DNA from: Acidimicrobiaceae bacterium
GTDB lineage: Bacteria; Actinomycetota; Acidimicrobiia; Acidimicrobiales; RAAP-2
Assembly (NCBI GenBank): GCA_027315005.1
Contig: DAHUZT010000088.1
Location: 1 to 64,000 of the forward strand
Length of the DNA: 64,000 bases
Reading direction: 5' to 3'
Part shown: positions 1 to 64,000 of the stretch, in pieces
Layout of the letters: each line of letters opens with the position of its first letter
Numbering within the stretch: position 1 is the stretch's first letter
Translations under genes and position numbers: made by a program
The notes under the pieces: model-generated
The model's database searches: none
Seen by the model: only the letters and a program-made list of their open reading frames with translations
What the model was told of the DNA's origin: nothing

Positions 1-150
1 CCAAAGAGGCTCTTGACGCCCCCCGCTCAGCCCGCCGCCTCTCGACGACGAACCGGGGCCTGCTACCGGGCTCTCCGGCGTTTACCCGGACGGGACTCTC
101 ACCCGCTGGGCTGATCCAGTTTTCAGGACGCAACATACCGCGACCGTAGG
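1..150 (-). ncRNA. Candidate structured RNA (unidentified leader, riboswitch-like RNA or 5' part of a group II intron)
   Basis: Minus strand reads ...GGATCAGCCCAGCGGGTGAGAGTCCCGTCCGGGTAAACGCCGGAGAGCCCGGTAGC..., giving tandem hairpins CGGG-TGAGAGT-CCCG and CCGGG...CCCGG; no convincing ORF; truncated by the window edge. Confidence 0.25.
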
Positions 151-219
151 TCGCCTCACCGCGGGTGGAACCGACCCGTCACGCGGGTGGCAAGCCAGGC
201 CGGAGGCCATCGGGCCGAG

Positions 220-675
220 TCAATCGCCCAGACCAGGGCCGACGCGGACGACGGGGTGCTGCTCGACGAAGTCCAGATGGAGCGTTCTGCTCGCGAACCG
301 CCAACCGCCGGGAGTCCGCAGGTACTCGTCGGCGTAGCGGATGAACCAGACGGTGTCCAAGACTCCGAACCCGTCCCCGGGGCCGACGTGGTGGGCGACA
401 CAGCGCACGGTGCCGGTCGCCCGTTCGGCTGCGATGGCGAACCGGTGGTCGGAGGTGTGGTGGAAGGTGACCAGGTAACGCCGCAAACCGTCGACCACCC
501 TCGCCAATTCGTCGTGGCCGGACCAGACGACGACCGGCCGGAGGTCATGCGGATAGTCGGGGACGACCAGCCGGCCTCCGTCTGCGAAGAGGGTGGCCAA
601 CGACGGTCCGTTTCGCTCGTCGACGAACGCGGCGTACGCCGCCGACACGTCACACAACTCCTGTTCGTCGCTCAT
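220..675 (-). CDS. SnoaL-like / nuclear transport factor 2-like domain protein
   Basis: 151 aa ORF with SnoaL-like pattern (YAAFVDERNGPSLATLFADGG, W..ADEYLRTPGGWRFASRTLHLD); overlaps the stop of the upstream LLM gene. Confidence 0.75.
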   Translation of the reverse strand: MSDEQELCDVSAAYAAFVDERNGPSLATLFADGGRLVVPDYPHDLRPVVVWSGHDELARVVDGLRRYLVTFHHTSDHRFAIAAERATGTVRCVAHHVGPGDGFGVLDTVWFIRYADEYLRTPGGWRFASRTLHLDFVEQHPVVRVGPGLGD

Positions 676-1565
676 CGAGGAGGCGCTCCAAGCCCGAAGC
701 GTACGGCGAAGGCGGATAGCTCATCTTGGACCCGGGAGAGATCGCTCGTCGGGGAGGGCGAGAGTACGAGCCTCCGGGCCCCGAGGGCATTGGCCTCCTC
801 CACCGTGGCTTCTGTCGTCGTCGGAAGGTAGCCCGAAAGGGTGAGCTCGACGGCGGAGTAGTCACGAGCGGCCGCCTCCGCCGCCGACCGGACGACCGCC
901 ATCCGACGGGCCACGTCCGACGGGGACAGCCCGAGAGGTTGGAATCCGTCCCCTGTCCGACCGGCCCGGCGAGCGGCCGCCTCGCTGTGACCACCGATGT
1001 GGATCGGGACGCCACCTGGACGGATCGGTTTGGGGAACGAATGGGCGCGTCGAAAGGACACGAACTCCCCATCGAACGCCGCTCCCTCCTCACCCGAATC
1101 CGCCCACAACCGGCGCATGGCGGTGATCGTCTCATCAGTTCTCCGTCCCCGTGTTCCCGGGTCGGCACCAGTGGCGACCAACTCCTCGGACATCCAACCG
1201 ACACCGGCGCACAGACGCATCCGGCCTCCGGACAAGACGTCGATCGTGGCCAGGCGCTTGGCCAACACGACCGCCTGGTGATTGGGAAGGATCAAAACCC
1301 CGGTGGCCAGCGTGATGCGGCTGGTGACGCCGGCCAGGAAGGCGAGGACGTCGAGCGGATCGGGAATCGGGCAGGTGTCGGGGATGGGCATCCTGCCCGA
1401 CGCAGCATACGGGTAGACCGACCGGTATCCGGAGATCACCACCGCGTGCTCGACCAACACCAACGATTCGAAGCCCAACGCCTCGGCGTGCCGGGCGAAC
1501 GCAGCCATCCATGCCGGATCGGAGCTGACCCCGGTGGTGACCGGAGGGATGATGCCGAAATCCAT
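672..1565 (-). CDS. LLM-class (F420-dependent type) oxidoreductase
   Basis: MDFGIIPPVTTGVSSDPAWMAAFARHAEALGFESLVLVEH...LATGVLILPNHQAVVLAKRLATIDVLSGGRMRLCAGVGW; internal start chosen over the longer ORF, whose N-terminus is repeat-derived. Confidence 0.88.
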   Translation of the reverse strand: MDFGIIPPVTTGVSSDPAWMAAFARHAEALGFESLVLVEHAVVISGYRSVYPYAASGRMPIPDTCPIPDPLDVLAFLAGVTSRITLATGVLILPNHQAVVLAKRLATIDVLSGGRMRLCAGVGWMSEELVATGADPGTRGRRTDETITAMRRLWADSGEEGAAFDGEFVSFRRAHSFPKPIRPGGVPIHIGGHSEAAARRAGRTGDGFQPLGLSPSDVARRMAVVRSAAEAAARDYSAVELTLSGYLPTTTEATVEEANALGARRLVLSPSPTSDLSRVQDELSAFAVRFGLGAPPR

Positions 1566-1641
1566 GTCCGGCCCACTTTCGTGATCAGGCCGTGGCCGGC
1601 ACCGAGCCGGGCGGGGGCGGGAGTCTTCTGCAGCGTGATGC

Positions 1642-1676
1642 GTTCTGCGTTCTGCGTTCTGCGTTCTGCGTTCTGC
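1642..1676. repeat. Heptamer tandem repeat GTTCTGC x5
   Basis: Five exact copies of GTTCTGC between divergent genes. Confidence 0.9.
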
Positions 1677-1858
1677 GTCGACCGCCGAGCGTAGGAGCAG
1701 GGGAACCGGTCTGCCAGTGGGAACCGGCGTTCGCAGGGCCGCAGCGGACGGCGCGATGGGGACACGGTGGCACACGTGATGAGGGGGGATGGACGGGGAT
1801 GTCACCCGCAGGTAGGGCGCCACCGGCACACCGGACTGCTTGCTCTACCATGCGGCCC

Positions 1859-3466
1859 ATGCCCGGGGAGCCAACCCAACCGATCGACGACGTCCCCGCC
1901 CTCACCGGGGCCCTCCGAATCGCCGCAATCGCCGGTTTCTGCCTGGTCATGGCCGCCGCCATCGTCCTGCGATTCGTCACCAAGTCGGCCCTGTGGCTAG
2001 ACGAGGCGCTGACCGTAGACATCGCCCGACTTCCCCTCGCTCAGATCCCCGGGGCCCTGAAGCACGACGGCGCGCCGCCCCTGTACTACATCCTCCTCCA
2101 CTTCTGGATGAGACCCTTCGGGCAGTCGAACCTGGCCACCCGTTCGCTGGCGGGCATCTTCGGCGTCCTCTCCCTTGTGGTGGCCTACTTCGCCGGCAGG
2201 GAGTTCGCCGGCCGAACCGTGGCCTGGACAACCGTCGTTCTGGTGGCTAGCGCGCCATTCGCCGTCTACTACTCCACCGAAGCCCGGATGTACTCGCTGG
2301 TCATCCTCCTCTCGGGGTGTGGCATGGTGGCACTGCTACGGGCGACCCGTTCCCCTCGTCCTGCCAACCTGATCGCTCTGGCCGCCACCGTCGGCGCTTT
2401 GCTCTACTCGCAGTACTGGGCGCTCTACCTCGTTGCAGCCAGCGGTCTATGGCTGGCCATCCAGATGGCCCATCGCCGCTTCCGCTCACCTGATCCCGAG
2501 TCGTGGAAGAACCTGGCTCCCGCCTTCATCGCCATGGTGGTCGGATGCCTGACCTTCCTCCCCTGGGTGCCGACCTTCCTCTACCAGGCGGCCCATACCG
2601 GGACACCCTGGGCCATCCCCACCGGGTTCGGCTCCATCCTCAACATGGTGACCGGCTTCACCTTCAACCAGGGGACGACCTCGAACATCCCGACGGTCTG
2701 GGGCAGGGTACTGGTATTGGCCTACTTCGGGTTCTCCGGTCTGGCACTCTTCGGGATCGGGCGGAGCGCATGGATCGTGGAGATGGATTGGCGAACCCGA
2801 CCCCGGGCCAGGAGCACCAGTTTCGTGGTGGGGGTGACCCTCCTCCTCGCCATCATCGGCGGTGTGCTGGCTTCGAGTGCCTTCTCACCGCGCTACGCCT
2901 CGGTGATCTTCCTACCGCTGATCGCGCTGGTAGCACTGGGCACGACCCGGTTCCTCAACCCGACGGCCCGCCTGGCGATGGTGGTCATCACCGTGGCCGC
3001 CGGACTGTATGGCTCTGTCCAGAACGTGAACACCCAGCGGACCCAGGCCACCGACGTCGCCGCCGTGCTGAACACCGAGGCCCGGCCCGGTGACATCGTT
3101 GCTCTGTGCCCGGACCAGCTCGGACCGTCGGTCTACCGTCTGACCAAGCCGAGCAGGCGCCTCGACATGATCACCTTTCCGAGGGGGATCGGTCCTGCCA
3201 TTGTGGACTGGGTGGACTACGCCAAGGTGGTGAGGGCCGCCAACCCGATCACGTTCGCTCAACACCTGGTCGAGCAGGCCGGAGCCCACCGTCACATCTG
3301 GGTGGTCTGGGAACCCAACTACCAGACCTTCGGAACCAAGTGCGAGACCCTGCTCTCGGCGATCCAAGAGCATCCCGGGACGGTGACCCGGAATTGGGTC
3401 ACCAGCTCGGTCAACCAATTCTACGAGCCGATGAACCTGACCGAGGTCACTGCTCCTGGTCCCTGA
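1859..3466 (+). CDS. GT-C fold glycosyltransferase (family 39-like, ArnT/PMT type integral membrane protein)
   Basis: Multi-TM; KSALWLDEALTVDIARLPLAQIPGALKHDGAPPLYYILLHFWM and YSTEARMYSLVILLSG are typical of family 39 glycosyltransferases. Confidence 0.85.
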   Translation: MPGEPTQPIDDVPALTGALRIAAIAGFCLVMAAAIVLRFVTKSALWLDEALTVDIARLPLAQIPGALKHDGAPPLYYILLHFWMRPFGQSNLATRSLAGIFGVLSLVVAYFAGREFAGRTVAWTTVVLVASAPFAVYYSTEARMYSLVILLSGCGMVALLRATRSPRPANLIALAATVGALLYSQYWALYLVAASGLWLAIQMAHRRFRSPDPESWKNLAPAFIAMVVGCLTFLPWVPTFLYQAAHTGTPWAIPTGFGSILNMVTGFTFNQGTTSNIPTVWGRVLVLAYFGFSGLALFGIGRSAWIVEMDWRTRPRARSTSFVVGVTLLLAIIGGVLASSAFSPRYASVIFLPLIALVALGTTRFLNPTARLAMVVITVAAGLYGSVQNVNTQRTQATDVAAVLNTEARPGDIVALCPDQLGPSVYRLTKPSRRLDMITFPRGIGPAIVDWVDYAKVVRAANPITFAQHLVEQAGAHRHIWVVWEPNYQTFGTKCETLLSAIQEHPGTVTRNWVTSSVNQFYEPMNLTEVTAPGP

Positions 3467-3795
3467 AAACGGCCCGGTGGGACCAGGCACGTCAGCGGCC
3501 TCCCAGCACTGGCGACCCCAGACCGTCGCGGAGACCTGCCCGAACGTGGCGGTTGCGCCGTCAAGCAGCTGTCCGTGCTGTGCTACATCCCGATCGCGGC
3601 AGCCCGGGACGCAGGTCGTCGTCCCGGGCCGGCGATCGTCGCGGTTGCCACCCGATCCGGATGGGAACCCCCGGAACTCTTCGGCACGAAGGAACGCCGA
3701 CTTCAGTCGGCCGCTGCCGTCGTCGCTTCAGTCACGTCGTCGATTCAGTCACGTGGTCGGGCTGCCCGTGCGGGATCGACCGGTCGGGGCTGCAG

Positions 3796-4854
3796 TCAAT
3801 CGAGGGAGATGGGCTGGTTGTCCAGATCACCGGAAGGAGCCTCCAAGCCTCCGGACTCCGCCTTGGCCAGGTTCTGGGCAGTCAGGTGCTCGCGGATGCG
3901 TTCGTCGATCTCGGCCATGAGCTGAGGGCTCTCGGTGAGGAACGTCTTCACGTTCTCCCGTCCCTGGCCGAGCTGCTCGCCCTCGTAGGTGAACCAGGCG
4001 CCCGACTTCTTGATGAATCCGAGCTCCACGCCCACATCCAGCAGCGAACCCTCTCGGCTGATGCCCTTCCCGAAGGCGATGTCGAACTCGGCCTGCTTGA
4101 ACGGGGGGGAGCACTTGTTCTTCACGACCTTGACCCGGGTCCGATTACCCACCTGGTCGGCACCATCCTTGATCGTCTCGATCCGGCGGATGTCGAGCCG
4201 GATCGACGAGTAGAACTTGAGGGCCCGCCCCCCCGGAGTCACCTCGGGTGATCCGTACATGACGCCGATCTTCTCCCGGAGCTGGTTGATGAACACGGCG
4301 ATGGTCCGGGACTTGGACAGGGTGCCGGTCAGCTTGCGGAGCGCTTGGGACATCAGGCGGGCCTGGAGGCCGACGTGGGAGTCACCCATCTCCCCTTCGA
4401 TCTCAGCCCGGGGGGTCAAGGCGGCCACCGAGTCGATGACCAGGACGTCGAGAGCCCCCGATCGGATCAGCATGTCGGAGATCTCCAGGGCCTGCTCACC
4501 GGTATCGGGTTGGGAGATCAGCAGGTCGTCGATGTTGACCCCGATGGCCTTGGCATAGACCGGGTCCATCGCGTGCTCGGCATCCACGTAGGCGCAGATG
4601 CCGCCGTTGCGCTGGGCCTCGGCCACCACGTGCATGGCGAGGGTCGACTTTCCCGACGACTCGGGCCCGAAGATCTCCACGATGCGTCCCCGCGGCAGGC
4701 CCCCGATACCGAGTGCCAGATCGAGGGCCAGGGCCCCGGTGGGAATGGCCTCGATGTTCATGTCGAGGTTCTCACCCATCCGCATGATCGACCCCTTGCC
4801 GAACTGCTTCTCGATCTGCCCAAGGGCCATGTCGAGTGCCTTGTCACGTTCCAT
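3796..4854 (-). CDS. recA: Recombinase RecA
   Basis: [27 protein letters not shown]...[19 protein letters not shown]...[30 protein letters not shown]. Confidence 0.99.
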
Positions 4855-4992
4855 GTTCGCTTGCTCTCCTCGCTGCTTCACTCACCTGATCGTGACCACC
4901 CTACGGAGCGGGTGCGACAAGCGATCGACGACCCTCGCCCACACGCGCAGACGCCCCTTCGGGGCTCCGCTCTGCCGGAGGCAATCTAGACC

Positions 4993-5006
4993 CGAACGCA
5001 TGTTCG
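4993..5006. promoter_or_regulatory. SOS/LexA-box-like palindrome upstream of recA
   Basis: CGAAC-GCAT-GTTCG, matching the actinobacterial SOS box pattern CGAAC-N4-GTTCG, about 140 bp upstream of the recA start. Confidence 0.85.
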
Positions 5007-5067
5007 ATGGTGGATGGCTCGATGGCCGCGGGTGACGACCCGCTCGGTATCGGCTGCGGCGAGCACC

Positions 5068-6144
5068 TCAGCGGGTGACGAGCCCCCGCCCGGTGACCGT
5101 TGGGAGGTCCAGCGCGGTGACCAGTCCGGCCGGGCTCTCGACCACAGCGGGTATCGCATTGACCAGACGCATGGCGGTTGCCTTCAGCCCCGCCGTGTTG
5201 TGGTCGCCGTCTCCTCCGAGCAGCTGCAGGTCGAGCGTGTAGTTGGGTTCGCCGGCGATCTGCACCCGGTAGCAGCCCTTCCCGGCCGGCTGGGGCCAGT
5301 CGGGACCGAGGTCGTCATGGATGCGGGTGACGTGCTCGAGCACGATGAGCGCCGCGCCCTCTCGCATACCCCGGAGTTCGAAGTGAAGAGCGGCTGCCGT
5401 GCCGGCTTCGATGGTGCCGGCATCGACGTCGAACGTCTCGCGGGCGGGAAGCCGTTCGTACCACTCCTCGATGGAGTCGAGCTCGACCCCGAGACCGGCG
5501 GCCAGCTGACGGACCACACTCCCCCAGGCCATGGTCAGCACGCCGGGCTGGAGGATCATGGGGAGCTCGTCGAGCGGGCGGCCGAATCCCATGATGTCGA
5601 AGATCACCATGGGCTGGTCGTACGTGCCGTAGTTGAGAACCTCGGACACCCGGATCTCGTCGATCCGCTCGCTCACCCCGGTCAGGACCAGTGGCAGGAC
5701 ATCGTTCGCGAACCCGGGGTCGACTCCGTTCACGAACAGGGAGACTCCTCCCTCTCGGGCGGCCTCGATGGTCGGGTCGATCATCGAGGCGTCGGCCACT
5801 CCGAAGGGGTACTGGAGGAAGACGGGCCCACTGGAGACCACGTTGATCCCGGCGCGGAGCATCCGCTGGATGTCCTCGAGTGCTTCGAAGAGCCGGTGAT
5901 CGGCCATGGCGGTGTGGACGATCGCGTCGGGCCCGAGCGCGAACAGGGCATCAGCGTCGTCGGTGGCGGCGATTCCGAGGGTACGACCGAGGTGCGCCAA
6001 CTGCCCCGCGTCCCTGCCCACCTTGTCGGGATTGGAGACCCACAGCCCGACCAGTTCGAGGTCGGGACGGGCGTCGATCCCCGCGATGGCGTGCGCTCCG
6101 ACGTTGCCGGTGCTCCAGGCGACGACTCGGTAGGTCTTTTCCAT
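5068..6144 (-). CDS. Dihydrodipicolinate reductase-like NAD(P)-binding protein
   Basis: MEKTYRVVAWSTGNVGAHAIAGIDARPDLELVGLWVSNPDKVGRDAG...; Rossmann N-terminus as in actinobacterial DapB-like proteins. Confidence 0.8.
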   Translation of the reverse strand: MEKTYRVVAWSTGNVGAHAIAGIDARPDLELVGLWVSNPDKVGRDAGQLAHLGRTLGIAATDDADALFALGPDAIVHTAMADHRLFEALEDIQRMLRAGINVVSSGPVFLQYPFGVADASMIDPTIEAAREGGVSLFVNGVDPGFANDVLPLVLTGVSERIDEIRVSEVLNYGTYDQPMVIFDIMGFGRPLDELPMILQPGVLTMAWGSVVRQLAAGLGVELDSIEEWYERLPARETFDVDAGTIEAGTAAALHFELRGMREGAALIVLEHVTRIHDDLGPDWPQPAGKGCYRVQIAGEPNYTLDLQLLGGDGDHNTAGLKATAMRLVNAIPAVVESPAGLVTALDLPTVTGRGLVTR

Positions 6145-6202
6145 GGGGTGCTCCTTGCGGACGGGGTCCGGTACTCGGAACGTCGCTCCTCCCGGACCGG
6201 GA

Positions 6203-6240
6203 CGTGGTGGTCGTGGTGGTCGTGGTGGTGGTGGTGGGAT
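6203..6240. repeat. GTGGTGGTC/GTGGTG low-complexity tandem repeat
   Basis: gtggtggtcgtggtggtcgtggtggtggtggtgg between two minus-strand genes. Confidence 0.8.
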
Positions 6241-6258
6241 GCACGTGGCCGGCGGTGG

Positions 6259-6744
6259 TCAACCAGGCGTGCGGGCGATGGCATCGAGGCTCTCGATGGT
6301 CTGGACGCAGGCCCGGGCCGCCTCGCGCCCCTTGACCGACAAGTGATCGGCGAAGAAGGCGATGTGCGTCTCGTGCTCGTGAAAGTGGTGCGGGGTCAGT
6401 ACCGCCGAGATCACCGGAACACCGGTATCGAGTTGGACGCGCATGAGCCCGTCGACAACGGCTCGGGCCACGAACTCGTGGCGATAGACGCCTCCATCGA
6501 CCACGAGACCGGCAGCGACCACGGCGGCATACCGGCCGCTTCCGGCGAGGTGCTGTGCGTGGAGAGGGATCTCGAAGGCGCCAGGGACCCGATAGTGGTC
6601 GATCCAGCCTCCGTCCAGTCCGAGGAGCGACGACTCCTCGTCGAACGCGCGTCGAGCACATTCGACGGTCTCCTCGTGCCACGACGCCCGGATGAATGCC
6701 ACCCGGTACCGGTGAACTCCAACCCCCCCGTGGCGCTCCGCCAT
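6259..6744 (-). CDS. ribH: 6,7-dimethyl-8-ribityllumazine synthase, RibH2-like
   Basis: RVAFIRASWHEE...VPGAFEIPLHAQHLAGSGRYAAVVAAGLVVDGGVYRHEFVARAVVDGLMRVQLDTGVPVISAVLTPHHFHEHETHIAFFADHLSVKGREAARACVQTI. Confidence 0.88.
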   Translation of the reverse strand: MAERHGGVGVHRYRVAFIRASWHEETVECARRAFDEESSLLGLDGGWIDHYRVPGAFEIPLHAQHLAGSGRYAAVVAAGLVVDGGVYRHEFVARAVVDGLMRVQLDTGVPVISAVLTPHHFHEHETHIAFFADHLSVKGREAARACVQTIESLDAIARTPG

Positions 6745-6840
6745 GCTCGGCCTCCCCGCTGATCGCCGCAGTCCCATGCCGGACACTGCTGCCGGACACT
6801 GCTGCCGACCGGCAGATGACCGGCAGATGACCGGCCAACA

Positions 6841-6861
6841 TACTAGAATAATATTCTAGTA
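6841..6861. promoter_or_regulatory. Perfect-arm inverted repeat, probable TetR-family operator
   Basis: TACTAGAAT-AAT-ATTCTAGTA (9 bp arms), AT-rich, in the divergent region between ribH-like and tetR-like genes. Confidence 0.75.
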
Positions 6862-6963
6862 TGCGCTCTTGGCGGCATCTTCTTGACCAGCGTGTCCCGC
6901 TACCCGGCGTCGGTACCGATGCCGGGTAGCGCGTGATCTCTTCAGAACGGAGTCCCAGCTGGC

Positions 6964-7596
6964 GTGTCCAGTGCACGAAACGGAACGGTCACCGAGGCCG
7001 GGGAGCAACGGCGGACCCAGATCCTCGAGGCGGCCCTGCGATGCTTCGACCGGCACGGGGTGAGCGCCACCACCATCGAGGACATCCGGACCGAGTCGGG
7101 AGCCAGCATCGGCAGCATCTACCACCATCTCGGGGGCAAGGACGACATCATCACGGAGCTCTACGTCGAAGCCGTGTCCGCCTACCGGCTGGGCATGCTC
7201 ACCGCTCTCGGCTCCGATCTGCTCCCATCGGTCGCCGTGCGGGCGGCGGTCGACTTCCACGTCGGATGGATCGAGGCCCATCGCTCGCTGGCCCGACTGA
7301 CGTTGCGGTGGGACCAGTCCGAGCTCACTCCGACCGGTCAACGTCAGCTTGCCAGCGAAGCCAAGCGGTTCGATCGGGGGCTCGAGGTATGGCACCACCA
7401 GGGAGTCGACACGGGGATGTTGCGACCGATGGCCCGCGAAGTCTTCGCCGCCCAGCTGCTTGGACCCCTGCTGGAGTACGCTCGGCGCCTGGCGAACGGC
7501 ATGGCCACCGTTCCGATCAATGATGCCGCCGCCGCCCTGGCTGACGGGCTGTGCCGGTCCCTCCTCGCCGACAGCGCCGAGCCCGCGCCCACCTGA
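6964..7596 (+). CDS. TetR/AcrR family transcriptional regulator
   Basis: RTQILEAALRCFDRHGVSATTIEDIRTESGASIGSIYHHLGGKDDIITELYVEA. Confidence 0.95.
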   Translation: MSSARNGTVTEAGEQRRTQILEAALRCFDRHGVSATTIEDIRTESGASIGSIYHHLGGKDDIITELYVEAVSAYRLGMLTALGSDLLPSVAVRAAVDFHVGWIEAHRSLARLTLRWDQSELTPTGQRQLASEAKRFDRGLEVWHHQGVDTGMLRPMAREVFAAQLLGPLLEYARRLANGMATVPINDAAAALADGLCRSLLADSAEPAPT

Positions 7597-7678
7597 CCGT
7601 CCGGTCCGGGCGTCGCGTCGATCGGGACATGCCGGGATCACCCAGCCGGCCTGGTCAGCAAGGTAACCTGCCCGTCCA

Positions 7679-8824
7679 GTGTCCGAGCAACCCCCTCCGA
7701 ACGGCAGCGCTTCACGCGCATCGAGACGGGATCGCCGCACCCAATCCAAGAAGCGGACGCGCCGGGTTTCGTGGTACGTGATCAGTGCTGTCGCCGTCCT
7801 CATCGTCGGCGTCGTCGCCGCGGGCCTGCTCGGCGGCAGGAAGCAGGCCAACGCGGCCAAGGTGGCGCCACGCCCGGTTCCCACGACCGCGCCGCGTGCG
7901 ACCTGCCCACTGACCGGAGCACCGGCACCGGGAGGGGTCGTTCCCAACCGGCCCGCCCTCGGGATCAAGATCGGCAACTACCCCGCCGACCGGCCGTCGG
8001 CGGGGCTCAACCAAGCCGACATCGTCTTCGAGGAGCCCGTGGAGGGGACCATCACCCGCCTGGTAGCCATCTACCAGTGCGAGGCGCCCGCCCTCGTCGG
8101 AGACCTCCGTTCGGCCCGTCAGCCCGACCAGGCCATTCTGTCGCAACTGTCGCACCCCATCTTCGTGCACGCCGGCGGCATCAACCCGGTGTTGGCGATC
8201 ATCGCCGCGTCCCCGTTGACCGATGAGAACGTCATCGACGGCAATGGATCGGACCTGATCAACCCTCCGGGCCGGGTCGCCCCTTACTCCACCTTCGTGA
8301 ACACCACGACGATGTGGGGGCTCGACGCCGCCGATACGAGCCCTCCGGCACCGATCTTCCAGTATTCGGCATCCCTCCCGCCCGGCTCGGTGCCGGGCTC
8401 GGGGGCGAGCGTGGCCATCCCGTTCTCCTCCTACTCGGACGTGACGTGGAGGTGGGATGCTCAGACCGGTGCCTACCTCCGGTTCTACTCGGGACAACCT
8501 GACATCCTCGTCGACGGGACCCAGACCCAGGCCACCAATGTCGTCATCATGACCGTACAGACGACCATCGGACCGTGGTACGAGAACACCCAGGGTGGGC
8601 GCGAGGTCGAGGTCACCTACGCCGGGACGGGACCCTTGGTCGTGATGCGGAACGGCGTGGCCATCACCGGCACCTGGGCGAGATCGAGCCTGACCCAGCC
8701 GGCCACCCTGACCGCCTCGAACGGCAAGCCGATCACGCTCCAACCGGGAAACACGTGGGAAGAGCTGGTCCCGGCCGGCATACCGGTGACGACGACACCG
8801 GCGACGACCGCCACCCCCCCCTGA
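7679..8824 (+). CDS. DUF3048 domain-containing membrane-anchored protein (YerB-like)
   Basis: N-terminal TM segment; CPLTGAPAPGGVVPNRPALGIKIGNYPADRPSAGLNQADIVFEEPVEGTITRLVAIYQC...GDLRSARQPD. Confidence 0.85.
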   Translation: MSEQPPPNGSASRASRRDRRTQSKKRTRRVSWYVISAVAVLIVGVVAAGLLGGRKQANAAKVAPRPVPTTAPRATCPLTGAPAPGGVVPNRPALGIKIGNYPADRPSAGLNQADIVFEEPVEGTITRLVAIYQCEAPALVGDLRSARQPDQAILSQLSHPIFVHAGGINPVLAIIAASPLTDENVIDGNGSDLINPPGRVAPYSTFVNTTTMWGLDAADTSPPAPIFQYSASLPPGSVPGSGASVAIPFSSYSDVTWRWDAQTGAYLRFYSGQPDILVDGTQTQATNVVIMTVQTTIGPWYENTQGGREVEVTYAGTGPLVVMRNGVAITGTWARSSLTQPATLTASNGKPITLQPGNTWEELVPAGIPVTTTPATTATPP

Positions 8825-8829
8825 ACATC

Positions 8830-9312
8830 GTGAGCTCATGGGGAGAAACCGGCGATGGCCCCCTCCGCCGACCGGTCCGGTTGCTTCTCGGTGGCCTCGT
8901 GGCCGTGGTCGCGATGGCAGGGATGGTGATTCAGGCGGTGCGCTCGGACCGCGTCGTCGGGTCACTCCTGACGAAGGGCGCCGTGCACTCCGACCAGGTC
9001 GACAACGCGTACTACCGCTGCCTCGACGTCCAAACTCGGAGTCTGGTGCCGACGGGGCGACCGGTAGCCTTCGCTGGCAGCAATCCCTACGATGTCATCA
9101 TCCTGCTCCAAGCCATAGGGAGCTGGATCACCGTGGCCCCCGCACCCGTGCCCACAACGCTCCGGCTGTCGTTGCGCTCCGATCCCGGCCGGGGATGTCT
9201 CGGCACCGTTGTGGTCTCCCACACCGTCGACAGCGCCGGACGGCCGGTGGTGCGGATCGGGACCGGTGCCCATGTCCCCGGCACCGGTCCGGTCCCGGCT
9301 ACGCCGCTTTGA
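8830..9312 (+). CDS. Hypothetical membrane/secreted protein
   Basis: GTG start downstream of the DUF3048 stop; one TM helix (LLLGGLVAVVAMAGMVIQAV); close to the next gene. Confidence 0.55.
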   Translation: MSSWGETGDGPLRRPVRLLLGGLVAVVAMAGMVIQAVRSDRVVGSLLTKGAVHSDQVDNAYYRCLDVQTRSLVPTGRPVAFAGSNPYDVIILLQAIGSWITVAPAPVPTTLRLSLRSDPGRGCLGTVVVSHTVDSAGRPVVRIGTGAHVPGTGPVPATPL

Positions 9313-9325
9313 CAGCCGGTAGCCG

Positions 9326-10942
9326 ATGACGACCTTCGATGCCGCCTTCGGCGTCGCGGTGCTTGGCGCGGCCGGGACCCTCCCCGTTCTGGCCGGCGTC
9401 GGCCTCCGCCTGGTCGCCATCCCACTCGCTCCCCTGGGCGGGGCCGTCATCGCCGCAGTCGGTGCAGCCGCGGAGCTCGCCATCGGCGGGCCATTCCTGT
9501 CATGGTTCGCCGGACTCTCGCTGCTCGCCGCCGTGGCCGTGCTGGCCAGGTGGATCGCCCACTCGGACTCGCGCCCTTGGCGCTCTGGACGATCAACACC
9601 TCCGGTTGAATGGCCAAAGGCGGCGGGAGGGGGAACGGGTCGGCACTCGCCGGGGTCCGGAGCCGGTCCGACCGCGGTGGTGACAGGTGGTCACTGGCAC
9701 GCCGTCGGGGGGGTGATCGGGGCGACCGCCGTGGCCGCCAGCTGCTCGTTTGGCCTGCGATCGCTGTCTGCGCCTGCCGTCGGTTTCGACGCCCGCACCG
9801 TCTGGTTGATGAGAGCCGGATGGTTCCTCCAGCCCCACCGGCAGCTCCTCGTCGACATGCGAATCCCGAGCCTCGAGCTCTACCAGAGCGCCTATCCCCC
9901 GCTGGTCAGTGCCTCAACGGCGGTGGTCTGGGCCGTGACGGGAGCTCACAGCTACCGACTCGGTGTGGTCGTCATCGCTCTCCTCAACGCCTGTGCCCTG
10001 GCGGTGGCCGCATTTGCCGTGGTCGAATGTGGCCGGCTGCTCTCGGGCCGGCTGCTCTCGGACGGGCCTCTCTCCGGCCCTGCATCCGTCGGTGCCGGTT
10101 CCGGCCCCAAGACGGACCTACCGGACCCTTCGCGGTCCCGGTCTGACGGGACCGCGAAGGTGGTCGCTCTCCTGCCCCTGGCCATAGGCATCGTCGCCGC
10201 CGTGTTGCTCGTGGTCATCGCCTTCGGCATCGTCGGGCCCTTCATGACCAACGGCTACGCCGACCCGACGTGGTCCCTGGCAGCGGTGGGTGCCGTCGCC
10301 TACGGACTCCAGCTACCCGTCCGCCAGTCGGCCGGGGTCACCGCGGTCCTCCTGATGGTGGTCGGGCTGACCAAGATCGAAGGACTGGCGGTGGCCGTCT
10401 GCCTGATCCTGCTGGTGACCGGCCGCAGGATGGCCACCATGGAAAACGCCCGTCGCCATCTCTGGTCGAGACCCGTACTCGACGCCATCCTCGAGCTGGC
10501 GGTCGTGTTCACCTGGCAGATCGCCATCCGGATCACCCACTCCCGCGGAGTTGCGACGACCTTCGCCCCTGCCGGACGGTGGTCCCACCGGATCGGTCCC
10601 ACCATCGATGCCTTGTCGTCCTACCTCCACGTATTCGCCCTCGCGGTTCCGGTCGCCGTGGTCGCCGGACTCCTGATCCCAGGAGTCCGGCGTTCGATCG
10701 GGCTGGCCAACGACCTTTGGGGGTGGGCGGCCGCATCCTCGGCGCTGGCTGTCGTGATCGGTGCCCTGGTCACTGACTCGGGCTCCCTGGCGCCGCTACT
10801 CGCCGGCTCGATCCACCGTCTGACCGAGGCTCCGGCTCTCATCGCTTGGTGGATCATCGCTACCTGGGCGGTCATTGCATCGGCAGCCCCGACCTTGCAT
10901 GCACTGGAGCGGGCCCGTCGACCGCAACAAGCCCCTCCCTGA
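9326..10942 (+). CDS. Integral membrane protein, GT-C glycosyltransferase-like
   Basis: 538 aa multi-TM ORF; SYRLGVVVIALLNACALAVAAFAVV...PLLAGSIHRLTEAPALIAWWIIATWAVI. Confidence 0.7.
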   Translation: MTTFDAAFGVAVLGAAGTLPVLAGVGLRLVAIPLAPLGGAVIAAVGAAAELAIGGPFLSWFAGLSLLAAVAVLARWIAHSDSRPWRSGRSTPPVEWPKAAGGGTGRHSPGSGAGPTAVVTGGHWHAVGGVIGATAVAASCSFGLRSLSAPAVGFDARTVWLMRAGWFLQPHRQLLVDMRIPSLELYQSAYPPLVSASTAVVWAVTGAHSYRLGVVVIALLNACALAVAAFAVVECGRLLSGRLLSDGPLSGPASVGAGSGPKTDLPDPSRSRSDGTAKVVALLPLAIGIVAAVLLVVIAFGIVGPFMTNGYADPTWSLAAVGAVAYGLQLPVRQSAGVTAVLLMVVGLTKIEGLAVAVCLILLVTGRRMATMENARRHLWSRPVLDAILELAVVFTWQIAIRITHSRGVATTFAPAGRWSHRIGPTIDALSSYLHVFALAVPVAVVAGLLIPGVRRSIGLANDLWGWAAASSALAVVIGALVTDSGSLAPLLAGSIHRLTEAPALIAWWIIATWAVIASAAPTLHALERARRPQQAPP

Positions 10943-11021
10943 TCGCATCGAAGCTGCATTGTGATGCCGGTTTGGCGCCGGTGACGACGATCGGCGAGTC
11001 GCGTCGGTCGGCGCGAAGTAA

Positions 11022-12329
11022 TCAGGTCGTCAGATCGCCCTTCACGGTACGGCGCAGGAAGTCGAGGGCGGCAATCGTTGCGTACTGACGAACCCGGTGG
11101 CGATCGCCCGGCACCGCGAACCTGACGGCAGTGGCCGGATGGCCGGGACGGGCGAGCCCGACGAACACCGTCCCCGGTTCGCACCCGTCCTGAGGATCGG
11201 GACCTGCCACTCCGGTAATCGAGAGCCCGACGTCCGAGCCGAGCACCCGCTTGGCCCCCTCGGCCATGGCTTGGGCGGCACCCTCGGTGACCACCGGTCC
11301 TTCGGGCACGCCGAGCAGCGAAACCTTGACCTCCGAGGCATAGGAGACGACCGAACCGCGGAACCATCTGCTGGCACCGGACACGTTCACCAGGCGAGAC
11401 GCGGCCAGTCCCCCGGTGAGCGACTCGGCCAATCCGACGGTCAGGTGGCCCTGGAGCAATGCCTCGGCAACAGCGTTCTCGATGGCCTCGTCATCGACGC
11501 CGAAGACCACGTCGCCGGCCGATCCCTCGAGAATCGACCGGATATGTCGCTCCTCCTCGTCGAGTAGTGCCGATGCGGCGGCGACGTCGGCCGCCCGAAC
11601 GGTGACCCGCACCTTGATCCCCTCGATGCCACTGGCCAGAAAGGCAATGGTGGGACCCGACCCGGCATGGTCAACGGATCCGGTCTCCGTCGCCGCTCCG
11701 GCGTCGAGCTCGGCGATGCGTCCGGCCAGTGCATCGGCCAGCCCCGACTCGCTCATCCCCCAGGTGCGGATGACCCGGCTGGCGATCACTCCGTTGGTCT
11801 CGCTCGCCTCTGCCATTCGCCGCCGCAAGTCGGGCAGAATTCCACGCTCGAACATCTCGGCCATCTCATAGGGAACTCCGGGAACGGCATAGATCACCTT
11901 GTGGCCCACCGAACAGACCAGACCGGGGGCGGTACCGATGGTCTGGGGGATCACGGCGGCCCCGCGGGGCACATCGGCCTGGCGGAGATTGGCATCGGGC
12001 ATGGCCCGACCCCGGGTGGCGAACACCGAACGGAGCCACTCGACGATGTGCTCGTCTCGATCGAGCGGAACCGTCATCACCTCGGCGATCGCCTCCCGGG
12101 TGATGTCGTCGTGGGTAGGTCCGAGACCCCCACACACAATCACCCCGTCGCTACGGGCGAGGGCCGTCCGCAAGGCCAGGACGATGCGCTCCGAGTTGTC
12201 TCCCACCGCCTGGTGGAAATGGGACGACACGCCGGCTGCCGCCAGATGCTCCCCCAACCACTGCGAGTTGGTGTCGGCGATCTGCCCGAGGAGAAGCTCG
12301 GTGCCGACGGCGACGATCTCGATACGCAT
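11022..12329 (-). CDS. cinA: CinA family protein (competence/damage-inducible, NMN amidohydrolase)
   Basis: MRIEIVAVGTELLLGQIADTNSQWLGEHLAAAGV...VCGGLGPTHDDITREAIAEV...GLAESLTGGLAASRLVNVSGASRWFRGSVVSYASEVK. Confidence 0.97.
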   Translation of the reverse strand: MRIEIVAVGTELLLGQIADTNSQWLGEHLAAAGVSSHFHQAVGDNSERIVLALRTALARSDGVIVCGGLGPTHDDITREAIAEVMTVPLDRDEHIVEWLRSVFATRGRAMPDANLRQADVPRGAAVIPQTIGTAPGLVCSVGHKVIYAVPGVPYEMAEMFERGILPDLRRRMAEASETNGVIASRVIRTWGMSESGLADALAGRIAELDAGAATETGSVDHAGSGPTIAFLASGIEGIKVRVTVRAADVAAASALLDEEERHIRSILEGSAGDVVFGVDDEAIENAVAEALLQGHLTVGLAESLTGGLAASRLVNVSGASRWFRGSVVSYASEVKVSLLGVPEGPVVTEGAAQAMAEGAKRVLGSDVGLSITGVAGPDPQDGCEPGTVFVGLARPGHPATAVRFAVPGDRHRVRQYATIAALDFLRRTVKGDLTT

Positions 12330-12355
12330 GGTTCCTCGGGGTTGTCGGGATCTCT

Positions 12356-12988
12356 TCAGGCAGCCGAGCCGGTTCCGTCGGACCTGCGACCCTCGACCAC
12401 GGTCGGCCCACCGACTCGGCCCCGGGCGGCACGGCGACCGTCCAGAAGGTACTGGGCCCCGGTGAACACGGTCAGGGCGGCTGCCGCCCAGATGGCGATC
12501 GAGAGCACGGTACCGTGCGAGGCCAGCGGAGGAGCCAGGCACAGCCCGATGGCCAGATCCTGGAGGGCAGTCTTCACTTTTGCCGAGCCCCTGGCCGGGA
12601 TGGACACTCCGTGACGGCCTACCACCGAGCGGTAGACGCTCATGGCCACCTCGCGTACGGCGATGAGTGCCACCGGGACCCACCACAGAATGCCTTTTGC
12701 CACGAGGGCGAACAGGGCACCGAGGACCACCACCTTGTCGGCCAGCGGGTCGAGGAAGGCCCCGGAGCGGGTGGCGCCCTGACGACGGGCCAACCATCCA
12801 TCGGCACCGTCGGACAGTGCGAGTACGGCCCCGAAGACGAACGTGAACCAGCTCGCCCCCCACAGCATGATGAGGACGATCAGGACGGGTGTGGCCGCCA
12901 GTCGGAGAATGGTGATGCCGTTGGCCGGGGTGGCGAGGGCCGAAGGACCGAACGTGGTGGGACTGACCACCGAAGGGCGGGGCGTCAC
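12356..12988 (-). CDS. pgsA: CDP-diacylglycerol-glycerol-3-phosphate 3-phosphatidyltransferase
   Basis: ATPANGITILRLAATPVLIVLIM...SDGADGWLARRQGATRSGAFLDPLADKVVVLGALFAL; CDP-alcohol phosphotransferase motif. Confidence 0.93.
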   Translation of the reverse strand: MTPRPSVVSPTTFGPSALATPANGITILRLAATPVLIVLIMLWGASWFTFVFGAVLALSDGADGWLARRQGATRSGAFLDPLADKVVVLGALFALVAKGILWWVPVALIAVREVAMSVYRSVVGRHGVSIPARGSAKVKTALQDLAIGLCLAPPLASHGTVLSIAIWAAAALTVFTGAQYLLDGRRAARGRVGGPTVVEGRRSDGTGSAA

Positions 12989-12999
12989 GTCGGCTCCGC

Positions 13000-14460
13000 T
13001 CACCGGACCGCTCCGGACATCCTTCGGTCGCGCTCGTCCCGGAGCGAGGGACGATCGGTTCGAGTGGCGATCACCCGGGCTACCAGATCGGGACCTTCGG
13101 CGCCGGTCACCACCGCATCGACGAAGGTTCCCGGAGCGATGACCGTGGTGGAACCTTCGTGGCTGAGCGTGACGACGCCGTCGATCTCGGGAGCCTCTCG
13201 ATAGGTGCGTCCGGTGCCGAGGGCGTCCACCAGGACGGTCACCGGGCAACCGATGAGCTCCTCTCGCCGGCGGCGGGTGATGGAGTCCTGGAGCTCGCTG
13301 CACTCTTCGATGCGTTCGGCGACCAGTCCGTCGGCAACCTCGTCCCCGAGCCCGGCGGCATACGTCCCGGCTTCGCTGCTGAACGGGAAGAAACCGACCC
13401 AGTCGAGCTCCGCATCGGCGATCCACTCGAGGAGGAGGTCGTGATCGGCTTCCGTCTCGCCCGGATAGCCGACGATGAACGAGGAGCGGAATGCCGCAGC
13501 CGGTTCGAGTGAGCGGATTCTGCGGATCCGCTCGAGAAAGCGCTCTCCTTCCCCCCACCGGCGCATGCGTTTGAGCAGAGGCCGCGACACGTGCTGGAGC
13601 GAGAGATCGAAGTAGGGCACGCCGGTGGCCAGCACGGCCTCGACCAGTCCGTCGTCGAGGGACGAGGGGTAGAGATAGAGCAAACGGATCCACTTCACCC
13701 GTTCGGCAACCGCCGCCATGACATCGACGATGGGCCGGGACCGGCCTGCGGTGCGCCCTGCCGACCGCCCATTGCCCGGCACCGGCGAGTGGTCGAGCCC
13801 GTAGGAAGCGAGGTCCTGGGCCACGAGGACGACTTCGCCAAGTGGGCTGTCCGAGCGGGTCAGCTGCTCGAGCTCGTCGAGGATCGAACCGGTCGTGCGT
13901 GAACGTTGGCTCCCTCGGAACGACGGAATGGCGCAGAACCCACAGTTGCGGTCGCACCCCTCGGCCACCTTGAGGTACGCCCACGACCCCGAAGCTGGTG
14001 GACGGGGGAGATTCAGGAGATCGAACGAGGGGGCAGTCTCGGTAGATCGCCGCAGTTTCGATCCGATCGACACCGGTGTCCGGCGGCCCCCATCGACCGG
14101 TGCTTCGCCAGAGGCCGGTCGGCAGGCGGGGACCGTCCCCGTCAACGACACTCCGAAAGGAGCCACCAGATCCACCTCGGGGAGCGCGTCGGCCAGCTCG
14201 GAACGGTAACGCTCGGCCATGCAGCCGGTCACCACCAGCTGTGAACCGGCCCGCTTGACCCCGGCCAGCCCCAGCACGGTGTCGATCGACTCCTGGCGCG
14301 CCTCCTCGATGAACGCGCAGGTGTTGACGACCACCAGATCGGCTTCCCCAGGGGAACGGGCATGTTCCATGCCCTCGCTGACCAAAGTTCCGGCCAGCTT
14401 GTCAGAATCGACCTGGTTCTTCGGGCAGCCCAACGTCTCGATCCAGTACCGTTCGACCAC
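13000..14460 (-). CDS. rimO: Ribosomal protein S12 methylthiotransferase RimO
   Basis: MVERYWIETLGCPKNQVDSDKLAGTL...KVAEGCDRNCGFCAIPSFRGSQRSR; radical SAM CxxxCxxC and TRAM tail. Confidence 0.95.
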   Translation of the reverse strand: MVERYWIETLGCPKNQVDSDKLAGTLVSEGMEHARSPGEADLVVVNTCAFIEEARQESIDTVLGLAGVKRAGSQLVVTGCMAERYRSELADALPEVDLVAPFGVSLTGTVPACRPASGEAPVDGGRRTPVSIGSKLRRSTETAPSFDLLNLPRPPASGSWAYLKVAEGCDRNCGFCAIPSFRGSQRSRTTGSILDELEQLTRSDSPLGEVVLVAQDLASYGLDHSPVPGNGRSAGRTAGRSRPIVDVMAAVAERVKWIRLLYLYPSSLDDGLVEAVLATGVPYFDLSLQHVSRPLLKRMRRWGEGERFLERIRRIRSLEPAAAFRSSFIVGYPGETEADHDLLLEWIADAELDWVGFFPFSSEAGTYAAGLGDEVADGLVAERIEECSELQDSITRRRREELIGCPVTVLVDALGTGRTYREAPEIDGVVTLSHEGSTTVIAPGTFVDAVVTGAEGPDLVARVIATRTDRPSLRDERDRRMSGAVR

Positions 14461-14675
14461 CCGGACAATCTACCGGCAGACCGGTGGCCCCACCCCCGGG
14501 CCCATCGGACCGGGCCCGACCCGCGCCGTATCGGCGGTAGGACCGGAAGCACCTCTGGGGGCGTGTCCGGAGGGTGAGGGGCGACCCTTGGTAAGGTGAC
14601 GCCGCGCACGGTCGACACGAGCGACCCGGTCGACCCGGCGTCGAAGGCCGGGGCGCAGAGCGCTCGAGCCAACTG

Positions 14676-15863
14676 ATGCCCGATCTCCACACCGCCAACT
14701 CGCCGTCTCGTCGGCGCATCCGCTCGTCGCTCACCGAGGCGGCCTCCGTCACCTGGCTCCCCTGGCTCACCTGCCGGTTCATCGTCTTCGGGACGCTGGC
14801 GCTGGCCCGCTACCTGGTCTCCCACTTCCACCTCGAAGGCGACCCGGCGGGTCGGGTGTCCCACGCCGGCCTTCTGGCCTGGGATGCGGGTTGGTACGCG
14901 AGCATCGCCGCTCACGGCTATCACCCTGTCGCACCTTCGGGGCTGCGCTTCTTCCCACTGTTTCCGATCCTGATCAGCGCGGTGCACCACGTCACCTTGG
15001 TCACCGTCGCCGTCTCGGGCGAAATCCTCTCCAACGGCTTCGCGTTCGTGGCGACCATGGGTATCTACGTGCTCGTACGCTCCGAGCTGGGCGAAGTAAA
15101 GGTGGCCCGGTCCTCGGTGTGGCTGTTGAGCTTGGCACCCGCCGCCTTCACGACGGTGATGGGGTACTCGGACGCGTTGCTGATCCTGCTGTCAACCGGT
15201 TGCTTCCTCGCCCTCCGACGACGGTGGTGGTTCGCCGCTGCTGCATTCGGGTTCCTCGCAGGTCTCGCCCGGCCACTCGGCTGTGTCCTGCTCGTGCCGG
15301 CGCTGATCGAAGCCTCGAGGGGAGTGGTGTGGGCCGAAGGGGCACGACTGCGGCCGGGCCGGCTGGGGACCCGCGAACTCGTCGGTCGGCTGGTGGCCGT
15401 GGCCGCACCGGTGGCTGGGCTGGTGACCTTCCTCGGATGGACGGCTGCGGTCTTCGGTAGCTTCACCAAGCCTCTCACCATCCAGGAGGGATCGAGCCGC
15501 CACGGAAGGCTCACCGATCCGCTGGTGACCATGTATCACGACGTGGCCAGCGTGCTCCACGGCCACCATGTAGGCACCGCCCTGCACGTTCCCTGGGTTC
15601 TGGTGAGCATCGTGCTCGTCATCGTTGCCTTCCGGGTGCTCCCAGTCTCCTACGGGTTCTTCTCACTCGCCATATTGGGTGTGGCGGCCACCGGGACCAA
15701 CCTCGACTCGTTCGAACGCTACGCCCTCTCCGCCTTTCCCCTGCTCATAGCGGCATCGACGCTCGTCCGATCGCGCCGGATCGAGACGACGGTCCTCGTG
15801 CTGTCAGCTTCGTGCATGTTCGGCTACGCACTGCTGGCTTTCCTCGGTGCTTACGTTCCCTGA
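14676..15863 (+). CDS. PIG-V-like mannosyltransferase family membrane protein
   Basis: LLAWDAGWYASIAAHGYHPVAPSGLRFFPLFPILI; multi-TM; typical of the PIG-V family. Confidence 0.8.
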   Translation: MPDLHTANSPSRRRIRSSLTEAASVTWLPWLTCRFIVFGTLALARYLVSHFHLEGDPAGRVSHAGLLAWDAGWYASIAAHGYHPVAPSGLRFFPLFPILISAVHHVTLVTVAVSGEILSNGFAFVATMGIYVLVRSELGEVKVARSSVWLLSLAPAAFTTVMGYSDALLILLSTGCFLALRRRWWFAAAAFGFLAGLARPLGCVLLVPALIEASRGVVWAEGARLRPGRLGTRELVGRLVAVAAPVAGLVTFLGWTAAVFGSFTKPLTIQEGSSRHGRLTDPLVTMYHDVASVLHGHHVGTALHVPWVLVSIVLVIVAFRVLPVSYGFFSLAILGVAATGTNLDSFERYALSAFPLLIAASTLVRSRRIETTVLVLSASCMFGYALLAFLGAYVP

Positions 15864-15976
15864 CCCTCATAGGGTCACAGACGCTCCTTACCGCCCTCCT
15901 CACCGCCCTCCGCTTCGAGGCTTTCGGTTTCTCCCCGCTGATGGCCCGGATCCTCTCGAGCGTGCGAGACCGCTGG

Positions 15977-17026
15977 TCAGCCTGCACTCGCAGTGGGGCG
16001 GAGGACGAGTATGTCCGATTTCGGGGCACGGGCTCGCAGGCGTTGGCGACTTGCCTTCCAGCCGGTCCGGTCGAGCAACATTGCGAAATAGCGGGCGTCG
16101 AAGCCGAGCTCGAGCCAACCGTACCGGCGCATGGACCAAAGCGACAGTCCATCGATCCGCGGCCCCCAGGGGAACGGCATCTCCCCCACCGGCTCGCCGG
16201 CGAGTAAGACCAACCCATCCGGGGCGACGCACTCGTGGAGTCGCTGGAGAAGTAGACGATGGTCGGCGCAGTGATGGAAGCACTCGAAGAACACTGCGGC
16301 GTCGAGCGGCTTTCCGGGTGAGAACGTGAGCATGTCGGCATGCTCCACCGTCAACGTTCCCCCTTCCGGCCGTCGGGCCGAGATCAACTCGCAGAAACCG
16401 GGGTCGATCTCCACCGCGGTGACCTCGTATCCGGTCGCGGCCAGATCGCAGGTCAGGTTCCCCCATCCGGGCCCGTACTCCACGATCGTGGCCGGAGGAA
16501 CGATGCCGTTGGCTCCCAGGCAGCGGAGCACCTGGCCGCGCGCTTCGAGATCCTCACCGACCACCGTGGCCGAACCGGTGCAACCAGGGAAGGGCCGGAG
16601 CAATGCCCCTGCCACATCGATCGGAGAGGTCTCGTTCGACAGCGTGTAGGAGGACCGGCCCGAAATCCGAACGTACAGTTCCCACGCCCAGCGCTCGTAC
16701 TCCCGAGAGAACGGATCGGAGGGCGGATCTCCTGACGGTGCCAGCTCGAACTCCGCCAGACGACTACGGGCCGCGTCCTCCGAGCTGGTGAACAGTTCGG
16801 CCACCTGATCCAGCTCTCCGTCCAGATCTGCGAGAGCGATCCGCCTCGGTCCCGGCCGACGGGCAACCCGGCGGACGCCCCGGCGGACAGAGGGAGGGAA
16901 CGAATCGAATAGGTCGCGGGCAGACCGATCGAGACAGCTGAACAGAAGGTTGGACCGGTGCACACCGGCCCGTGCTCCACTTTCGGTGACGATCTCGAAC
17001 CTCTTTCGGTGGAAGGTCGCAGGCAT
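15977..17026 (-). CDS. Class I SAM-dependent methyltransferase
   Basis: IVEYGPGWGNLTCDLAATGYEVTAVEIDPGFCELISARR...AVFFECFHHCADHRLLLQRLHECVAPDGLVLLAGEP. Confidence 0.85.
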   Translation of the reverse strand: MPATFHRKRFEIVTESGARAGVHRSNLLFSCLDRSARDLFDSFPPSVRRGVRRVARRPGPRRIALADLDGELDQVAELFTSSEDAARSRLAEFELAPSGDPPSDPFSREYERWAWELYVRISGRSSYTLSNETSPIDVAGALLRPFPGCTGSATVVGEDLEARGQVLRCLGANGIVPPATIVEYGPGWGNLTCDLAATGYEVTAVEIDPGFCELISARRPEGGTLTVEHADMLTFSPGKPLDAAVFFECFHHCADHRLLLQRLHECVAPDGLVLLAGEPVGEMPFPWGPRIDGLSLWSMRRYGWLELGFDARYFAMLLDRTGWKASRQRLRARAPKSDILVLRPTASAG

Positions 17027-17102
17027 CGTGCAGTGCGGCAGACACGGCTGACGTGCAGCGTGCCGGCCACCCCCGCCGCTCGTGGTCGACCACAGCCGGA
17101 TT

Positions 17103-17138
17103 CCGGCTGGCCGCTCCGGCTGGCCGCTCCGGCTGGCC
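17103..17138. repeat. 13-bp tandem repeat (GGCTGGCCGCTCC-type), about 2.7 copies
   Basis: ccggctggccgctccggctggccgctccggctggcc upstream of the methyltransferase. Confidence 0.8.
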
Positions 17139-17307
17139 TGCAGCATATTGACACGCCTCACCCTACGGCACCTTCCGCACCGAACCCGTGGGCGGGTCGG
17201 ACATCTCGAGACCGTGAGCCAGAGATGACGCGGTCGATCCGGGGCCCGCTTTGGCTGCTCGTGATCCCGAGACGCATCCAGCTGCCATCAAGACCACCAC
17301 CACCGAG

Positions 17308-17396
17308 CGGAGAGGGAGGGATTTGAACCCTCGGACCCAGTCACCCAGGTCAACTCATTAGCAGTGAGTCCGATTCGGCCGCTCTCGCACCTCTCC
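17308..17396 (-). tRNA. tRNA-Ser (anticodon GCT)
   Basis: Minus strand GGAGAGGTGCGAGAGCGGCCGAATCGGACTCACTGCTAATGAGTTGACCTGGGTGACTGGGTCCGAGGGTTCAAATCCCTCCCTCTCCG; acceptor stem pairs and long variable arm present. Confidence 0.96.
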
Positions 17397-17458
17397 TTGC
17401 GACCTGATCTTACAACGCTCCTCAATTTCTGTATGTCCTGTGCGAAAGATGGTGGTGG

Positions 17459-17706
17459 CTACCGGTGATCGAAGGCGACGCCAAAGCGCTCGCCCGGCCA
17501 AACCTCGAGGTCCTCGACGGCCTGGGTGGACTCGTTGCGATCCAGGTTTCCACTCAGGTACTCAAGCCGGAGCATGCCGAAGACCTCTCCTTCGACGACG
17601 TGTGGAGCCGCACGATGCCCATCGGCACTCAGCCAGTCGCGGATCGTTCGGCGCCGGATCCACCGGGAGCTGCTTCACGGAGACAGGAGGCGGTGACAAC
17701 CAGCAT
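17459..17706 (-). pseudogene. Degraded VapC-like PIN-domain toxin (frameshifted and truncated)
   Basis: MLVVTASCLREAAPGGSGAER / frameshift / IRDWLSADGHRAAPHVVEGEVFGMLRLEYLSGNLDRNESTQAVEDLEVWPGERFGVAFDHR*; one missing base restores a VapC N-terminal half. Confidence 0.72.
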
Positions 17707-18120
17707 CGGGCCACGAGCCACGGTGCCCGTCGAGTGCTGTCCGGATCTCCTCACGCCCCGACCGAGGGCTCCGAAGTTTTCGCCGAGAGGGAGTGGGTAG
17801 GCGGCGGGCTCCGCCAGAAGCACCCCGACGTGCTCGCTACCTCCTTAGACGAGGACGACGTTCGCGACGCCACAGCGAAGTCACCGTTCACGTCGGTGTT
17901 TGAGTGCCGCCGCAATATGCTCTTCATATCTCCCAACGGCCCTTCCCCTACGACCAAGACAAAGAGGCGCCATGGCCTTGCTCGACCCGCTCCAGGTGAG
18001 CACCGACCGCTTCGCCTACGCATGCAGAGTCCTCCGGCCCGCTCGACGGACGTGGCACGCCGACAGCTGCCGACAGCTGCCGACAAGAGCGACATCTCCG
18101 GAAGGTCGTGGTGCGCCCTG

Positions 18121-19005
18121 ATGACCTCCACGCCTGAACCCGACGCGGCGGGAGACATCCAAAGGATGCCAGCGGTGTTCTTCGGGCACGGAACACCGAT
18201 GAACGCCCTCGACCAGAACCGTTACACCGAGGCCTGGCGGGTCTTCGGCGCGGCGATTCCGCGTCCCCGGGCGATCCTCATGGTCTCCGCCCACTGGTAC
18301 ACCAACGCGTCCGCGGTCACGGCAATGGCCCGGCCGAAGACCATTCACGATTTCTACGGTTTCCCCGACGAGCTGTTCGCGGTGGACTACCCAGCGCCCG
18401 GGGACCCCGACCTCGCTACTTCGGTCGTGGACCTGGTGAAGCCGACGTGGGTTGGTAGCGACACCGACAGTTGGGGTCTCGATCACGGCACCTGGTCGGT
18501 GCTGCTCCACGCGTTCCCGACCGCCGACATCCCGGTCGTGCAGCTGTCGGTCAATGCCACCAAGCCACCGGACTATCACCTGGAGCTGGGTGCAGCGCTC
18601 GCCCCGTTGCGCGAGCAAGGCATACTCGTCGCGGCCAGTGGCAACGTCGTCCACAACCTCCACCGCATCGACTGGTCCCGACCTGACGCCGGCTTCGACT
18701 GGGCCCACCGCTTCGACGAGGCCGTGGCCGAGGTCATGACCAACAGCCCCGGCGAGCTGGTCGGCACGGTTGATCACGACGACTTCCCCATGGCTGCACC
18801 GACGCCGGACCACTTCCTGCCGTTGCTCTACGTTGCCGGGCTAGCAGTGGCCGGTAACGAGACGGCGCACGTGCTCGTAGACGGCTATGCCATGGGATCG
18901 CTCTCCATGACCAGCTACGCGCTCGGCTATCACCAGGTCTCCTCCGATGGAACCGGCGGCTCGCCCGCGTTTCCCGAGATTCCGGCCGACGAGACCAACG
19001 TGTGA
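18121..19005 (+). CDS. 4,5-DOPA dioxygenase extradiol-like (LigB-type dioxygenase, YgiD/DODA family)
   Basis: MPAVFFGHGTPMNALDQNRYTEAWRVFGAAIPRPRAILMVSAHWYT...WGLDHGTWSVLLHAFPTADIPVVQLSVN...ASGNVVHNLH. Confidence 0.93.
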   Translation: MTSTPEPDAAGDIQRMPAVFFGHGTPMNALDQNRYTEAWRVFGAAIPRPRAILMVSAHWYTNASAVTAMARPKTIHDFYGFPDELFAVDYPAPGDPDLATSVVDLVKPTWVGSDTDSWGLDHGTWSVLLHAFPTADIPVVQLSVNATKPPDYHLELGAALAPLREQGILVAASGNVVHNLHRIDWSRPDAGFDWAHRFDEAVAEVMTNSPGELVGTVDHDDFPMAAPTPDHFLPLLYVAGLAVAGNETAHVLVDGYAMGSLSMTSYALGYHQVSSDGTGGSPAFPEIPADETNV

Positions 19006-19126
19006 CCGTGGTGTCGGTTGCTCCTCGTGCACCTCGTGCACCTCGAACCTCGCGCACAATCAGGCGTCGGCCCGCCAACCCGAGGCAGAAGCTGCTTGAT
19101 CGGACCGCAACGGCGACCTCCCCCAG

Positions 19127-19210
19127 GTCCGACGTCCGACGTCCGAGGTCCGACGTCCGACGTCCGACGTCCGACGTCCGAGGTCCGAGGTCCGACGTCC
19201 GAGGTCCGAG
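19127..19210. repeat. Heptamer tandem repeat GTCCGA(C/G) x12
   Basis: Twelve consecutive 7-bp units ending one base before the stop codon of the minus-strand HAD gene. Confidence 0.95.
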
Positions 19211-19211
19211 G

Positions 19212-20024
19212 TCAGCGCTCGCCAAGGACGAACTCTTCGACGGCTTTGGCGAACCCCTCGCTGTCGTTCGCGTCGGTCACCCGGGCCGCAGCCTTCGTCA
19301 CCTCTGGATCGGCGTTGCCCATCGCGATAGAGAGCCCCGAACGCTCGAACATCGCGATGTCATTGGGCATGTCACCAATCGTCGCAATCTGACGGCTCGA
19401 TACGTGAAGGTTCCGGATCAGGTAGTCAACCACCGATCCCTTGTTCGCTTCGGGGTGAGTGACATCGAGATAGTACGGCTGAGACGGCTCTGCAGTCACC
19501 TCGTGGCCGAAGCGGTCCTGGACGGCTTTCGATGCACGGTCGACCGCCTCGTGGTCGTCGCTAACCCCAACGATCTTCGCCACCTCGTCGGTGACCTCGC
19601 TCAAGCTCGTCAGCACCTTGGCTTGGAAGTCAACAGTCTGCGCCTCCCTCGCTACATGGGACCCGTCGAGGTCAGGCACGTACCAATCGGCGCCACGGTA
19701 GACCCACACGTCCAACCCGAAGGAGCTCAGCACGTCGCCGATGTGTAAGACCAGCTGGGACGGTACGACCCGCTGTTCGAGTGCCACCATGTGGCGGTCG
19801 ACGATCAGCCCCCCGTTGAAAGCCGCAATTGGGGTGTCAAGGTTCAGCGGCTCGACGAGCATGGACATGCCACGCGGGGGCCGACCGCTGGTGATGGCGA
19901 AAAGGACGCCCGCGTCGTGCAGGTCCTTGACGGCGGCGACAGCTCGCTCCGTGAGGACCTTGTCCGGGGTGACCAGGGTTCCATCCACGTCGGCCAGCAA
20001 CAACCGGATGCGGCGATCAGGCAT
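19212..20024 (-). CDS. Cof-type HAD-IIB family hydrolase
   Basis: RIRLLLADVDGTLVTPDKVLTERAVAAVKDLHDAGVLFAITSGRPPRGM...IATIGDMPNDIAMFERSGLSIAMGNADPEVTKAAARVTDAND; good ribosome binding site upstream. Confidence 0.93.
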   Translation of the reverse strand: MPDRRIRLLLADVDGTLVTPDKVLTERAVAAVKDLHDAGVLFAITSGRPPRGMSMLVEPLNLDTPIAAFNGGLIVDRHMVALEQRVVPSQLVLHIGDVLSSFGLDVWVYRGADWYVPDLDGSHVAREAQTVDFQAKVLTSLSEVTDEVAKIVGVSDDHEAVDRASKAVQDRFGHEVTAEPSQPYYLDVTHPEANKGSVVDYLIRNLHVSSRQIATIGDMPNDIAMFERSGLSIAMGNADPEVTKAAARVTDANDSEGFAKAVEEFVLGER

Positions 20025-20045
20025 CACGACCTCCTTGTGTCGTAG

Positions 20046-20686
20046 CTAGGAGCCACACTTTTCCGTCGACTCCCTCGCAGCGCGCAGCTCCAGGCCGAGC
20101 TTGCGGGCAATGTCGAGCGATTTCTCCGGCGTAGTCACGTGAAGTGGGGCTTGCAGTGCGTCGGGGCGGGGCGGCAGCAGGTAGGCCCAGCCGGAACCGG
20201 TGCCGAGCCCGATGGTCAGAGCGGTCTCTTCTACCTCGGGAGTGGCTTCGGCGGCGAGGCGCTTCGGTGTCGATCTGCGTCACGTCCGCTCCGTGATTTC
20301 ACTGTCCCCTTCGGTCCGAGCTCTCACACACCCTAGGGCGATTTCAACCTCCACCTCGGCAATGATCGCAATCCAGCACCGCGATCCAACAGCTGCGGTC
20401 ACCACGGTCGGAGGAGAACGGGACTTGCCGTCCGCTTCTGCTCTCCACATGGCGGTGGTCGTGACATCCACCGCGGTGACCGGCCACCCTGCTCGGCGAG
20501 CCGCAGCGCGTCAGCGCCCTCTCCACGACCGAGATCGAGGACCCGCCCCGGAGAAACATTGCTCACAGTGGCGACGAGACACTCATTGGGTTCTCCGGAC
20601 CGGACCTGGTCCGGCTCGCGGAAGCGGTGCTTCCAGAACTCGGTCGCGTCCCGAGCGCCAGTCAGTTCCCTGCTAAGATCGCCCAT
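20046..20686 (-). pseudogene. Decayed region: SAM methyltransferase remnant plus unidentified downstream coding remnant
   Basis: MGDLSRELTGARDATEFWKHRFREPDQVRSGEPNECLVATVSNVSPGRVLDLGRGEGADALRLAEQG, frameshift, WPVTAVDVTTTAMW...; the second frame continues through EITERT-TGA-RRSTPKRLAAEATPEVEETALTIG...KCGS*. Confidence 0.55.
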
Positions 20687-20995
20687 GGACCTTCTCCTCA
20701 GGCTGTTCGTGTCCCGGCGAGGTCGAAGTCCTCCCGATGAGCGCCAGATCCACCGGGTCGACGACCTCGAGTGTGGGAGTCCCGGAGCTCGTGACAAGAG
20801 TCCGGACTGCAGTCCCGAACAGCGCTCGCGACACACGGAGAGCATCGAAGTTGCGGTCGACCAGCCCGGGGAAGCAAGAATGTTGGATGGGCGCTGGAGG
20901 TTTGTCTGCCCCGACGAGCAGTCCGTACAATTGGTCCTCCGTGACCACGGCTGTCGGCTGTGCTCCTGCCTCGGTGCCCCGCTGCCTCGATGTCC

Positions 20996-21160
20996 CGGTG
21001 CCTGGGTGCCTCGGGGGCCAGGCTGGAGGGTCTGGTGGCGATCGACGAGTTGCTCGAGTGCTTTCCCTGGTGGGAAGTCGACTCCCTCCGGGAGAGCGCC
21101 AAACAGGCCCGGACCTCGACGGTTCGGGGCTGGGAGCAGCTCCCGGTGGTCTTCACGTGA
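20996..21160 (+). pseudogene. Cytochrome P450 C-terminal fragment
   Basis: RCLGASGARLEGLVAIDELLECFPWWEVDSLRESAKQARTSTVRGWEQLPVVFT* matches the P450 heme-Cys/C-terminal block; the rest of the P450 is absent. Confidence 0.75.
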
Positions 21161-21244
21161 GGCTGGAACGCCGAAACCCACCTCGGCCGTGCCGGTCGAT
21201 GCAGGTTGGTCCGAGAATGTCCACGAGCGAATTGGGTTGATGCC

Positions 21245-21991
21245 ATGAAAGTGGTCGTCGTCGGAGCTTCGAGCGGCCTTGGCCGTTGTATCGCAGTCGG
21301 GCTGGGGAAACGCGGATCGAGGGTAGCGCTGATGGCACGCCGGAAAGACCGGCTCGTCGCCGCGGCATCCGAGATCGGTCCGGACGCGTTGGCCATTCCG
21401 TGCGACGTCACGGACGAGGCGGCGTGCCGGGCCGGGATCGAGGAAGCCGCCCGTGAGATGGGGGGCATCGACGCGCTCGTCTACGCCACCGGCATCGGGC
21501 ACCTTGTACGTCTCGCCGACACCGACGCCGCGACGTGGCGACAGGCGTTCGACACCAACGTCATCGGGGCGGCGCTCATCACGGCGTCAGCACTTCCCCA
21601 CCTGACGGCCTCGCATGGCACCGCCGCCTACCTGTCGTCGATCAGCGCCTCGTCCACACCGCCGTGGCCGGGACTGGGAGCGTACGCGGTGAGCAAGGCC
21701 GCGCTGGACAAGCTGGTGGAGGCGTGGGGCGTGGAGCACCCGCAGATCGGCTTCACCCGGGTCACCGTCGGCGACTGTGCCGGGGGCGAAGGGGACTCGA
21801 TGACGGAATTTCCCAACGACTGGGACCACGAGCTGGCTGCGGAGATGAGCCAGAACTGGGTGACGCGCCAGTACATTGGCGGAACACTCCTCGAAGTCGA
21901 CGAGCTCGTCAACGTGCTCGACAACCTTTTGCGGTGCGGTCCCACGACGCACATTCCCACCGTCACCGTCGTCCCCCGTCGCCCGGCGTGA
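21245..21991 (+). CDS. Short-chain dehydrogenase/reductase
   Basis: MKVVVVGASSGLGRCIAVGLGKRGSRVALMARR...AYLSSISAS...YAVSKAALDKLVEAW. Confidence 0.93.
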   Translation: MKVVVVGASSGLGRCIAVGLGKRGSRVALMARRKDRLVAAASEIGPDALAIPCDVTDEAACRAGIEEAAREMGGIDALVYATGIGHLVRLADTDAATWRQAFDTNVIGAALITASALPHLTASHGTAAYLSSISASSTPPWPGLGAYAVSKAALDKLVEAWGVEHPQIGFTRVTVGDCAGGEGDSMTEFPNDWDHELAAEMSQNWVTRQYIGGTLLEVDELVNVLDNLLRCGPTTHIPTVTVVPRRPA

Positions 21992-22469
21992 CCCGGGTCG
22001 GGATCGTCAATGGCGCCGGGGGATTGGCGCCGTCGCTCGGATCGCGTGCATCGCCGCTGAGACACGACACGGTGCACCGAGGGGCCGATGCCGCCGTGAT
22101 CTCCCTCCATGGCGATCTGGGGCCGGATGATCGATCATCGACGGTCTGTTAGGACCAACGCTCCTCGATGGCTTCTATGATGCAGTAGAAACGGGCTCAT
22201 CTCCGGGGTGTTGTATCCCCCGTAGTCGTTGTGCAAGGCAACGAACACGTGATGTATGCGGCGGCGGCCGGGAGTGCGGCGGCGGTGGCGGGGAGTGCGG
22301 CGGGGGCGGGAGCGCGCCGGAGCTGGCGAAAGGAGTGTCGACAACGTACGGGGGCCGGTGAACACCAGTGGCGCACGTTCCAGTTGCTTACGACCCACTC
22401 CCGACAGCGTCAGAGGGACAGGCAATGCCTACGGTGAATGGCAACTGGAAGTCAGTTCAGTCGTGTCGT

Positions 22470-23192
22470 TCACTTGGTGGTGGTGATGAGCCGCTCGCGG
22501 TTGAAGAACGAGGTAGCGGCTCGCCAGCCGAGGCGGTCGAGGACGAGCAGTCCTATGCCGAAGCCGAGGGTGACACGGAGGTTGGCCGGGATCACGTTGA
22601 ACGCGATGAGTGATGTGATCGCCACCGTCGGAAGACTCACAAGAATCGAGACCTGCCCGGCCGTGCGGAGGTCGCTCGATCGGGCCGAGATTGCCATGCC
22701 TACCCAGATCGACCAGGTGACCAGGAGGGGGGTGAACACTATCTGCGCCACGACGTCCGGAGCTTGTACGAGGCCCGAGGCAACACCTGGGGCTGCGAAC
22801 AGCTCCACGACGGCGATGAAGAAGGCAAAGACGGCATAGGCGACTGCTATGGACGGCAGGAAGACTGCGAGCGCCTTACCGAGGACGAGCTCCCTTTCCT
22901 GGACGGGCGTGGACAGAAGCGGCTCCAGCGTGCCCTGCACCCGCTCGCCGACGATCGAGTAGGCGGCCAGCGCTGCTGGAACGAGCGCGGGGATGGCGAG
23001 CATGTAGACCAGCGTGTGCTCGTGATGCAGCGTCGAGGAGCCGCTGGACGGGATCGTGAACACCTGGATGACGGGCTGGATCAAGAAGACAAGTGGCAGG
23101 ACCACCATCGCGTAGACGACGTTTCCGCTGCGACGTAGGTCGTGTACCTCCTTGTGGAGAATCGCCTCGACGCGCCGCTTGCTGATACTCAT
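22470..23192 (-). CDS. ABC-2 type transporter permease
   Basis: Six TM-like segments; YSIVGERVQGTLEPLLSTPVQERELVLGKALAVFLPSI. Confidence 0.9.
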   Translation of the reverse strand: MSISKRRVEAILHKEVHDLRRSGNVVYAMVVLPLVFLIQPVIQVFTIPSSGSSTLHHEHTLVYMLAIPALVPAALAAYSIVGERVQGTLEPLLSTPVQERELVLGKALAVFLPSIAVAYAVFAFFIAVVELFAAPGVASGLVQAPDVVAQIVFTPLLVTWSIWVGMAISARSSDLRTAGQVSILVSLPTVAITSLIAFNVIPANLRVTLGFGIGLLVLDRLGWRAATSFFNRERLITTTK

Positions 23193-24235
23193 GTGACCGG
23201 CTCCCCATCGTTCCCTTCGACCAACTGAAGGTAGACGTCCTCTAACGAGTGGCGGGATTCCGTGACCGAAAGCACGTCGGCGCCGGCGGCGACGAGCGCC
23301 CTGGTGGCCTCTGGTGCCGCCACCGCGATGTCGGACACCTCGAGCACGTACGTGCTGGGCCCGTCGGCCCGCCAGCCTGCTACTCCGCGCACCGGTTCGA
23401 ACACAGCCGTCGGTTCATCGAGTGGAGCGACCGTTCTCACCGTTAGGGTTTTCCTGAAGAGCCGGTCGCGCAGCTCGTCCGGCCGGCCGATGGTCCGCAA
23501 CGTCGTGTTGAGGATGGCGACCCGATCGCAGAGCTGTTCAGCCTCTTCGAGGCGATGGGTGGTGAGGAACACGCTCACACCGCGTCGACGAAGGTCTTCG
23601 ATGAGGGCGTGGACGTCCTTGGTGGCTGCTGGATCCAGGCCTGAAGTGGGCTCGTCGAGGAACAGCACCTCGGGATCGCTGAGCAGCGCCCGGGCCAGAG
23701 AGACCCGCTGCCGCAGGCCCTTGGAAAGCGCACCACAGGCATCGCGGTTCCGGTCGGTGAGGCCCACCGCGTCCAGAGCCTCACGGATCCGTTCTGGTGG
23801 GTCGGGGATCTCGTAGAGATCCGCGAAACACGCAAGATTGTCCTGAACGCTGAGGCGGAGGTAGAGGCCGGGTGCCTCGGGCATGATGGCGATGCGCCGC
23901 CTGATCGCCACGCCGTTTTCGGGCGTGAGTTCCAGTCCTGCCACAGTGGCCGCGCCCGAACTGGGTGCAATCAGCGTACCGAGCGTTCTCACCGTTGTGG
24001 TCTTACCGGCGCCGTTGGGGCCCAGGAATCCGAAAACCTCGCCGCGACCGACCTCGAAGGAGACTTCCTTGAAGGCGACCCGATTGCCGAAGCGCTTGGT
24101 CAGGGATCGCACCGACAGCGCCGGCCCGTCACGCCGGGGGTCGGCTGATGAATCTCCGGCCAACGCTGTTCGTGAATCCGATTGGGGCTGCGAGACCGCG
24201 GCATCACCACGAGCATCTCGGCCGGGATGAGTCAC
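23189..24235 (-). CDS. ABC transporter ATP-binding protein
   Basis: FLGPNGAGKTTTVRTLGTL (Walker A), SKGLRQRVSLARALLSDPEVLFLDEPTSGLDP; overlaps the permease start. Confidence 0.95.
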   Translation of the reverse strand: MTHPGRDARGDAAVSQPQSDSRTALAGDSSADPRRDGPALSVRSLTKRFGNRVAFKEVSFEVGRGEVFGFLGPNGAGKTTTVRTLGTLIAPSSGAATVAGLELTPENGVAIRRRIAIMPEAPGLYLRLSVQDNLACFADLYEIPDPPERIREALDAVGLTDRNRDACGALSKGLRQRVSLARALLSDPEVLFLDEPTSGLDPAATKDVHALIEDLRRRGVSVFLTTHRLEEAEQLCDRVAILNTTLRTIGRPDELRDRLFRKTLTVRTVAPLDEPTAVFEPVRGVAGWRADGPSTYVLEVSDIAVAAPEATRALVAAGADVLSVTESRHSLEDVYLQLVEGNDGEPVT

Positions 24236-24347
24236 ACGGTCGATTATTGCAGAGGGCTCGAAGGAGATTCGTCAGGAGGTTGGTCCTCGGTCGGCCCCTG
24301 GGAGGATCCATCACACGCCCGGTGGGTCCGAGTGTGACGAACTTCTC

Positions 24348-25878
24348 ATGTTCGTCCAGGTTCTCGGGGGTCAGGTGACACCGATTGCGATTGTCGCTCA
24401 TCCGAGAACGCTGAGGACACTGAGCGCAAGCGTGGCTCAGGAATTGCGGCCAGTGGACCCGTTCACGATCCCCCAGTTGTGCGGACGGATCGAACCGATC
24501 CACAGCGAGATCGACGCGGACGATCTGTCGGTCGAGGGCAGCCTTCCCTCCGACCTCGCCGGTGTGTACGTCCGAAACCGTCCCAATCCCAAGTTCACGC
24601 CGCTCGGAAGCTACACGTACCCGCTGGAGGGCAACGCCATGGTCCACGCGATTTGATCGAGGGTGGGAGTGCCCGCAATACCATTCGATGGGTCCGGACC
24701 AGAGGGATGGCAGCCGAGGTTCGGGCGGGCCGCTCCGTATTCGGCGACCTGACGACTCCGGCATTCGCGGACATGGCCCTGATCGGACCGGACCCCGGTT
24801 GGCCATCCCGGCTCGACCCGTTTGCCAATGTGGTCCGTCACTCGGGACGGCATCTGGCACTCGAAGGGGGAACGCCCCCTACGAGATCACCGACGAGTTG
24901 GAAGCGGCCGGTGTCTTCGAGTCCACTGGGGGGCTGCCTCTCGGAATTCGCGCCCACCCCAAGATCGATCCGGTCACCGGCGAGATGGTCGTGTTCCGTT
25001 CTGACGTCGAGGAGCCATTCCGAACGTGGGCGATCATCGGACCCGATGGGAGCGTCACTCAACCAACCAGGGCAGTGGAGGGTGTCGAGGCCGTTTTCAT
25101 GATCCACGATCTTGCCATCACCGAGCACGACCTCGTCCTGACGATCGGCCCGGCTCTGTTCGACCTCGATGCAATGAACACCGGAGGAGGGGTACCGCAG
25201 CGGCTACCCGAACTCAGGACCAGGGTCGCGGTGATCCCACGAGATGCGTCATCCGGTCCGATGGGAATCCACACCGAGGCGTTCTGGGCCCGCACTTCGC
25301 CAATGCCTACGAGCGCCCCCCGCCCGGCCCGGTGGACGCTCCACAGGACGAAGTGCGCATCGTGCTCGATTGCCCCTGGTGGAGCACGCTAACCCTCGGC
25401 TGTCGGACAATGGGGATCCGGCCCGCGGAGCGTTCACCAGGGCCACCCTCGATCCACATCGCGGAACGCTCAACGTGGAACACCTCGACGATGCGGGGTC
25501 CGAATTCCCACGGATCGACGATCGCCTGGCCGGTCGTCACAATCGGCACATCGCCGTCGCCGGCGTGAGTGGCGGTCATCAGCTGGTCCGGGGCGAGCGC
25601 GATCGCCTCGTCCGATACGACATGGGCACCGGGACGTCAGAGAGCTACGACCGTGACGGCGTCATCGGTGAAGTCGTCTTCGCTCCTCGCCGGGAGGTAC
25701 GGAGGAACTGGATGGCTGCTATCTGACCCTTGCTACGTCCCTCGGTCATGATCGATCCGCCTTTGCAAACGTATAGGACGCGTCCCAGTTCCCTGCCGCT
25801 CCCATGGCGGAGGTAGCGATCCCTCAACGAGTGCCGAATGGCCTGCACGGAAACTGGTTTCCTGCAGATCGACGGTGA
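24348..25878 (+). pseudogene. Carotenoid oxygenase (RPE65 family), multiply frameshifted
   Basis: Fragments in successive frames: LPSDLAGVYVRNRPNPKFTPLGSYTYPLEGNAMVHAI; GGSARNTIRWVRTRG...RLDPFANVVRHSGRHLALEGG; PYEITDELEAAGVFES...GIRAHPKIDPVTGEMVVF...MIHDLAITEHDLVL; FANAYERPPPGPVDAPQDEVRIVLDCPWW; GTLNVEHLDDAGSEFPRIDDRLAGRHNRHIAVAG; GGTEELDGCYLTLATSLGHDRSAFANV*DASQFPAAPMAEVAIPQRVPNGLHGNWFP. Confidence 0.9.
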
Positions 25879-26071
25879 ACGGTACCTCTCATGCCTGGTT
25901 CAATCCCGAAGTGACCTATGCGGCCGCAATGAGTTCAATGAGGACCGCGCCGGATGGTGCCTGATCGGGATCGTCGACGCAGATGGTGAGGCGGAAAGCG
26001 GTTCGCGGCACCGACCCGGCGTCGACCCAGGCCATCCAGCCACGGGCGGGCGGACCGCCGGCCCAGCCTGC

Positions 26072-26117
26072 CGACCCGAGGCCGAGGCCGAGGCCGACCC
26101 GAGGCCGAGGCCGATCT
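26072..26117. repeat. GAGGCC hexamer-type low-complexity repeat
   Basis: gacccgaggccgaggccgaggccgacccgaggccgaggccg. Confidence 0.75.
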
Positions 26118-26445
26118 CGAGCAGATCGGCGAGAAGGCGAAGCACGCACTGTTCAGGCGCTGAGTTCCCCTGCAGTTCGACCGCGGGGTCGAAGACGATC
26201 ACCAACAGTGACGCCGAAACAGCCGAATCGGCGCAATAGGGTGACTACACGTGCGGCGCCCGACAACCTCTCCGATTTCGGACCACCGAGGTTGCCGAGC
26301 ACGGGGAGTGTCGCTCTCGCCATGTGAAATGGATCCGGTCGTTCATGTCACCTTCAGCTCCAGATGCCAGTCTGATCGGGTGGAACCATGCTCGTCTCGG
26401 AGCAAGGAGCCTCGACCCGCCCGGGGCGAAAGTGGGGGCGCGGGT

Positions 26446-27204
26446 GTGACGGCGCCGGTCATCCACGTCGAGCAGGCCATGGGAACCGTGTTTTCGTTCA
26501 CGGTCCACCCCGGTGCCGATCTTCGGCCCGAAGTGAACGACGCCATCGGCGCATCGTGTGAACGGCTGCACCATGCCGAAGCACTGTTCAGCACCTGGAT
26601 ACCCGACAGCCCGATGAGCAGCTTCCGTCGAGGTGAGCTGGCCGCGGCGTCGTGCCCGTCGGAGTTCGCCGAAGTCCTCGACCTGTGCACCGAGGCGAGA
26701 CAACGGTCGGGATCATGGTTCGACCCCTGGTCGCTACCCGGCGGGTACGACCCGACCGGGTTGGTCAAGGGATGGGCGATCGAGCGGGCCCTGTCGGTGC
26801 TGATCGATGCTGGTGTGACCTCGGCCATGATCAACGGCGGTGGCGACATCGCCACCTGGGGTCGTCCCGCCTCCGATGCACTGTGGCGAATCGGGATCCG
26901 GCATCCCTGGTCCGAGCAGTCACTTGCGTGCATCATCGAGGTCGAGTCCGCGATCGCGACGTCCGGCACCTACGAACGAGGCCTCCACCTCGTCGATCCG
27001 CACCGGGGGATCCCGGCGGTCGGCGCGGCCTCTGCGTCGGTCACCGGACCCAGCCTGGCATTCGCCGACGCCTATGCGACCGCGCTCGCCGTCGGCGGAG
27101 ACGATGCGTTCGACCTGATCGATGGAGTCGAGGGGTACGACGCCTATCTCATCCGCCCCGATGGATCAGAGCGAGCGAGTCCGGGGATCGCCGTGGTCTC
27201 ATGA
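26446..27204 (+). CDS. apbE: FAD:protein FMN transferase (ApbE family)
   Basis: VIHVEQAMGTVFSFTVH...HHAEALFSTWIPDSPMSSFRRGE...DPTGLVKGWAIERALSVLIDAGVTSAMINGGGDIATWG...VTGPSLAFADAYATALAVGG. Confidence 0.9.
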   Translation: MTAPVIHVEQAMGTVFSFTVHPGADLRPEVNDAIGASCERLHHAEALFSTWIPDSPMSSFRRGELAAASCPSEFAEVLDLCTEARQRSGSWFDPWSLPGGYDPTGLVKGWAIERALSVLIDAGVTSAMINGGGDIATWGRPASDALWRIGIRHPWSEQSLACIIEVESAIATSGTYERGLHLVDPHRGIPAVGAASASVTGPSLAFADAYATALAVGGDDAFDLIDGVEGYDAYLIRPDGSERASPGIAVVS

Positions 27205-27309
27205 GCCTCGAACCCCGTCGAAGACACTGGATGCGGAGAACGGCCCCGGCGCGCCTGTGGGGACGGCCGAATCCGAGTGTCGGTCGTGCTCGCCCGGCCG
27301 CCCGGCCGC

Positions 27310-28242
27310 TCAGGCAGCAGCCTTGACACCTTTCACGACGGCGGCCTCGTTCACCACCACGGTGCTGTCGACGTCCCCGAAGCCGGCCTTCTCGAAGAGC
27401 TTCATCCAGGCTTCGGGGGTGATGGGTCGCTCGTGTACACGGAACAGGTAGCGCCCCGCGTTCTTGGCGATCCTCCAGTAACCCGGTAGGCCCTTTCGGG
27501 CCATGACTCGGACCTTACCGGCGATGATCTCGCGGTCGCGGGAGGTCGTTCCTCGTCCCAGCATCATGTCGGCCACCACCAGCTGGCCACCAGGTCGCAG
27601 CCATCTGTAGGCCGAACGCACCACCTTCTCCTTGTCGGCGTCGAGCAGATGGTGAAAGGCGTAGTTGGTGACGATCAAGTCGACGCTCTCATCCGGAAGG
27701 TCGAGACGCTCGACAGGACTCACCATGCCCCGGACGGAATCGATCTGCTTCTCCTTGGCGAGCACTTCCATCTGCTGGATCATCGATGGGCTCACGTCGA
27801 CACCAATGACATTGGCTCCAGCTTCGGCCAGGGCCAGGGCCAGCCGACCGGTTCCGCAACCCAGATCCACGCTGTCCATACCCGGCCGGAGGTCGCAGGA
27901 CTCGATGGCCGCAGCCGCCACTTTGACCATGCCGGCGTCGTTGTGCCGATCCCAGCTCGCAGCACGTTCTCCCCACATGCGCCGCTGGGTGCGGATCGCA
28001 ACCCCGGTGCTGAACCGGGACCACCATGAGGGGGACCCCGATGGCACGTCCGGTCCGGACTCTGCGTCGGTCAACGGGTTCACGGTGTCGGTCCTCCGAG
28101 TCTTGGCTGTGGCTGTGGCTGTGGCTGTGGCTGTGGCTGTGGCTGTGGCTGATGGTTCGAGGACCTGCAATCCACAGGATCCTCGGGCCTGATCTGGTGG
28201 CACCCTGGCACCGTCCAATTGCCCGATGCCCGAATGCAGCAT
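27310..28242 (-). CDS. Class I SAM-dependent methyltransferase; start may be GTG at 28083
   Basis: MDSVDLGCGTGRLALALAEAGANVIGVDVSPSMIQQM...VDLIVTNYAFHHLLDADKEKVVRSAYRWLRPGGQLVVADMM. Confidence 0.88.
   Translation of the reverse strand: MLHSGIGQLDGARVPPDQARGSCGLQVLEPSATATATATATATATAKTRRTDTVNPLTDAESGPDVPSGSPSWWSRFSTGVAIRTQRRMWGERAASWDRHNDAGMVKVAAAAIESCDLRPGMDSVDLGCGTGRLALALAEAGANVIGVDVSPSMIQQMEVLAKEKQIDSVRGMVSPVERLDLPDESVDLIVTNYAFHHLLDADKEKVVRSAYRWLRPGGQLVVADMMLGRGTTSRDREIIAGKVRVMARKGLPGYWRIAKNAGRYLFRVHERPITPEAWMKLFEKAGFGDVDSTVVVNEAAVVKGVKAAA
28104..28151. repeat. Hexamer tandem repeat TGGCTG x8
   Basis: 48 bp exact array; encodes (Ala-Thr)n in the longest form of the methyltransferase ORF. 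Confidence 0.95.
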
Positions 28243-28275
28243 GGTCGGCCCGCCTCCGGGTTCCGGCCCGTTGGT

Positions 28276-28791
28276 TCAGGGTACGTGCAATCTTTGGAGA
28301 GCGGCCTGTAGGGAGGTTACGTACGCCTGTGCAGTGTAGGTCGCTCCCGACACCCCGTTGATGTTGGCGTTCTGGGCCCGCAGGACCTGGGACCGGAGCA
28401 TGGGGATCACCTGGGCGGCGAGCTGCTGCGAGTACTGGTCCGCCGTCTGGAGGTTCTGGACGGAGACGTCGGTGATCTTCTTTCCGCTCACGGTCACCTT
28501 GACCGCAAGAGTGCCGTAGCCGTACTGCTCGTTGGGACCGGTCGCACTCTGCGCGACCGGGGGCGCCGGAGCGGTGGACGTCGGGGTGGTGGATGGAGAC
28601 GTAGTGGAACCTGGCGACGCGGGAGGGGCGGTCGTCGTGGTCGGGCTCGGGGCGGTGGTCGCCGGGCTCTTGGCTTGGACGTGGCTCTTCGGTGCGGCCA
28701 GGACCGGAGACGAGGATGGCGGTGGGTGGTACGTGAGGATTCCGATCATGCCCAGCGCGGTCGCCCCGGCGACCAGTGGCGCGCGTCTCAT
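28276..28791 (-). CDS. Secreted FMN-binding domain protein (predicted ApbE flavinylation target)
   Basis: Signal/TM, Pro-Thr-Ser linker, then GYGTLAVKVTVSGKKITDVSVQNL...NINGVSGATYTAQAYVTSLQAAL; SGAT flavinylation motif. Confidence 0.88.
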   Translation of the reverse strand: MRRAPLVAGATALGMIGILTYHPPPSSSPVLAAPKSHVQAKSPATTAPSPTTTTAPPASPGSTTSPSTTPTSTAPAPPVAQSATGPNEQYGYGTLAVKVTVSGKKITDVSVQNLQTADQYSQQLAAQVIPMLRSQVLRAQNANINGVSGATYTAQAYVTSLQAALQRLHVP

Positions 28792-28818
28792 CTGATGGTC
28801 CTCCCGATCATCGAAATT

Positions 28819-30231
28819 CTAGAACCCGAACACTTCGTAGTGGACCGCCTCAGGCCGCACACCGAGCTGATGTGCGATGGCCACGGCCTGGTGGACGAAC
28901 TGCTCGGGACCGCAGATGTAGACGTCCCGATGCGCGATGTCGGGGACCATGCTCCTGAGCGTAGGGCCGTCGAACCGGACTCTGTTCCGCTCCCCGACGA
29001 CCTCGTGAACCGTTCCCTTTCGGCGACGGGCAAGTTCGGTGATCTCGGAACGGAAGACGAAATCTTCCGGCTTCGATACCCGGACCACCACCTGGGGCGC
29101 CGTCCGCGGAGCGAGATCCTCGAGAAGGGAGCGCAGAGCGGTGAGACCGATCCCACCGGCGATCAGGACCACCGTGCGCTGGCGCTGTCGGTGGCGGGTG
29201 AATGCACCGTAGGGGCCTTCGACCACGATGCGGGTGCCGGGGGTCAAGCGGGCGACAGCCGCAGAGTGGTCACCCACCGTCTTGACCGTCAATCGCAGGT
29301 AGGGAGGCCGCGGAAGTGCAGAGACCGAGTACGGATGCGCCTGCCACCACAGACCCCGGGTCAGGAACCTCCATTCGAAGAATTGGCCGCCGGAGATCGC
29401 CAGCCTCTCCAGATGACGCCCCGAACAGACCACCGATACCACACCGGGTGCCTCGGACCGCACCTCACGTACGACGAGTCGGTAGCGCAGGCTTCGCACC
29501 AGTGGCAACACGAACCGGAATCCGATGACGGAACCTGCAGTGGCCAACCAGGCGAGAGTCCACACCACTCTGGCGAAGGGGTGACCCACGAACGAAGGAC
29601 CGAGCGCCAGGACGTGGGCGAAGGACAGGGCGATGGCCAGGTAGAGATAGAGATGGACGACCCACCAGGTCTCCCTGCGCAAGCGGCTGCGGATGGCACG
29701 AATCGAGGTGATCCCGGCCAAGGCCATCAAACCGAGGCCGACGGTGGCCGCCAGCATGTCCGGGTAGGTGGCCACGAGCGTACCGAGCTCGTGCCAGACG
29801 CCGGCCTTGGCAGACTGCGCATATCCGATGGTGATGAAGATGGCGTGGAGACCGATCAAGGAGAGCGGCCACGGCGCAAGCCGCTTGTGCCAGCGGACCA
29901 GTCCGTCCTGGCCGAGGACATGCTCCACCGCCGGGATGCGGCTGACCAGCAGGACCATCAAGAGGGCGAGGTACGTCCCCACCAAGCCGGTGAGGCTGCC
30001 GATGAAGATGGCCAGGCCTCCCGGTGCCGACAGTTCACTACCCGTCTCGGCACCGACAGCCGACCAGATGGTGAGGACCATGCCAACCACGGCCACGACC
30101 ACCACCGTCGGAAGCACCCACGGGAGCGGGGGTGACGCAGGCCGAGCGCTCGGAGCGGGACGTTTTGCCCTGCGCTTCGATGTCGGCTCCAGCAGAGGAT
30201 CGAACGTCACCGAGGGCATTGGCATCCCCAC
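28819..30231 (-). CDS. Ferric-reductase-like transmembrane oxidoreductase with FAD/NAD(P) domain
   Basis: Multi-TM N-terminus with HKRLAPWPLSLIGLHAIFI and WVVHLYLYLAIALSFAHVLALG; C-terminal GGQFFEWRFLTRGLWWQAHPYSVSALP, VEGPYGAFT, VLIAGGIGLTALRSLL, VYICGPEQFVHQ. Confidence 0.92.
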   Translation of the reverse strand: MGMPMPSVTFDPLLEPTSKRRAKRPAPSARPASPPLPWVLPTVVVVAVVGMVLTIWSAVGAETGSELSAPGGLAIFIGSLTGLVGTYLALLMVLLVSRIPAVEHVLGQDGLVRWHKRLAPWPLSLIGLHAIFITIGYAQSAKAGVWHELGTLVATYPDMLAATVGLGLMALAGITSIRAIRSRLRRETWWVVHLYLYLAIALSFAHVLALGPSFVGHPFARVVWTLAWLATAGSVIGFRFVLPLVRSLRYRLVVREVRSEAPGVVSVVCSGRHLERLAISGGQFFEWRFLTRGLWWQAHPYSVSALPRPPYLRLTVKTVGDHSAAVARLTPGTRIVVEGPYGAFTRHRQRQRTVVLIAGGIGLTALRSLLEDLAPRTAPQVVVRVSKPEDFVFRSEITELARRRKGTVHEVVGERNRVRFDGPTLRSMVPDIAHRDVYICGPEQFVHQAVAIAHQLGVRPEAVHYEVFGF

Positions 30232-30413
30232 GAACGTCGGATGCGAGCTTCATCGGAACCACGGAGCGCCGACGGCGACCGGAGCGCCGGCCAGGGGCCG
30301 GAGTGGGCTTTCAAGGGCGCGATTCCGTAAGGCATCGGGACAACACTGCCATCACGACCTGACGGCCACGTGAAGCGGGCACAATCGGGAAGCCGGCCTG
30401 CAATGATCTGCGC

Positions 30414-31802
30414 ATGCCACACGATCGCGACGTAACCACCGCCAATGCCACCCCTCGGTCATCCGGACGGTCGTCCTCTCGGTCATCGGAGGTACACGAT
30501 ATCGGCGTCGACGCCTACCTTTTCCTCTATCCCCTGGTGCTGATGGAGCTCACCCGTCGGCAGATGACCAACTGCACCGCGCCGGACGACCAGGGCCGGA
30601 GCCCCATGGGTGCCTTCGGCCATGCCCGTGCCTACCCGGCCGCCAGCTCCCGGATGGTGGTGCGACCGAACTTCGACACGCTCTACTCGGTGGCCTGGCT
30701 GGATGTCCGCTCCGAACCAGCGATCGTGCGCCTTCCACCCACGCCCGAACGGTACGTGATCCTGCCGATGATGGACATGTGGACCGATGTGTTCGCGTCG
30801 CCCGGATCACGGACCACCGGAGACGCGGGCGGCCTCTTCGCGGTCACCGCACCGGGCTGGCATGGCGACCTTCCCGATGGGTCGGTACGAATCGATGCCC
30901 CCACTCCCACCGTCTGGATCATCGGACGGACCCAGACAAACGGGCCCGACGACTATCCGAGCGTCCACACCATCCAGGACGGGTTCGAAACAGCACCGCT
31001 GTCGCGATGGGTCGATGCGTCGGCACCGCCCGCCATCGGCCATGTCGACCCGAGTATCGACCAGACCACTCCACCGCTCCGCCAGGTGAACGCGCTCGAT
31101 GCCGGGGAGTTCTTCACCATGGCGGCCGACCTCCTCGCACTCCACCCTGTCCACGCCACCGACTGGTCGATGGTGGCGAGGCTCGAGAGGATCGGGATCG
31201 TACCCGGCGATCGGTTCGATCCCTCATCGCTCGCACCCGAAGATCGACCGGCGATGATGACGGTCCCCGAGGAGGCTCGGCGGATGATGCTCAAACGGGG
31301 TTTGGCATCGGTGACCATCACCGATGGCTGGCAGCTCTCCCTCGACACCATGGGCGTCTACGGCAATTTCTACGCCAAGCGCGCTGCGGTGGCGCTGGCC
31401 GGTCTCGGGGCCTTGCCCCCCGAAGATGCGATCTACCCGAGATTGCTCACCGACAGCGATGGTCAGCCACTCGACGGCGCTCACGACTACCTGCTGCACT
31501 TCGATGCGGACCAGCTTCCACCTGTCGACGCGTTCTGGTCCATCACCATGTACGACGGCGAGGGATTCCAGGCCGCCAACCAGCTGAACCGGTTCGCCCT
31601 CGGTGACCGGGACCCACTGGAGCTCAATGGCGACGGGTCTCTCGACATCGTCCTGCAGCACGAGTCGCCCGGTGACGGCCTCGAGTCCAACTGGCTCCCC
31701 ACGCCGGTGGGCCCGCTCGGCGTGACCCTTCGGCTGTACTCACCCCTCCCGCGACCGGATGGAAGCCCATGGACACCGCCTCCGGTACAACGGGTGCGAT
31801 GA
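30414..31802 (+). CDS. DUF1254/DUF1214 domain-containing protein
   Basis: GVDAYLFLYPLVLMELTRRQ...VVRPNFDTLYSVAWLDV...ERYVILPMMDMWTDVFASPGSRTTG...AFWSITMYDGEGFQAANQLNRFALGDRD. Confidence 0.9.
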   Translation: MPHDRDVTTANATPRSSGRSSSRSSEVHDIGVDAYLFLYPLVLMELTRRQMTNCTAPDDQGRSPMGAFGHARAYPAASSRMVVRPNFDTLYSVAWLDVRSEPAIVRLPPTPERYVILPMMDMWTDVFASPGSRTTGDAGGLFAVTAPGWHGDLPDGSVRIDAPTPTVWIIGRTQTNGPDDYPSVHTIQDGFETAPLSRWVDASAPPAIGHVDPSIDQTTPPLRQVNALDAGEFFTMAADLLALHPVHATDWSMVARLERIGIVPGDRFDPSSLAPEDRPAMMTVPEEARRMMLKRGLASVTITDGWQLSLDTMGVYGNFYAKRAAVALAGLGALPPEDAIYPRLLTDSDGQPLDGAHDYLLHFDADQLPPVDAFWSITMYDGEGFQAANQLNRFALGDRDPLELNGDGSLDIVLQHESPGDGLESNWLPTPVGPLGVTLRLYSPLPRPDGSPWTPPPVQRVR

Positions 31803-32060
31803 ACGCCTCAGGGTGCAGGTCCGAGTGGCGGGAGGTCACCTGGGGCGAAGCGGTGGGGTGGGCGCGGGGCAGGGAAGGCTCAGGCGGTCCGGGGTGCCGC
31901 GGCCGGTGACGGTGGGTCCTCTAGCATTGGCGAAGTCGATCCCGGAGGACAAGCCGGCATCGAAACGCCACCGATCCGTCGATCCCCGAGCGGCCGCTGA
32001 CCGGCCGCTCACCCGGGATGCGGGTCTGACGAGGCCGGATTCCGAGGAGGCAAGCCGAAC

Positions 32061-33983
32061 GTGGGTCAGGGCGACTGGTGGTCAGCAGCGCTCCGGACCC
32101 TCGCGGCAAGCACTGTGGCCTCCCTGGCCATCGTGCTGACCGGAGGAGCTGCCGTCGTGGTGTCCTCCCCGACCGTGTCGGCCGCGTCGACCGCCTCCGG
32201 GGCGAAGGCGAGTGCGTCGACGACGACGACCACCACCCCCCCGGTGCCGACCTGGATCACCGCCTGGGCCTCACCCACCGACCTCGCCCTCACCAGCCCC
32301 AACGCCATCGCCACCGCCGCGACCGCCCGGGACCTGGTGACCGTGCCCGTCGGGGGAACAGCGCTCAAACTCCGGCTCTCCAACCTGTGGAGCACGGTAC
32401 CCACCACCTTCGTCTCGGTGACCGTCGGGGTCCAGCAGGGAGGGGCTGCCATCGTGCCCGGGACCATCTTGCCGGTGACCTTCGCCGGCGGCAGCCCGAC
32501 CGTGACCGCACCGGCCGGTGGCGACGTCATCAGTGACCCGGTCCCCATGGCCGTTCACGCGGGCGAGGTCCTGGAGGTGAGCATCGCCGTCGCGGCGCCC
32601 TCGTTGGTCAGCCTGCACTACGTGGGCCCGACGACCGCTCCCTACCCGGTCGACTCCTTCGCGACGGCAAACGGAGCGGGTGACCTGGCGGCCGACCCGG
32701 CGGCGACCGGCTTCGTCTTCGGTGACTCTTATACCCGGTGGTTGTCCGCCCTCTTCGTGTCGGGAAGCCCAGCCCAGGGTACCGTCGTCGGCTTCGGGGA
32801 CTCGATCACCGACGGCTTCAACAACGGGGGGGTGAGCTGGGCCAACATCCTCCAGACCCGCATCGCCCAGCTTCCCGCCGATCAGCAGCTCTCCGTGGTC
32901 AAAGAGGCGGTACCCGGCAACACCCTCACCGCGTTCCCCCCCGGCACGAGCTTCGAGCACAAGTCGGGGGGCCTGGCGGGGGTCACCCGGTTCGGTTCCG
33001 ATGCCCTCACCCTGCCGGGCGTACGGGCCATCGTCGTCCTCCTCGGCACCAACGACATCTGGTTCGGAGCCGGTGGTGAGACCGGCGGCCGTCCCATTCC
33101 TTACGGATCCGCGACGCAAATCGTGCAAGGACTTCAGACCCTGATCGGCGAGGCCCATGCCGCCGGTATCAAGATCTTCGGGATCACCCTGCTCCCTAGG
33201 GCCTCTTCGGGCTCCGTGGACCTCGAGCCACCGGAGCTGTGGACGCCGACCGAACAGGACACGCTCACCGCTGTCAACCAGTGGATGCTGACGCCTGGAG
33301 CGGGATTCGACGGAGTCATCAACCTGTCGGCGGTGATGGCCGACGTCTACAACGGGGCCTGCCAGCCCGGCCTTCCGTTCCCCCCGTACTTCACGGCAGA
33401 CAACCTCCACCCGTCCACGGCCGGACAGACGGCGATGGCCAACGCCATCCCAACCACCCTGTTCGGCATCCCCAATGCCCCCCAGGTGCCGCCCTCGGTG
33501 GCCGCTGTTCCCACCCCGAACTGCCCGGGGGCGGCGCTGGCCGAGCAGGTCATGACCGCGTCCGCCACCGCCACCCTTGCCCCGCCCCCCACGACGACCA
33601 CAATTCCCAAGAAGGTGCGCAGACCCGCTCCGGTCCGCCACCCGACCAGGTCCACCGTGTCCACCGTCGACGTGCTCCTCGGATCTGTCGTGGTGCTCGT
33701 CGTGGCATTGGGGGTACTTTTCGCTGCCCGGCGGAGGTCGCGGCGCCGGCGTGCCTGGGAACGGCTCGGACGCCGGTATCGCAGTGACCAGGCGGTCCAC
33801 GCGCGCCGAAGGGTGTCCGTCACTCCCACCGCACCCGGAGTGGGAGAGCGGTCACTCGCGTCGCGTGCTACCGGTCCACCCCGGTCGACTCAAGCCCAGC
33901 CCGACCGGACCGCTCCAGGACCCGTACCGGTCCGGTCGGTGAGCAGTGACGGAAGCAGTGCCCCGCGAAGGGCTCCAGGGTGA
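32061..33983 (+). CDS. Secreted SGNH/GDSL hydrolase with C-terminal membrane anchor
   Basis: N-terminal signal-like TM; VVGFGDSITDGFNNGGVSW, LLGTNDIWF, DNLHPSTAGQTAMANAI; C-terminal TM plus Arg-rich tail. Confidence 0.9.
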   Translation: MGQGDWWSAALRTLAASTVASLAIVLTGGAAVVVSSPTVSAASTASGAKASASTTTTTTPPVPTWITAWASPTDLALTSPNAIATAATARDLVTVPVGGTALKLRLSNLWSTVPTTFVSVTVGVQQGGAAIVPGTILPVTFAGGSPTVTAPAGGDVISDPVPMAVHAGEVLEVSIAVAAPSLVSLHYVGPTTAPYPVDSFATANGAGDLAADPAATGFVFGDSYTRWLSALFVSGSPAQGTVVGFGDSITDGFNNGGVSWANILQTRIAQLPADQQLSVVKEAVPGNTLTAFPPGTSFEHKSGGLAGVTRFGSDALTLPGVRAIVVLLGTNDIWFGAGGETGGRPIPYGSATQIVQGLQTLIGEAHAAGIKIFGITLLPRASSGSVDLEPPELWTPTEQDTLTAVNQWMLTPGAGFDGVINLSAVMADVYNGACQPGLPFPPYFTADNLHPSTAGQTAMANAIPTTLFGIPNAPQVPPSVAAVPTPNCPGAALAEQVMTASATATLAPPPTTTTIPKKVRRPAPVRHPTRSTVSTVDVLLGSVVVLVVALGVLFAARRRSRRRRAWERLGRRYRSDQAVHARRRVSVTPTAPGVGERSLASRATGPPRSTQAQPDRTAPGPVPVRSVSSDGSSAPRRAPG

Positions 33984-34049
33984 CGCCACCGAAGCCCCGG
34001 GACCAGCAGACCGATCAAGCTTGCCAACCCCCGGGACTCCGGGCGCTAC

Positions 34050-35744
34050 GTGACTGAACGGAGCCTCACGGTCTTCCCTGCCCGGAAGATCATCACCGTG
34101 GAACGAGCGCTGCCGGAAGCTACCGCGGTCGCGGTGAGCGACGGCCGGATCGTCACTGTCGGCACGTTGGATGACCTCGAGCCCTGGCTGGCCCGGATCG
34201 ACCACTCCATCGACAGGAGCTTCGAGGACAAGGTGTTGGTCCCCGGTCTCATCGATCCACACATGCACCCCCTGCTCCCCGCCGTGTTGACCCAGATGCC
34301 CTTCGTGGCCCCCGACCCGTGGTCGCTTCCAACGGGGAGCTTCCCGGGCGCCACCACCCCACGAGACTTCCTCGCGCAGGTGAAGCGGTTGTTCGCATGA
34401 CACGACCCGAATCCGTCCGACGCCGGCGGATCGGGACGACCCTTCTTCGTATTCGGCTATCAGCCGCACTTCCATGGTGAGCTGTCGCGAGGGGTGTTGG
34501 ATGACGAGATCTCGGCCACGCTTCCCGTCGTCTTGTGGCACCGGTCGTTCCATGCCATCACCGCAAATTCCCCGGCCCTCGACTGGCTCGGCGTCACCGA
34601 GATCGGCCAGGTGGACGAGGCCATCCGCCATCAGGTCGACATCGGAGCCGGGCACTTCTTCGAAGGCGGGCTGTCCGCAGTCTTCGGGAGGATCGGCGGC
34701 TACTTCTTCGAGCCCTCACGTCTCAGCAGGGGGTTCGCGAACCTGATCGAGATGGTGCATGCCGGCGGGATCACCACCATCGCAGACATGGGAACCGGCC
34801 TGTTCATGGACACGGCCACCGAAGCCGCCCGGATCCACCAGGCGTTGGGTGAGGACTCGGTGCCGTTCCGCACGATGCTGACCCCGATCTGCACGGCCTT
34901 CGCAGGCTCGACGCCCGAAGATGCGTTGGCGATCTGCGACAGCTTGCACGAGACGAACACGGAGAAGGTCTTCTTCGATCGCCACTTCAAGCTCATGGCC
35001 GACGGGGCCTTCTTCAGCCAGACCTTCCAGCTGAGCGAGCCCGGCTACATCGACGGCCATGAAGGTGAATGGGTGCAGCCCACCGAGTCGACCGACCTCT
35101 TCGCCGACGTCTTCTGGCGAGCCGGCTACCAGATCCACATCCACTGCAACGGTGACCGAGGCGCCCGTTACTCGATCGACCTCCTGAAGCGACTGCTGAA
35201 TGCCCATCCTCGGGTCGATCATCGATTCACGATGGAACACTGGGGCTATTCGACCGAGGATCAGAACCGGCAGCTCGCCACCCTCGGGGCCGTGGTGTCC
35301 GGCCAGCCGAACTACATCTATGTGCTGGGTGACAAGTACGCCGCGTTCGGGCTCGGCACCGACCGTGCCCATCAGATGTGCCGGTTCGGCTCCCTCGTCG
35401 CGTTAGGTGTCCCCTTGGCGTTGCACTCCGACTGTGCGATGGCGCCGCTCGAACCGTTGAGATTGGCTTGGATCGCAGCAAACAGGCGGACGATCGCCGG
35501 AACCGAGCTTGCCCCCGCCGAGCGGCTCAACCTCGATCAGGCACTGCGGGCAGTCACCATCGACGCGGCATGGATACTCGGGTTGGAGGATGAGGTCGGC
35601 TCGATCAGGGCGGGCAAGAAAGCCGATTTCACCGTTCTCGAGAAGGACCCCTACGAGGTCGGGGTGGAAGGCCTGGCGGACATCCCCGTCTGGGGAACCG
35701 TGTTCGAAGGCCGTCCCGCTCCGTCGATCCGCGAACCCGACTGA
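34050..35744 (+). CDS. Amidohydrolase family protein (AepA-like TIM-barrel hydrolase) interrupted by one in-frame TGA at 34398-34400
   Basis: N-terminal part ...VLVPGLIDPHMHPLLPAVLTQMPF...QVKRLFA-TGA-HDPNPSDAGGSGRPFFVFGYQPHFHGELSRGVLDDEISATLPVVLWHRSFHAITANSPALDWLG...; both halves are in the same reading frame. Confidence 0.85.
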
Positions 35745-35794
35745 CCGGCGAAGAGCCGTGGGCCCGACCAGGGCCGGTCTGCCCATACGGCTCG

Positions 35795-37162
35795 CTACCG
35801 CCCGCCCGCTGTCTCGATGGCCGGCCCGTCGGCACCGAGCAGGGCCGGCGCTCGGAACCAGGCCAGGGCGCAGATGGCCAAGGCCATGCCGGACCCTGAG
35901 ACCACCACGGCCCGGACCGAGGTGGCCGACGCCATCCAGCCGGCAGCCAGGAGACCGAGGGGGACCGTTCCGCCGAAACCCATGATCCACAGCGCCATCA
36001 CCCGGCCTCGAACACTGTCGGCGATGTGGGCTTGCAGCGTTGTGGAGAGGGCGGTCACCGTCACGAAGTAGGCGTAGCCGAGCAGGAAGACAAACGGATA
36101 GGCCACCCCGATGGTGCCCGCCAGACCGAACGCCAGCAGAAAGACGGTGAAGCCGGTCAGACCCCAACGAATGAGCGTGGCCCGCTTCACCGTCACGAAC
36201 ACCGATCCCACCGAGACGGCTCCCAGCGCGGCTCCCAGACCGAACAAGGCATACAGCAAGCCGTACAATGAGCCGGCCGGATCGATGTGGACATCGCGTG
36301 CCGCGATGACGGGCATCAATCCGATGAAGGGCAGGCAGAAGAAGGACACCAGGGCGATGGTCACCAGGCAGTACCGGACGAGGGCGTCTTGCCTGGCCAC
36401 GGCCAGTCCACCGAGAAGGCGCGACAGTCCCGAAGGGACTCCCGGATGGCCCGGTTCGTCTGTAGTTCGGATGAGTTTCGCCCGGGCGATGACGTAAATG
36501 GCGAACCCGTAGGTGACTGCGTTGAGGGCGAAGATCCCCGAGGGGTGGACCACGGCCAGTAGAAGGCCCCCGATCGCCGGACCGATCACCCTGGACAGGT
36601 TCATCTGCGCCGACTGCAGCGACACCGCACCGGGAAGATCGCGCCGGGGTACGAGGACCGGGAGGACCGCCGAGAAGACCGGGGCATTGAGGGCATTGCC
36701 GACGCCCACCGCCAGGACACACGAGAACACCACCAACGTCGACGGGTGGCGCTGATATGCGGCCCATGCCAGCAGAGCGGAGAAGGCGAGCTGTTCCACC
36801 TGGCAGAGGACGAGCAACCGCTTGCGGTCTACAAGGTCGGCCAGCGCCCCTCCCACGATGGACAGGAGGAACAGTGGACCCAATTGGGCGAAGCCGATGA
36901 TGGCGACGTAGGAGGCCGAGTGGGTGAGCTGGTAGGCGAACACTCCGAGCGCGATGTTCTGCATCCACGTGCCCACATTGGATGCGAACGTTCCCAACCA
37001 CACCGATCGGAACGCCTGGTGGGCAAGCGCCCCCCGTGCACTTCCCGGGGTGTAGGGAAGATCACCCTCGAGTTGAGCGTCGTCGGACTGATCGAGATGG
37101 GCCTCGGGAGCGCTCTTGCTCCAGACGGGTCGGTCGCCCGGACTCCGTTCGGTCGTGCTCAC
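35795..37162 (-). CDS. MFS transporter (EntS-like family)
   Basis: FRSVWLGTFASNVGTWMQNIALGVFAYQLTHSASYVAIIGFAQLGPLFLLSIVGGALADLVDRKRLLVLCQ; GTG start overlaps the SDR stop. Confidence 0.92.
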   Translation of the reverse strand: MSTTERSPGDRPVWSKSAPEAHLDQSDDAQLEGDLPYTPGSARGALAHQAFRSVWLGTFASNVGTWMQNIALGVFAYQLTHSASYVAIIGFAQLGPLFLLSIVGGALADLVDRKRLLVLCQVEQLAFSALLAWAAYQRHPSTLVVFSCVLAVGVGNALNAPVFSAVLPVLVPRRDLPGAVSLQSAQMNLSRVIGPAIGGLLLAVVHPSGIFALNAVTYGFAIYVIARAKLIRTTDEPGHPGVPSGLSRLLGGLAVARQDALVRYCLVTIALVSFFCLPFIGLMPVIAARDVHIDPAGSLYGLLYALFGLGAALGAVSVGSVFVTVKRATLIRWGLTGFTVFLLAFGLAGTIGVAYPFVFLLGYAYFVTVTALSTTLQAHIADSVRGRVMALWIMGFGGTVPLGLLAAGWMASATSVRAVVVSGSGMALAICALAWFRAPALLGADGPAIETAGGR

Positions 37163-38001
37163 GCCATGGTGGCCGCGATCTGTGCCTGCACCCTGCGCAT
37201 ACCCCGGAGCCACCGTTCGCGGTCCCCCGCCCGTCGCTGCTCGTACTCGGCCACCACCGGATGCGGAAGGATGAGAAAGCGTTCGGCGGCGATACCGTCG
37301 AGAACGGCGGCCGCCACATGCTGAGGTTCGAGCATCCCATCGCGGCCGGCGGTGGCCTTGGCCAGCTCGCTGTCACCCACCGGGTCGCGATCACTGTCGC
37401 TAGTGCGGTCGCGGTCACCGGCCCCGGTCATGGCCGTCCACACTCCCTGCGGGCAGAGGCACGACACCTTGAGACCGGCGTCGCCATGGGTGATTGACAG
37501 CCATTCGGCCAGTGCCACCACCGCATGTTTGGTCACCGAATAGGGCGCCGACCCGAGCTGGGTCAGGAGCCCGGCGGCCGACGCGGTGTGGACCAGGTAG
37601 CCCTCCCCCCGGTCCAGCATGGACGGCAGGACCGCCCGGACGGCATAGATGTGGCTCTGGACGTTGACCGCCCACATCCGCTGCCAGTCGGCATCGGACA
37701 CCTCGACCCCACCACCGACCAGGATGCCAGCATTGGCACAGAAGACGTCGACCGGGCCAAAGGCGCGCACGGCGGTGTCCACCAGGGCAACGACATCCGT
37801 CTCGACCGAGACGTCGCAGCGTACGCCGATGGCGGGCGGGCCGCTGCTCGTCAGCTCCGCTGCCACCAGCTCGGCCCCATGACCGTCGAGGTCGGCCACG
37901 ACCGTTCCCTTCGCCCCGGCCGCGGCGAAGGCCCGGCACAGCGCACGGCCGATCCCGTGGGCGCCGCCGGTGACAACCACCACCCGGCCGGCGATCTCCA
38001 C
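37159..38001 (-). CDS. SDR family oxidoreductase
   Basis: IAGRVVVVTGGAHGIGRALCRAFAAAGAKGTVVADLD...CANAGILVGGG...YSVTKHAVVALAEWLS. Confidence 0.92.
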   Translation of the reverse strand: MEIAGRVVVVTGGAHGIGRALCRAFAAAGAKGTVVADLDGHGAELVAAELTSSGPPAIGVRCDVSVETDVVALVDTAVRAFGPVDVFCANAGILVGGGVEVSDADWQRMWAVNVQSHIYAVRAVLPSMLDRGEGYLVHTASAAGLLTQLGSAPYSVTKHAVVALAEWLSITHGDAGLKVSCLCPQGVWTAMTGAGDRDRTSDSDRDPVGDSELAKATAGRDGMLEPQHVAAAVLDGIAAERFLILPHPVVAEYEQRRAGDRERWLRGMRRVQAQIAATMA

Positions 38002-38003
38002 GC

Positions 38004-39290
38004 TCAACCCCTCCCGCTCGCCCGACGCTGCATGGCGTCGGCGTACTTCTCGAGGTCCGGATCGGCAGCGAAGAGCGGGGCGAACTTGTCGCGAGCTCGC
38101 TCGCGCATGGAAGGAAGGTAGTCGGACGGCCAGAACCCCTCGTGGGGGGTGTACCCCTTCAATACGTTCCGGGCCACGGTCACCTTGTGGACCTCGTCGA
38201 CCCCGTCCATCACGCTCATGGCCGGTGCGCCGTTCCACAGTGCCTGCAGGGGTGTGAGGTCGGTCACCCCCAGCGAACCGAAGATGTGGATGGCCCGGTA
38301 CGCCACATCTCGCAACACCTTGGCCGCCGTGTACTTGCAGGCGGCGATCTGGGTACGGGCCTCGGCGGTGCTGGAGTTGTCGATGGTCCATGCCGTCCAC
38401 AAGACGAGCAGCCGGAGCATGTTGATCTCGGCGTAGGAGTCCGCCACCGCCTCCTGCACCATCTGGTGCTCGGCGATCAGCTTGCCGTGCGACTGCCGGC
38501 TGAGAGCCCGCTCACACATCATGTCGAAAGCCCTCCGGCACTGGGCGATGGCCCGCATGGCATGGTGGATGCGACCGCCGCCGAGCCGTCGCTGGGCCAG
38601 TACCCTGGCTCCGTCCTCGGGACCGAGAAGGTGGTCGAGCGGCACCCGGACCTCGTTGTAACGGATGTGGTCGTGGTGTCGGGGTTCGTCCATGATCTCC
38701 ACCCCGGGGGCGTCCCGAGGAACGATGAAGATCCCGTTTGTGCACATGACGAAGATGATGTCGGCATGCCGTCCTGCGCTGGTGAACCACTTCTCGCCGT
38801 TGATGACCCACTCCCCGCCGTCACGTACCGCGGTGGTCACGAACAGGTTGGGGTCGGAGCCACCTTGGGGCTCGGTCATCGAGTAGGCCGACCAGAGCTC
38901 CTGGTTCATCAGGGGAACCAACCAGCGCTCCTTCTGCTCCTCGGTACCGTAGGCAGCCAGGATCTCCATGTTGCCGGTGTCGGGGGCCTGGCAGCCGAAA
39001 ATGGCCGGAGCGCTGCCGTAGCGGCCCAGGATCTCGTTCACCAGGGCCAGCTTCAGCTGCCCGAATCCGGGACCGCCCAGCTCCTCGTCGAGGAAGATGG
39101 CCCACAGCCCACGGGCCTTGATCTGGTCCTGGAGCGGATCGACCAACGCGCGCATGTGCGGGTCGTGCCGACGCATGCGGACCGCGTAGGGGAAGATCAG
39201 CTCCAACGGCTCAACCTCCTCACGGCAGAACCTGGCCACCCAGTCGAGCTGCTCTTGGAACTCCGGATCCGTCGAAAAATCCCATGCCAC
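38004..39290 (-). CDS. Acyl-CoA dehydrogenase
   Basis: AILGCQAPDTGNMEILAAYGTEEQKERWLVPLMNQELWSAYSMTEPQGGSDPNLFVTTAVRDGGEWVINGEKWFTSAG in the acyl-CoA dehydrogenase pattern; C-terminal IHIFGSLGVTDLTPLQ. Confidence 0.95.
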   Translation of the reverse strand: MAWDFSTDPEFQEQLDWVARFCREEVEPLELIFPYAVRMRRHDPHMRALVDPLQDQIKARGLWAIFLDEELGGPGFGQLKLALVNEILGRYGSAPAIFGCQAPDTGNMEILAAYGTEEQKERWLVPLMNQELWSAYSMTEPQGGSDPNLFVTTAVRDGGEWVINGEKWFTSAGRHADIIFVMCTNGIFIVPRDAPGVEIMDEPRHHDHIRYNEVRVPLDHLLGPEDGARVLAQRRLGGGRIHHAMRAIAQCRRAFDMMCERALSRQSHGKLIAEHQMVQEAVADSYAEINMLRLLVLWTAWTIDNSSTAEARTQIAACKYTAAKVLRDVAYRAIHIFGSLGVTDLTPLQALWNGAPAMSVMDGVDEVHKVTVARNVLKGYTPHEGFWPSDYLPSMRERARDKFAPLFAADPDLEKYADAMQRRASGRG

Positions 39291-39403
39291 GCGCAGGCCC
39301 TTTCGTTGTCAGCCGGACGCCCGACCGATCAGCTGGATACCCGACCATGATGCCCCGCTGAGGAAGGTCCCGTTGCCGGAGCTTCGATCCGCGCAGGCTG
39401 TAG

Positions 39404-39439
39404 TGTCATCAGCCGTGTCATCAGCCGTGTCATCAGCGG
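39404..39439. repeat. 12-bp tandem repeat TGTCATCAGC(C/G)G x3
   Basis: Three consecutive copies in the divergent acyl-CoA dehydrogenase / GH2 intergenic region. Confidence 0.9.
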
Positions 39440-39526
39440 TGGCTACCGAGGCGCGAGCATCACTCGGGGTGGGCTGCAGACCGATCGCTGACCAGGGGGA
39501 AGGGTGAACGCCGCACGACGATACGG

Positions 39527-42001
39527 TTGGACCAGATGAGCCCCGACCGCAGCCACATCGGCACCGGTCCGAACGGACCGCTGTCGGCACCCGGTGGGGA
39601 CGGTTCGCCTGGGGAGGGCATGTCCAGGCGCAGGTTCCTCGCGGGGGCGGCCGGCGTGGTGGGATCCGTCGGTCTCGCCGGTTGCTCGGTGACCCATGCC
39701 AATGCCTCCGCCAGTTCGTTGACCGGTCACCGTGGCCCAGCGGCACGGACCGAGGAACTCGATACCGACTGGCTCTTCGGAGGACTGCTCTCGCCGGGAA
39801 GCACCAACCCCAACTTCGACGACCGCGCCTTCGCCCGGGTCAACCTCCCCCACACAGTCACCCCACTCTCGTGGCGCCACTGGGACCCGACCAGCTGGGA
39901 ACAGGTCTGGATCTACCGCCGGCACTTCAACCGGCCGGCGAACTTCACCGGTCTGCGAGTATTCGTCGACATCACCGCGGCCATGACCAACGCGGGACTG
40001 ACACTGAACGGCGAGGCGTTGGCTCCTCACGAAGGAGGGTATCTCCCCTGCACCAGGGAGATCACCACGCTGGTGACCGAGCATGACAACGTGCTCGCCG
40101 TGGCCCTCGATTCAAGGTTTCAGCTCGATGTGCCGCCAAATCGCCCAGCGCCATACAGGTCGTCGTCCATCGACTTCTACCAGCCGGGAGGGCTGTACCG
40201 ACACGCTCGGCTTCGGGCGGTCCCTTCGACCTTCATCTCCGATGTCTTCGCAAAGCCAGTCGACGTCCTGTCGCCCTCCCGTCGGCTGGTGGTGAACTGC
40301 ACCATCGATGCCGAAGCGGTCCCCGCCCATCCCCTGTCCGTCGAGGTGTCGCTCTCGGATGCGACGCACACGATCGGGGCGGTGACGGCTCCGGTGCGGG
40401 TCACCGCGGCCGGAACGGTGTCGGTGGACATCGAGCTCGGCGATCTCGGATCGATCACCCTGTGGGATGTCGATCAACCCCAGCTGTACGACGTGACGGC
40501 CACGCTCGTCTCCGGCGGCACCGCCATCCACGATCATCGATGCCGTGTCGGCTTCCGCGAGGCGACCTTCACCGAGGAAGGGTTCTTCCTCAACGGGCGC
40601 CGATTGAAGATCTTCGGCCTCAACCGCCATCAGTTCTACCCGTTCGCCGGAGGGGCCATGGCCGATCGCATCCAACGCCGGGACGCCACCATCCTTCACG
40701 ACGAGCTGAACTGCAACATGGTCCGCTGCTCGCACTATCCACAGTCGGAGGCGTTCGTCGACGCCTGTGACGAGCTGGGCATGTTGGTGTGGGAGGAGGC
40801 GCCGGGATGGGGCTATCTGGGTGACTCGGCGTGGTTGGCCGCGGCTCGGCAGAACGTGCAGGACATGGTCGAGCGTGACCGCAACCATCCTTCGATCGTC
40901 ATCTGGGGAGCCCGCCTCAACGAGTCCCCCAACAATGTCTCCTTCGACACGGCGATGAAGGAGCTGGTCGACTCCCTCGATGGTTCACGCCCCACATCCG
41001 GGGCCACTGACGGTCTGCTGTACACCGACACGAACGCCGAATACGTCATGGACGTCTTCGCTTACGACGACTACACCCAGGCGAACGGCCAGGCTTCGCT
41101 GCTTCCCCCTCGTAGCGGTCTGCCCTACCTGGTGACCGAGGCGGTCGGCTCGCTGTCGGGACCTTCCACCCACTACCGGCGGACCGACACCGAGTCGATA
41201 CAGCAAGGCCAGACAGTGGCCCATGCCCTGGTCCACGACATCGCCGCCTCCTCAGATCGCTACTGCGGCCTCCTCGGATGGTGTGCCTTCGACTACTGCT
41301 CCGGACAGGGGTTCGCCTTTGGCGGCGTCAAGTACAACGGGGTCTGCGACATCTTCCGGGTTCCCAAGCCTGGAGCCGCCATCTACCGCTCCCAGGTCGA
41401 TCCGGCAGTTCGCCCGGTGATCGAGCCGTCCTTCTACTGGGACTTCGATCCCCCATCGCCACCCGACGGTCCGGGCACGGGTGCCGTCGTCTGCTCCAAC
41501 TGCGACTATCTCGAGTTCTCCGTCGACCGAAAGATGGTGGCCCGGGCCACGCCGGACCGAAGCCGGTTTCCCCACCTGCAGTATCCGCCGACCACCGTCG
41601 ATCTCAGCCCGAGCGGATCGGGGTCGCCCGTGCTTCGTATCGATGGGTTCGTCGGCGGGAGGAAGGTGCTGACCCGGGTCTTCTCGTCCGACCATAGATA
41701 CGACCGTCTGAAGGTCGAGGTCGACGACGAACGCATAGTCGCCGACGGCTCCGACGCCACCCGGGTGGTGTTCCGGGCCGTAGACAGGTTCGGGGCACCG
41801 CGTCCCTTCGTGACCGGCGTGGTCACCCTCGACCTCTCCGGTCCGGCTCACCTGGTCGGGGACCGATCGTTCGACTTCGCAGCGGCAGGCGGAGTGGGGG
41901 CGGTGTGGGTGCGCTCGCTCGCGGCCGAACCCGGCCGGGTCGTGTTGACCGCCACACACCCGGTCCTCGGAACCGGGCAGGTGGTCGTCCGGACCGTCTG
42001 A
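39527..42001 (+). CDS. Tat-exported glycoside hydrolase family 2 (beta-galactosidase-like) lipoprotein
   Basis: SRRRFLAGAAGVVGSVGLAGC twin-Arg plus lipobox; FGLNRHQFYPFAGGAMADRIQRRDATILHDELNCNMVRCSHYPQSEAFVDACDELGMLVWEEAPGW; RDRNHPSIVIWGARLNESPN. Confidence 0.92.
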   Translation: MDQMSPDRSHIGTGPNGPLSAPGGDGSPGEGMSRRRFLAGAAGVVGSVGLAGCSVTHANASASSLTGHRGPAARTEELDTDWLFGGLLSPGSTNPNFDDRAFARVNLPHTVTPLSWRHWDPTSWEQVWIYRRHFNRPANFTGLRVFVDITAAMTNAGLTLNGEALAPHEGGYLPCTREITTLVTEHDNVLAVALDSRFQLDVPPNRPAPYRSSSIDFYQPGGLYRHARLRAVPSTFISDVFAKPVDVLSPSRRLVVNCTIDAEAVPAHPLSVEVSLSDATHTIGAVTAPVRVTAAGTVSVDIELGDLGSITLWDVDQPQLYDVTATLVSGGTAIHDHRCRVGFREATFTEEGFFLNGRRLKIFGLNRHQFYPFAGGAMADRIQRRDATILHDELNCNMVRCSHYPQSEAFVDACDELGMLVWEEAPGWGYLGDSAWLAAARQNVQDMVERDRNHPSIVIWGARLNESPNNVSFDTAMKELVDSLDGSRPTSGATDGLLYTDTNAEYVMDVFAYDDYTQANGQASLLPPRSGLPYLVTEAVGSLSGPSTHYRRTDTESIQQGQTVAHALVHDIAASSDRYCGLLGWCAFDYCSGQGFAFGGVKYNGVCDIFRVPKPGAAIYRSQVDPAVRPVIEPSFYWDFDPPSPPDGPGTGAVVCSNCDYLEFSVDRKMVARATPDRSRFPHLQYPPTTVDLSPSGSGSPVLRIDGFVGGRKVLTRVFSSDHRYDRLKVEVDDERIVADGSDATRVVFRAVDRFGAPRPFVTGVVTLDLSGPAHLVGDRSFDFAAAGGVGAVWVRSLAAEPGRVVLTATHPVLGTGQVVVRTV

Positions 42002-42313
42002 CGGTTATCCCAGAACTCGGACGGTCGTGTCGTCCCCAGGGTGGTGCAGCCGTCGATTCGCAGACGGTCACCCAAGAGCAGGGATGCCGAGCCGTCGCGG
42101 ATGTGCGCGCCTCTCGATTGCGGCAGAGTTGGGGCAGACTAGGGACACCGACCTCGAGGGAGACATCCAGATGACCAGCATGCCCTTGGGGCAGCAGTGC
42201 CCGGGCAGGCTCCAGTGCCAACCTGCCCGCCGCCTCGGCGGGTGGTCCGCTCGCCGCTCGACCACTCCAAGCCTCCGGGAGTTCCGCGACCGGCGATCCG
42301 ACAGGCCGAGCAG

Positions 42314-43273
42314 ATGATCGAAGCCCGCGGGCTGACCAAGAACTACGGCGCCACGACTGCAGTCGACGGGTTGACCTTCGACGTGCGGCCCGGGATGGTC
42401 ACAGGGTTCCTCGGGCCCAACGGCTCGGGAAAATCGACGACGATGCGCATGATCATGGGGCTCGACCACCCGAGCGCCGGTGCCGTGACGGTCAACGGGA
42501 GGCGCTACGGTGAGCTGCCCCGCCCTCTCTGCGAAGTCGGAGGTCTGCTCGAGGCCAAGGCCATCCACCCCGGGCGGAGTGCCTTCAACCACCTCTGGTG
42601 TCTGGCCCAGACCAATGGAATTCCTCGATCCCGGGTGAACGAGGTCATCGAACTGGTCGGTCTGCGCGACGTGGCGCGGCGGAGAGCGGGAACCTTCTCT
42701 CTCGGAATGGGGCAACGACTCGGTATGGCGGCGGCACTCCTCGGAGATCCTTCAGTCCTCCTCTTCGACGAGCCGGTCAACGGTCTCGACCCCGAGGGCA
42801 TCCGATGGGTCCGGAACCTGTTGAAGGGACTGGCCGCCGAAGGACGCACCGTCTTCGTGTCCAGCCATCTGATGAGCGAGATGGCGCTCACCGCCGACCA
42901 TCTCATCGTGATCGGCCGCGGGCGACTGATCGCCGATCTTCCGGTTGCGGAGTTCATCGCCCAGAGCTCACGCCAGTTCGTGCGGGTCAGGAGTCCCGAA
43001 GCGGATCGCCTGGCCGCCGCCCTCCGTAATGCCGGAGCCTCCGTGCTGTCGGAGCCGGACGGTTCGCTGGCCGTCACCGGCTTGCCCATCTCCAGCATCG
43101 GGGTCGAGGCCGGACGCAGCGGGGTGGTCCTCCACGAGCTCTCCCCCCAGGCGGCCTCCTTGGAGGAAGCCTTCATGGAACTCACTCACGACAGCGTCGA
43201 ATACCGGGGCGACCTCCTCGGCGACCCGGCTCTCGGCGACCCGGCAGGTTCGATCCCGAACGGAGCACGATGA
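42314..43273 (+). CDS. ABC transporter ATP-binding protein
   Basis: MIEARGLTKNYGATTAVDGLTFDVRPGMVTGFLGPNGSGKSTTMRMIMGL...LLFDEPVNGLDPEGIRW. Confidence 0.95.
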   Translation: MIEARGLTKNYGATTAVDGLTFDVRPGMVTGFLGPNGSGKSTTMRMIMGLDHPSAGAVTVNGRRYGELPRPLCEVGGLLEAKAIHPGRSAFNHLWCLAQTNGIPRSRVNEVIELVGLRDVARRRAGTFSLGMGQRLGMAAALLGDPSVLLFDEPVNGLDPEGIRWVRNLLKGLAAEGRTVFVSSHLMSEMALTADHLIVIGRGRLIADLPVAEFIAQSSRQFVRVRSPEADRLAAALRNAGASVLSEPDGSLAVTGLPISSIGVEAGRSGVVLHELSPQAASLEEAFMELTHDSVEYRGDLLGDPALGDPAGSIPNGAR

Positions 43274-44115
43274 GCGCTACCTCACCGGTGACGACAGCGC
43301 CCACGTCCCAGGCCGCCGGCACCGGTGCCTCCCCCGGAGACCTGTCGGTGCGCGGGGTACTGGCCTCGGAATGGACGAAGCTGCGGTCCGTCCGGTCGAC
43401 CGTGTGGAGCCTGGCAGCCTTGGCCGTGGTGACCATCGGGCTCGGTGCCTTGGTCAGCGCGGTGACCAACAATCGGTGGCGAACCTTCTCGTTCGCCGAC
43501 CGGCTGACCTTCGACCCGACGAGCCGGAGCCTCCGTGGAGTCTTCCTCGCCCAGTTGGCCATCGGGGTCCTCGGCATCCTGGTCATCACCAGCGAGTACG
43601 GCACCGGCATGATCCGTTCCACCCTGAGCGCCGTACCCAACCGCCCTCTGGTCCTGGCGGCCAAGGCCATCGTCTTCGGGCTGGTGGCTCTGGTGGTGAG
43701 CGAGGCGGTGACGTTCGTCGCCTTCCTGGTGGGACAGTCCCTCTTCACCAGTCCCGTCCCGCACGCCACCTTGGGACAGCCCGGCGTGCTGCGGGCGGTG
43801 GTCGGCAGCGGTCTCTACCTAGCCGTCCTCGGGCTGCTGGCCCTGGGCATCGGATCGCTGATCCGGCACACCGCAGGCGCCATCAGCACGTTCGTCGGGC
43901 TGCTGCTGATCCTGCCGCTGCTGCTGCAGGCCTTTCCCACCTCGGTGCAGACGGCACTCGGCAAGTACCTTCCCCTGACGATCATCCAGGCCATGATCAG
44001 GGTGCAGCCCACCCCGAAGGCCTTCGCCCCGTGGGCCGGACTGGCCTTGCTCGGTGGTTACACGCTGGTGGTGCTGCTCGCGGCCGGAGTCCTGTTCGTC
44101 AAGCGGGACGCGTGA
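43270..44115 (+). CDS. ABC transporter permease
   Basis: VRGVLASEWTKLRSVRSTVWSLAALAVVTIGLGALVSAV...ITSEYGTGMIRSTLSAVPNRPLVLAAKAIVFGLVAL. Confidence 0.92.
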   Translation: MSATSPVTTAPTSQAAGTGASPGDLSVRGVLASEWTKLRSVRSTVWSLAALAVVTIGLGALVSAVTNNRWRTFSFADRLTFDPTSRSLRGVFLAQLAIGVLGILVITSEYGTGMIRSTLSAVPNRPLVLAAKAIVFGLVALVVSEAVTFVAFLVGQSLFTSPVPHATLGQPGVLRAVVGSGLYLAVLGLLALGIGSLIRHTAGAISTFVGLLLILPLLLQAFPTSVQTALGKYLPLTIIQAMIRVQPTPKAFAPWAGLALLGGYTLVVLLAAGVLFVKRDA

Positions 44116-44972
44116 CCCTCGACGACAATTCCGATCAGGTCCACTTCTGGAACGAGCTGGCAGGTCCCCTCTGGGTGGCGCACCAGAACGAAACGGACCG
44201 TCTGACCGGACCCTTCGGCGAACAGGCCATCGAGCGGGCTCAACCGGTCGATGGCGACCAGGTGCTCGACGTCGGATGCGGTTGCGGCTCGACCACCCGA
44301 GTGCTCGCCGCGGCGGTCGCCCCTTCGGGGCGCGCGATCGGAGTCGACGTGAGCCGGGTGATGCTCGAGCAGGCTCGTCACAGTGCCGCTGCGGCTGGGC
44401 TCACCAACCTCGAATTCATCGAGGGCGACGCCCAGTGCGACCCGTTCGGCAACGATCGGTTCGATCTCGTGTTCTCGCGGTTCGGCACGATGTTCTTCGC
44501 CGATCCCGTTGCCGCCTTCTTCAACCTGGGGGCCTCGTTGCGTCCCGGCGGCCGTTTGACCTTCGTCTGCTGGCGCGAACCCGCTCTGAACCCTTGGATG
44601 ACCGTTCCGGAACGTGCTGCACTCCGCTTTTTCGAGCTCGATCCGCCGGGAGCGGCCCAGGGGCCGGGTCCATTCGCGCTGAGCGCTCACGACCACGTAG
44701 CCGGCCTCTTGCGGGCCGCCGGGCTCGCCGAAGTCGAGCTGGTCACGGTAGCCAGAGAGGTGCTGGTGGTCGAGGGGTCAGAGGGCCCCGATCTCCACCG
44801 ATGGGCGCATCACCGTTTGGTAGCGGGGCCGGCTCGGGTCCGCTACCTCGAAAGCCCCACCGACGTTCAGGCACGAGCACGGGCGGACCTCATCGAAGCC
44901 GTGTCCGTTCACCGATCCGATGACGGGGTCCGCATGCCCGGTGCCGCCTGGTTGGTCAGCGCCCGCCGTTGA
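44112..44972 (+). CDS. Class I SAM-dependent methyltransferase
   Basis: GDQVLDVGCGCGSTTRVLAAAVAPSGRAIGVDVSRVMLEQAR...DRFDLVFSRFGTMFFADPVAAFFNLGASLRPGGRLTFVCWRE; GTG start overlaps the permease stop. Confidence 0.9.
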   Translation: MTLDDNSDQVHFWNELAGPLWVAHQNETDRLTGPFGEQAIERAQPVDGDQVLDVGCGCGSTTRVLAAAVAPSGRAIGVDVSRVMLEQARHSAAAAGLTNLEFIEGDAQCDPFGNDRFDLVFSRFGTMFFADPVAAFFNLGASLRPGGRLTFVCWREPALNPWMTVPERAALRFFELDPPGAAQGPGPFALSAHDHVAGLLRAAGLAEVELVTVAREVLVVEGSEGPDLHRWAHHRLVAGPARVRYLESPTDVQARARADLIEAVSVHRSDDGVRMPGAAWLVSARR

Positions 44973-45164
44973 CCGGGATCGGCTGATCGTTTCCAAGTGT
45001 GGATCAGCCCAACGGGACGAGCGCAGCCAGCGCCTTGATCGGGTCACCCGATCGCAGCGACAGCGATCGGCCGCGGCCACGTCGCCCAACACCTGCTCGA
45101 CGTGGGCACCACAGCCCTTCCAGGATGGGCGGCCGCACCTCCTGCACGTCGTACGCCTACACAT
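44778..45164 (-). CDS. Small Cys-rich (zinc-ribbon-like) protein; only the N-terminal ~40 aa looks conserved, 3' extent doubtful
   Basis: MCRRTTCRRCGRPSWKGCGAHVEQVLGDVAAADRCRCDR resembles a widespread small actinobacterial protein; the remaining ORF overlaps the opposite-strand methyltransferase. Confidence 0.55.
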   Translation of the reverse strand: MCRRTTCRRCGRPSWKGCGAHVEQVLGDVAAADRCRCDRVTRSRRWLRSSRWADPHLETISRSRSTAGADQPGGTGHADPVIGSVNGHGFDEVRPCSCLNVGGAFEVADPSRPRYQTVMRPSVEIGAL

Positions 45165-45290
45165 ACCTCCAAGGGTATCGTGAGGACCACGACTCCGGGG
45201 GGCGCGGCGGCCCCGAACGCAGGTCGCGGCCCGTCTCTCTCTGCGACAGTTGCCTCACCTCCGTCTGCCAGAGCGGCAGAGCCCTCGACT

Positions 45291-46148
45291 TCAGTGCGCC
45301 AGGCGGGCCAGTGCCAAGCTCACGGCGAGGGCCACCGTCATCCAGGAGAGTGAGCGGAGCGCCCGTTCCATGGGAGCGAGTATGACCGCGCGGTCGAGGG
45401 TCTCGACGGTGCCATCGCGCCGCTCGATGCGGCCTTCGACAGACTCCACCTGGCGGCGGATGGTACGGGCCGGCGTGGAGAGAGTGCGCTGGGCCGAGGC
45501 GAGCAGTCCCACCGCGCCGGCGAGCACTATGGCCGAGAAGGGCAACGAGCCGTCCTGAGCGAACGCGGCGGTCAGCACGGGGAACGCCCCCCACCCCAGG
45601 GCGAAGCCCAGGTCGGTGTGGACCCTCCCCCCGAACAGCTCGAGGTTGTAGGCCACCACGAGCAGCGACCCGACGACGACGAACACCACCAACCACGGGC
45701 CCAGTCGTTCCACACCCACGATGCCGATGGCAACGGCCCCGAGCAGTCCGAGTACTGCCCATGACCCGAGGAGCCCCGAAGACAGCTCGGTACCGAGCGG
45801 TCGTCCCTGTAGCTCGTCGAGGGCATGGGCCGAAACGCCCACCGCCAGGAAGAACGCGGCCACCGTGGCACCCAGCGTGCTCCAGTCGACCTTCGGACCG
45901 ATGAGCGATCCGATCACGACCGTCGACAGGAGCCAGGCCGTGTAGGGGGGGTGGAGCACCGCCCGGATGTCCCGCCAGATGCCGGGCCCACCGGAGGCGT
46001 AGTAGGCGGGCCCGAGCTCACGGTGCTCGTGCCCAGAGGCCTGGTCGTGCATAAGACCCTCGTCCCGGTCGTCGCTCCCCGACACCGGGTCGTTTCGCCG
46101 ATCCTCCCCGTGGATCCGGTCCCTATCCATGCCGCCATCAGGGGCCAC
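45291..46148 (-). CDS. UbiA-like polytopic membrane protein (start uncertain; MHDQASG... start at 46052 possible)
   Basis: LHPPYTAWLLSTVVIGSLIGPKVDW...AFFLAVGVSAHALDELQGRPLG...VVAYNLELFGGRVHTDLGFALGWGAFPVL; multi-TM. Confidence 0.65.
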   Translation of the reverse strand: MAPDGGMDRDRIHGEDRRNDPVSGSDDRDEGLMHDQASGHEHRELGPAYYASGGPGIWRDIRAVLHPPYTAWLLSTVVIGSLIGPKVDWSTLGATVAAFFLAVGVSAHALDELQGRPLGTELSSGLLGSWAVLGLLGAVAIGIVGVERLGPWLVVFVVVGSLLVVAYNLELFGGRVHTDLGFALGWGAFPVLTAAFAQDGSLPFSAIVLAGAVGLLASAQRTLSTPARTIRRQVESVEGRIERRDGTVETLDRAVILAPMERALRSLSWMTVALAVSLALARLAH

Positions 46149-46872
46149 CGGACTTGGTCCCCCACATGACCATTCCGCCGCCGAGTGACATCAACCGGGT
46201 CTCGACGTCCTGCATGCCGGAGCGGCGCCAGGCTTCCACCGTCCAGTCGAGCGGATAGTCCCGATAGTGACCGGAGATGCTCGGACCGAGGAAGCGTCCC
46301 ACCTCGAACCATTCCCGGCCACCGGTCATCCACCCGGCGACCGGGAGGACCATCCGGGTGTACCCCCACCAAAGGGTTCGCCAGTAGGGTGACGGAGGGA
46401 CGTGGAACTCGAGGTTGGCGAGGGTCCCGCCCGGCCGGAGCACCCGGACCAGCTCGCTGACGGCAGCAGCCGGATCGGCCACGTAACGGAGCAGGTAGGT
46501 GAACGTGACCGCGTCGAACACCCCGTCCTCGAAGGGAAGCTCCTCCCCCCGGCCCCGAACCAGCGTGATCCCGTGCTCGCCGCGAGCCGAGAGGTTGTCC
46601 CGAGCTAGCAGCAACATGGGCCAGGTCAGGTCGAGCCCCACCACCCGCGCGCCGGTCGCGGCCCGAAGGGCGGAGGCCACCCCTCCCGGACCGGTCGCCA
46701 CGTCCAAGATCCGGCTGGTGCCACTCGACGGTATCCGGCCGACCATCGTCCGGCGCCACCGCCGGTCCTGTCCCAACGAGAGCACGGCTCCCAGCTGGTC
46801 GTAGCGAGCGGGGAGTCCGTCGAAGAGATCCACCGCCTGTCGGTTGGGAGCTGTGTCGAGCCGTCCTCCCAC
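46138..46872 (-). CDS. UbiE/MenG-like methyltransferase
   Basis: LFDGLPARYDQLGAVLSLGQDRRWRRTMVGRI...ILDVATGPGGVASALRAATGARVVGLDLTWPMLLLAR...VTFTYLLRYVADPAAAVSELVRVLRPGGTLANLEF. Confidence 0.88.
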   Translation of the reverse strand: MGGRLDTAPNRQAVDLFDGLPARYDQLGAVLSLGQDRRWRRTMVGRIPSSGTSRILDVATGPGGVASALRAATGARVVGLDLTWPMLLLARDNLSARGEHGITLVRGRGEELPFEDGVFDAVTFTYLLRYVADPAAAVSELVRVLRPGGTLANLEFHVPPSPYWRTLWWGYTRMVLPVAGWMTGGREWFEVGRFLGPSISGHYRDYPLDWTVEAWRRSGMQDVETRLMSLGGGMVMWGTKSGGP

Positions 46873-47020
46873 CCGGCCCAGCGTAGGCCAGGTCGATCGC
46901 CCGGGGAGCAAGCCGGCGTCCGCCGCCGACCGGCAGAGCGGCGACGGGCCGGGGGATGGGAGCTGCGGCTGGCAATGCCCCGGTGACACCGGCCAGCCAC
47001 CGAGGGCGTAGAACGGGTAC

Positions 47021-48376
47021 ATGCGAAACCGCGACCTGCGGGTCGATGTGGCCGTGGTGGGCTCGGGCCCCGGTGGCAGCGTGGCTGCTTGTCAGCTGGC
47101 CCGTGCCGGGGTTGAGGTGGCGCTGGTGGACAAGGCCAGGTTCCCCCGGGACAAGGCCTGCGGCGATCTGATCGGACCGCGCGGCATCGAGCTTCTCGAC
47201 CGGATCGGACCGGGGCTGGACGATTTCCTCCCGCTCGGTGACATGGCCGTGATCGGGCCCCGGGGCGGCACCGTTGTCCTTCCCGCGGTAGCGGGCCGGG
47301 ACTTCGGCGGTGCGGCATGGGCCCTTCCCCGGCGTCAGCTCGACGCAACCCTTCACAAGAGCGCCGCGGACTCGGGCGCCGAGATCGTGAACGACAGGGT
47401 GGTGGGCGTCGAGATCGTCGGTGCCACGAGCGGTCGCGGCGCTGGCGGCGGTGTCGGGACTGCTGGTAGCGCACCGGGAACGGGTGCCGTCGTTCACTTG
47501 GACGGCGGGGGTTCGCTGTCCGCCCGGACAGTGATCGGTGCCGACGGTGCCACGAGCGTCGTCGCCGCCTCCGCCGGCATGGTCCGAACCGACCGGGTCC
47601 TCTGGGGATTTGCCGTCCGCACCTACCTGCATGCCGAGGTGGAGTTGCCGTCCATCGTGCTCTTCGATCGGCAACCGGGAATCGCCTTCCCGGGCTATGG
47701 CTGGATCTTCCCGGGCCCGGACGGCATGGCCAACGTCGGTGTGGGGGCGGCGACCGGATGCGATCGGCGGGCGGGAAGCATCGCTGCCCGGCAGCTCGAC
47801 AGCTTCCTCCGGCTGCTCACGACCCTCGATCTGATCGACGGCTCCGAACTCGGTGGGCGGCGTCTGGGCGGTTGGCTGAAGATGGGCATGATGGGAACCA
47901 CGCCGGTCGCTGGACCGGTGTTGCTCATCGGTGATGCCGCGGGCCTGGTCAACCCCCTCCAGGGCGAAGGGATCGCCCAGGCGATGATGAGCGGAGAGGC
48001 CGCTGCCTCGGCGGTGCTCACGTCCTGCGGGCCTGGCGCGGGACGGCTCTACGGTCGTTGGCTCGCCCGGCATCAGAGCGGCTACCAGGGCTCGACCGCC
48101 GTAGTCCAGAACCTCCTGCGGCAACGCCCGAAGGCCACGTCCAGGTTGGCCCGCGCGCTCACCTGGCCCCCGGTCGGCAAGCGGCTGGCGCCGGCGTGGG
48201 CCCTCTACTGGAACGATCTGGTGATGGGCGGGCCGCCCGGTGCCGCTCGGCAAGCAGCCTGGCTGGTGAGTGGAGCGATCCGGGCGGGAACGGCTGGATC
48301 GGGCGATCGTCGTAGCCTGGCCCGCCGGCTGGTCGAGCCACCGAACGACCCGACCACCTCTCCAACTCGACGATGA
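47021..48376 (+). CDS. Geranylgeranyl reductase family FAD-dependent oxidoreductase
   Basis: VDVAVVGSGPGGSVAACQLARAGVEVALVDKARFPRDKACGDLIGPRGIELLDRIG...GYGWIFPGPDGMANVGVGA...LLIGDAAGLVNPLQGEGIAQAMMSGEAAA. Confidence 0.93.
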   Translation: MRNRDLRVDVAVVGSGPGGSVAACQLARAGVEVALVDKARFPRDKACGDLIGPRGIELLDRIGPGLDDFLPLGDMAVIGPRGGTVVLPAVAGRDFGGAAWALPRRQLDATLHKSAADSGAEIVNDRVVGVEIVGATSGRGAGGGVGTAGSAPGTGAVVHLDGGGSLSARTVIGADGATSVVAASAGMVRTDRVLWGFAVRTYLHAEVELPSIVLFDRQPGIAFPGYGWIFPGPDGMANVGVGAATGCDRRAGSIAARQLDSFLRLLTTLDLIDGSELGGRRLGGWLKMGMMGTTPVAGPVLLIGDAAGLVNPLQGEGIAQAMMSGEAAASAVLTSCGPGAGRLYGRWLARHQSGYQGSTAVVQNLLRQRPKATSRLARALTWPPVGKRLAPAWALYWNDLVMGGPPGAARQAAWLVSGAIRAGTAGSGDRRSLARRLVEPPNDPTTSPTRR

Positions 48377-48942
48377 GCCCTCAGGTCCGGCGCGCCGCCT
48401 CGCCGATGAGAACGCGTCGACCGGTGGCACTGGATGCCGTCCTCTACCGCGCTTCTGCCATAGGCGAACACTCCCTGTGTTGGATCGGCCTCGCCGGTGC
48501 CACGGCGATGCGAGGTCCCGGGCGCCGCAGGGTCGCAGCGCGGGCCTTGGTCGGCCTGCTCGCCGAGGAGCTGATCGTCAACGAGGTGCTGAAGCCGGTG
48601 TTCGGCCGGACCCGACCGGCGCAGCGGTCCGAACATCCCCATTGGTTCCGGCAACCCACCGACGCCAGCTTCCCCAGTGGACATGCGGCTGCCGCCTTCT
48701 GCACGAGCGTGCTGCTCTCCGATCATGACCGCGCGCTCGCCCCGGCCTACTTCGTGCTGGCTACCACCATCGCGGTGAGCCGATGGTACGTCGGGGCCCA
48801 TCACCTTTCGGACGTGGGTGCCGGCGTGCTGGTGGGAACCGCCATCGGTGTCTGCGTCCGAAGCTTGTGGCCAGTGGCGTCCGTGGACCCGAGTGACCGT
48901 GGACCCGAGAAGGTATCAGCCCCTCAGCTACTCGGGGAATAG
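48373..48942 (+). CDS. PAP2-family phosphatase
   Basis: VFGRTRPAQRSEHPHWFRQPTDASFPSGHAAAAFCTSVLL...VSRWYVGAHHLSDVGAGVLVGTAIG; PAP2 signature (KxxxxxxRP / PSGH / SRxxxxxHxxxD). Confidence 0.93.
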   Translation: MSPQVRRAASPMRTRRPVALDAVLYRASAIGEHSLCWIGLAGATAMRGPGRRRVAARALVGLLAEELIVNEVLKPVFGRTRPAQRSEHPHWFRQPTDASFPSGHAAAAFCTSVLLSDHDRALAPAYFVLATTIAVSRWYVGAHHLSDVGAGVLVGTAIGVCVRSLWPVASVDPSDRGPEKVSAPQLLGE

Positions 48943-49871
48943 TGGAAGCGGTCCCCGGGCGGATCGGGCGCGCTCGGGAACCCGTTCGCCACCGCCACCA
49001 CAGTCGCGGTTCCCCGTCCCGGAGGCGTCAACGCCGAGCAGGAGGTCGACGATCCACAGGTGACAAGAGTGGCGAGGTCATAAGGACCGAAGGCGAACCC
49101 GGTGCTGGTGACCGAAAACCCGGTCCCAGTGATGACCACCCGGGTACCACCGCTCGGGCTTCCGCTTCGGGGAACGATCCCGGTGATGGTCGGCGTACCC
49201 TGCGGGGTCGGGCCGGAGACGAGCACGGACGCGAGAGCTGAAGATCCTCCTGCAGGAATACAGACGATGGATCGGGGACCGCGAGAGGATCCGACGACCA
49301 GGGTGACCTCGCCGACCGTCACCCGGATCGTCCCGGAGGGCCCGGCGGTGATCGGACCGGCGGTGGCTGCCGAGGAGGGCAGTGCCAGCCGGGCCACCTT
49401 GCCCCTGACCAGGGCAACGGTAGCGAAGCCCGGATCGGTGGCGGCGGCGTTGATCACCGCCGGAAAGTTGTCGACGAGCACGTCGAGGTGGTCGACCGTG
49501 CCGTGCAACAGCGACGTGCCGAGCACGCGGATCAGCGGTCCGGTGAGGCCGGCGGGCAAGATGGGGTCGACCTGGATGTCCGAGATGCTCAGCTCGGATC
49601 CGGCCGGGACGGTTGGCGGCGCCACCAGCGTGATATCGACCAAAATCGACCGGTTACCGAGCTTCGGGAAGGTGCACCGGTAGCGGTGGTGCTGCGGGGT
49701 CCGAAATGCGGCGCCGAGCGTCGAGACCGACCGCGGGTGCGTGGGGTGCGTGCTCGTGCCACCGAGGATTCCGGCTTGGGACACCGCGCCCCCGGCTGCG
49801 CCGACCACCAGCGCGGCCAGTACCAGGGCACGGACGGGGAGAAGACGCTGAACGGGGAGAAGACGCTGCAC
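48924..49871 (-). CDS. Secreted protein with C-terminal IPT/TIG-like domain
   Basis: Signal peptide LVLAALVVGAAGGAVSQA; PTITGIVPRSGSPSGGTRVVITGTGFSVTSTGFAFGPYDLATLVTCGSSTSCSALTPPG. Confidence 0.8.
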   Translation of the reverse strand: MQRLLPVQRLLPVRALVLAALVVGAAGGAVSQAGILGGTSTHPTHPRSVSTLGAAFRTPQHHRYRCTFPKLGNRSILVDITLVAPPTVPAGSELSISDIQVDPILPAGLTGPLIRVLGTSLLHGTVDHLDVLVDNFPAVINAAATDPGFATVALVRGKVARLALPSSAATAGPITAGPSGTIRVTVGEVTLVVGSSRGPRSIVCIPAGGSSALASVLVSGPTPQGTPTITGIVPRSGSPSGGTRVVITGTGFSVTSTGFAFGPYDLATLVTCGSSTSCSALTPPGRGTATVVAVANGFPSAPDPPGDRFHYSPSS

Positions 49872-49880
49872 GGTGGCCTC

Positions 49881-51236
49881 CTACCGGCGTCTGCGCACCG
49901 ACGAGGGCGGCGGGATCGTGCCGGGTCCGGTGCTCAGGCAACTGGCGGACTGTCCGGGATCGGCACCGGCGGGGAGCTCGGGAGGACGGAGGAACGCCGG
50001 CGGAGAGGACAGATCGACGCAGTCGAGCAGGTCCGAGGCGTTCGCGTCGCGATAGGTGAGCGCGGGCAGGTTCCACTTGGTCTCCAGGAGCTTCAACACC
50101 GAGGTGTGGTCATGGACGACGTGGGAGACGTAGTCGGGTCGGGCATACGGGGAGATCACCCCGCAGGGGACCCGGAACCCGTAGCGGTCGAACCCGCCCG
50201 GATAGCTCTGGCCCACCGTGAGGTTGGGCGGGTAGTCGTCGGGGGGTAGTGCAGGCGGTGGCACGACATGGTCGTAGTAGCCACCGCTCTCGTCATAGAG
50301 CCACACGAGCAATGTCCGCGACCAGCAGGGGCCGGACAGCACGGCGTTCACGACCGCTGCGAAGAACTGGTCTCCGAATCGGACGTCCTGCGGGTTCTCC
50401 TCCGACGACTTCCCGTAGTTCGGCTCGACCACGGCGAACTGGGGAAGGTTTCCCGAGGCGGCATCGGCATAGAACTGCTCGACCGGACTCAGCCTGCTCG
50501 ACCCGGCGGGCTCCTCGAAGAGGTATGTCGGGATGGTGAGCCCACTGGTGAAGTAGTCGCGCCAGGTGATGCCGTGGGCGTTGAGCTGATCGAGGATCGT
50601 CCCGTTCGGCGGTACCAGTGAATCGGGGTAGGTGGGCGCATCGCCGATGATCCCGAGGGAGGTCCCGGTGTACAGGTACCGATGGTTCGGATAGGAGTCG
50701 GCGAGCACCGAGCAGAAGTAGCGATCGCAGATCGGGAAGGTCGTGGCTACTCCCCAGGTGAAAGGCAGGTCGCGGTCGGTGAAGTAACCCATGGCCACCG
50801 GCCCGCTGGCCTCGACGAACCCGTCGTTTCGACCGTGGTCGAACGAGACGTGCATCGACTGCCACGAATTGTTCGGTTCGCCGGGGATCTGGCAGGGGGT
50901 GGGCATCTCGAAGGCGCGCACCACCTGACCGTCGGCTGCCTTGTTGGCAGCCCGAGGCACCCCACCGAAGGTCGAAAACCCGTCGCCCCGACCCGGCAAC
51001 ATCCCGAGAACGCTGTCGTAGGAGTGGTTCTCGAACGTGACCAGCACGATGTGCTCGATCTGGGGAATGGTGTCCGTCCCGATGGGAATGCTCGGGTCGG
51101 GCAGGCTCCCCGGGCCCCGGAGTGACGAGTGGGACTCCCGCCAGCCGACGGAGGGACGCCCGACGGAGGCGCGGCCCCCGAGGACGGCGAGGCCTGCGGA
51201 AGAGAGACCGAGACCGAGGAAGTGGCGCCGGTCCAT
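49881..51236 (-). CDS. Tat-exported phosphoesterase (phospholipase C/acid phosphatase family)
   Basis: MDRRHFLGLGLSSAGLAVLGG; IEHIVLVTFENHSYDSVLGMLPG...FAVVEPNYGKSSEENPQDVRFGDQFFAAVVNAVLSGPCWSRTLLVWLYDESGGYYDHVVPP. Confidence 0.92.
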   Translation of the reverse strand: MDRRHFLGLGLSSAGLAVLGGRASVGRPSVGWRESHSSLRGPGSLPDPSIPIGTDTIPQIEHIVLVTFENHSYDSVLGMLPGRGDGFSTFGGVPRAANKAADGQVVRAFEMPTPCQIPGEPNNSWQSMHVSFDHGRNDGFVEASGPVAMGYFTDRDLPFTWGVATTFPICDRYFCSVLADSYPNHRYLYTGTSLGIIGDAPTYPDSLVPPNGTILDQLNAHGITWRDYFTSGLTIPTYLFEEPAGSSRLSPVEQFYADAASGNLPQFAVVEPNYGKSSEENPQDVRFGDQFFAAVVNAVLSGPCWSRTLLVWLYDESGGYYDHVVPPPALPPDDYPPNLTVGQSYPGGFDRYGFRVPCGVISPYARPDYVSHVVHDHTSVLKLLETKWNLPALTYRDANASDLLDCVDLSSPPAFLRPPELPAGADPGQSASCLSTGPGTIPPPSSVRRRR

Positions 51237-52048
51237 CACACCGCCTCTGGGCGAGCCAGCAGTGCGGCCTGCTCGGCGGTCTCCAGGGCTCCCAGGACGG
51301 TGACCGCGACCCCAGCCTGCCTCATGGCCTCGATCCCGTCCTCGGGGGCACTGTCGTCGGTGATGACCTCGTCGACGCATCCGATCGGGCAGATGCGCGC
51401 GAACGCCCGGCGACCCACCTTGGAGCCATCGGTCACCACCACCACCCGCCGAGCGCGTGCGAGCATTGCCCGGTTGGCATGGGCCTCGACCTCGTGATGG
51501 GTCGTCAACCCGTACTCGGCCATGAGGCCGTCGACCCCGACGAAGCAGGCGTCGAGGTTGAGTCCGGCCAGCGTCTCCTCGGCCAGCGGTCCGACGAGCT
51601 CGTAGGACTCGGGTCGGCACGCCCCGCCGGTGACGATCAACTTCACGTTGGTCCTGACCGCCAGCTCGGCCGCGATGTTGAGCGCATTGGTGACCACGGT
51701 CAGCGACGGACATTCGGCCAGCTTCCGCCCGACCTCGGTGGTGGTCGTCCCACCGGTCAATCCGATGGCCAGTCCCGGGACGACCGACCGTGCCGCCTCG
51801 GTGGCGATGAGCTGCTTGGCCGGCCGATGGCGGACACCCTTGTAGCGGAGCGGGAGCTCGTAGAGCCCGGCTCGGGCGACGGCCCCACCGTGTGATCGCT
51901 CGGCCAGATGCTGCTGGGCGAGCAGGTCCAGGTCACGACGAACGGTGGCCGCAGACACCTCGAAGTCGGCGCTCAACTCCTCGACGCTGACCGTCCCGGT
52001 CTCCGCCAGGCGGTTCAACGTCTCACTCAGCCGCTCGGACTGCCGCAC
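51236..52048 (-). CDS. DeoR/GlpR family transcriptional regulator
   Basis: RQSERLSETLNRLAETGTVSVEELSADFEVSAATVRRDLDLLAQQHLAERSHGGAV...IGLTGGTTTTEVGRKL...VVVVTDGSKVGRRAF. Confidence 0.95.
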   Translation of the reverse strand: MRQSERLSETLNRLAETGTVSVEELSADFEVSAATVRRDLDLLAQQHLAERSHGGAVARAGLYELPLRYKGVRHRPAKQLIATEAARSVVPGLAIGLTGGTTTTEVGRKLAECPSLTVVTNALNIAAELAVRTNVKLIVTGGACRPESYELVGPLAEETLAGLNLDACFVGVDGLMAEYGLTTHHEVEAHANRAMLARARRVVVVTDGSKVGRRAFARICPIGCVDEVITDDSAPEDGIEAMRQAGVAVTVLGALETAEQAALLARPEAV

Positions 52049-52098
52049 GCCGCCAGGGTAGCCCAGGTCCATCACTCCTTGCGCAAATGTTGGTTGTG

Positions 52099-52139
52099 TT
52101 GTGCTTGTTTCTATGTGAAACTGCCACAAATGAGCACAA
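52099..52139. promoter_or_regulatory. Inverted-repeat candidate operator for the DeoR-family regulator
   Basis: TTGTGCT (52099-52105) and AGCACAA (52133-52139), with extra TTGTG/CACAA elements, in the divergent deoR/SIS intergenic region. Confidence 0.55.
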
Positions 52140-53020
52140 TCACTCATCCGATTGGCGATGAAATCGCAAGGCAACCGGAGCACTGGCGCAGGTCCGCCGA
52201 GTTGGGTACCCGACTCCGGGAGCGGCTCCCCGCTGCCGGCACCTCTGTTGCCATCATCGGCTGTGGCTCCTCGTGGTTCGTTGCCCAGACCATCTCGGCA
52301 CTGCGAGAGGAGCACGGCCACGGACGCACCGACGCCTTCTGCGCTCCGGAGATGCCCCGGGGACGCTCCTACGACGCGGTGATCGCCATCTCGCGCTCGG
52401 GCACCACCACCGAAGTGCTCGAGGTGCTGGCCGAACGTTCGCCGACCGCTCGCACCATGGCGGTGACCATCTCTGCCGGCAGCCCCATCACCGAGGCGGT
52501 CGACGACGCCATCGTGCTCGACTTCGTCACCGAGGAATCGGTCGTGCAGACCGGTTCGGCCACTTCGGTGGTGGCGCTGTGGCACGGAGCCTTGGGGGAA
52601 GTTCCCGAGACACTGGAGTCGGTGGGCACCCGGGGGATCGAGGCGCCGATACCGGCAGCGATCAATGACGCCCGTCAGCACGTGGTGCTGGGAACCGGCG
52701 CAGCGGTCGGTCTCGCACACGAAGGTGCGCTGAAACTGCGCGAGGCCGCCGGAGCGTGGAGCGAATCCTACCCGGCGAGCGAGTACCGGCACGGTCCACG
52801 GAGCGCCACTGCTGGGGACACCATCGTATGGCCGACCGGCTCGATCGACTCGGGAGTCCTCCAGGCGGCGGAGGAGGCAGGGGCACTGGTCGTGCCGAGC
52901 TCGGGGCATCCGCTCGCCGATCTGGTGAGGCTGCAACGAGTCGCCGTGCTCCTCGCCACCGCATCGGGTCGGAATCCGTCGCGTCCGCCATGGCTCGAAC
53001 GCTCGGTGGTGCTCAGGTGA
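52130..53020 (+). CDS. SIS-domain sugar isomerase (AgaS/GlmS isomerase-domain-like)
   Basis: SVAIIGCGSSWFVAQTISALREE...YDAVIAISRSGTTTEVLEVL...VVLGTGAAVGLAHEGALKLREAAGAWSESYPASEYRHGPRS. Confidence 0.92.
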   Translation: MSTITHPIGDEIARQPEHWRRSAELGTRLRERLPAAGTSVAIIGCGSSWFVAQTISALREEHGHGRTDAFCAPEMPRGRSYDAVIAISRSGTTTEVLEVLAERSPTARTMAVTISAGSPITEAVDDAIVLDFVTEESVVQTGSATSVVALWHGALGEVPETLESVGTRGIEAPIPAAINDARQHVVLGTGAAVGLAHEGALKLREAAGAWSESYPASEYRHGPRSATAGDTIVWPTGSIDSGVLQAAEEAGALVVPSSGHPLADLVRLQRVAVLLATASGRNPSRPPWLERSVVLR

Positions 53021-55671
53021 GCAAAGTGGACGGCGATCGGTTCCTGCTGTCCGGTGAGTTCCACTACTTCAGATGCCCGAGGGCCACCTGGCCGGATCGG
53101 TTGTCCTCGGTCCGCGAGGCCGGATTGGACGCGGTCAGCATCTACGTACCGTGGAACTGGCACCAGGCCGACTCTGGTCCACCGGATTTCGGATCCGATA
53201 CCGTCCCCGAGCGGGACCTGCTCGGGGCGCTCGACGCCATCGGCGAAGCCGGACTCCGGTGCATCCTCCGGCCGGGGCCGTTCATCACGGCCGAGTGGCA
53301 CAACGGTGGCATCCCCGACTGGCTGCTGACCGAGCAACCCGACATCCGTTCACGGACCGCATCGGGCGAGCCGCTTCTCGGAGGATCGTATCCCGCCATC
53401 ACCTACGCACATCCCGAGTACCGGTCGGCGGCTGCGGCCTGGTTGCGGGCGGTCTCGGGCGCCGTCTCGGGACATCTCACCACCCGAGGCGGCCCGATCG
53501 ACAGCGTCCAGGTCGACGATGAGACCTGCTACTGGCAGCGCCTGGCCCCACCACTCGATCTGGACTACCACCCGGCGCTGGTCGGTCGCACAGCCGGTGG
53601 ATCGGTCTTCGCCCGCTGGCTGGTGGACCGCCACGGGGGGGTCGACCAGGCCGCGAAGGCCCATGGCTGCCCGTGGTCCAGCATCGAGGAGATCGCGCCA
53701 CCCACCGTCCAGATGACGGTTCCCGGACAGGCGAGGCGCTACACGGACTGGCTCGATTTCAAGCTCCACGTCATCGACGAGTACGTCGAGTTCTGCGTTC
53801 GGGTGTTGCGCGACGCGGGTATCGACGTACCCATCTCGATGTTGTTCCCCTACCTGACATCGCTTCAGGCGACCAAGTTCACCGAATTCGCCGAGCGCAG
53901 CGGGCTGGAGGTCGATCTCACCAATGAGTGCTACGTCTCGCTGTTCGAGGCGACGTCGTTCCCCGAACAGAAGGTGGCCAGCGTCATCTCGTGCCACGAG
54001 ACCTACCGGATGTGGCGAAGACCATGGTCGGGGCCCCCGATCACCATGGAGATGCAGGCCTCCAACTCGTCGTTCATCCCCCCGTCGGTCATGGAGGTGG
54101 TCTACCGGCTGAGCATCGCCAGAGGGATCCGCGGATTCAACTACTTCATGATGGTGGGGGGAAGCAATCCTCCCGGCTTCGAGGGTGGTACCGGATCCGA
54201 ATACGATATCGCCGCCCCCATCGCCGCCGACGGGCACCGGCGACCGCACTACGACACCATCCGCCGGCTCTCGTCGGTGATACGTGCCAGCGATCCGGTC
54301 ATTTCCCGGGCCGAGCCGAAGCGCGACGTATGGATCGGCTGCTCTGTCGAGTACGACGCCCAGTCGATGGGAGGCGCGGCTCTTGCACTCGATGCCTGGG
54401 GGATCCAGACACTGCTGCCACAGGGGGACATGGGGATGTCCGAGGGCTGTGGCGTTCAGGCCCTGATGTCCAGCCGGAGCGTGAGCTGGGGCTGCTTGGA
54501 GCTCGAGCGGTGGTCCGGACCCGACGGCGCCTCCGCGGGGGTGGACATGCCGGCGCAGCTGTGGGTGGGTTCGCTCGATCACATGGCCACGGCGATACAG
54601 AGGCGGCTGGCACACTATGTGACCGACGGCGGGCACCTCGTGATCCTGCCGATGCTCCCCAGCCTCGACGAGCACCTCCGGCCCTGCAGCGAGCTCCGTG
54701 ACCTGGTCCTCTCCGGAACGCCGTCGCCCGAATTCGCGGGGTTCTCCGGAGGCTTCGACGGCCACTCTCTCGTCCGGGCTGTCGACGGTGGGACCATGGT
54801 GGTGCCCGGTTCGTGCACCCCGTTGACCTTGCCGCCCGGGGCACGGCCACTGGCGTTCACCGTGGATGGCGAACCGTGCGGGTTCACCCGGACCGTAGGG
54901 CGCGGTGCGGTCAGCTTGCTCGGGTTCCGCCTGGGCTACGACCCCGACGGCGGACCGGCCGGTGGGGACCTCCTGCTCGATCTGGTCGAATCTGACGGTC
55001 GGCTCCGGTCGTCGTGGACGACGGACACCCAGTGCTGTGCGTTCGGCCTCGACGGAGACCTCAGCGGATTGCTCTGCGTGGTGAACCCGGTGGACGTTCC
55101 GGTCCAAACCGGCGTCCTCTACGCCCCACCGGGTCCTCGGGAGGGCTCGTCGCACTCGTCGCACACGTCGGGTACGCCGGGTACGCCGGCACCTGGCGGA
55201 GAGCGCCGGCGGCTGCCCCTCCGGCTCGACGGCATCGCGTTCTCCGGGCGCGGCGCACTGTTGCTCCCGGTGGAGCGGTCCATCGGTTCGGGAGTGACTC
55301 TCGTCCACAGCACCTGGGAATTGACGGGCATTTCCGTCGAACCGGCGGGCGGTAACCGGGGATCCTCGCCCACGGTCACGGTTGACCCTGGTGGCCGGCT
55401 CACAGGGGAGCTCCTCTTCCGGGGGGCTGACCGCTGCCTCGGAGTCGAGGGCGGCACCCTGCGATGGGCGGGGCAGGGGGGCCAGGACGGAGAACTGTTG
55501 ATCGAGATCGATGCCGACGGTGGGGCCAACCTTGGGCCCGACTCCGACATCACCGTCCGGGTCCGGCCAGCGGGCGCGGATGGGGGCGGGGGTGGCCCGA
55601 CCGTACCCGCTTCGACCGAGAGGCCGACAACCAGTGGACGAGCCGGGGGCAGAGGGGAAGTAAGCAGATGA
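53017..55671 (+). CDS. Glycoside hydrolase family 35-like beta-galactosidase
   Basis: LLSGEFHYFRCPRATWPDRLSSVREAGLDAVSIYVPWNWHQ...CILRPGPFITAEWHNGGIPDWLL...IDSVQVDDETCYW. Confidence 0.88.
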   Translation: MSKVDGDRFLLSGEFHYFRCPRATWPDRLSSVREAGLDAVSIYVPWNWHQADSGPPDFGSDTVPERDLLGALDAIGEAGLRCILRPGPFITAEWHNGGIPDWLLTEQPDIRSRTASGEPLLGGSYPAITYAHPEYRSAAAAWLRAVSGAVSGHLTTRGGPIDSVQVDDETCYWQRLAPPLDLDYHPALVGRTAGGSVFARWLVDRHGGVDQAAKAHGCPWSSIEEIAPPTVQMTVPGQARRYTDWLDFKLHVIDEYVEFCVRVLRDAGIDVPISMLFPYLTSLQATKFTEFAERSGLEVDLTNECYVSLFEATSFPEQKVASVISCHETYRMWRRPWSGPPITMEMQASNSSFIPPSVMEVVYRLSIARGIRGFNYFMMVGGSNPPGFEGGTGSEYDIAAPIAADGHRRPHYDTIRRLSSVIRASDPVISRAEPKRDVWIGCSVEYDAQSMGGAALALDAWGIQTLLPQGDMGMSEGCGVQALMSSRSVSWGCLELERWSGPDGASAGVDMPAQLWVGSLDHMATAIQRRLAHYVTDGGHLVILPMLPSLDEHLRPCSELRDLVLSGTPSPEFAGFSGGFDGHSLVRAVDGGTMVVPGSCTPLTLPPGARPLAFTVDGEPCGFTRTVGRGAVSLLGFRLGYDPDGGPAGGDLLLDLVESDGRLRSSWTTDTQCCAFGLDGDLSGLLCVVNPVDVPVQTGVLYAPPGPREGSSHSSHTSGTPGTPAPGGERRRLPLRLDGIAFSGRGALLLPVERSIGSGVTLVHSTWELTGISVEPAGGNRGSSPTVTVDPGGRLTGELLFRGADRCLGVEGGTLRWAGQGGQDGELLIEIDADGGANLGPDSDITVRVRPAGADGGGGGPTVPASTERPTTSGRAGGRGEVSR

Positions 55672-57002
55672 TGAAACGATCGGGGTCGTTCCGGAGAAGC
55701 ATGGGAGGTCTTGCGGCCATAGGCCTCGCCGGGGCGGTGATGCTGGCCGGATGCACCTCGAATGGCACCACCGGTTCAGCTGCCTCTCCGGTCACCTCCG
55801 CTCCGGCGTCGGCGATCCGGGGCCAGACGATCAGCGTCCTGCTCCCCCCCTGGGGACAGGTACCGCAGTCATTGCTGAACCAGTTCACTGCGCAGACCGG
55901 GGTCCACGTCAATCTCCAGACCGGGTCGTTCGACGCCATCCATCAACGGATCGCCATCGCCTCGGCAGGAGGCACTCCTCTCGCAGACGTCACCGAGATG
56001 GACTGGTCCTGGGTCGGCCAGTTCGGCGGCGCGGGCTGGTACGTCCCCCTGCAGAACGGTCTCAGTCCGTCGACCGTTTCGGGAATGGTGAACCGGGGGG
56101 ATTTCGAATACCACGGACAGCTCTACGGTGCGTGCTACTCCAACGACTACCGGTTGGGCGACTACAACACCAAGGACTTCGCCAGGGCCGGCATCACCGG
56201 TCCCCCCACCACCTTCAACCAGCTTGTCACGGACCTCGAGGCCATCAAGGCAAAGGGCGTGGCCCAGTACCCGCTCGATCTCGAGCTTTCCGCGCGTGCG
56301 GGCACGACCGACAGCTGGATGGCCATCACCCATGCGATGGGAGGACAGATTCTGGGTGCGGGTGACGCGCCGGTGTTCGCCAAGCCGGGTTCGATTGCCG
56401 AGAAGGCACTGACCTTCGAAATCGACGCCTATCGCCATCAGTTGGTCTCCCCAGCCGCTCTGTCCCTCTCCAGCACGACATCGGGTCAGCAATTTCTGAG
56501 TGGCGCCGTTTCGGTCGCGCTCGACGGTGGACCCGGCGATCTCAAAGCGGCGGCCAACCCATCGCTTTCGAACATCGTGGGATCGGCCGGGCAGTTCCTG
56601 ATGCCCGGCACCAATGGGCCGGGAAACACGATCGGGCTTCCCGAAGCACTGGGGATCATGTCCACCTCGCAGCACAAGGCGGCAGCCTTGGCCTTCATCC
56701 GCTGGTGGACGAAGCCTTCCACAGAGGTGTCCATCTACAACCAACTCGGGCTGTACCCGTGCGGAAAGGCCGCACTCGGCATGCTGCAGGCGAGCGGCCA
56801 GATACTGGGCGGATCGACCCTCCAGGCCGAGGTGGCCCACATCGTTCCCACGTTCTCCGGAGGAACCCCTCCGTGGTTCTCCACCTTCAGCACCGACGCC
56901 GCAACGGACATCAACGCTGTGGCTGAGGGCTCCCTCACCGTGACGAGCGCCCTCGCCCATCTCGCCAAGCAGGTGAACTCCCTGCGTCAAGGCAGTTCGT
57001 GA
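55668..57002 (+). CDS. Sugar ABC transporter substrate-binding lipoprotein
   Basis: GLAGAVMLAGCTSNG lipobox; TISVLLPPWGQVPQSLLNQFTAQTGVHVNLQTGSFDAIHQRIAIASAGGTPLADVTEMDWSW. Confidence 0.93.
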   Translation: MMKRSGSFRRSMGGLAAIGLAGAVMLAGCTSNGTTGSAASPVTSAPASAIRGQTISVLLPPWGQVPQSLLNQFTAQTGVHVNLQTGSFDAIHQRIAIASAGGTPLADVTEMDWSWVGQFGGAGWYVPLQNGLSPSTVSGMVNRGDFEYHGQLYGACYSNDYRLGDYNTKDFARAGITGPPTTFNQLVTDLEAIKAKGVAQYPLDLELSARAGTTDSWMAITHAMGGQILGAGDAPVFAKPGSIAEKALTFEIDAYRHQLVSPAALSLSSTTSGQQFLSGAVSVALDGGPGDLKAAANPSLSNIVGSAGQFLMPGTNGPGNTIGLPEALGIMSTSQHKAAALAFIRWWTKPSTEVSIYNQLGLYPCGKAALGMLQASGQILGGSTLQAEVAHIVPTFSGGTPPWFSTFSTDAATDINAVAEGSLTVTSALAHLAKQVNSLRQGSS

Positions 57003-57901
57003 TCCTCGGTCGGCAATGGACGTCGGGTCTCCGGCGCGAGGAGGCAAGGGTCGGATGGTTACTGGTGGCACCGGTGCTGCTGGTCAGCTCCGTCCTCGTC
57101 CTCTACCCATTGGGGGTCGGGTTCAGCTACAGCCTCCAGTCACTCGTCTACGGGTCGGGGATACCGGACAGGTTCGTCGGCTTGCGCAACTACACCCAGG
57201 TCGCCACCCAGTCGTCGACGATCGCCGCTGCCGAGCACACCTTCTTCTACTTGATCATCGCCATCACCCTGGAGATCACCGGCGGTCTGATCCTGGCCCT
57301 TGCCCTCAACCGGCCTTTCCGGGGTCGAACCCTTGCGTTCGCCGTGCTGATCCTCCCTTGGGCACTTCCGGCCGTCGTTCGCTCGACGGTGTGGACCCGG
57401 ATCCTCGCCTCCAACAATGGGCTGCTCAACGGCGTCCTGTACCAACTCCATCTGTTGGGGACGGTGAACCACGACTGGTTCGCCAACACCGTCACCGCGA
57501 TCTTCCTCATCACCATCGTCCACGTGTCGGGAGTGCTCCCGCTCACCACGTTGATCATCCTCGCCGGATTGCAGACCATCCCTGATGACCTCTACGCCTC
57601 AGCCGCGGTGGATGGCGCCACCGCCGTCCAACAATTCCGCCGAGTTACGTTGCCCCTGCTTCGCTCGGCCCTGGTGGTGGCATTCACCATCGGCACGGTC
57701 CAGGCCATCCAGCTCTTCGACGAGATCTACGTCCTGAATGGAGCGGCAGCCAACACCCGGTCGATCGCCCTCCAGGTGTACTTCACCACCTTCGAGGCAC
57801 TCGATTTCGGGCATGGCGAAGCGTTGGTGTTCTTGCTGACCTTCGTGGTGGTGCTGCTCTTCAGCGCCTACCTGTTGGTGATCAGGAAGGCACAGCTGTG
57901 A
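56999..57901 (+). CDS. Sugar ABC transporter permease (MalF-like)
   Basis: ALPAVVRSTVWTRILASNNGLLNGVLYQL...LQTIPDDLYASAAVDGATAVQQFRRVTLPLLRSAL, containing the EAA-type loop. Confidence 0.95.
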   Translation: MILGRQWTSGLRREEARVGWLLVAPVLLVSSVLVLYPLGVGFSYSLQSLVYGSGIPDRFVGLRNYTQVATQSSTIAAAEHTFFYLIIAITLEITGGLILALALNRPFRGRTLAFAVLILPWALPAVVRSTVWTRILASNNGLLNGVLYQLHLLGTVNHDWFANTVTAIFLITIVHVSGVLPLTTLIILAGLQTIPDDLYASAAVDGATAVQQFRRVTLPLLRSALVVAFTIGTVQAIQLFDEIYVLNGAAANTRSIALQVYFTTFEALDFGHGEALVFLLTFVVVLLFSAYLLVIRKAQL

Positions 57902-57971
57902 CGGCGCGTTACCGGTGGCGGGCACGGTCCGAGGTACGCCGTTCGGAGGCTCGAAAGCAGAGGTCGGAACC

Positions 57972-58829
57972 GTGAGGCGCTACCGAGCGAACTGGCCGCG
58001 CAGAGTGGTCATCGCCGGGCTCGTGGTCTGGTCGGTCGGGCCGATCCTGGTGGCGTTGGTCACCAGCGTGTCCACGACGGCCGAGGTCGAAGCGTCGCCG
58101 CCCGTCTGGATACCGACGCACCTGTCACTGTCCGGGTATTCCGCCCTGCTCGGCCACGGTGGCACTGGAACTTCGAGAGCCGGTTCGGAGGCTGGATCGT
58201 TCCTTCGTTCGATGCTCAACAGCGGCATGGTCACACTGGAGGCAACCGCGGTCATCCTGATCCTGGCGGTGTTGGCTGGTTACGCGTTTGCCCGCCTCCG
58301 CTTTCCGGGTCGTCGGATCATCATGGCGCTGGTCTTCCTCACGCTGATCGCACCAGTGTTCGCCGTCGCCACACCGTTGTTCCGGATCATGGCCGACCTA
58401 CGGTTGATCGATACCCAGCTCGGCTTGGTGCTCCTCTACGTCAGCGCCTTCGTGCCGCTGGCCATCTGGATGTTCATGAACTACTGCAGGGACCTCCCTC
58501 CCGAGCCGGAGGATGCTGCGCTCATCGACGGATGTACCCGCTTGCAGGCACTGTGGAAGGTGGTGCTCCCCCAGATGCTCCCCGGGATCGTGGCCCTTCT
58601 CGGGATTCTCTTCCTCATCGTCTGGAGCCAATTCTTGATTCCACTCATCTTCGCCACCACGCTCAGCACCAAGCCGGTCACCGTCCTCATAACTGAGCTG
58701 GTCGGCAAGAACACCGTTCCGTACTCCGTCCTGGATGCAGCAGGAATCTTGGCGATGATCCCACCGACTTTCATCGCGGTCGCACTCAATCGCCACATCC
58801 GCGGCATGCTCGCCGGGACTGCGGGCTGA
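57972..58829 (+). CDS. Sugar ABC transporter permease (MalG-like)
   Basis: FMNYCRDLPPEPEDAALIDGCTRLQALWKVVLPQMLPGIVALLGILFLIVWSQFLIPLIF. Confidence 0.95.
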   Translation: MRRYRANWPRRVVIAGLVVWSVGPILVALVTSVSTTAEVEASPPVWIPTHLSLSGYSALLGHGGTGTSRAGSEAGSFLRSMLNSGMVTLEATAVILILAVLAGYAFARLRFPGRRIIMALVFLTLIAPVFAVATPLFRIMADLRLIDTQLGLVLLYVSAFVPLAIWMFMNYCRDLPPEPEDAALIDGCTRLQALWKVVLPQMLPGIVALLGILFLIVWSQFLIPLIFATTLSTKPVTVLITELVGKNTVPYSVLDAAGILAMIPPTFIAVALNRHIRGMLAGTAG

Positions 58830-58838
58830 GGGGCCGTC

Positions 58839-60005
58839 ATGGCCGGGATCACCCTCGAACAGTTGGCGAAGCGCTACGACGACGCCGTACAGGCTGTCTT
58901 CCCCTTGGACCTGTCGGTGGAGGACGGAGAGCTCATGGTCCTGATCGGTCCTTCGGGATCCGGAAAGACGACGGTACTCAGGATGATCGCCGGTCTCGAG
59001 GAGGCCACGGGTGGGAGCATCCGGATCGGAGGGAGGGACGTCACCACGACCGCTCCGCGCGATCGCGACATTGCCATGGTGTTCCAGAATTATGGCCTCT
59101 ACCCGCACCTCAAAGTGAGGGACAACCTCTCGTTCGGACTTCGGGTGCGGCACGTGGAGAGGCAGGTGATCGAGGAGCGGGTGGCCGAAGCCGCCCGAAT
59201 GCTGGGGATCGTCCCCCTGCTCGATCGGAGGCCGCGCCAGCTGTCAGGTGGAGAACGCCAACGGGTGGCGATGGGTCGTGCGATCGTCAGAGAACCCGCG
59301 GCCTTCCTGATGGATGAACCATTGTCCAATCTCGACGCCAAGCTCCGGATCCAGATGCGGAACGACCTGGTGTCCTTACAACGAAGGCTCGGAACGACCA
59401 CCGTGTACGTGACCCACGACCAGATCGAGGCGATGACCATGGGAGACCGGGTCGCAGTGCTCGATCATGGGGTTCTCCAACAGGTCGGTACCCCTCGCGA
59501 CCTCTACGATTCCCCCTGCAACGCCTTCGTTGCCGGGTTCCTCGGCTATCCATCGATGAATCTGTTGCCCGGAACACTATCGACCTCTTCCGGTGTGCCC
59601 ACCGTGACGATTTGCGGGTTCGAGCTTTCGGTTCCCATGGACCGTGTTCCCGTCGAGGCCGGAGGAGATCCACGTGCGGTCGTCGTCGGCCTCCGTCCGG
59701 AGGCTTGCGAGGAGGCCCGTTCGACGAGACTCGCCCCCACCGGAGCCCGACTGTCGGGCCTGGCGCACCGGGTGGAGACCCTGGGAGCAGATGTGGTGGT
59801 CCACCTTCGCTTCGGCTGCACCTCTCCGGATCCCGGCACAACGCCACCCATGGTTGACGAAGTAGGCACCGAAGGTACCGCCGGCGAGCTCGTCGCGCGA
59901 TTCGACAGACGGACCAGCACGCGAGAGGGCGACCGTCTCGACGTGGTGATCGACACCGATCGTTTGATCTTCTTCGATCCCGGCACCGGGGACGCGCTCC
60001 GGTGA
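58839..60005 (+). CDS. Sugar ABC transporter ATP-binding protein (UgpC/MsmK/MalK-like)
   Basis: [35 protein letters not shown]...[36 protein letters not shown]...[20 protein letters not shown]. Confidence 0.96.
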
Positions 60006-61051
60006 GCGACGGTCCAGCCCAAGGATCGGCTGATCGATCGCCGTCGGTGGTGATACTGGGTGAGGCAAACCTCGACGTCGTGGTTCGGGGAGGTGACGTG
60101 GTCCCACGATTCGGGCAGGAGGAGCAATTGGTCGATGCGGTCGACATCCTGCTCGGTGGTTCGGGGGGGATCACAGCGGCTGCGGCCGCAATGCTCTCCC
60201 TCCGGACCACGCTGGTGGGTATCGTCGGTGATGATCCTGCCGGTCGACGGGTCGTCGAGGAGCTCGAGCAGAAGGGTGTCGATTGCCAGCACGTGGGGAT
60301 CGAACAGACCCTGGACACCGGGTGCAGCGCGATCCTCACGACCTCCACCGACCGGGCGATCCTCACTCACCTCGGTACCATCGCTGCGCTGGAGACCCGC
60401 CATGTGAACCCGACCTGGCTGGAGGGCGTGGACCACGTCCACGTGAGCAGCTACTTCCTGCAGTCTGGGCTGCATGCCGGGTTAGGCGAGCTACTGGACG
60501 AGGTGAGACGAAGCGGATCGACCATCTCACTCGATTCGAACTGGGATCCGACCGGTACATTCGATTCGGGCATTGCAGGTCTCTATGACCGGCTGGACAT
60601 CCTCCTCGTGAACGAGTCCGAAGCGGACCGCCTGGCACGTGCTGGAGGCGGTACGGGTGGCTCCGCCGCTCGCTGCGCCAGCGAGCTTGCCCAGCTGATC
60701 CCATTGGTGGTGGTCAAACGAGGTTCCCTCGGCGCCCTGGCCGAAGGAAGGGCTGGCGCCGTCGAATGCCCGGGTCGGCCTGCAGGCGTGGTCGACTCCA
60801 TAGGAGCCGGTGACAACTTCGACGCCGGATTCCTGGCCGCGTGGCTCCGCGGGTTCGACGTGTCATCCAGCCTCTCGGTCGGCTGCGCCACCGGATCGGC
60901 GTCGACCGAGGCGCCCGGTGGCACGTCACGCCAACTCTCGTGGAGGGAGGCCCTGGCGCAGGCGGGACTGCATGGCGGTGGGGGCGAACGGGCCGGACGG
61001 TACGGCGACCGCCGGCAGGCGGATGGGAAGCCCCCCAGGGGACCTCGATGA
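60002..61051 (+). CDS. PfkB-family carbohydrate kinase (ribokinase/KDG kinase-like)
   Basis: [50 protein letters not shown]...[22 protein letters not shown]. Confidence 0.92.
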
Positions 61052-62109
61052 GCCGACTCGTCTTCGTCGGTGCTGCGCCGGCCGTCGATCGCCTCTTACT
61101 GGTCGATCACCTCGAGGTCGGTGGCGTTCACCTGCCTACCCGGGTGCAGGTGACCCCGGGTGGTAAGGCGTTGAACGGTGCCAGGGTCGCCTGCAACCTG
61201 ACCATCGATCGCCCGGACGTAGCCGTTTCGGTCGTGGGATTGATCGGTGGGGCCAGTGGGAGGTGGATTGCCGATGCGGTGGCAGGTGCCGGCCTCACAG
61301 CCCATTGGGCTTGGACGTCCGAGGAGACCCGAACCTGCATCGTCGTAGCGGAAGAGGGTGGGGGAACAACGGTTGGAGGTCGGTCGACGGATTTCTACGA
61401 ATCCCCGCTTCCAGTGAGTCCGGCCGAGTGGGAGGAGCTGTGCGCGGTGGTGACCGAAGCGTGCCACGGGGCGTCGTGGGTGGCACTGGCTGGCCGCCTC
61501 CCTCCCGATTGCCCCATCGGTGCGGCGACGCACCTGATCGAGTGCGCTCGGGTCGGAGGTGCACGAGTGGCTGTCGACGCCTCGTCGTCCGCACTGGACT
61601 TGTACCTCGATCTGGCCCCCGACCTGGTGAAGGTCAACCACATCGAGGCTGCGACCGTACTCGATCGTACCGTCCCCACCGACGTTCCGGGCCTGTTGGC
61701 CTTGACCGTCCTGCTGCACGAACGTGCCGGCGACGACACGGCGGTGGCGGTCACCGGGGGGCTCCTCGGTGCATGTCTCGCAGCACCGGATCGCTCGTGG
61801 GCTCAGACGACGGAGCACGAGTCGAATCATGGGAGCGGCACCACCGATGACGCCGACCGCGGTCCTTGGTGGGGGAAGGTCCCAGCCGTGGGGGCCTATC
61901 CCACCGGAAGTGGAGACGCCTTTCTGGGTGCCATGTTGGTCGCCTTGGACCACCGGCCTGCGGACTGGCCCGGCTCACTCCGAACTGCCCTCGGCGCATC
62001 GGCGGCATCCGCCGAGCAGGTCGGCACCGCCATCGTCGATGGGCGACGCGCTGCGTTGCTGGCATCACTCACGCAGGTGCGACCGGCCGTGGCGATGGAC
62101 CGGCATTGA
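61048..62109 (+). CDS. PfkB-family sugar-phosphate kinase (1-phosphofructokinase/tagatose-6-phosphate kinase-like)
   Basis: RLVFVGAAPAVDRLLLVDHLEVGGVHLPTRVQVTPGGKALNGARVACNL...GAYPTGSGDAFLGAMLVALD. Confidence 0.9.
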   Translation: MSRLVFVGAAPAVDRLLLVDHLEVGGVHLPTRVQVTPGGKALNGARVACNLTIDRPDVAVSVVGLIGGASGRWIADAVAGAGLTAHWAWTSEETRTCIVVAEEGGGTTVGGRSTDFYESPLPVSPAEWEELCAVVTEACHGASWVALAGRLPPDCPIGAATHLIECARVGGARVAVDASSSALDLYLDLAPDLVKVNHIEAATVLDRTVPTDVPGLLALTVLLHERAGDDTAVAVTGGLLGACLAAPDRSWAQTTEHESNHGSGTTDDADRGPWWGKVPAVGAYPTGSGDAFLGAMLVALDHRPADWPGSLRTALGASAASAEQVGTAIVDGRRAALLASLTQVRPAVAMDRH

Positions 62110-63011
62110 CCCGCCTGACGCCCGCCGAGCACCGGGCACTCCAACGCATCTCCCGCGATGACGGCAAGCTGGTCGTGGTGGCCTTCGACCAGCGCGCCAG
62201 CCTGCGAAAGATGCTGGTCGACGCCAAGAGACCGGACGACGACCGCTCGCTCTACCAGGTCAAGGTCGACTTGGCCCGAACGCTGGCTGGCGAGGCAAGT
62301 GCAGTGCTCGGAGACCCGGAGATCGCGCTCCCGGCCATGGTGACCGATGAAACCATCCCTCCGCGGACCGGTCTGATCGTCGCCGTCGAGCAGACCGATC
62401 CGCCGTGGGTCAACGGACTTCGGCGTTCGGCTCTGGTCCCCGAATTCGGCGCCGTCGGGGTGCGGTCGGTGGGGGGAGACGCCGGCAAGCTCCTCGTCTA
62501 CCTCCGACCTGACTCCGCCGCCTCGGTCGGTCATGCCGAGTCCGTCGTACGCCCTTTCATCGAGGACTGTTCCGCCTCGGACCTTCTGGCCGTGATCGAG
62601 ACGGTGGTCTACCCACTGGATGGGGAGGACCCGGACGGATTCGGGCGGGATCTGGAACATCTGGTCCCCGAAGCCGCCTCACTTGGCGCTTCGTGGGGTG
62701 CGAAGTTCCTCAAGCTGCAGTACCCCGGCTCCACCTCGGCTTGCAAGGCGATCACCGACGTCGCTCGGGTTCCCTGGGCAGTGCTCTCGGGAGGTGCCTC
62801 CTTCGCCGTGTTTCGTACCCGTTTGCAGTCGGCACTCGAGGCCGGAGCATCCGGGTTCATCGCGGGCCGCGCACTTTGGCAAGAATCGGTTCGGCTGGGC
62901 CCGGCCGACCGTCGGCGGTGGTTGGCCGGGACGGGGGCCGACCGCCTCCGCGAACTGGCCTCGATCCTGGAAACGGCCGGACGGCCGTGGGCCGAAATGC
63001 TCACCGTTTGA
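62106..63011 (+). CDS. Tagatose-1,6-bisphosphate aldolase-like (LacD family)
   Basis: LVVVAFDQRASLRKMLVDAKRPDD...LPAMVTDETIPPRTGLIVAVEQ...KFLKLQYPGSTSACKAITDVARVPWAVLSGGASFAVFRTRLQSALEAGASGFIAGRALWQE. Confidence 0.85.
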   Translation: MTRLTPAEHRALQRISRDDGKLVVVAFDQRASLRKMLVDAKRPDDDRSLYQVKVDLARTLAGEASAVLGDPEIALPAMVTDETIPPRTGLIVAVEQTDPPWVNGLRRSALVPEFGAVGVRSVGGDAGKLLVYLRPDSAASVGHAESVVRPFIEDCSASDLLAVIETVVYPLDGEDPDGFGRDLEHLVPEAASLGASWGAKFLKLQYPGSTSACKAITDVARVPWAVLSGGASFAVFRTRLQSALEAGASGFIAGRALWQESVRLGPADRRRWLAGTGADRLRELASILETAGRPWAEMLTV

Positions 63012-63276
63012 CGGATCCCCGATGCGGACAGGCCGATTCGGGGATCTCCCGGACCCCTGCTCACGTGCGCACTGCACCACCGGAGAAGGACTTCACCACT
63101 CGAGAGGGACTGCACCGGCTGAGCCACATTGCGGCATACGCCTTCGGACTCCGTGACCCAAAGGTCGGTCCGTCGGGTGGTCGGTCGGGTGGTCGGCATC
63201 GTTCGGTCGATCCACCGATCTTGTCGGGATGGACCCTTGCCCTTCGGTTCACCCTCGGATAGAACAGACGGATGTG

Positions 63277-64000
63277 GTGAGCAACATCGGGTGGAGCTGT
63301 TCGACGGCGAATCGGGATGCGATTTTCCGGCACGGCAGTTCGAACGTTCGGGCCGGCGCGATCCTTGCCCTCGCTATCCTCACTGGGACCACGTCGTTGG
63401 CGATCCTCTCTCCCAACCGTGCCGGTGCCGATACTCTTTCCAATGCGAGAGCGCAGGCATCGACTCTCGAAGCGCAGCTTGCGGCAACCAGTAGCCGCCT
63501 CGATCAACTTGACCAACTGTACGAAGGCTCTCAGTACAGGCTTCAGCAGGTCGACGCTCGAATCATCGTGACCCAGAGCAAGCTGGCGGCCGCGCGGCAC
63601 CTCGTGGCGATCGATCGACTCCAGTTGCGCAGGGAGGCCATACGGACCTACACCAGCGAGGGGACCTCGTCACCGGTGGCCCAGCTCTTCACCTCGGCCA
63701 GGAGTACCTCTGGGATCGCATCGGTGTACGCGAACATCGCGGTCGGCAATGCGGCCAATGTCATCGATCGCCTCGACCACGCCGCGCTACGGCTCCAGGC
63801 ACAACAGAAGTCCCTCGAGGACCAGCGGTCGCAGGCGGCAAGTGCGCGGTCGTCGATCTCCAATGCCGCCGTAGAGGCGAATGACCTGCAGAAGCAAGAA
63901 CAGACCATGCTCAGCAGTGCCAACAAGACCGTGGCCACTCTGGTGTTGCAACGACAAGCACAGCAACAGGCAGCAGTCAAGGCCGCTTCGGTGGCCGACG
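63277..64000 (+). CDS. Secreted coiled-coil protein, N-terminal part (NlpC/P60 or peptidoglycan-hydrolase-associated type); runs off the window
   Basis: Open frame not in the ORF track: VSNIGWSCSTANRDAIFRHGSSNVRAGAILALAILTGTTSLAILSPNRAGADTLSNARAQASTLEAQLAATSSRLDQLDQLYEGSQYRLQQVDARIIVTQSKLAAARH...; signal peptide then coiled coil; no stop before the edge. Confidence 0.8.
   Translation, partial: MSNIGWSCSTANRDAIFRHGSSNVRAGAILALAILTGTTSLAILSPNRAGADTLSNARAQASTLEAQLAATSSRLDQLDQLYEGSQYRLQQVDARIIVTQSKLAAARHLVAIDRLQLRREAIRTYTSEGTSSPVAQLFTSARSTSGIASVYANIAVGNAANVIDRLDHAALRLQAQQKSLEDQRSQAASARSSISNAAVEANDLQKQEQTMLSSANKTVATLVLQRQAQQQAAVKAASVAD

Follow-up and report, generated by a model that had tools for sequence, protein, structure and literature searches.

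Four adjacent open reading frames (UL, UE, GR and P2; Table 1) lie within the window, which is the whole stretch of 64,000 nucleotides that was analyzed here. The earlier note had drawn the same four genes and read them as a group for isoprenoid chemistry, and the frames themselves were confirmed at their positions. The UE frame opens at 47022, but translation probably starts at the GTG at 46872, where sequence homology begins; with this start, a divergent gap is left ahead of GR. Taking the first candidate UL start, UE and UL overlap by 11 nt, and in 53 of 68 loci the stop of UE is overlapped by a possible start codon for UL; UE and UL are probably translationally coupled. GR and P2 overlap by 4 nt and are likely co-transcribed. 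A scan of the UE-GR intergenic region found no sigma-70 consensus, and an Rfam scan of the same region gave no match.

Table 1. Features of the UL-UE-GR-P2 region of the window.
Feature	Position	Strand	Length	Description	Family model
UL	45291-46148	-	285 aa	Membrane protein of UbiA fold, active-site motifs replaced	
UE	ORF 46138-47022; likely 46138..46872	-	294 aa (ORF)	UbiE-type SAM methyltransferase	PF01209
UE/GR divergent intergenic region	46873..47020		about 148 bp		
GR	47021-48376	+	451 aa	Geranylgeranyl-reductase-family flavoprotein	TIGR02032
P2	48373-48942	+	189 aa	PAP2-superfamily phosphatase	PF01569

UL escapes the usual family models. The window protein has no match at E<1 in the Pfam or NCBIfam libraries, and no curated NCBIfam model names its family. 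PF01040 (UbiA) is weakly matched by 17 of 61 UL family members (best 1.1e-5), and a genome search with this model picked up three UL loci at 21-27 bits, below the cut-off of 34.2, so that the gathering score is not reached. The AlphaFold (AF2) model of UL, with a pLDDT of 94.5 and a pTM of 0.90, has the UbiA helical-bundle fold. When it was compared with the PDB by Foldseek, the top 11 matches were all UbiA-superfamily enzymes at a probability of 1.00 and ranks 12-14 were likewise prenyltransferase or UbiA-fold entries, with modest E-values (best 2.1e-3) and TM-scores by query of 0.40-0.56. The fold was also recovered by hhalign, in which the UL profile was aligned with 30 canonical UbiA proteins of the window genome and related genomes (P 95.4, E 1.8e-8); a sequence search of the PDB with the UL profile returned chance matches only. 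Since the AF2 model, the PDB matches and the profile comparison agree, UL is a genuine, very divergent UbiA-superfamily protein by descent and a novel version of its fold.

The motifs of the UbiA family are NDxxDxxxD, DxxxD and YxxxK (PMC6461227). UL conservation was computed over 123 distinct proteins, the homologues coming from 71 named genome contigs and from whole-genome searches. At the place of NDxxDxxxD these homologues carry A-H-x-x-D-E-x-x-G-R-P, in which only D111 is in register with the first motif, and at the place of DxxxD they carry Q-R-x-L-S-T-P-x-R-x-x-R-R, with DxxxD found in this region in 0 of the 123. The tyrosine of YxxxK is kept as Tyr167 in all 123, and the position of its lysine is taken by leucine or a hydrophobic residue. 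What is invariant instead is the constellation H-x-x-D / Y-x-x-E-x6-H / S-x6-R-R, which in ORF numbering lies within H108-x2-D111-E112, Y167-x2-E170-x6-H177 and Q220-R221-x2-S224-x3-R228-x2-R231-R232: H108, D111, Y167, E170, H177, S224, R231 and R232 occur in 123/123 proteins, E112 in 122/123, and R228 and Q220, near the former second Asp motif, are near-invariant. UL thus resembles the UbiA prenyltransferases (AfUbiA, 4tq3; ApUbiA, 4od4; UBIAD1, 8djk; MenA) in fold, helix order, the cap position of its conserved residues, the tyrosine and the register of D111, but differs from them in all three motifs and in being always paired with its own methyltransferase. By DSSP, the invariant residues fall at the tips of the second, fourth and sixth of the long helices in the model, the side on which UbiA enzymes have their active site. 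The natural reading of the model is a functional but re-tooled active site, in which catalysis itself is something that we infer. Classical Mg-diphosphate prenyl transfer by UL is unlikely on this alignment, since both Asp-rich motifs are missing in all homologues, and a prenyltransferase step by UL is not upheld; the earlier note had itself named the lack of these motifs, along with an unchanged quinone or lipid profile on deletion, as counting against its reading. The His-Asp-Glu/Glu-His cluster of UL, seen together with a double arginine, is possibly a metal site.

UE scores 113 bits against the UbiE/COQ5 domain (PF01209, cut-off 20.1) and shares with UbiE, MenG and Coq5 (TIGR01934) full-length homology, the SAM motifs, R179, and the LEF-type and LP..G segments. 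It stays below the curated MenG/UbiE models, TIGR01934 and equivalogs (127.9 vs 158.35), and only one of the UEs of 18 genomes lies just above the TIGR01934 cut-off, at 160.1. In the tree UE stands as a clade separate from MenG (support 97/97). At positions where MenG invariably has N, Y, Y and P it carries other residues, among them Y for N at 180, G for Y at 242 and G for P at 246, and it coexists with a true MenG. Within the UbiE family, UE is a new clade. Among the 71 UL loci, 69 had enough flanking DNA, L065 and L104 being cut by a contig end, and in 69/69 of these UE adjoins UL. The order is UE then UL on one strand in 67 of the 69, with the order reversed in L069 and the genes convergent in L103. 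Because UE adjoins UL wherever the locus has room, their association is more than chance, and we regard the existence of a UE-UL module as very probable. In the literature that was searched, no relevant account came up of a UbiA-UbiE pair or of UbiA relatives devoid of the Asp motifs.

GR scores 182 bits against the geranylgeranyl reductase family (TIGR02032, cut-off 158.8) and has the CGD, PGYGWxFP and GDAAGxxNPxxGEGI motifs of that family, which includes MenJ, ChlP and the archaeal DGGGPL reductase; its own motifs include PGYGWIFP and GDAAGLVNPLQGEGI. MenJ reduces the menaquinone tail. Against the MenJ equivalog GR reaches 134 bits where 700 are needed, and a more MenJ-like reductase (286 bits) adjoins the nuo genes on another contig of the window genome (C8). 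Of the two families against which the earlier note wished the reductase placed, the geranylgeranyl reductases hold and MenJ does not; by curated cut-offs GR is not MenJ, ChlP or DGGGPL reductase and appears as a lineage-specific group tied to UE-UL. In 10 genomes of the window's class, the window included, GR lies divergently beside UE-UL (the window, L035, L073 = L226, L197, L224, L232, the truncated L233, L235, L236 and L237), and the GR proteins at these loci are 45-52% identical to that of the window (alignment A2). GR orthologues above 600 bits were found in 9 of 296 class genomes, all of them UL-positive, with one unlinked (G309). The next tier, at 304-456 bits, is made up of four genomes from a single family (f3), all of them UL-negative, and below it the search gives unrelated paralogues near 210 bits; since these four genomes have a related GR, GR-type enzymes can act without the UE-UL cassette.

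A START-like protein (Polyketide_cyc2) is found beside several of the loci of this class. START proteins are known in Coq10-like roles. Matches of at least 208 bits occur in 12/296 class genomes, all UL-positive and several unlinked, and the remaining genomes drop to 134 bits; the window's genome lacks the protein. Random-draw probabilities for these co-occurrences are 5e-10 for GR and 2e-13 for the START-like protein, values that ignore relatedness, so that with shared ancestry taken into account the true significance is weaker. In the 18 UL-positive genomes tested from outside the class there were no close GR relatives, and only one had a START-like match above 150 bits. Because UL-positive genomes outside the class mostly do without close orthologues of either gene, the core is UE plus UL, GR and the START-like protein are additions of the window's lineage, and tail reduction does not belong to the core function.

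P2 scores 72.6 bits against PF01569 (cut-off 27.2) and keeps the three PAP2 catalytic motifs K-x6-RP / PSGH / SR-x5-H-x3-D as KPVFGRTRP, PSGH and SRWYVGAHHLSD. No PAP2 gene near UE-UL was matched by tblastn in related loci; only at L233 does a clustered, different PAP2 gene lie nearby. PAP2 was therefore rejected as a conserved part of the module, and P2 drops out of the group in which the earlier note had counted it. The wider suggestion that the neighborhood serves isoprenoid chemistry is supported in part and remains plausible, given the UbiA fold of UL, the UbiE type of UE, the geranylgeranyl-reductase type of GR and the ties of GR to UE-UL by position and occurrence; prenyl transfer by UL and a place for PAP2 in the group are not supported.

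Canonical UbiA-family proteins are present in 18/18 UL-positive genomes tested, and 17/18 also have a MenG of their own that passes the curated cut-off. In the window genome, menB, menA and menD above cut-off lie on one contig (C24), where genes resembling menE and menH are found too, and MenG (C124), CtaB (C72) and decaprenyl-phosphate phosphoribosyltransferase (C97) are each on a further contig. The remark that no menA-F genes are visible applies to the window alone: the check for a separate men pathway, which had been proposed, turns up men genes on other contigs, so that not seeing them within the window says nothing about the genome. The idea that UE-UL replaces a missing MenA or MenG was rejected, as canonical copies coexist. 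With canonical MenA and MenG encoded alongside in nearly every case, UE-UL is an addition to normal menaquinone synthesis and not a substitute for it.

We propose that UE and UL make up a portable cassette of two genes which, beside the menaquinone pathway, carries out an accessory modification on an isoprenoid or quinone-like molecule of the membrane, a reading to which, with the steps that follow, we give a probability of roughly 0.45. It builds on computed results: the UL fold and the loss of its Asp motifs, the UE-UL pairing, the co-occurrence of GR and the START-like protein, and the separate MenA and MenG. In what we infer of substrate, reaction order, C-methylation and UL chemistry, the helical bundle of UL would hold a polyprenyl-linked substrate in the membrane. 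The new His/Asp/Glu and Arg cluster of UL, which sits at the helix ends where UbiA enzymes have their active site, would bind or activate the head group of this substrate at the cytosolic cap, in place of the two Mg-diphosphate Asp motifs. UE, co-translated with UL, would methylate the substrate from SAM, most likely on carbon as UbiE and MenG do. In the window's lineage GR, transcribed divergently from the same gap, would then reduce isoprenoid double bonds, and in related genomes the START-like protein would probably serve as a carrier or shield for the product. A bolder reading, which we hold to be less likely than not, makes UL an enzyme on the UbiA fold with a different active site and a reaction other than diphosphate-dependent prenyl transfer; in Actinomycetota, Chloroflexota and some archaea it may, together with UE, yield a methylated isoprenoid or quinone that has so far gone undescribed.

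Other readings of the same data have to be weighed. UL could still be a prenyltransferase, or another group transferase with a diphosphate donor, that relies on its Arg cluster and a single metal bound by His/Asp/Glu, so that UE would methylate a prenylated aromatic in a second prenylquinone route. The UbiA fold and profile of UL agree with this, as do D111 and Tyr167 in register, the invariant R231/R232 and the near-invariant R228 and Q220 by the former second motif. There is also a precedent in Rv3806c, a decaprenyl-phosphate phosphoribosyltransferase of UbiA fold that handles pyrophosphate with one Mg and a K/R cluster and shows that the fold can be re-tooled (PMC10994848). Unlike UL, however, Rv3806c retains Asn73/Asp77 of the first motif (PMC10994848), and its homologue in the window genome is the separate gene on C97. 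With NDxxDxxxD and DxxxD absent, the lysine of YxxxK not kept and no aromatic-precursor genes recognized beside the pair in the loci inspected, we consider such a transferase rather unlikely.

The lost catalytic motifs of UL, together with the strict pairing and the overlap of the two genes, would suit a non-catalytic membrane anchor or a quinone- or polyprenol-binding subunit for UE, comparable to Coq scaffolds, whose polar residues bind head groups; an invariant H/D/E/R set at the catalytic cap exceeds what is expected of an anchor, though, and we judge this role unlikely. Least probable, and to our mind improbable, is that the four genes are mere neighbors, UE-UL being one unit and GR-P2 another with no shared pathway in the window genome. 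The missing conservation of PAP2, the opposite strands of GR and UE and the many UE-UL pairs (the majority) with no adjoining GR are what such a coincidence would produce, but the divergent arrangement of GR and UE recurs in 10 genomes whose proteins have diverged to 45-52% identity, and close GR orthologues occur only in UL-positive genomes, in one case even unlinked.

Read as an accessory cassette, UE-UL points to an unrecognized modification of a lipid or quinone in abundant, mostly uncultured soil bacteria. Automatic pipelines would label UE and UL as menaquinone genes or leave them unnamed, with an effect on pathway reconstruction. A mis-binned contig is not favored as the source of the window's pair: the UL model matched in 31 of 296 genomes of the class (two of them only weak or fragmentary), members of the window's family included. 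In a first sample of the phylum, the 37 UL matches included no class member besides the window's own genome. In Thermoleophilia, the recurrent neighbors of the pair (proline dehydrogenase, XseA and glycerate kinase) look like shared chromosomal context and not function. Carriers of UE-UL were found in several classes of Actinomycetota, in Chloroflexota, and in a Dormibacterota, a proteobacterial and an archaeal MAG; on the contig of the archaeal locus (L082) the pair lies beside the archaeal markers TFS and PTH2. Nocardioides ungokensis LMG 28591 is a carrier (L044), and the pair is present in one complete isolate genome.

Within the window's class, only genomes carrying UL, the divergent UbiA-fold membrane protein, hold close orthologues of a START-like (Polyketide_cyc2) protein, which is encoded near UE-UL, the cassette formed by UL and its UbiE-type methyltransferase UE, at the loci tabulated below; the window's genome is without this protein. 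Position 73 of UL is His in 116 of 123 homologues and Leu in the window's copy (45291-46148).

On one archaeal MAG contig, UE-UL adjoins TFS and PTH2 genes (L082:6723-11528), a setting which suggests that the cassette has passed from one domain to another.

Reductases resembling GR, the geranylgeranyl-reductase-family flavoprotein, were found at 304-456 bits in four UL-negative genomes, all of one family (L263, L264, L265, L266), three of which also have P-type ATPase-like genes in the vicinity of the reductase gene. Around UE-UL-GR, cytochrome P450 genes turn up repeatedly, though L224 and L226 belong to the same genus.

Genes at the compared loci (coordinates within each locus)
Feature	Locus	Position
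START-like, near UE-UL	L035	6566-7030
START-like, near UE-UL	L036	4912-5385
START-like, near UE-UL	L233	6716-7195
START-like, near UE-UL	L236	6818-7279
START-like, near UE-UL	L237	8836-9300
START-like, near UE-UL	L239	7686-8126
START-like, near UE-UL	L267	2059-2523
P450, near UE-UL-GR	L224	3928-5142
P450, near UE-UL-GR	L226	1255-2607
P450, near UE-UL-GR	L236	7349-8539
GR-like, UL-negative genome	L266	6609-7898
Second UbiE-like, after UL	L037	5228-5656
Second UbiE-like, after UL	L054	8770-9189
Second UbiE-like, after UL	L258	8450-9025

Some loci carry a second UbiE-like methyltransferase downstream of UL. In the window, another SAM methyltransferase domain (44112-44972; PF13649 and, more weakly, PF01209) resembles UE only in its core and adjoins ABC-2 transporter genes.
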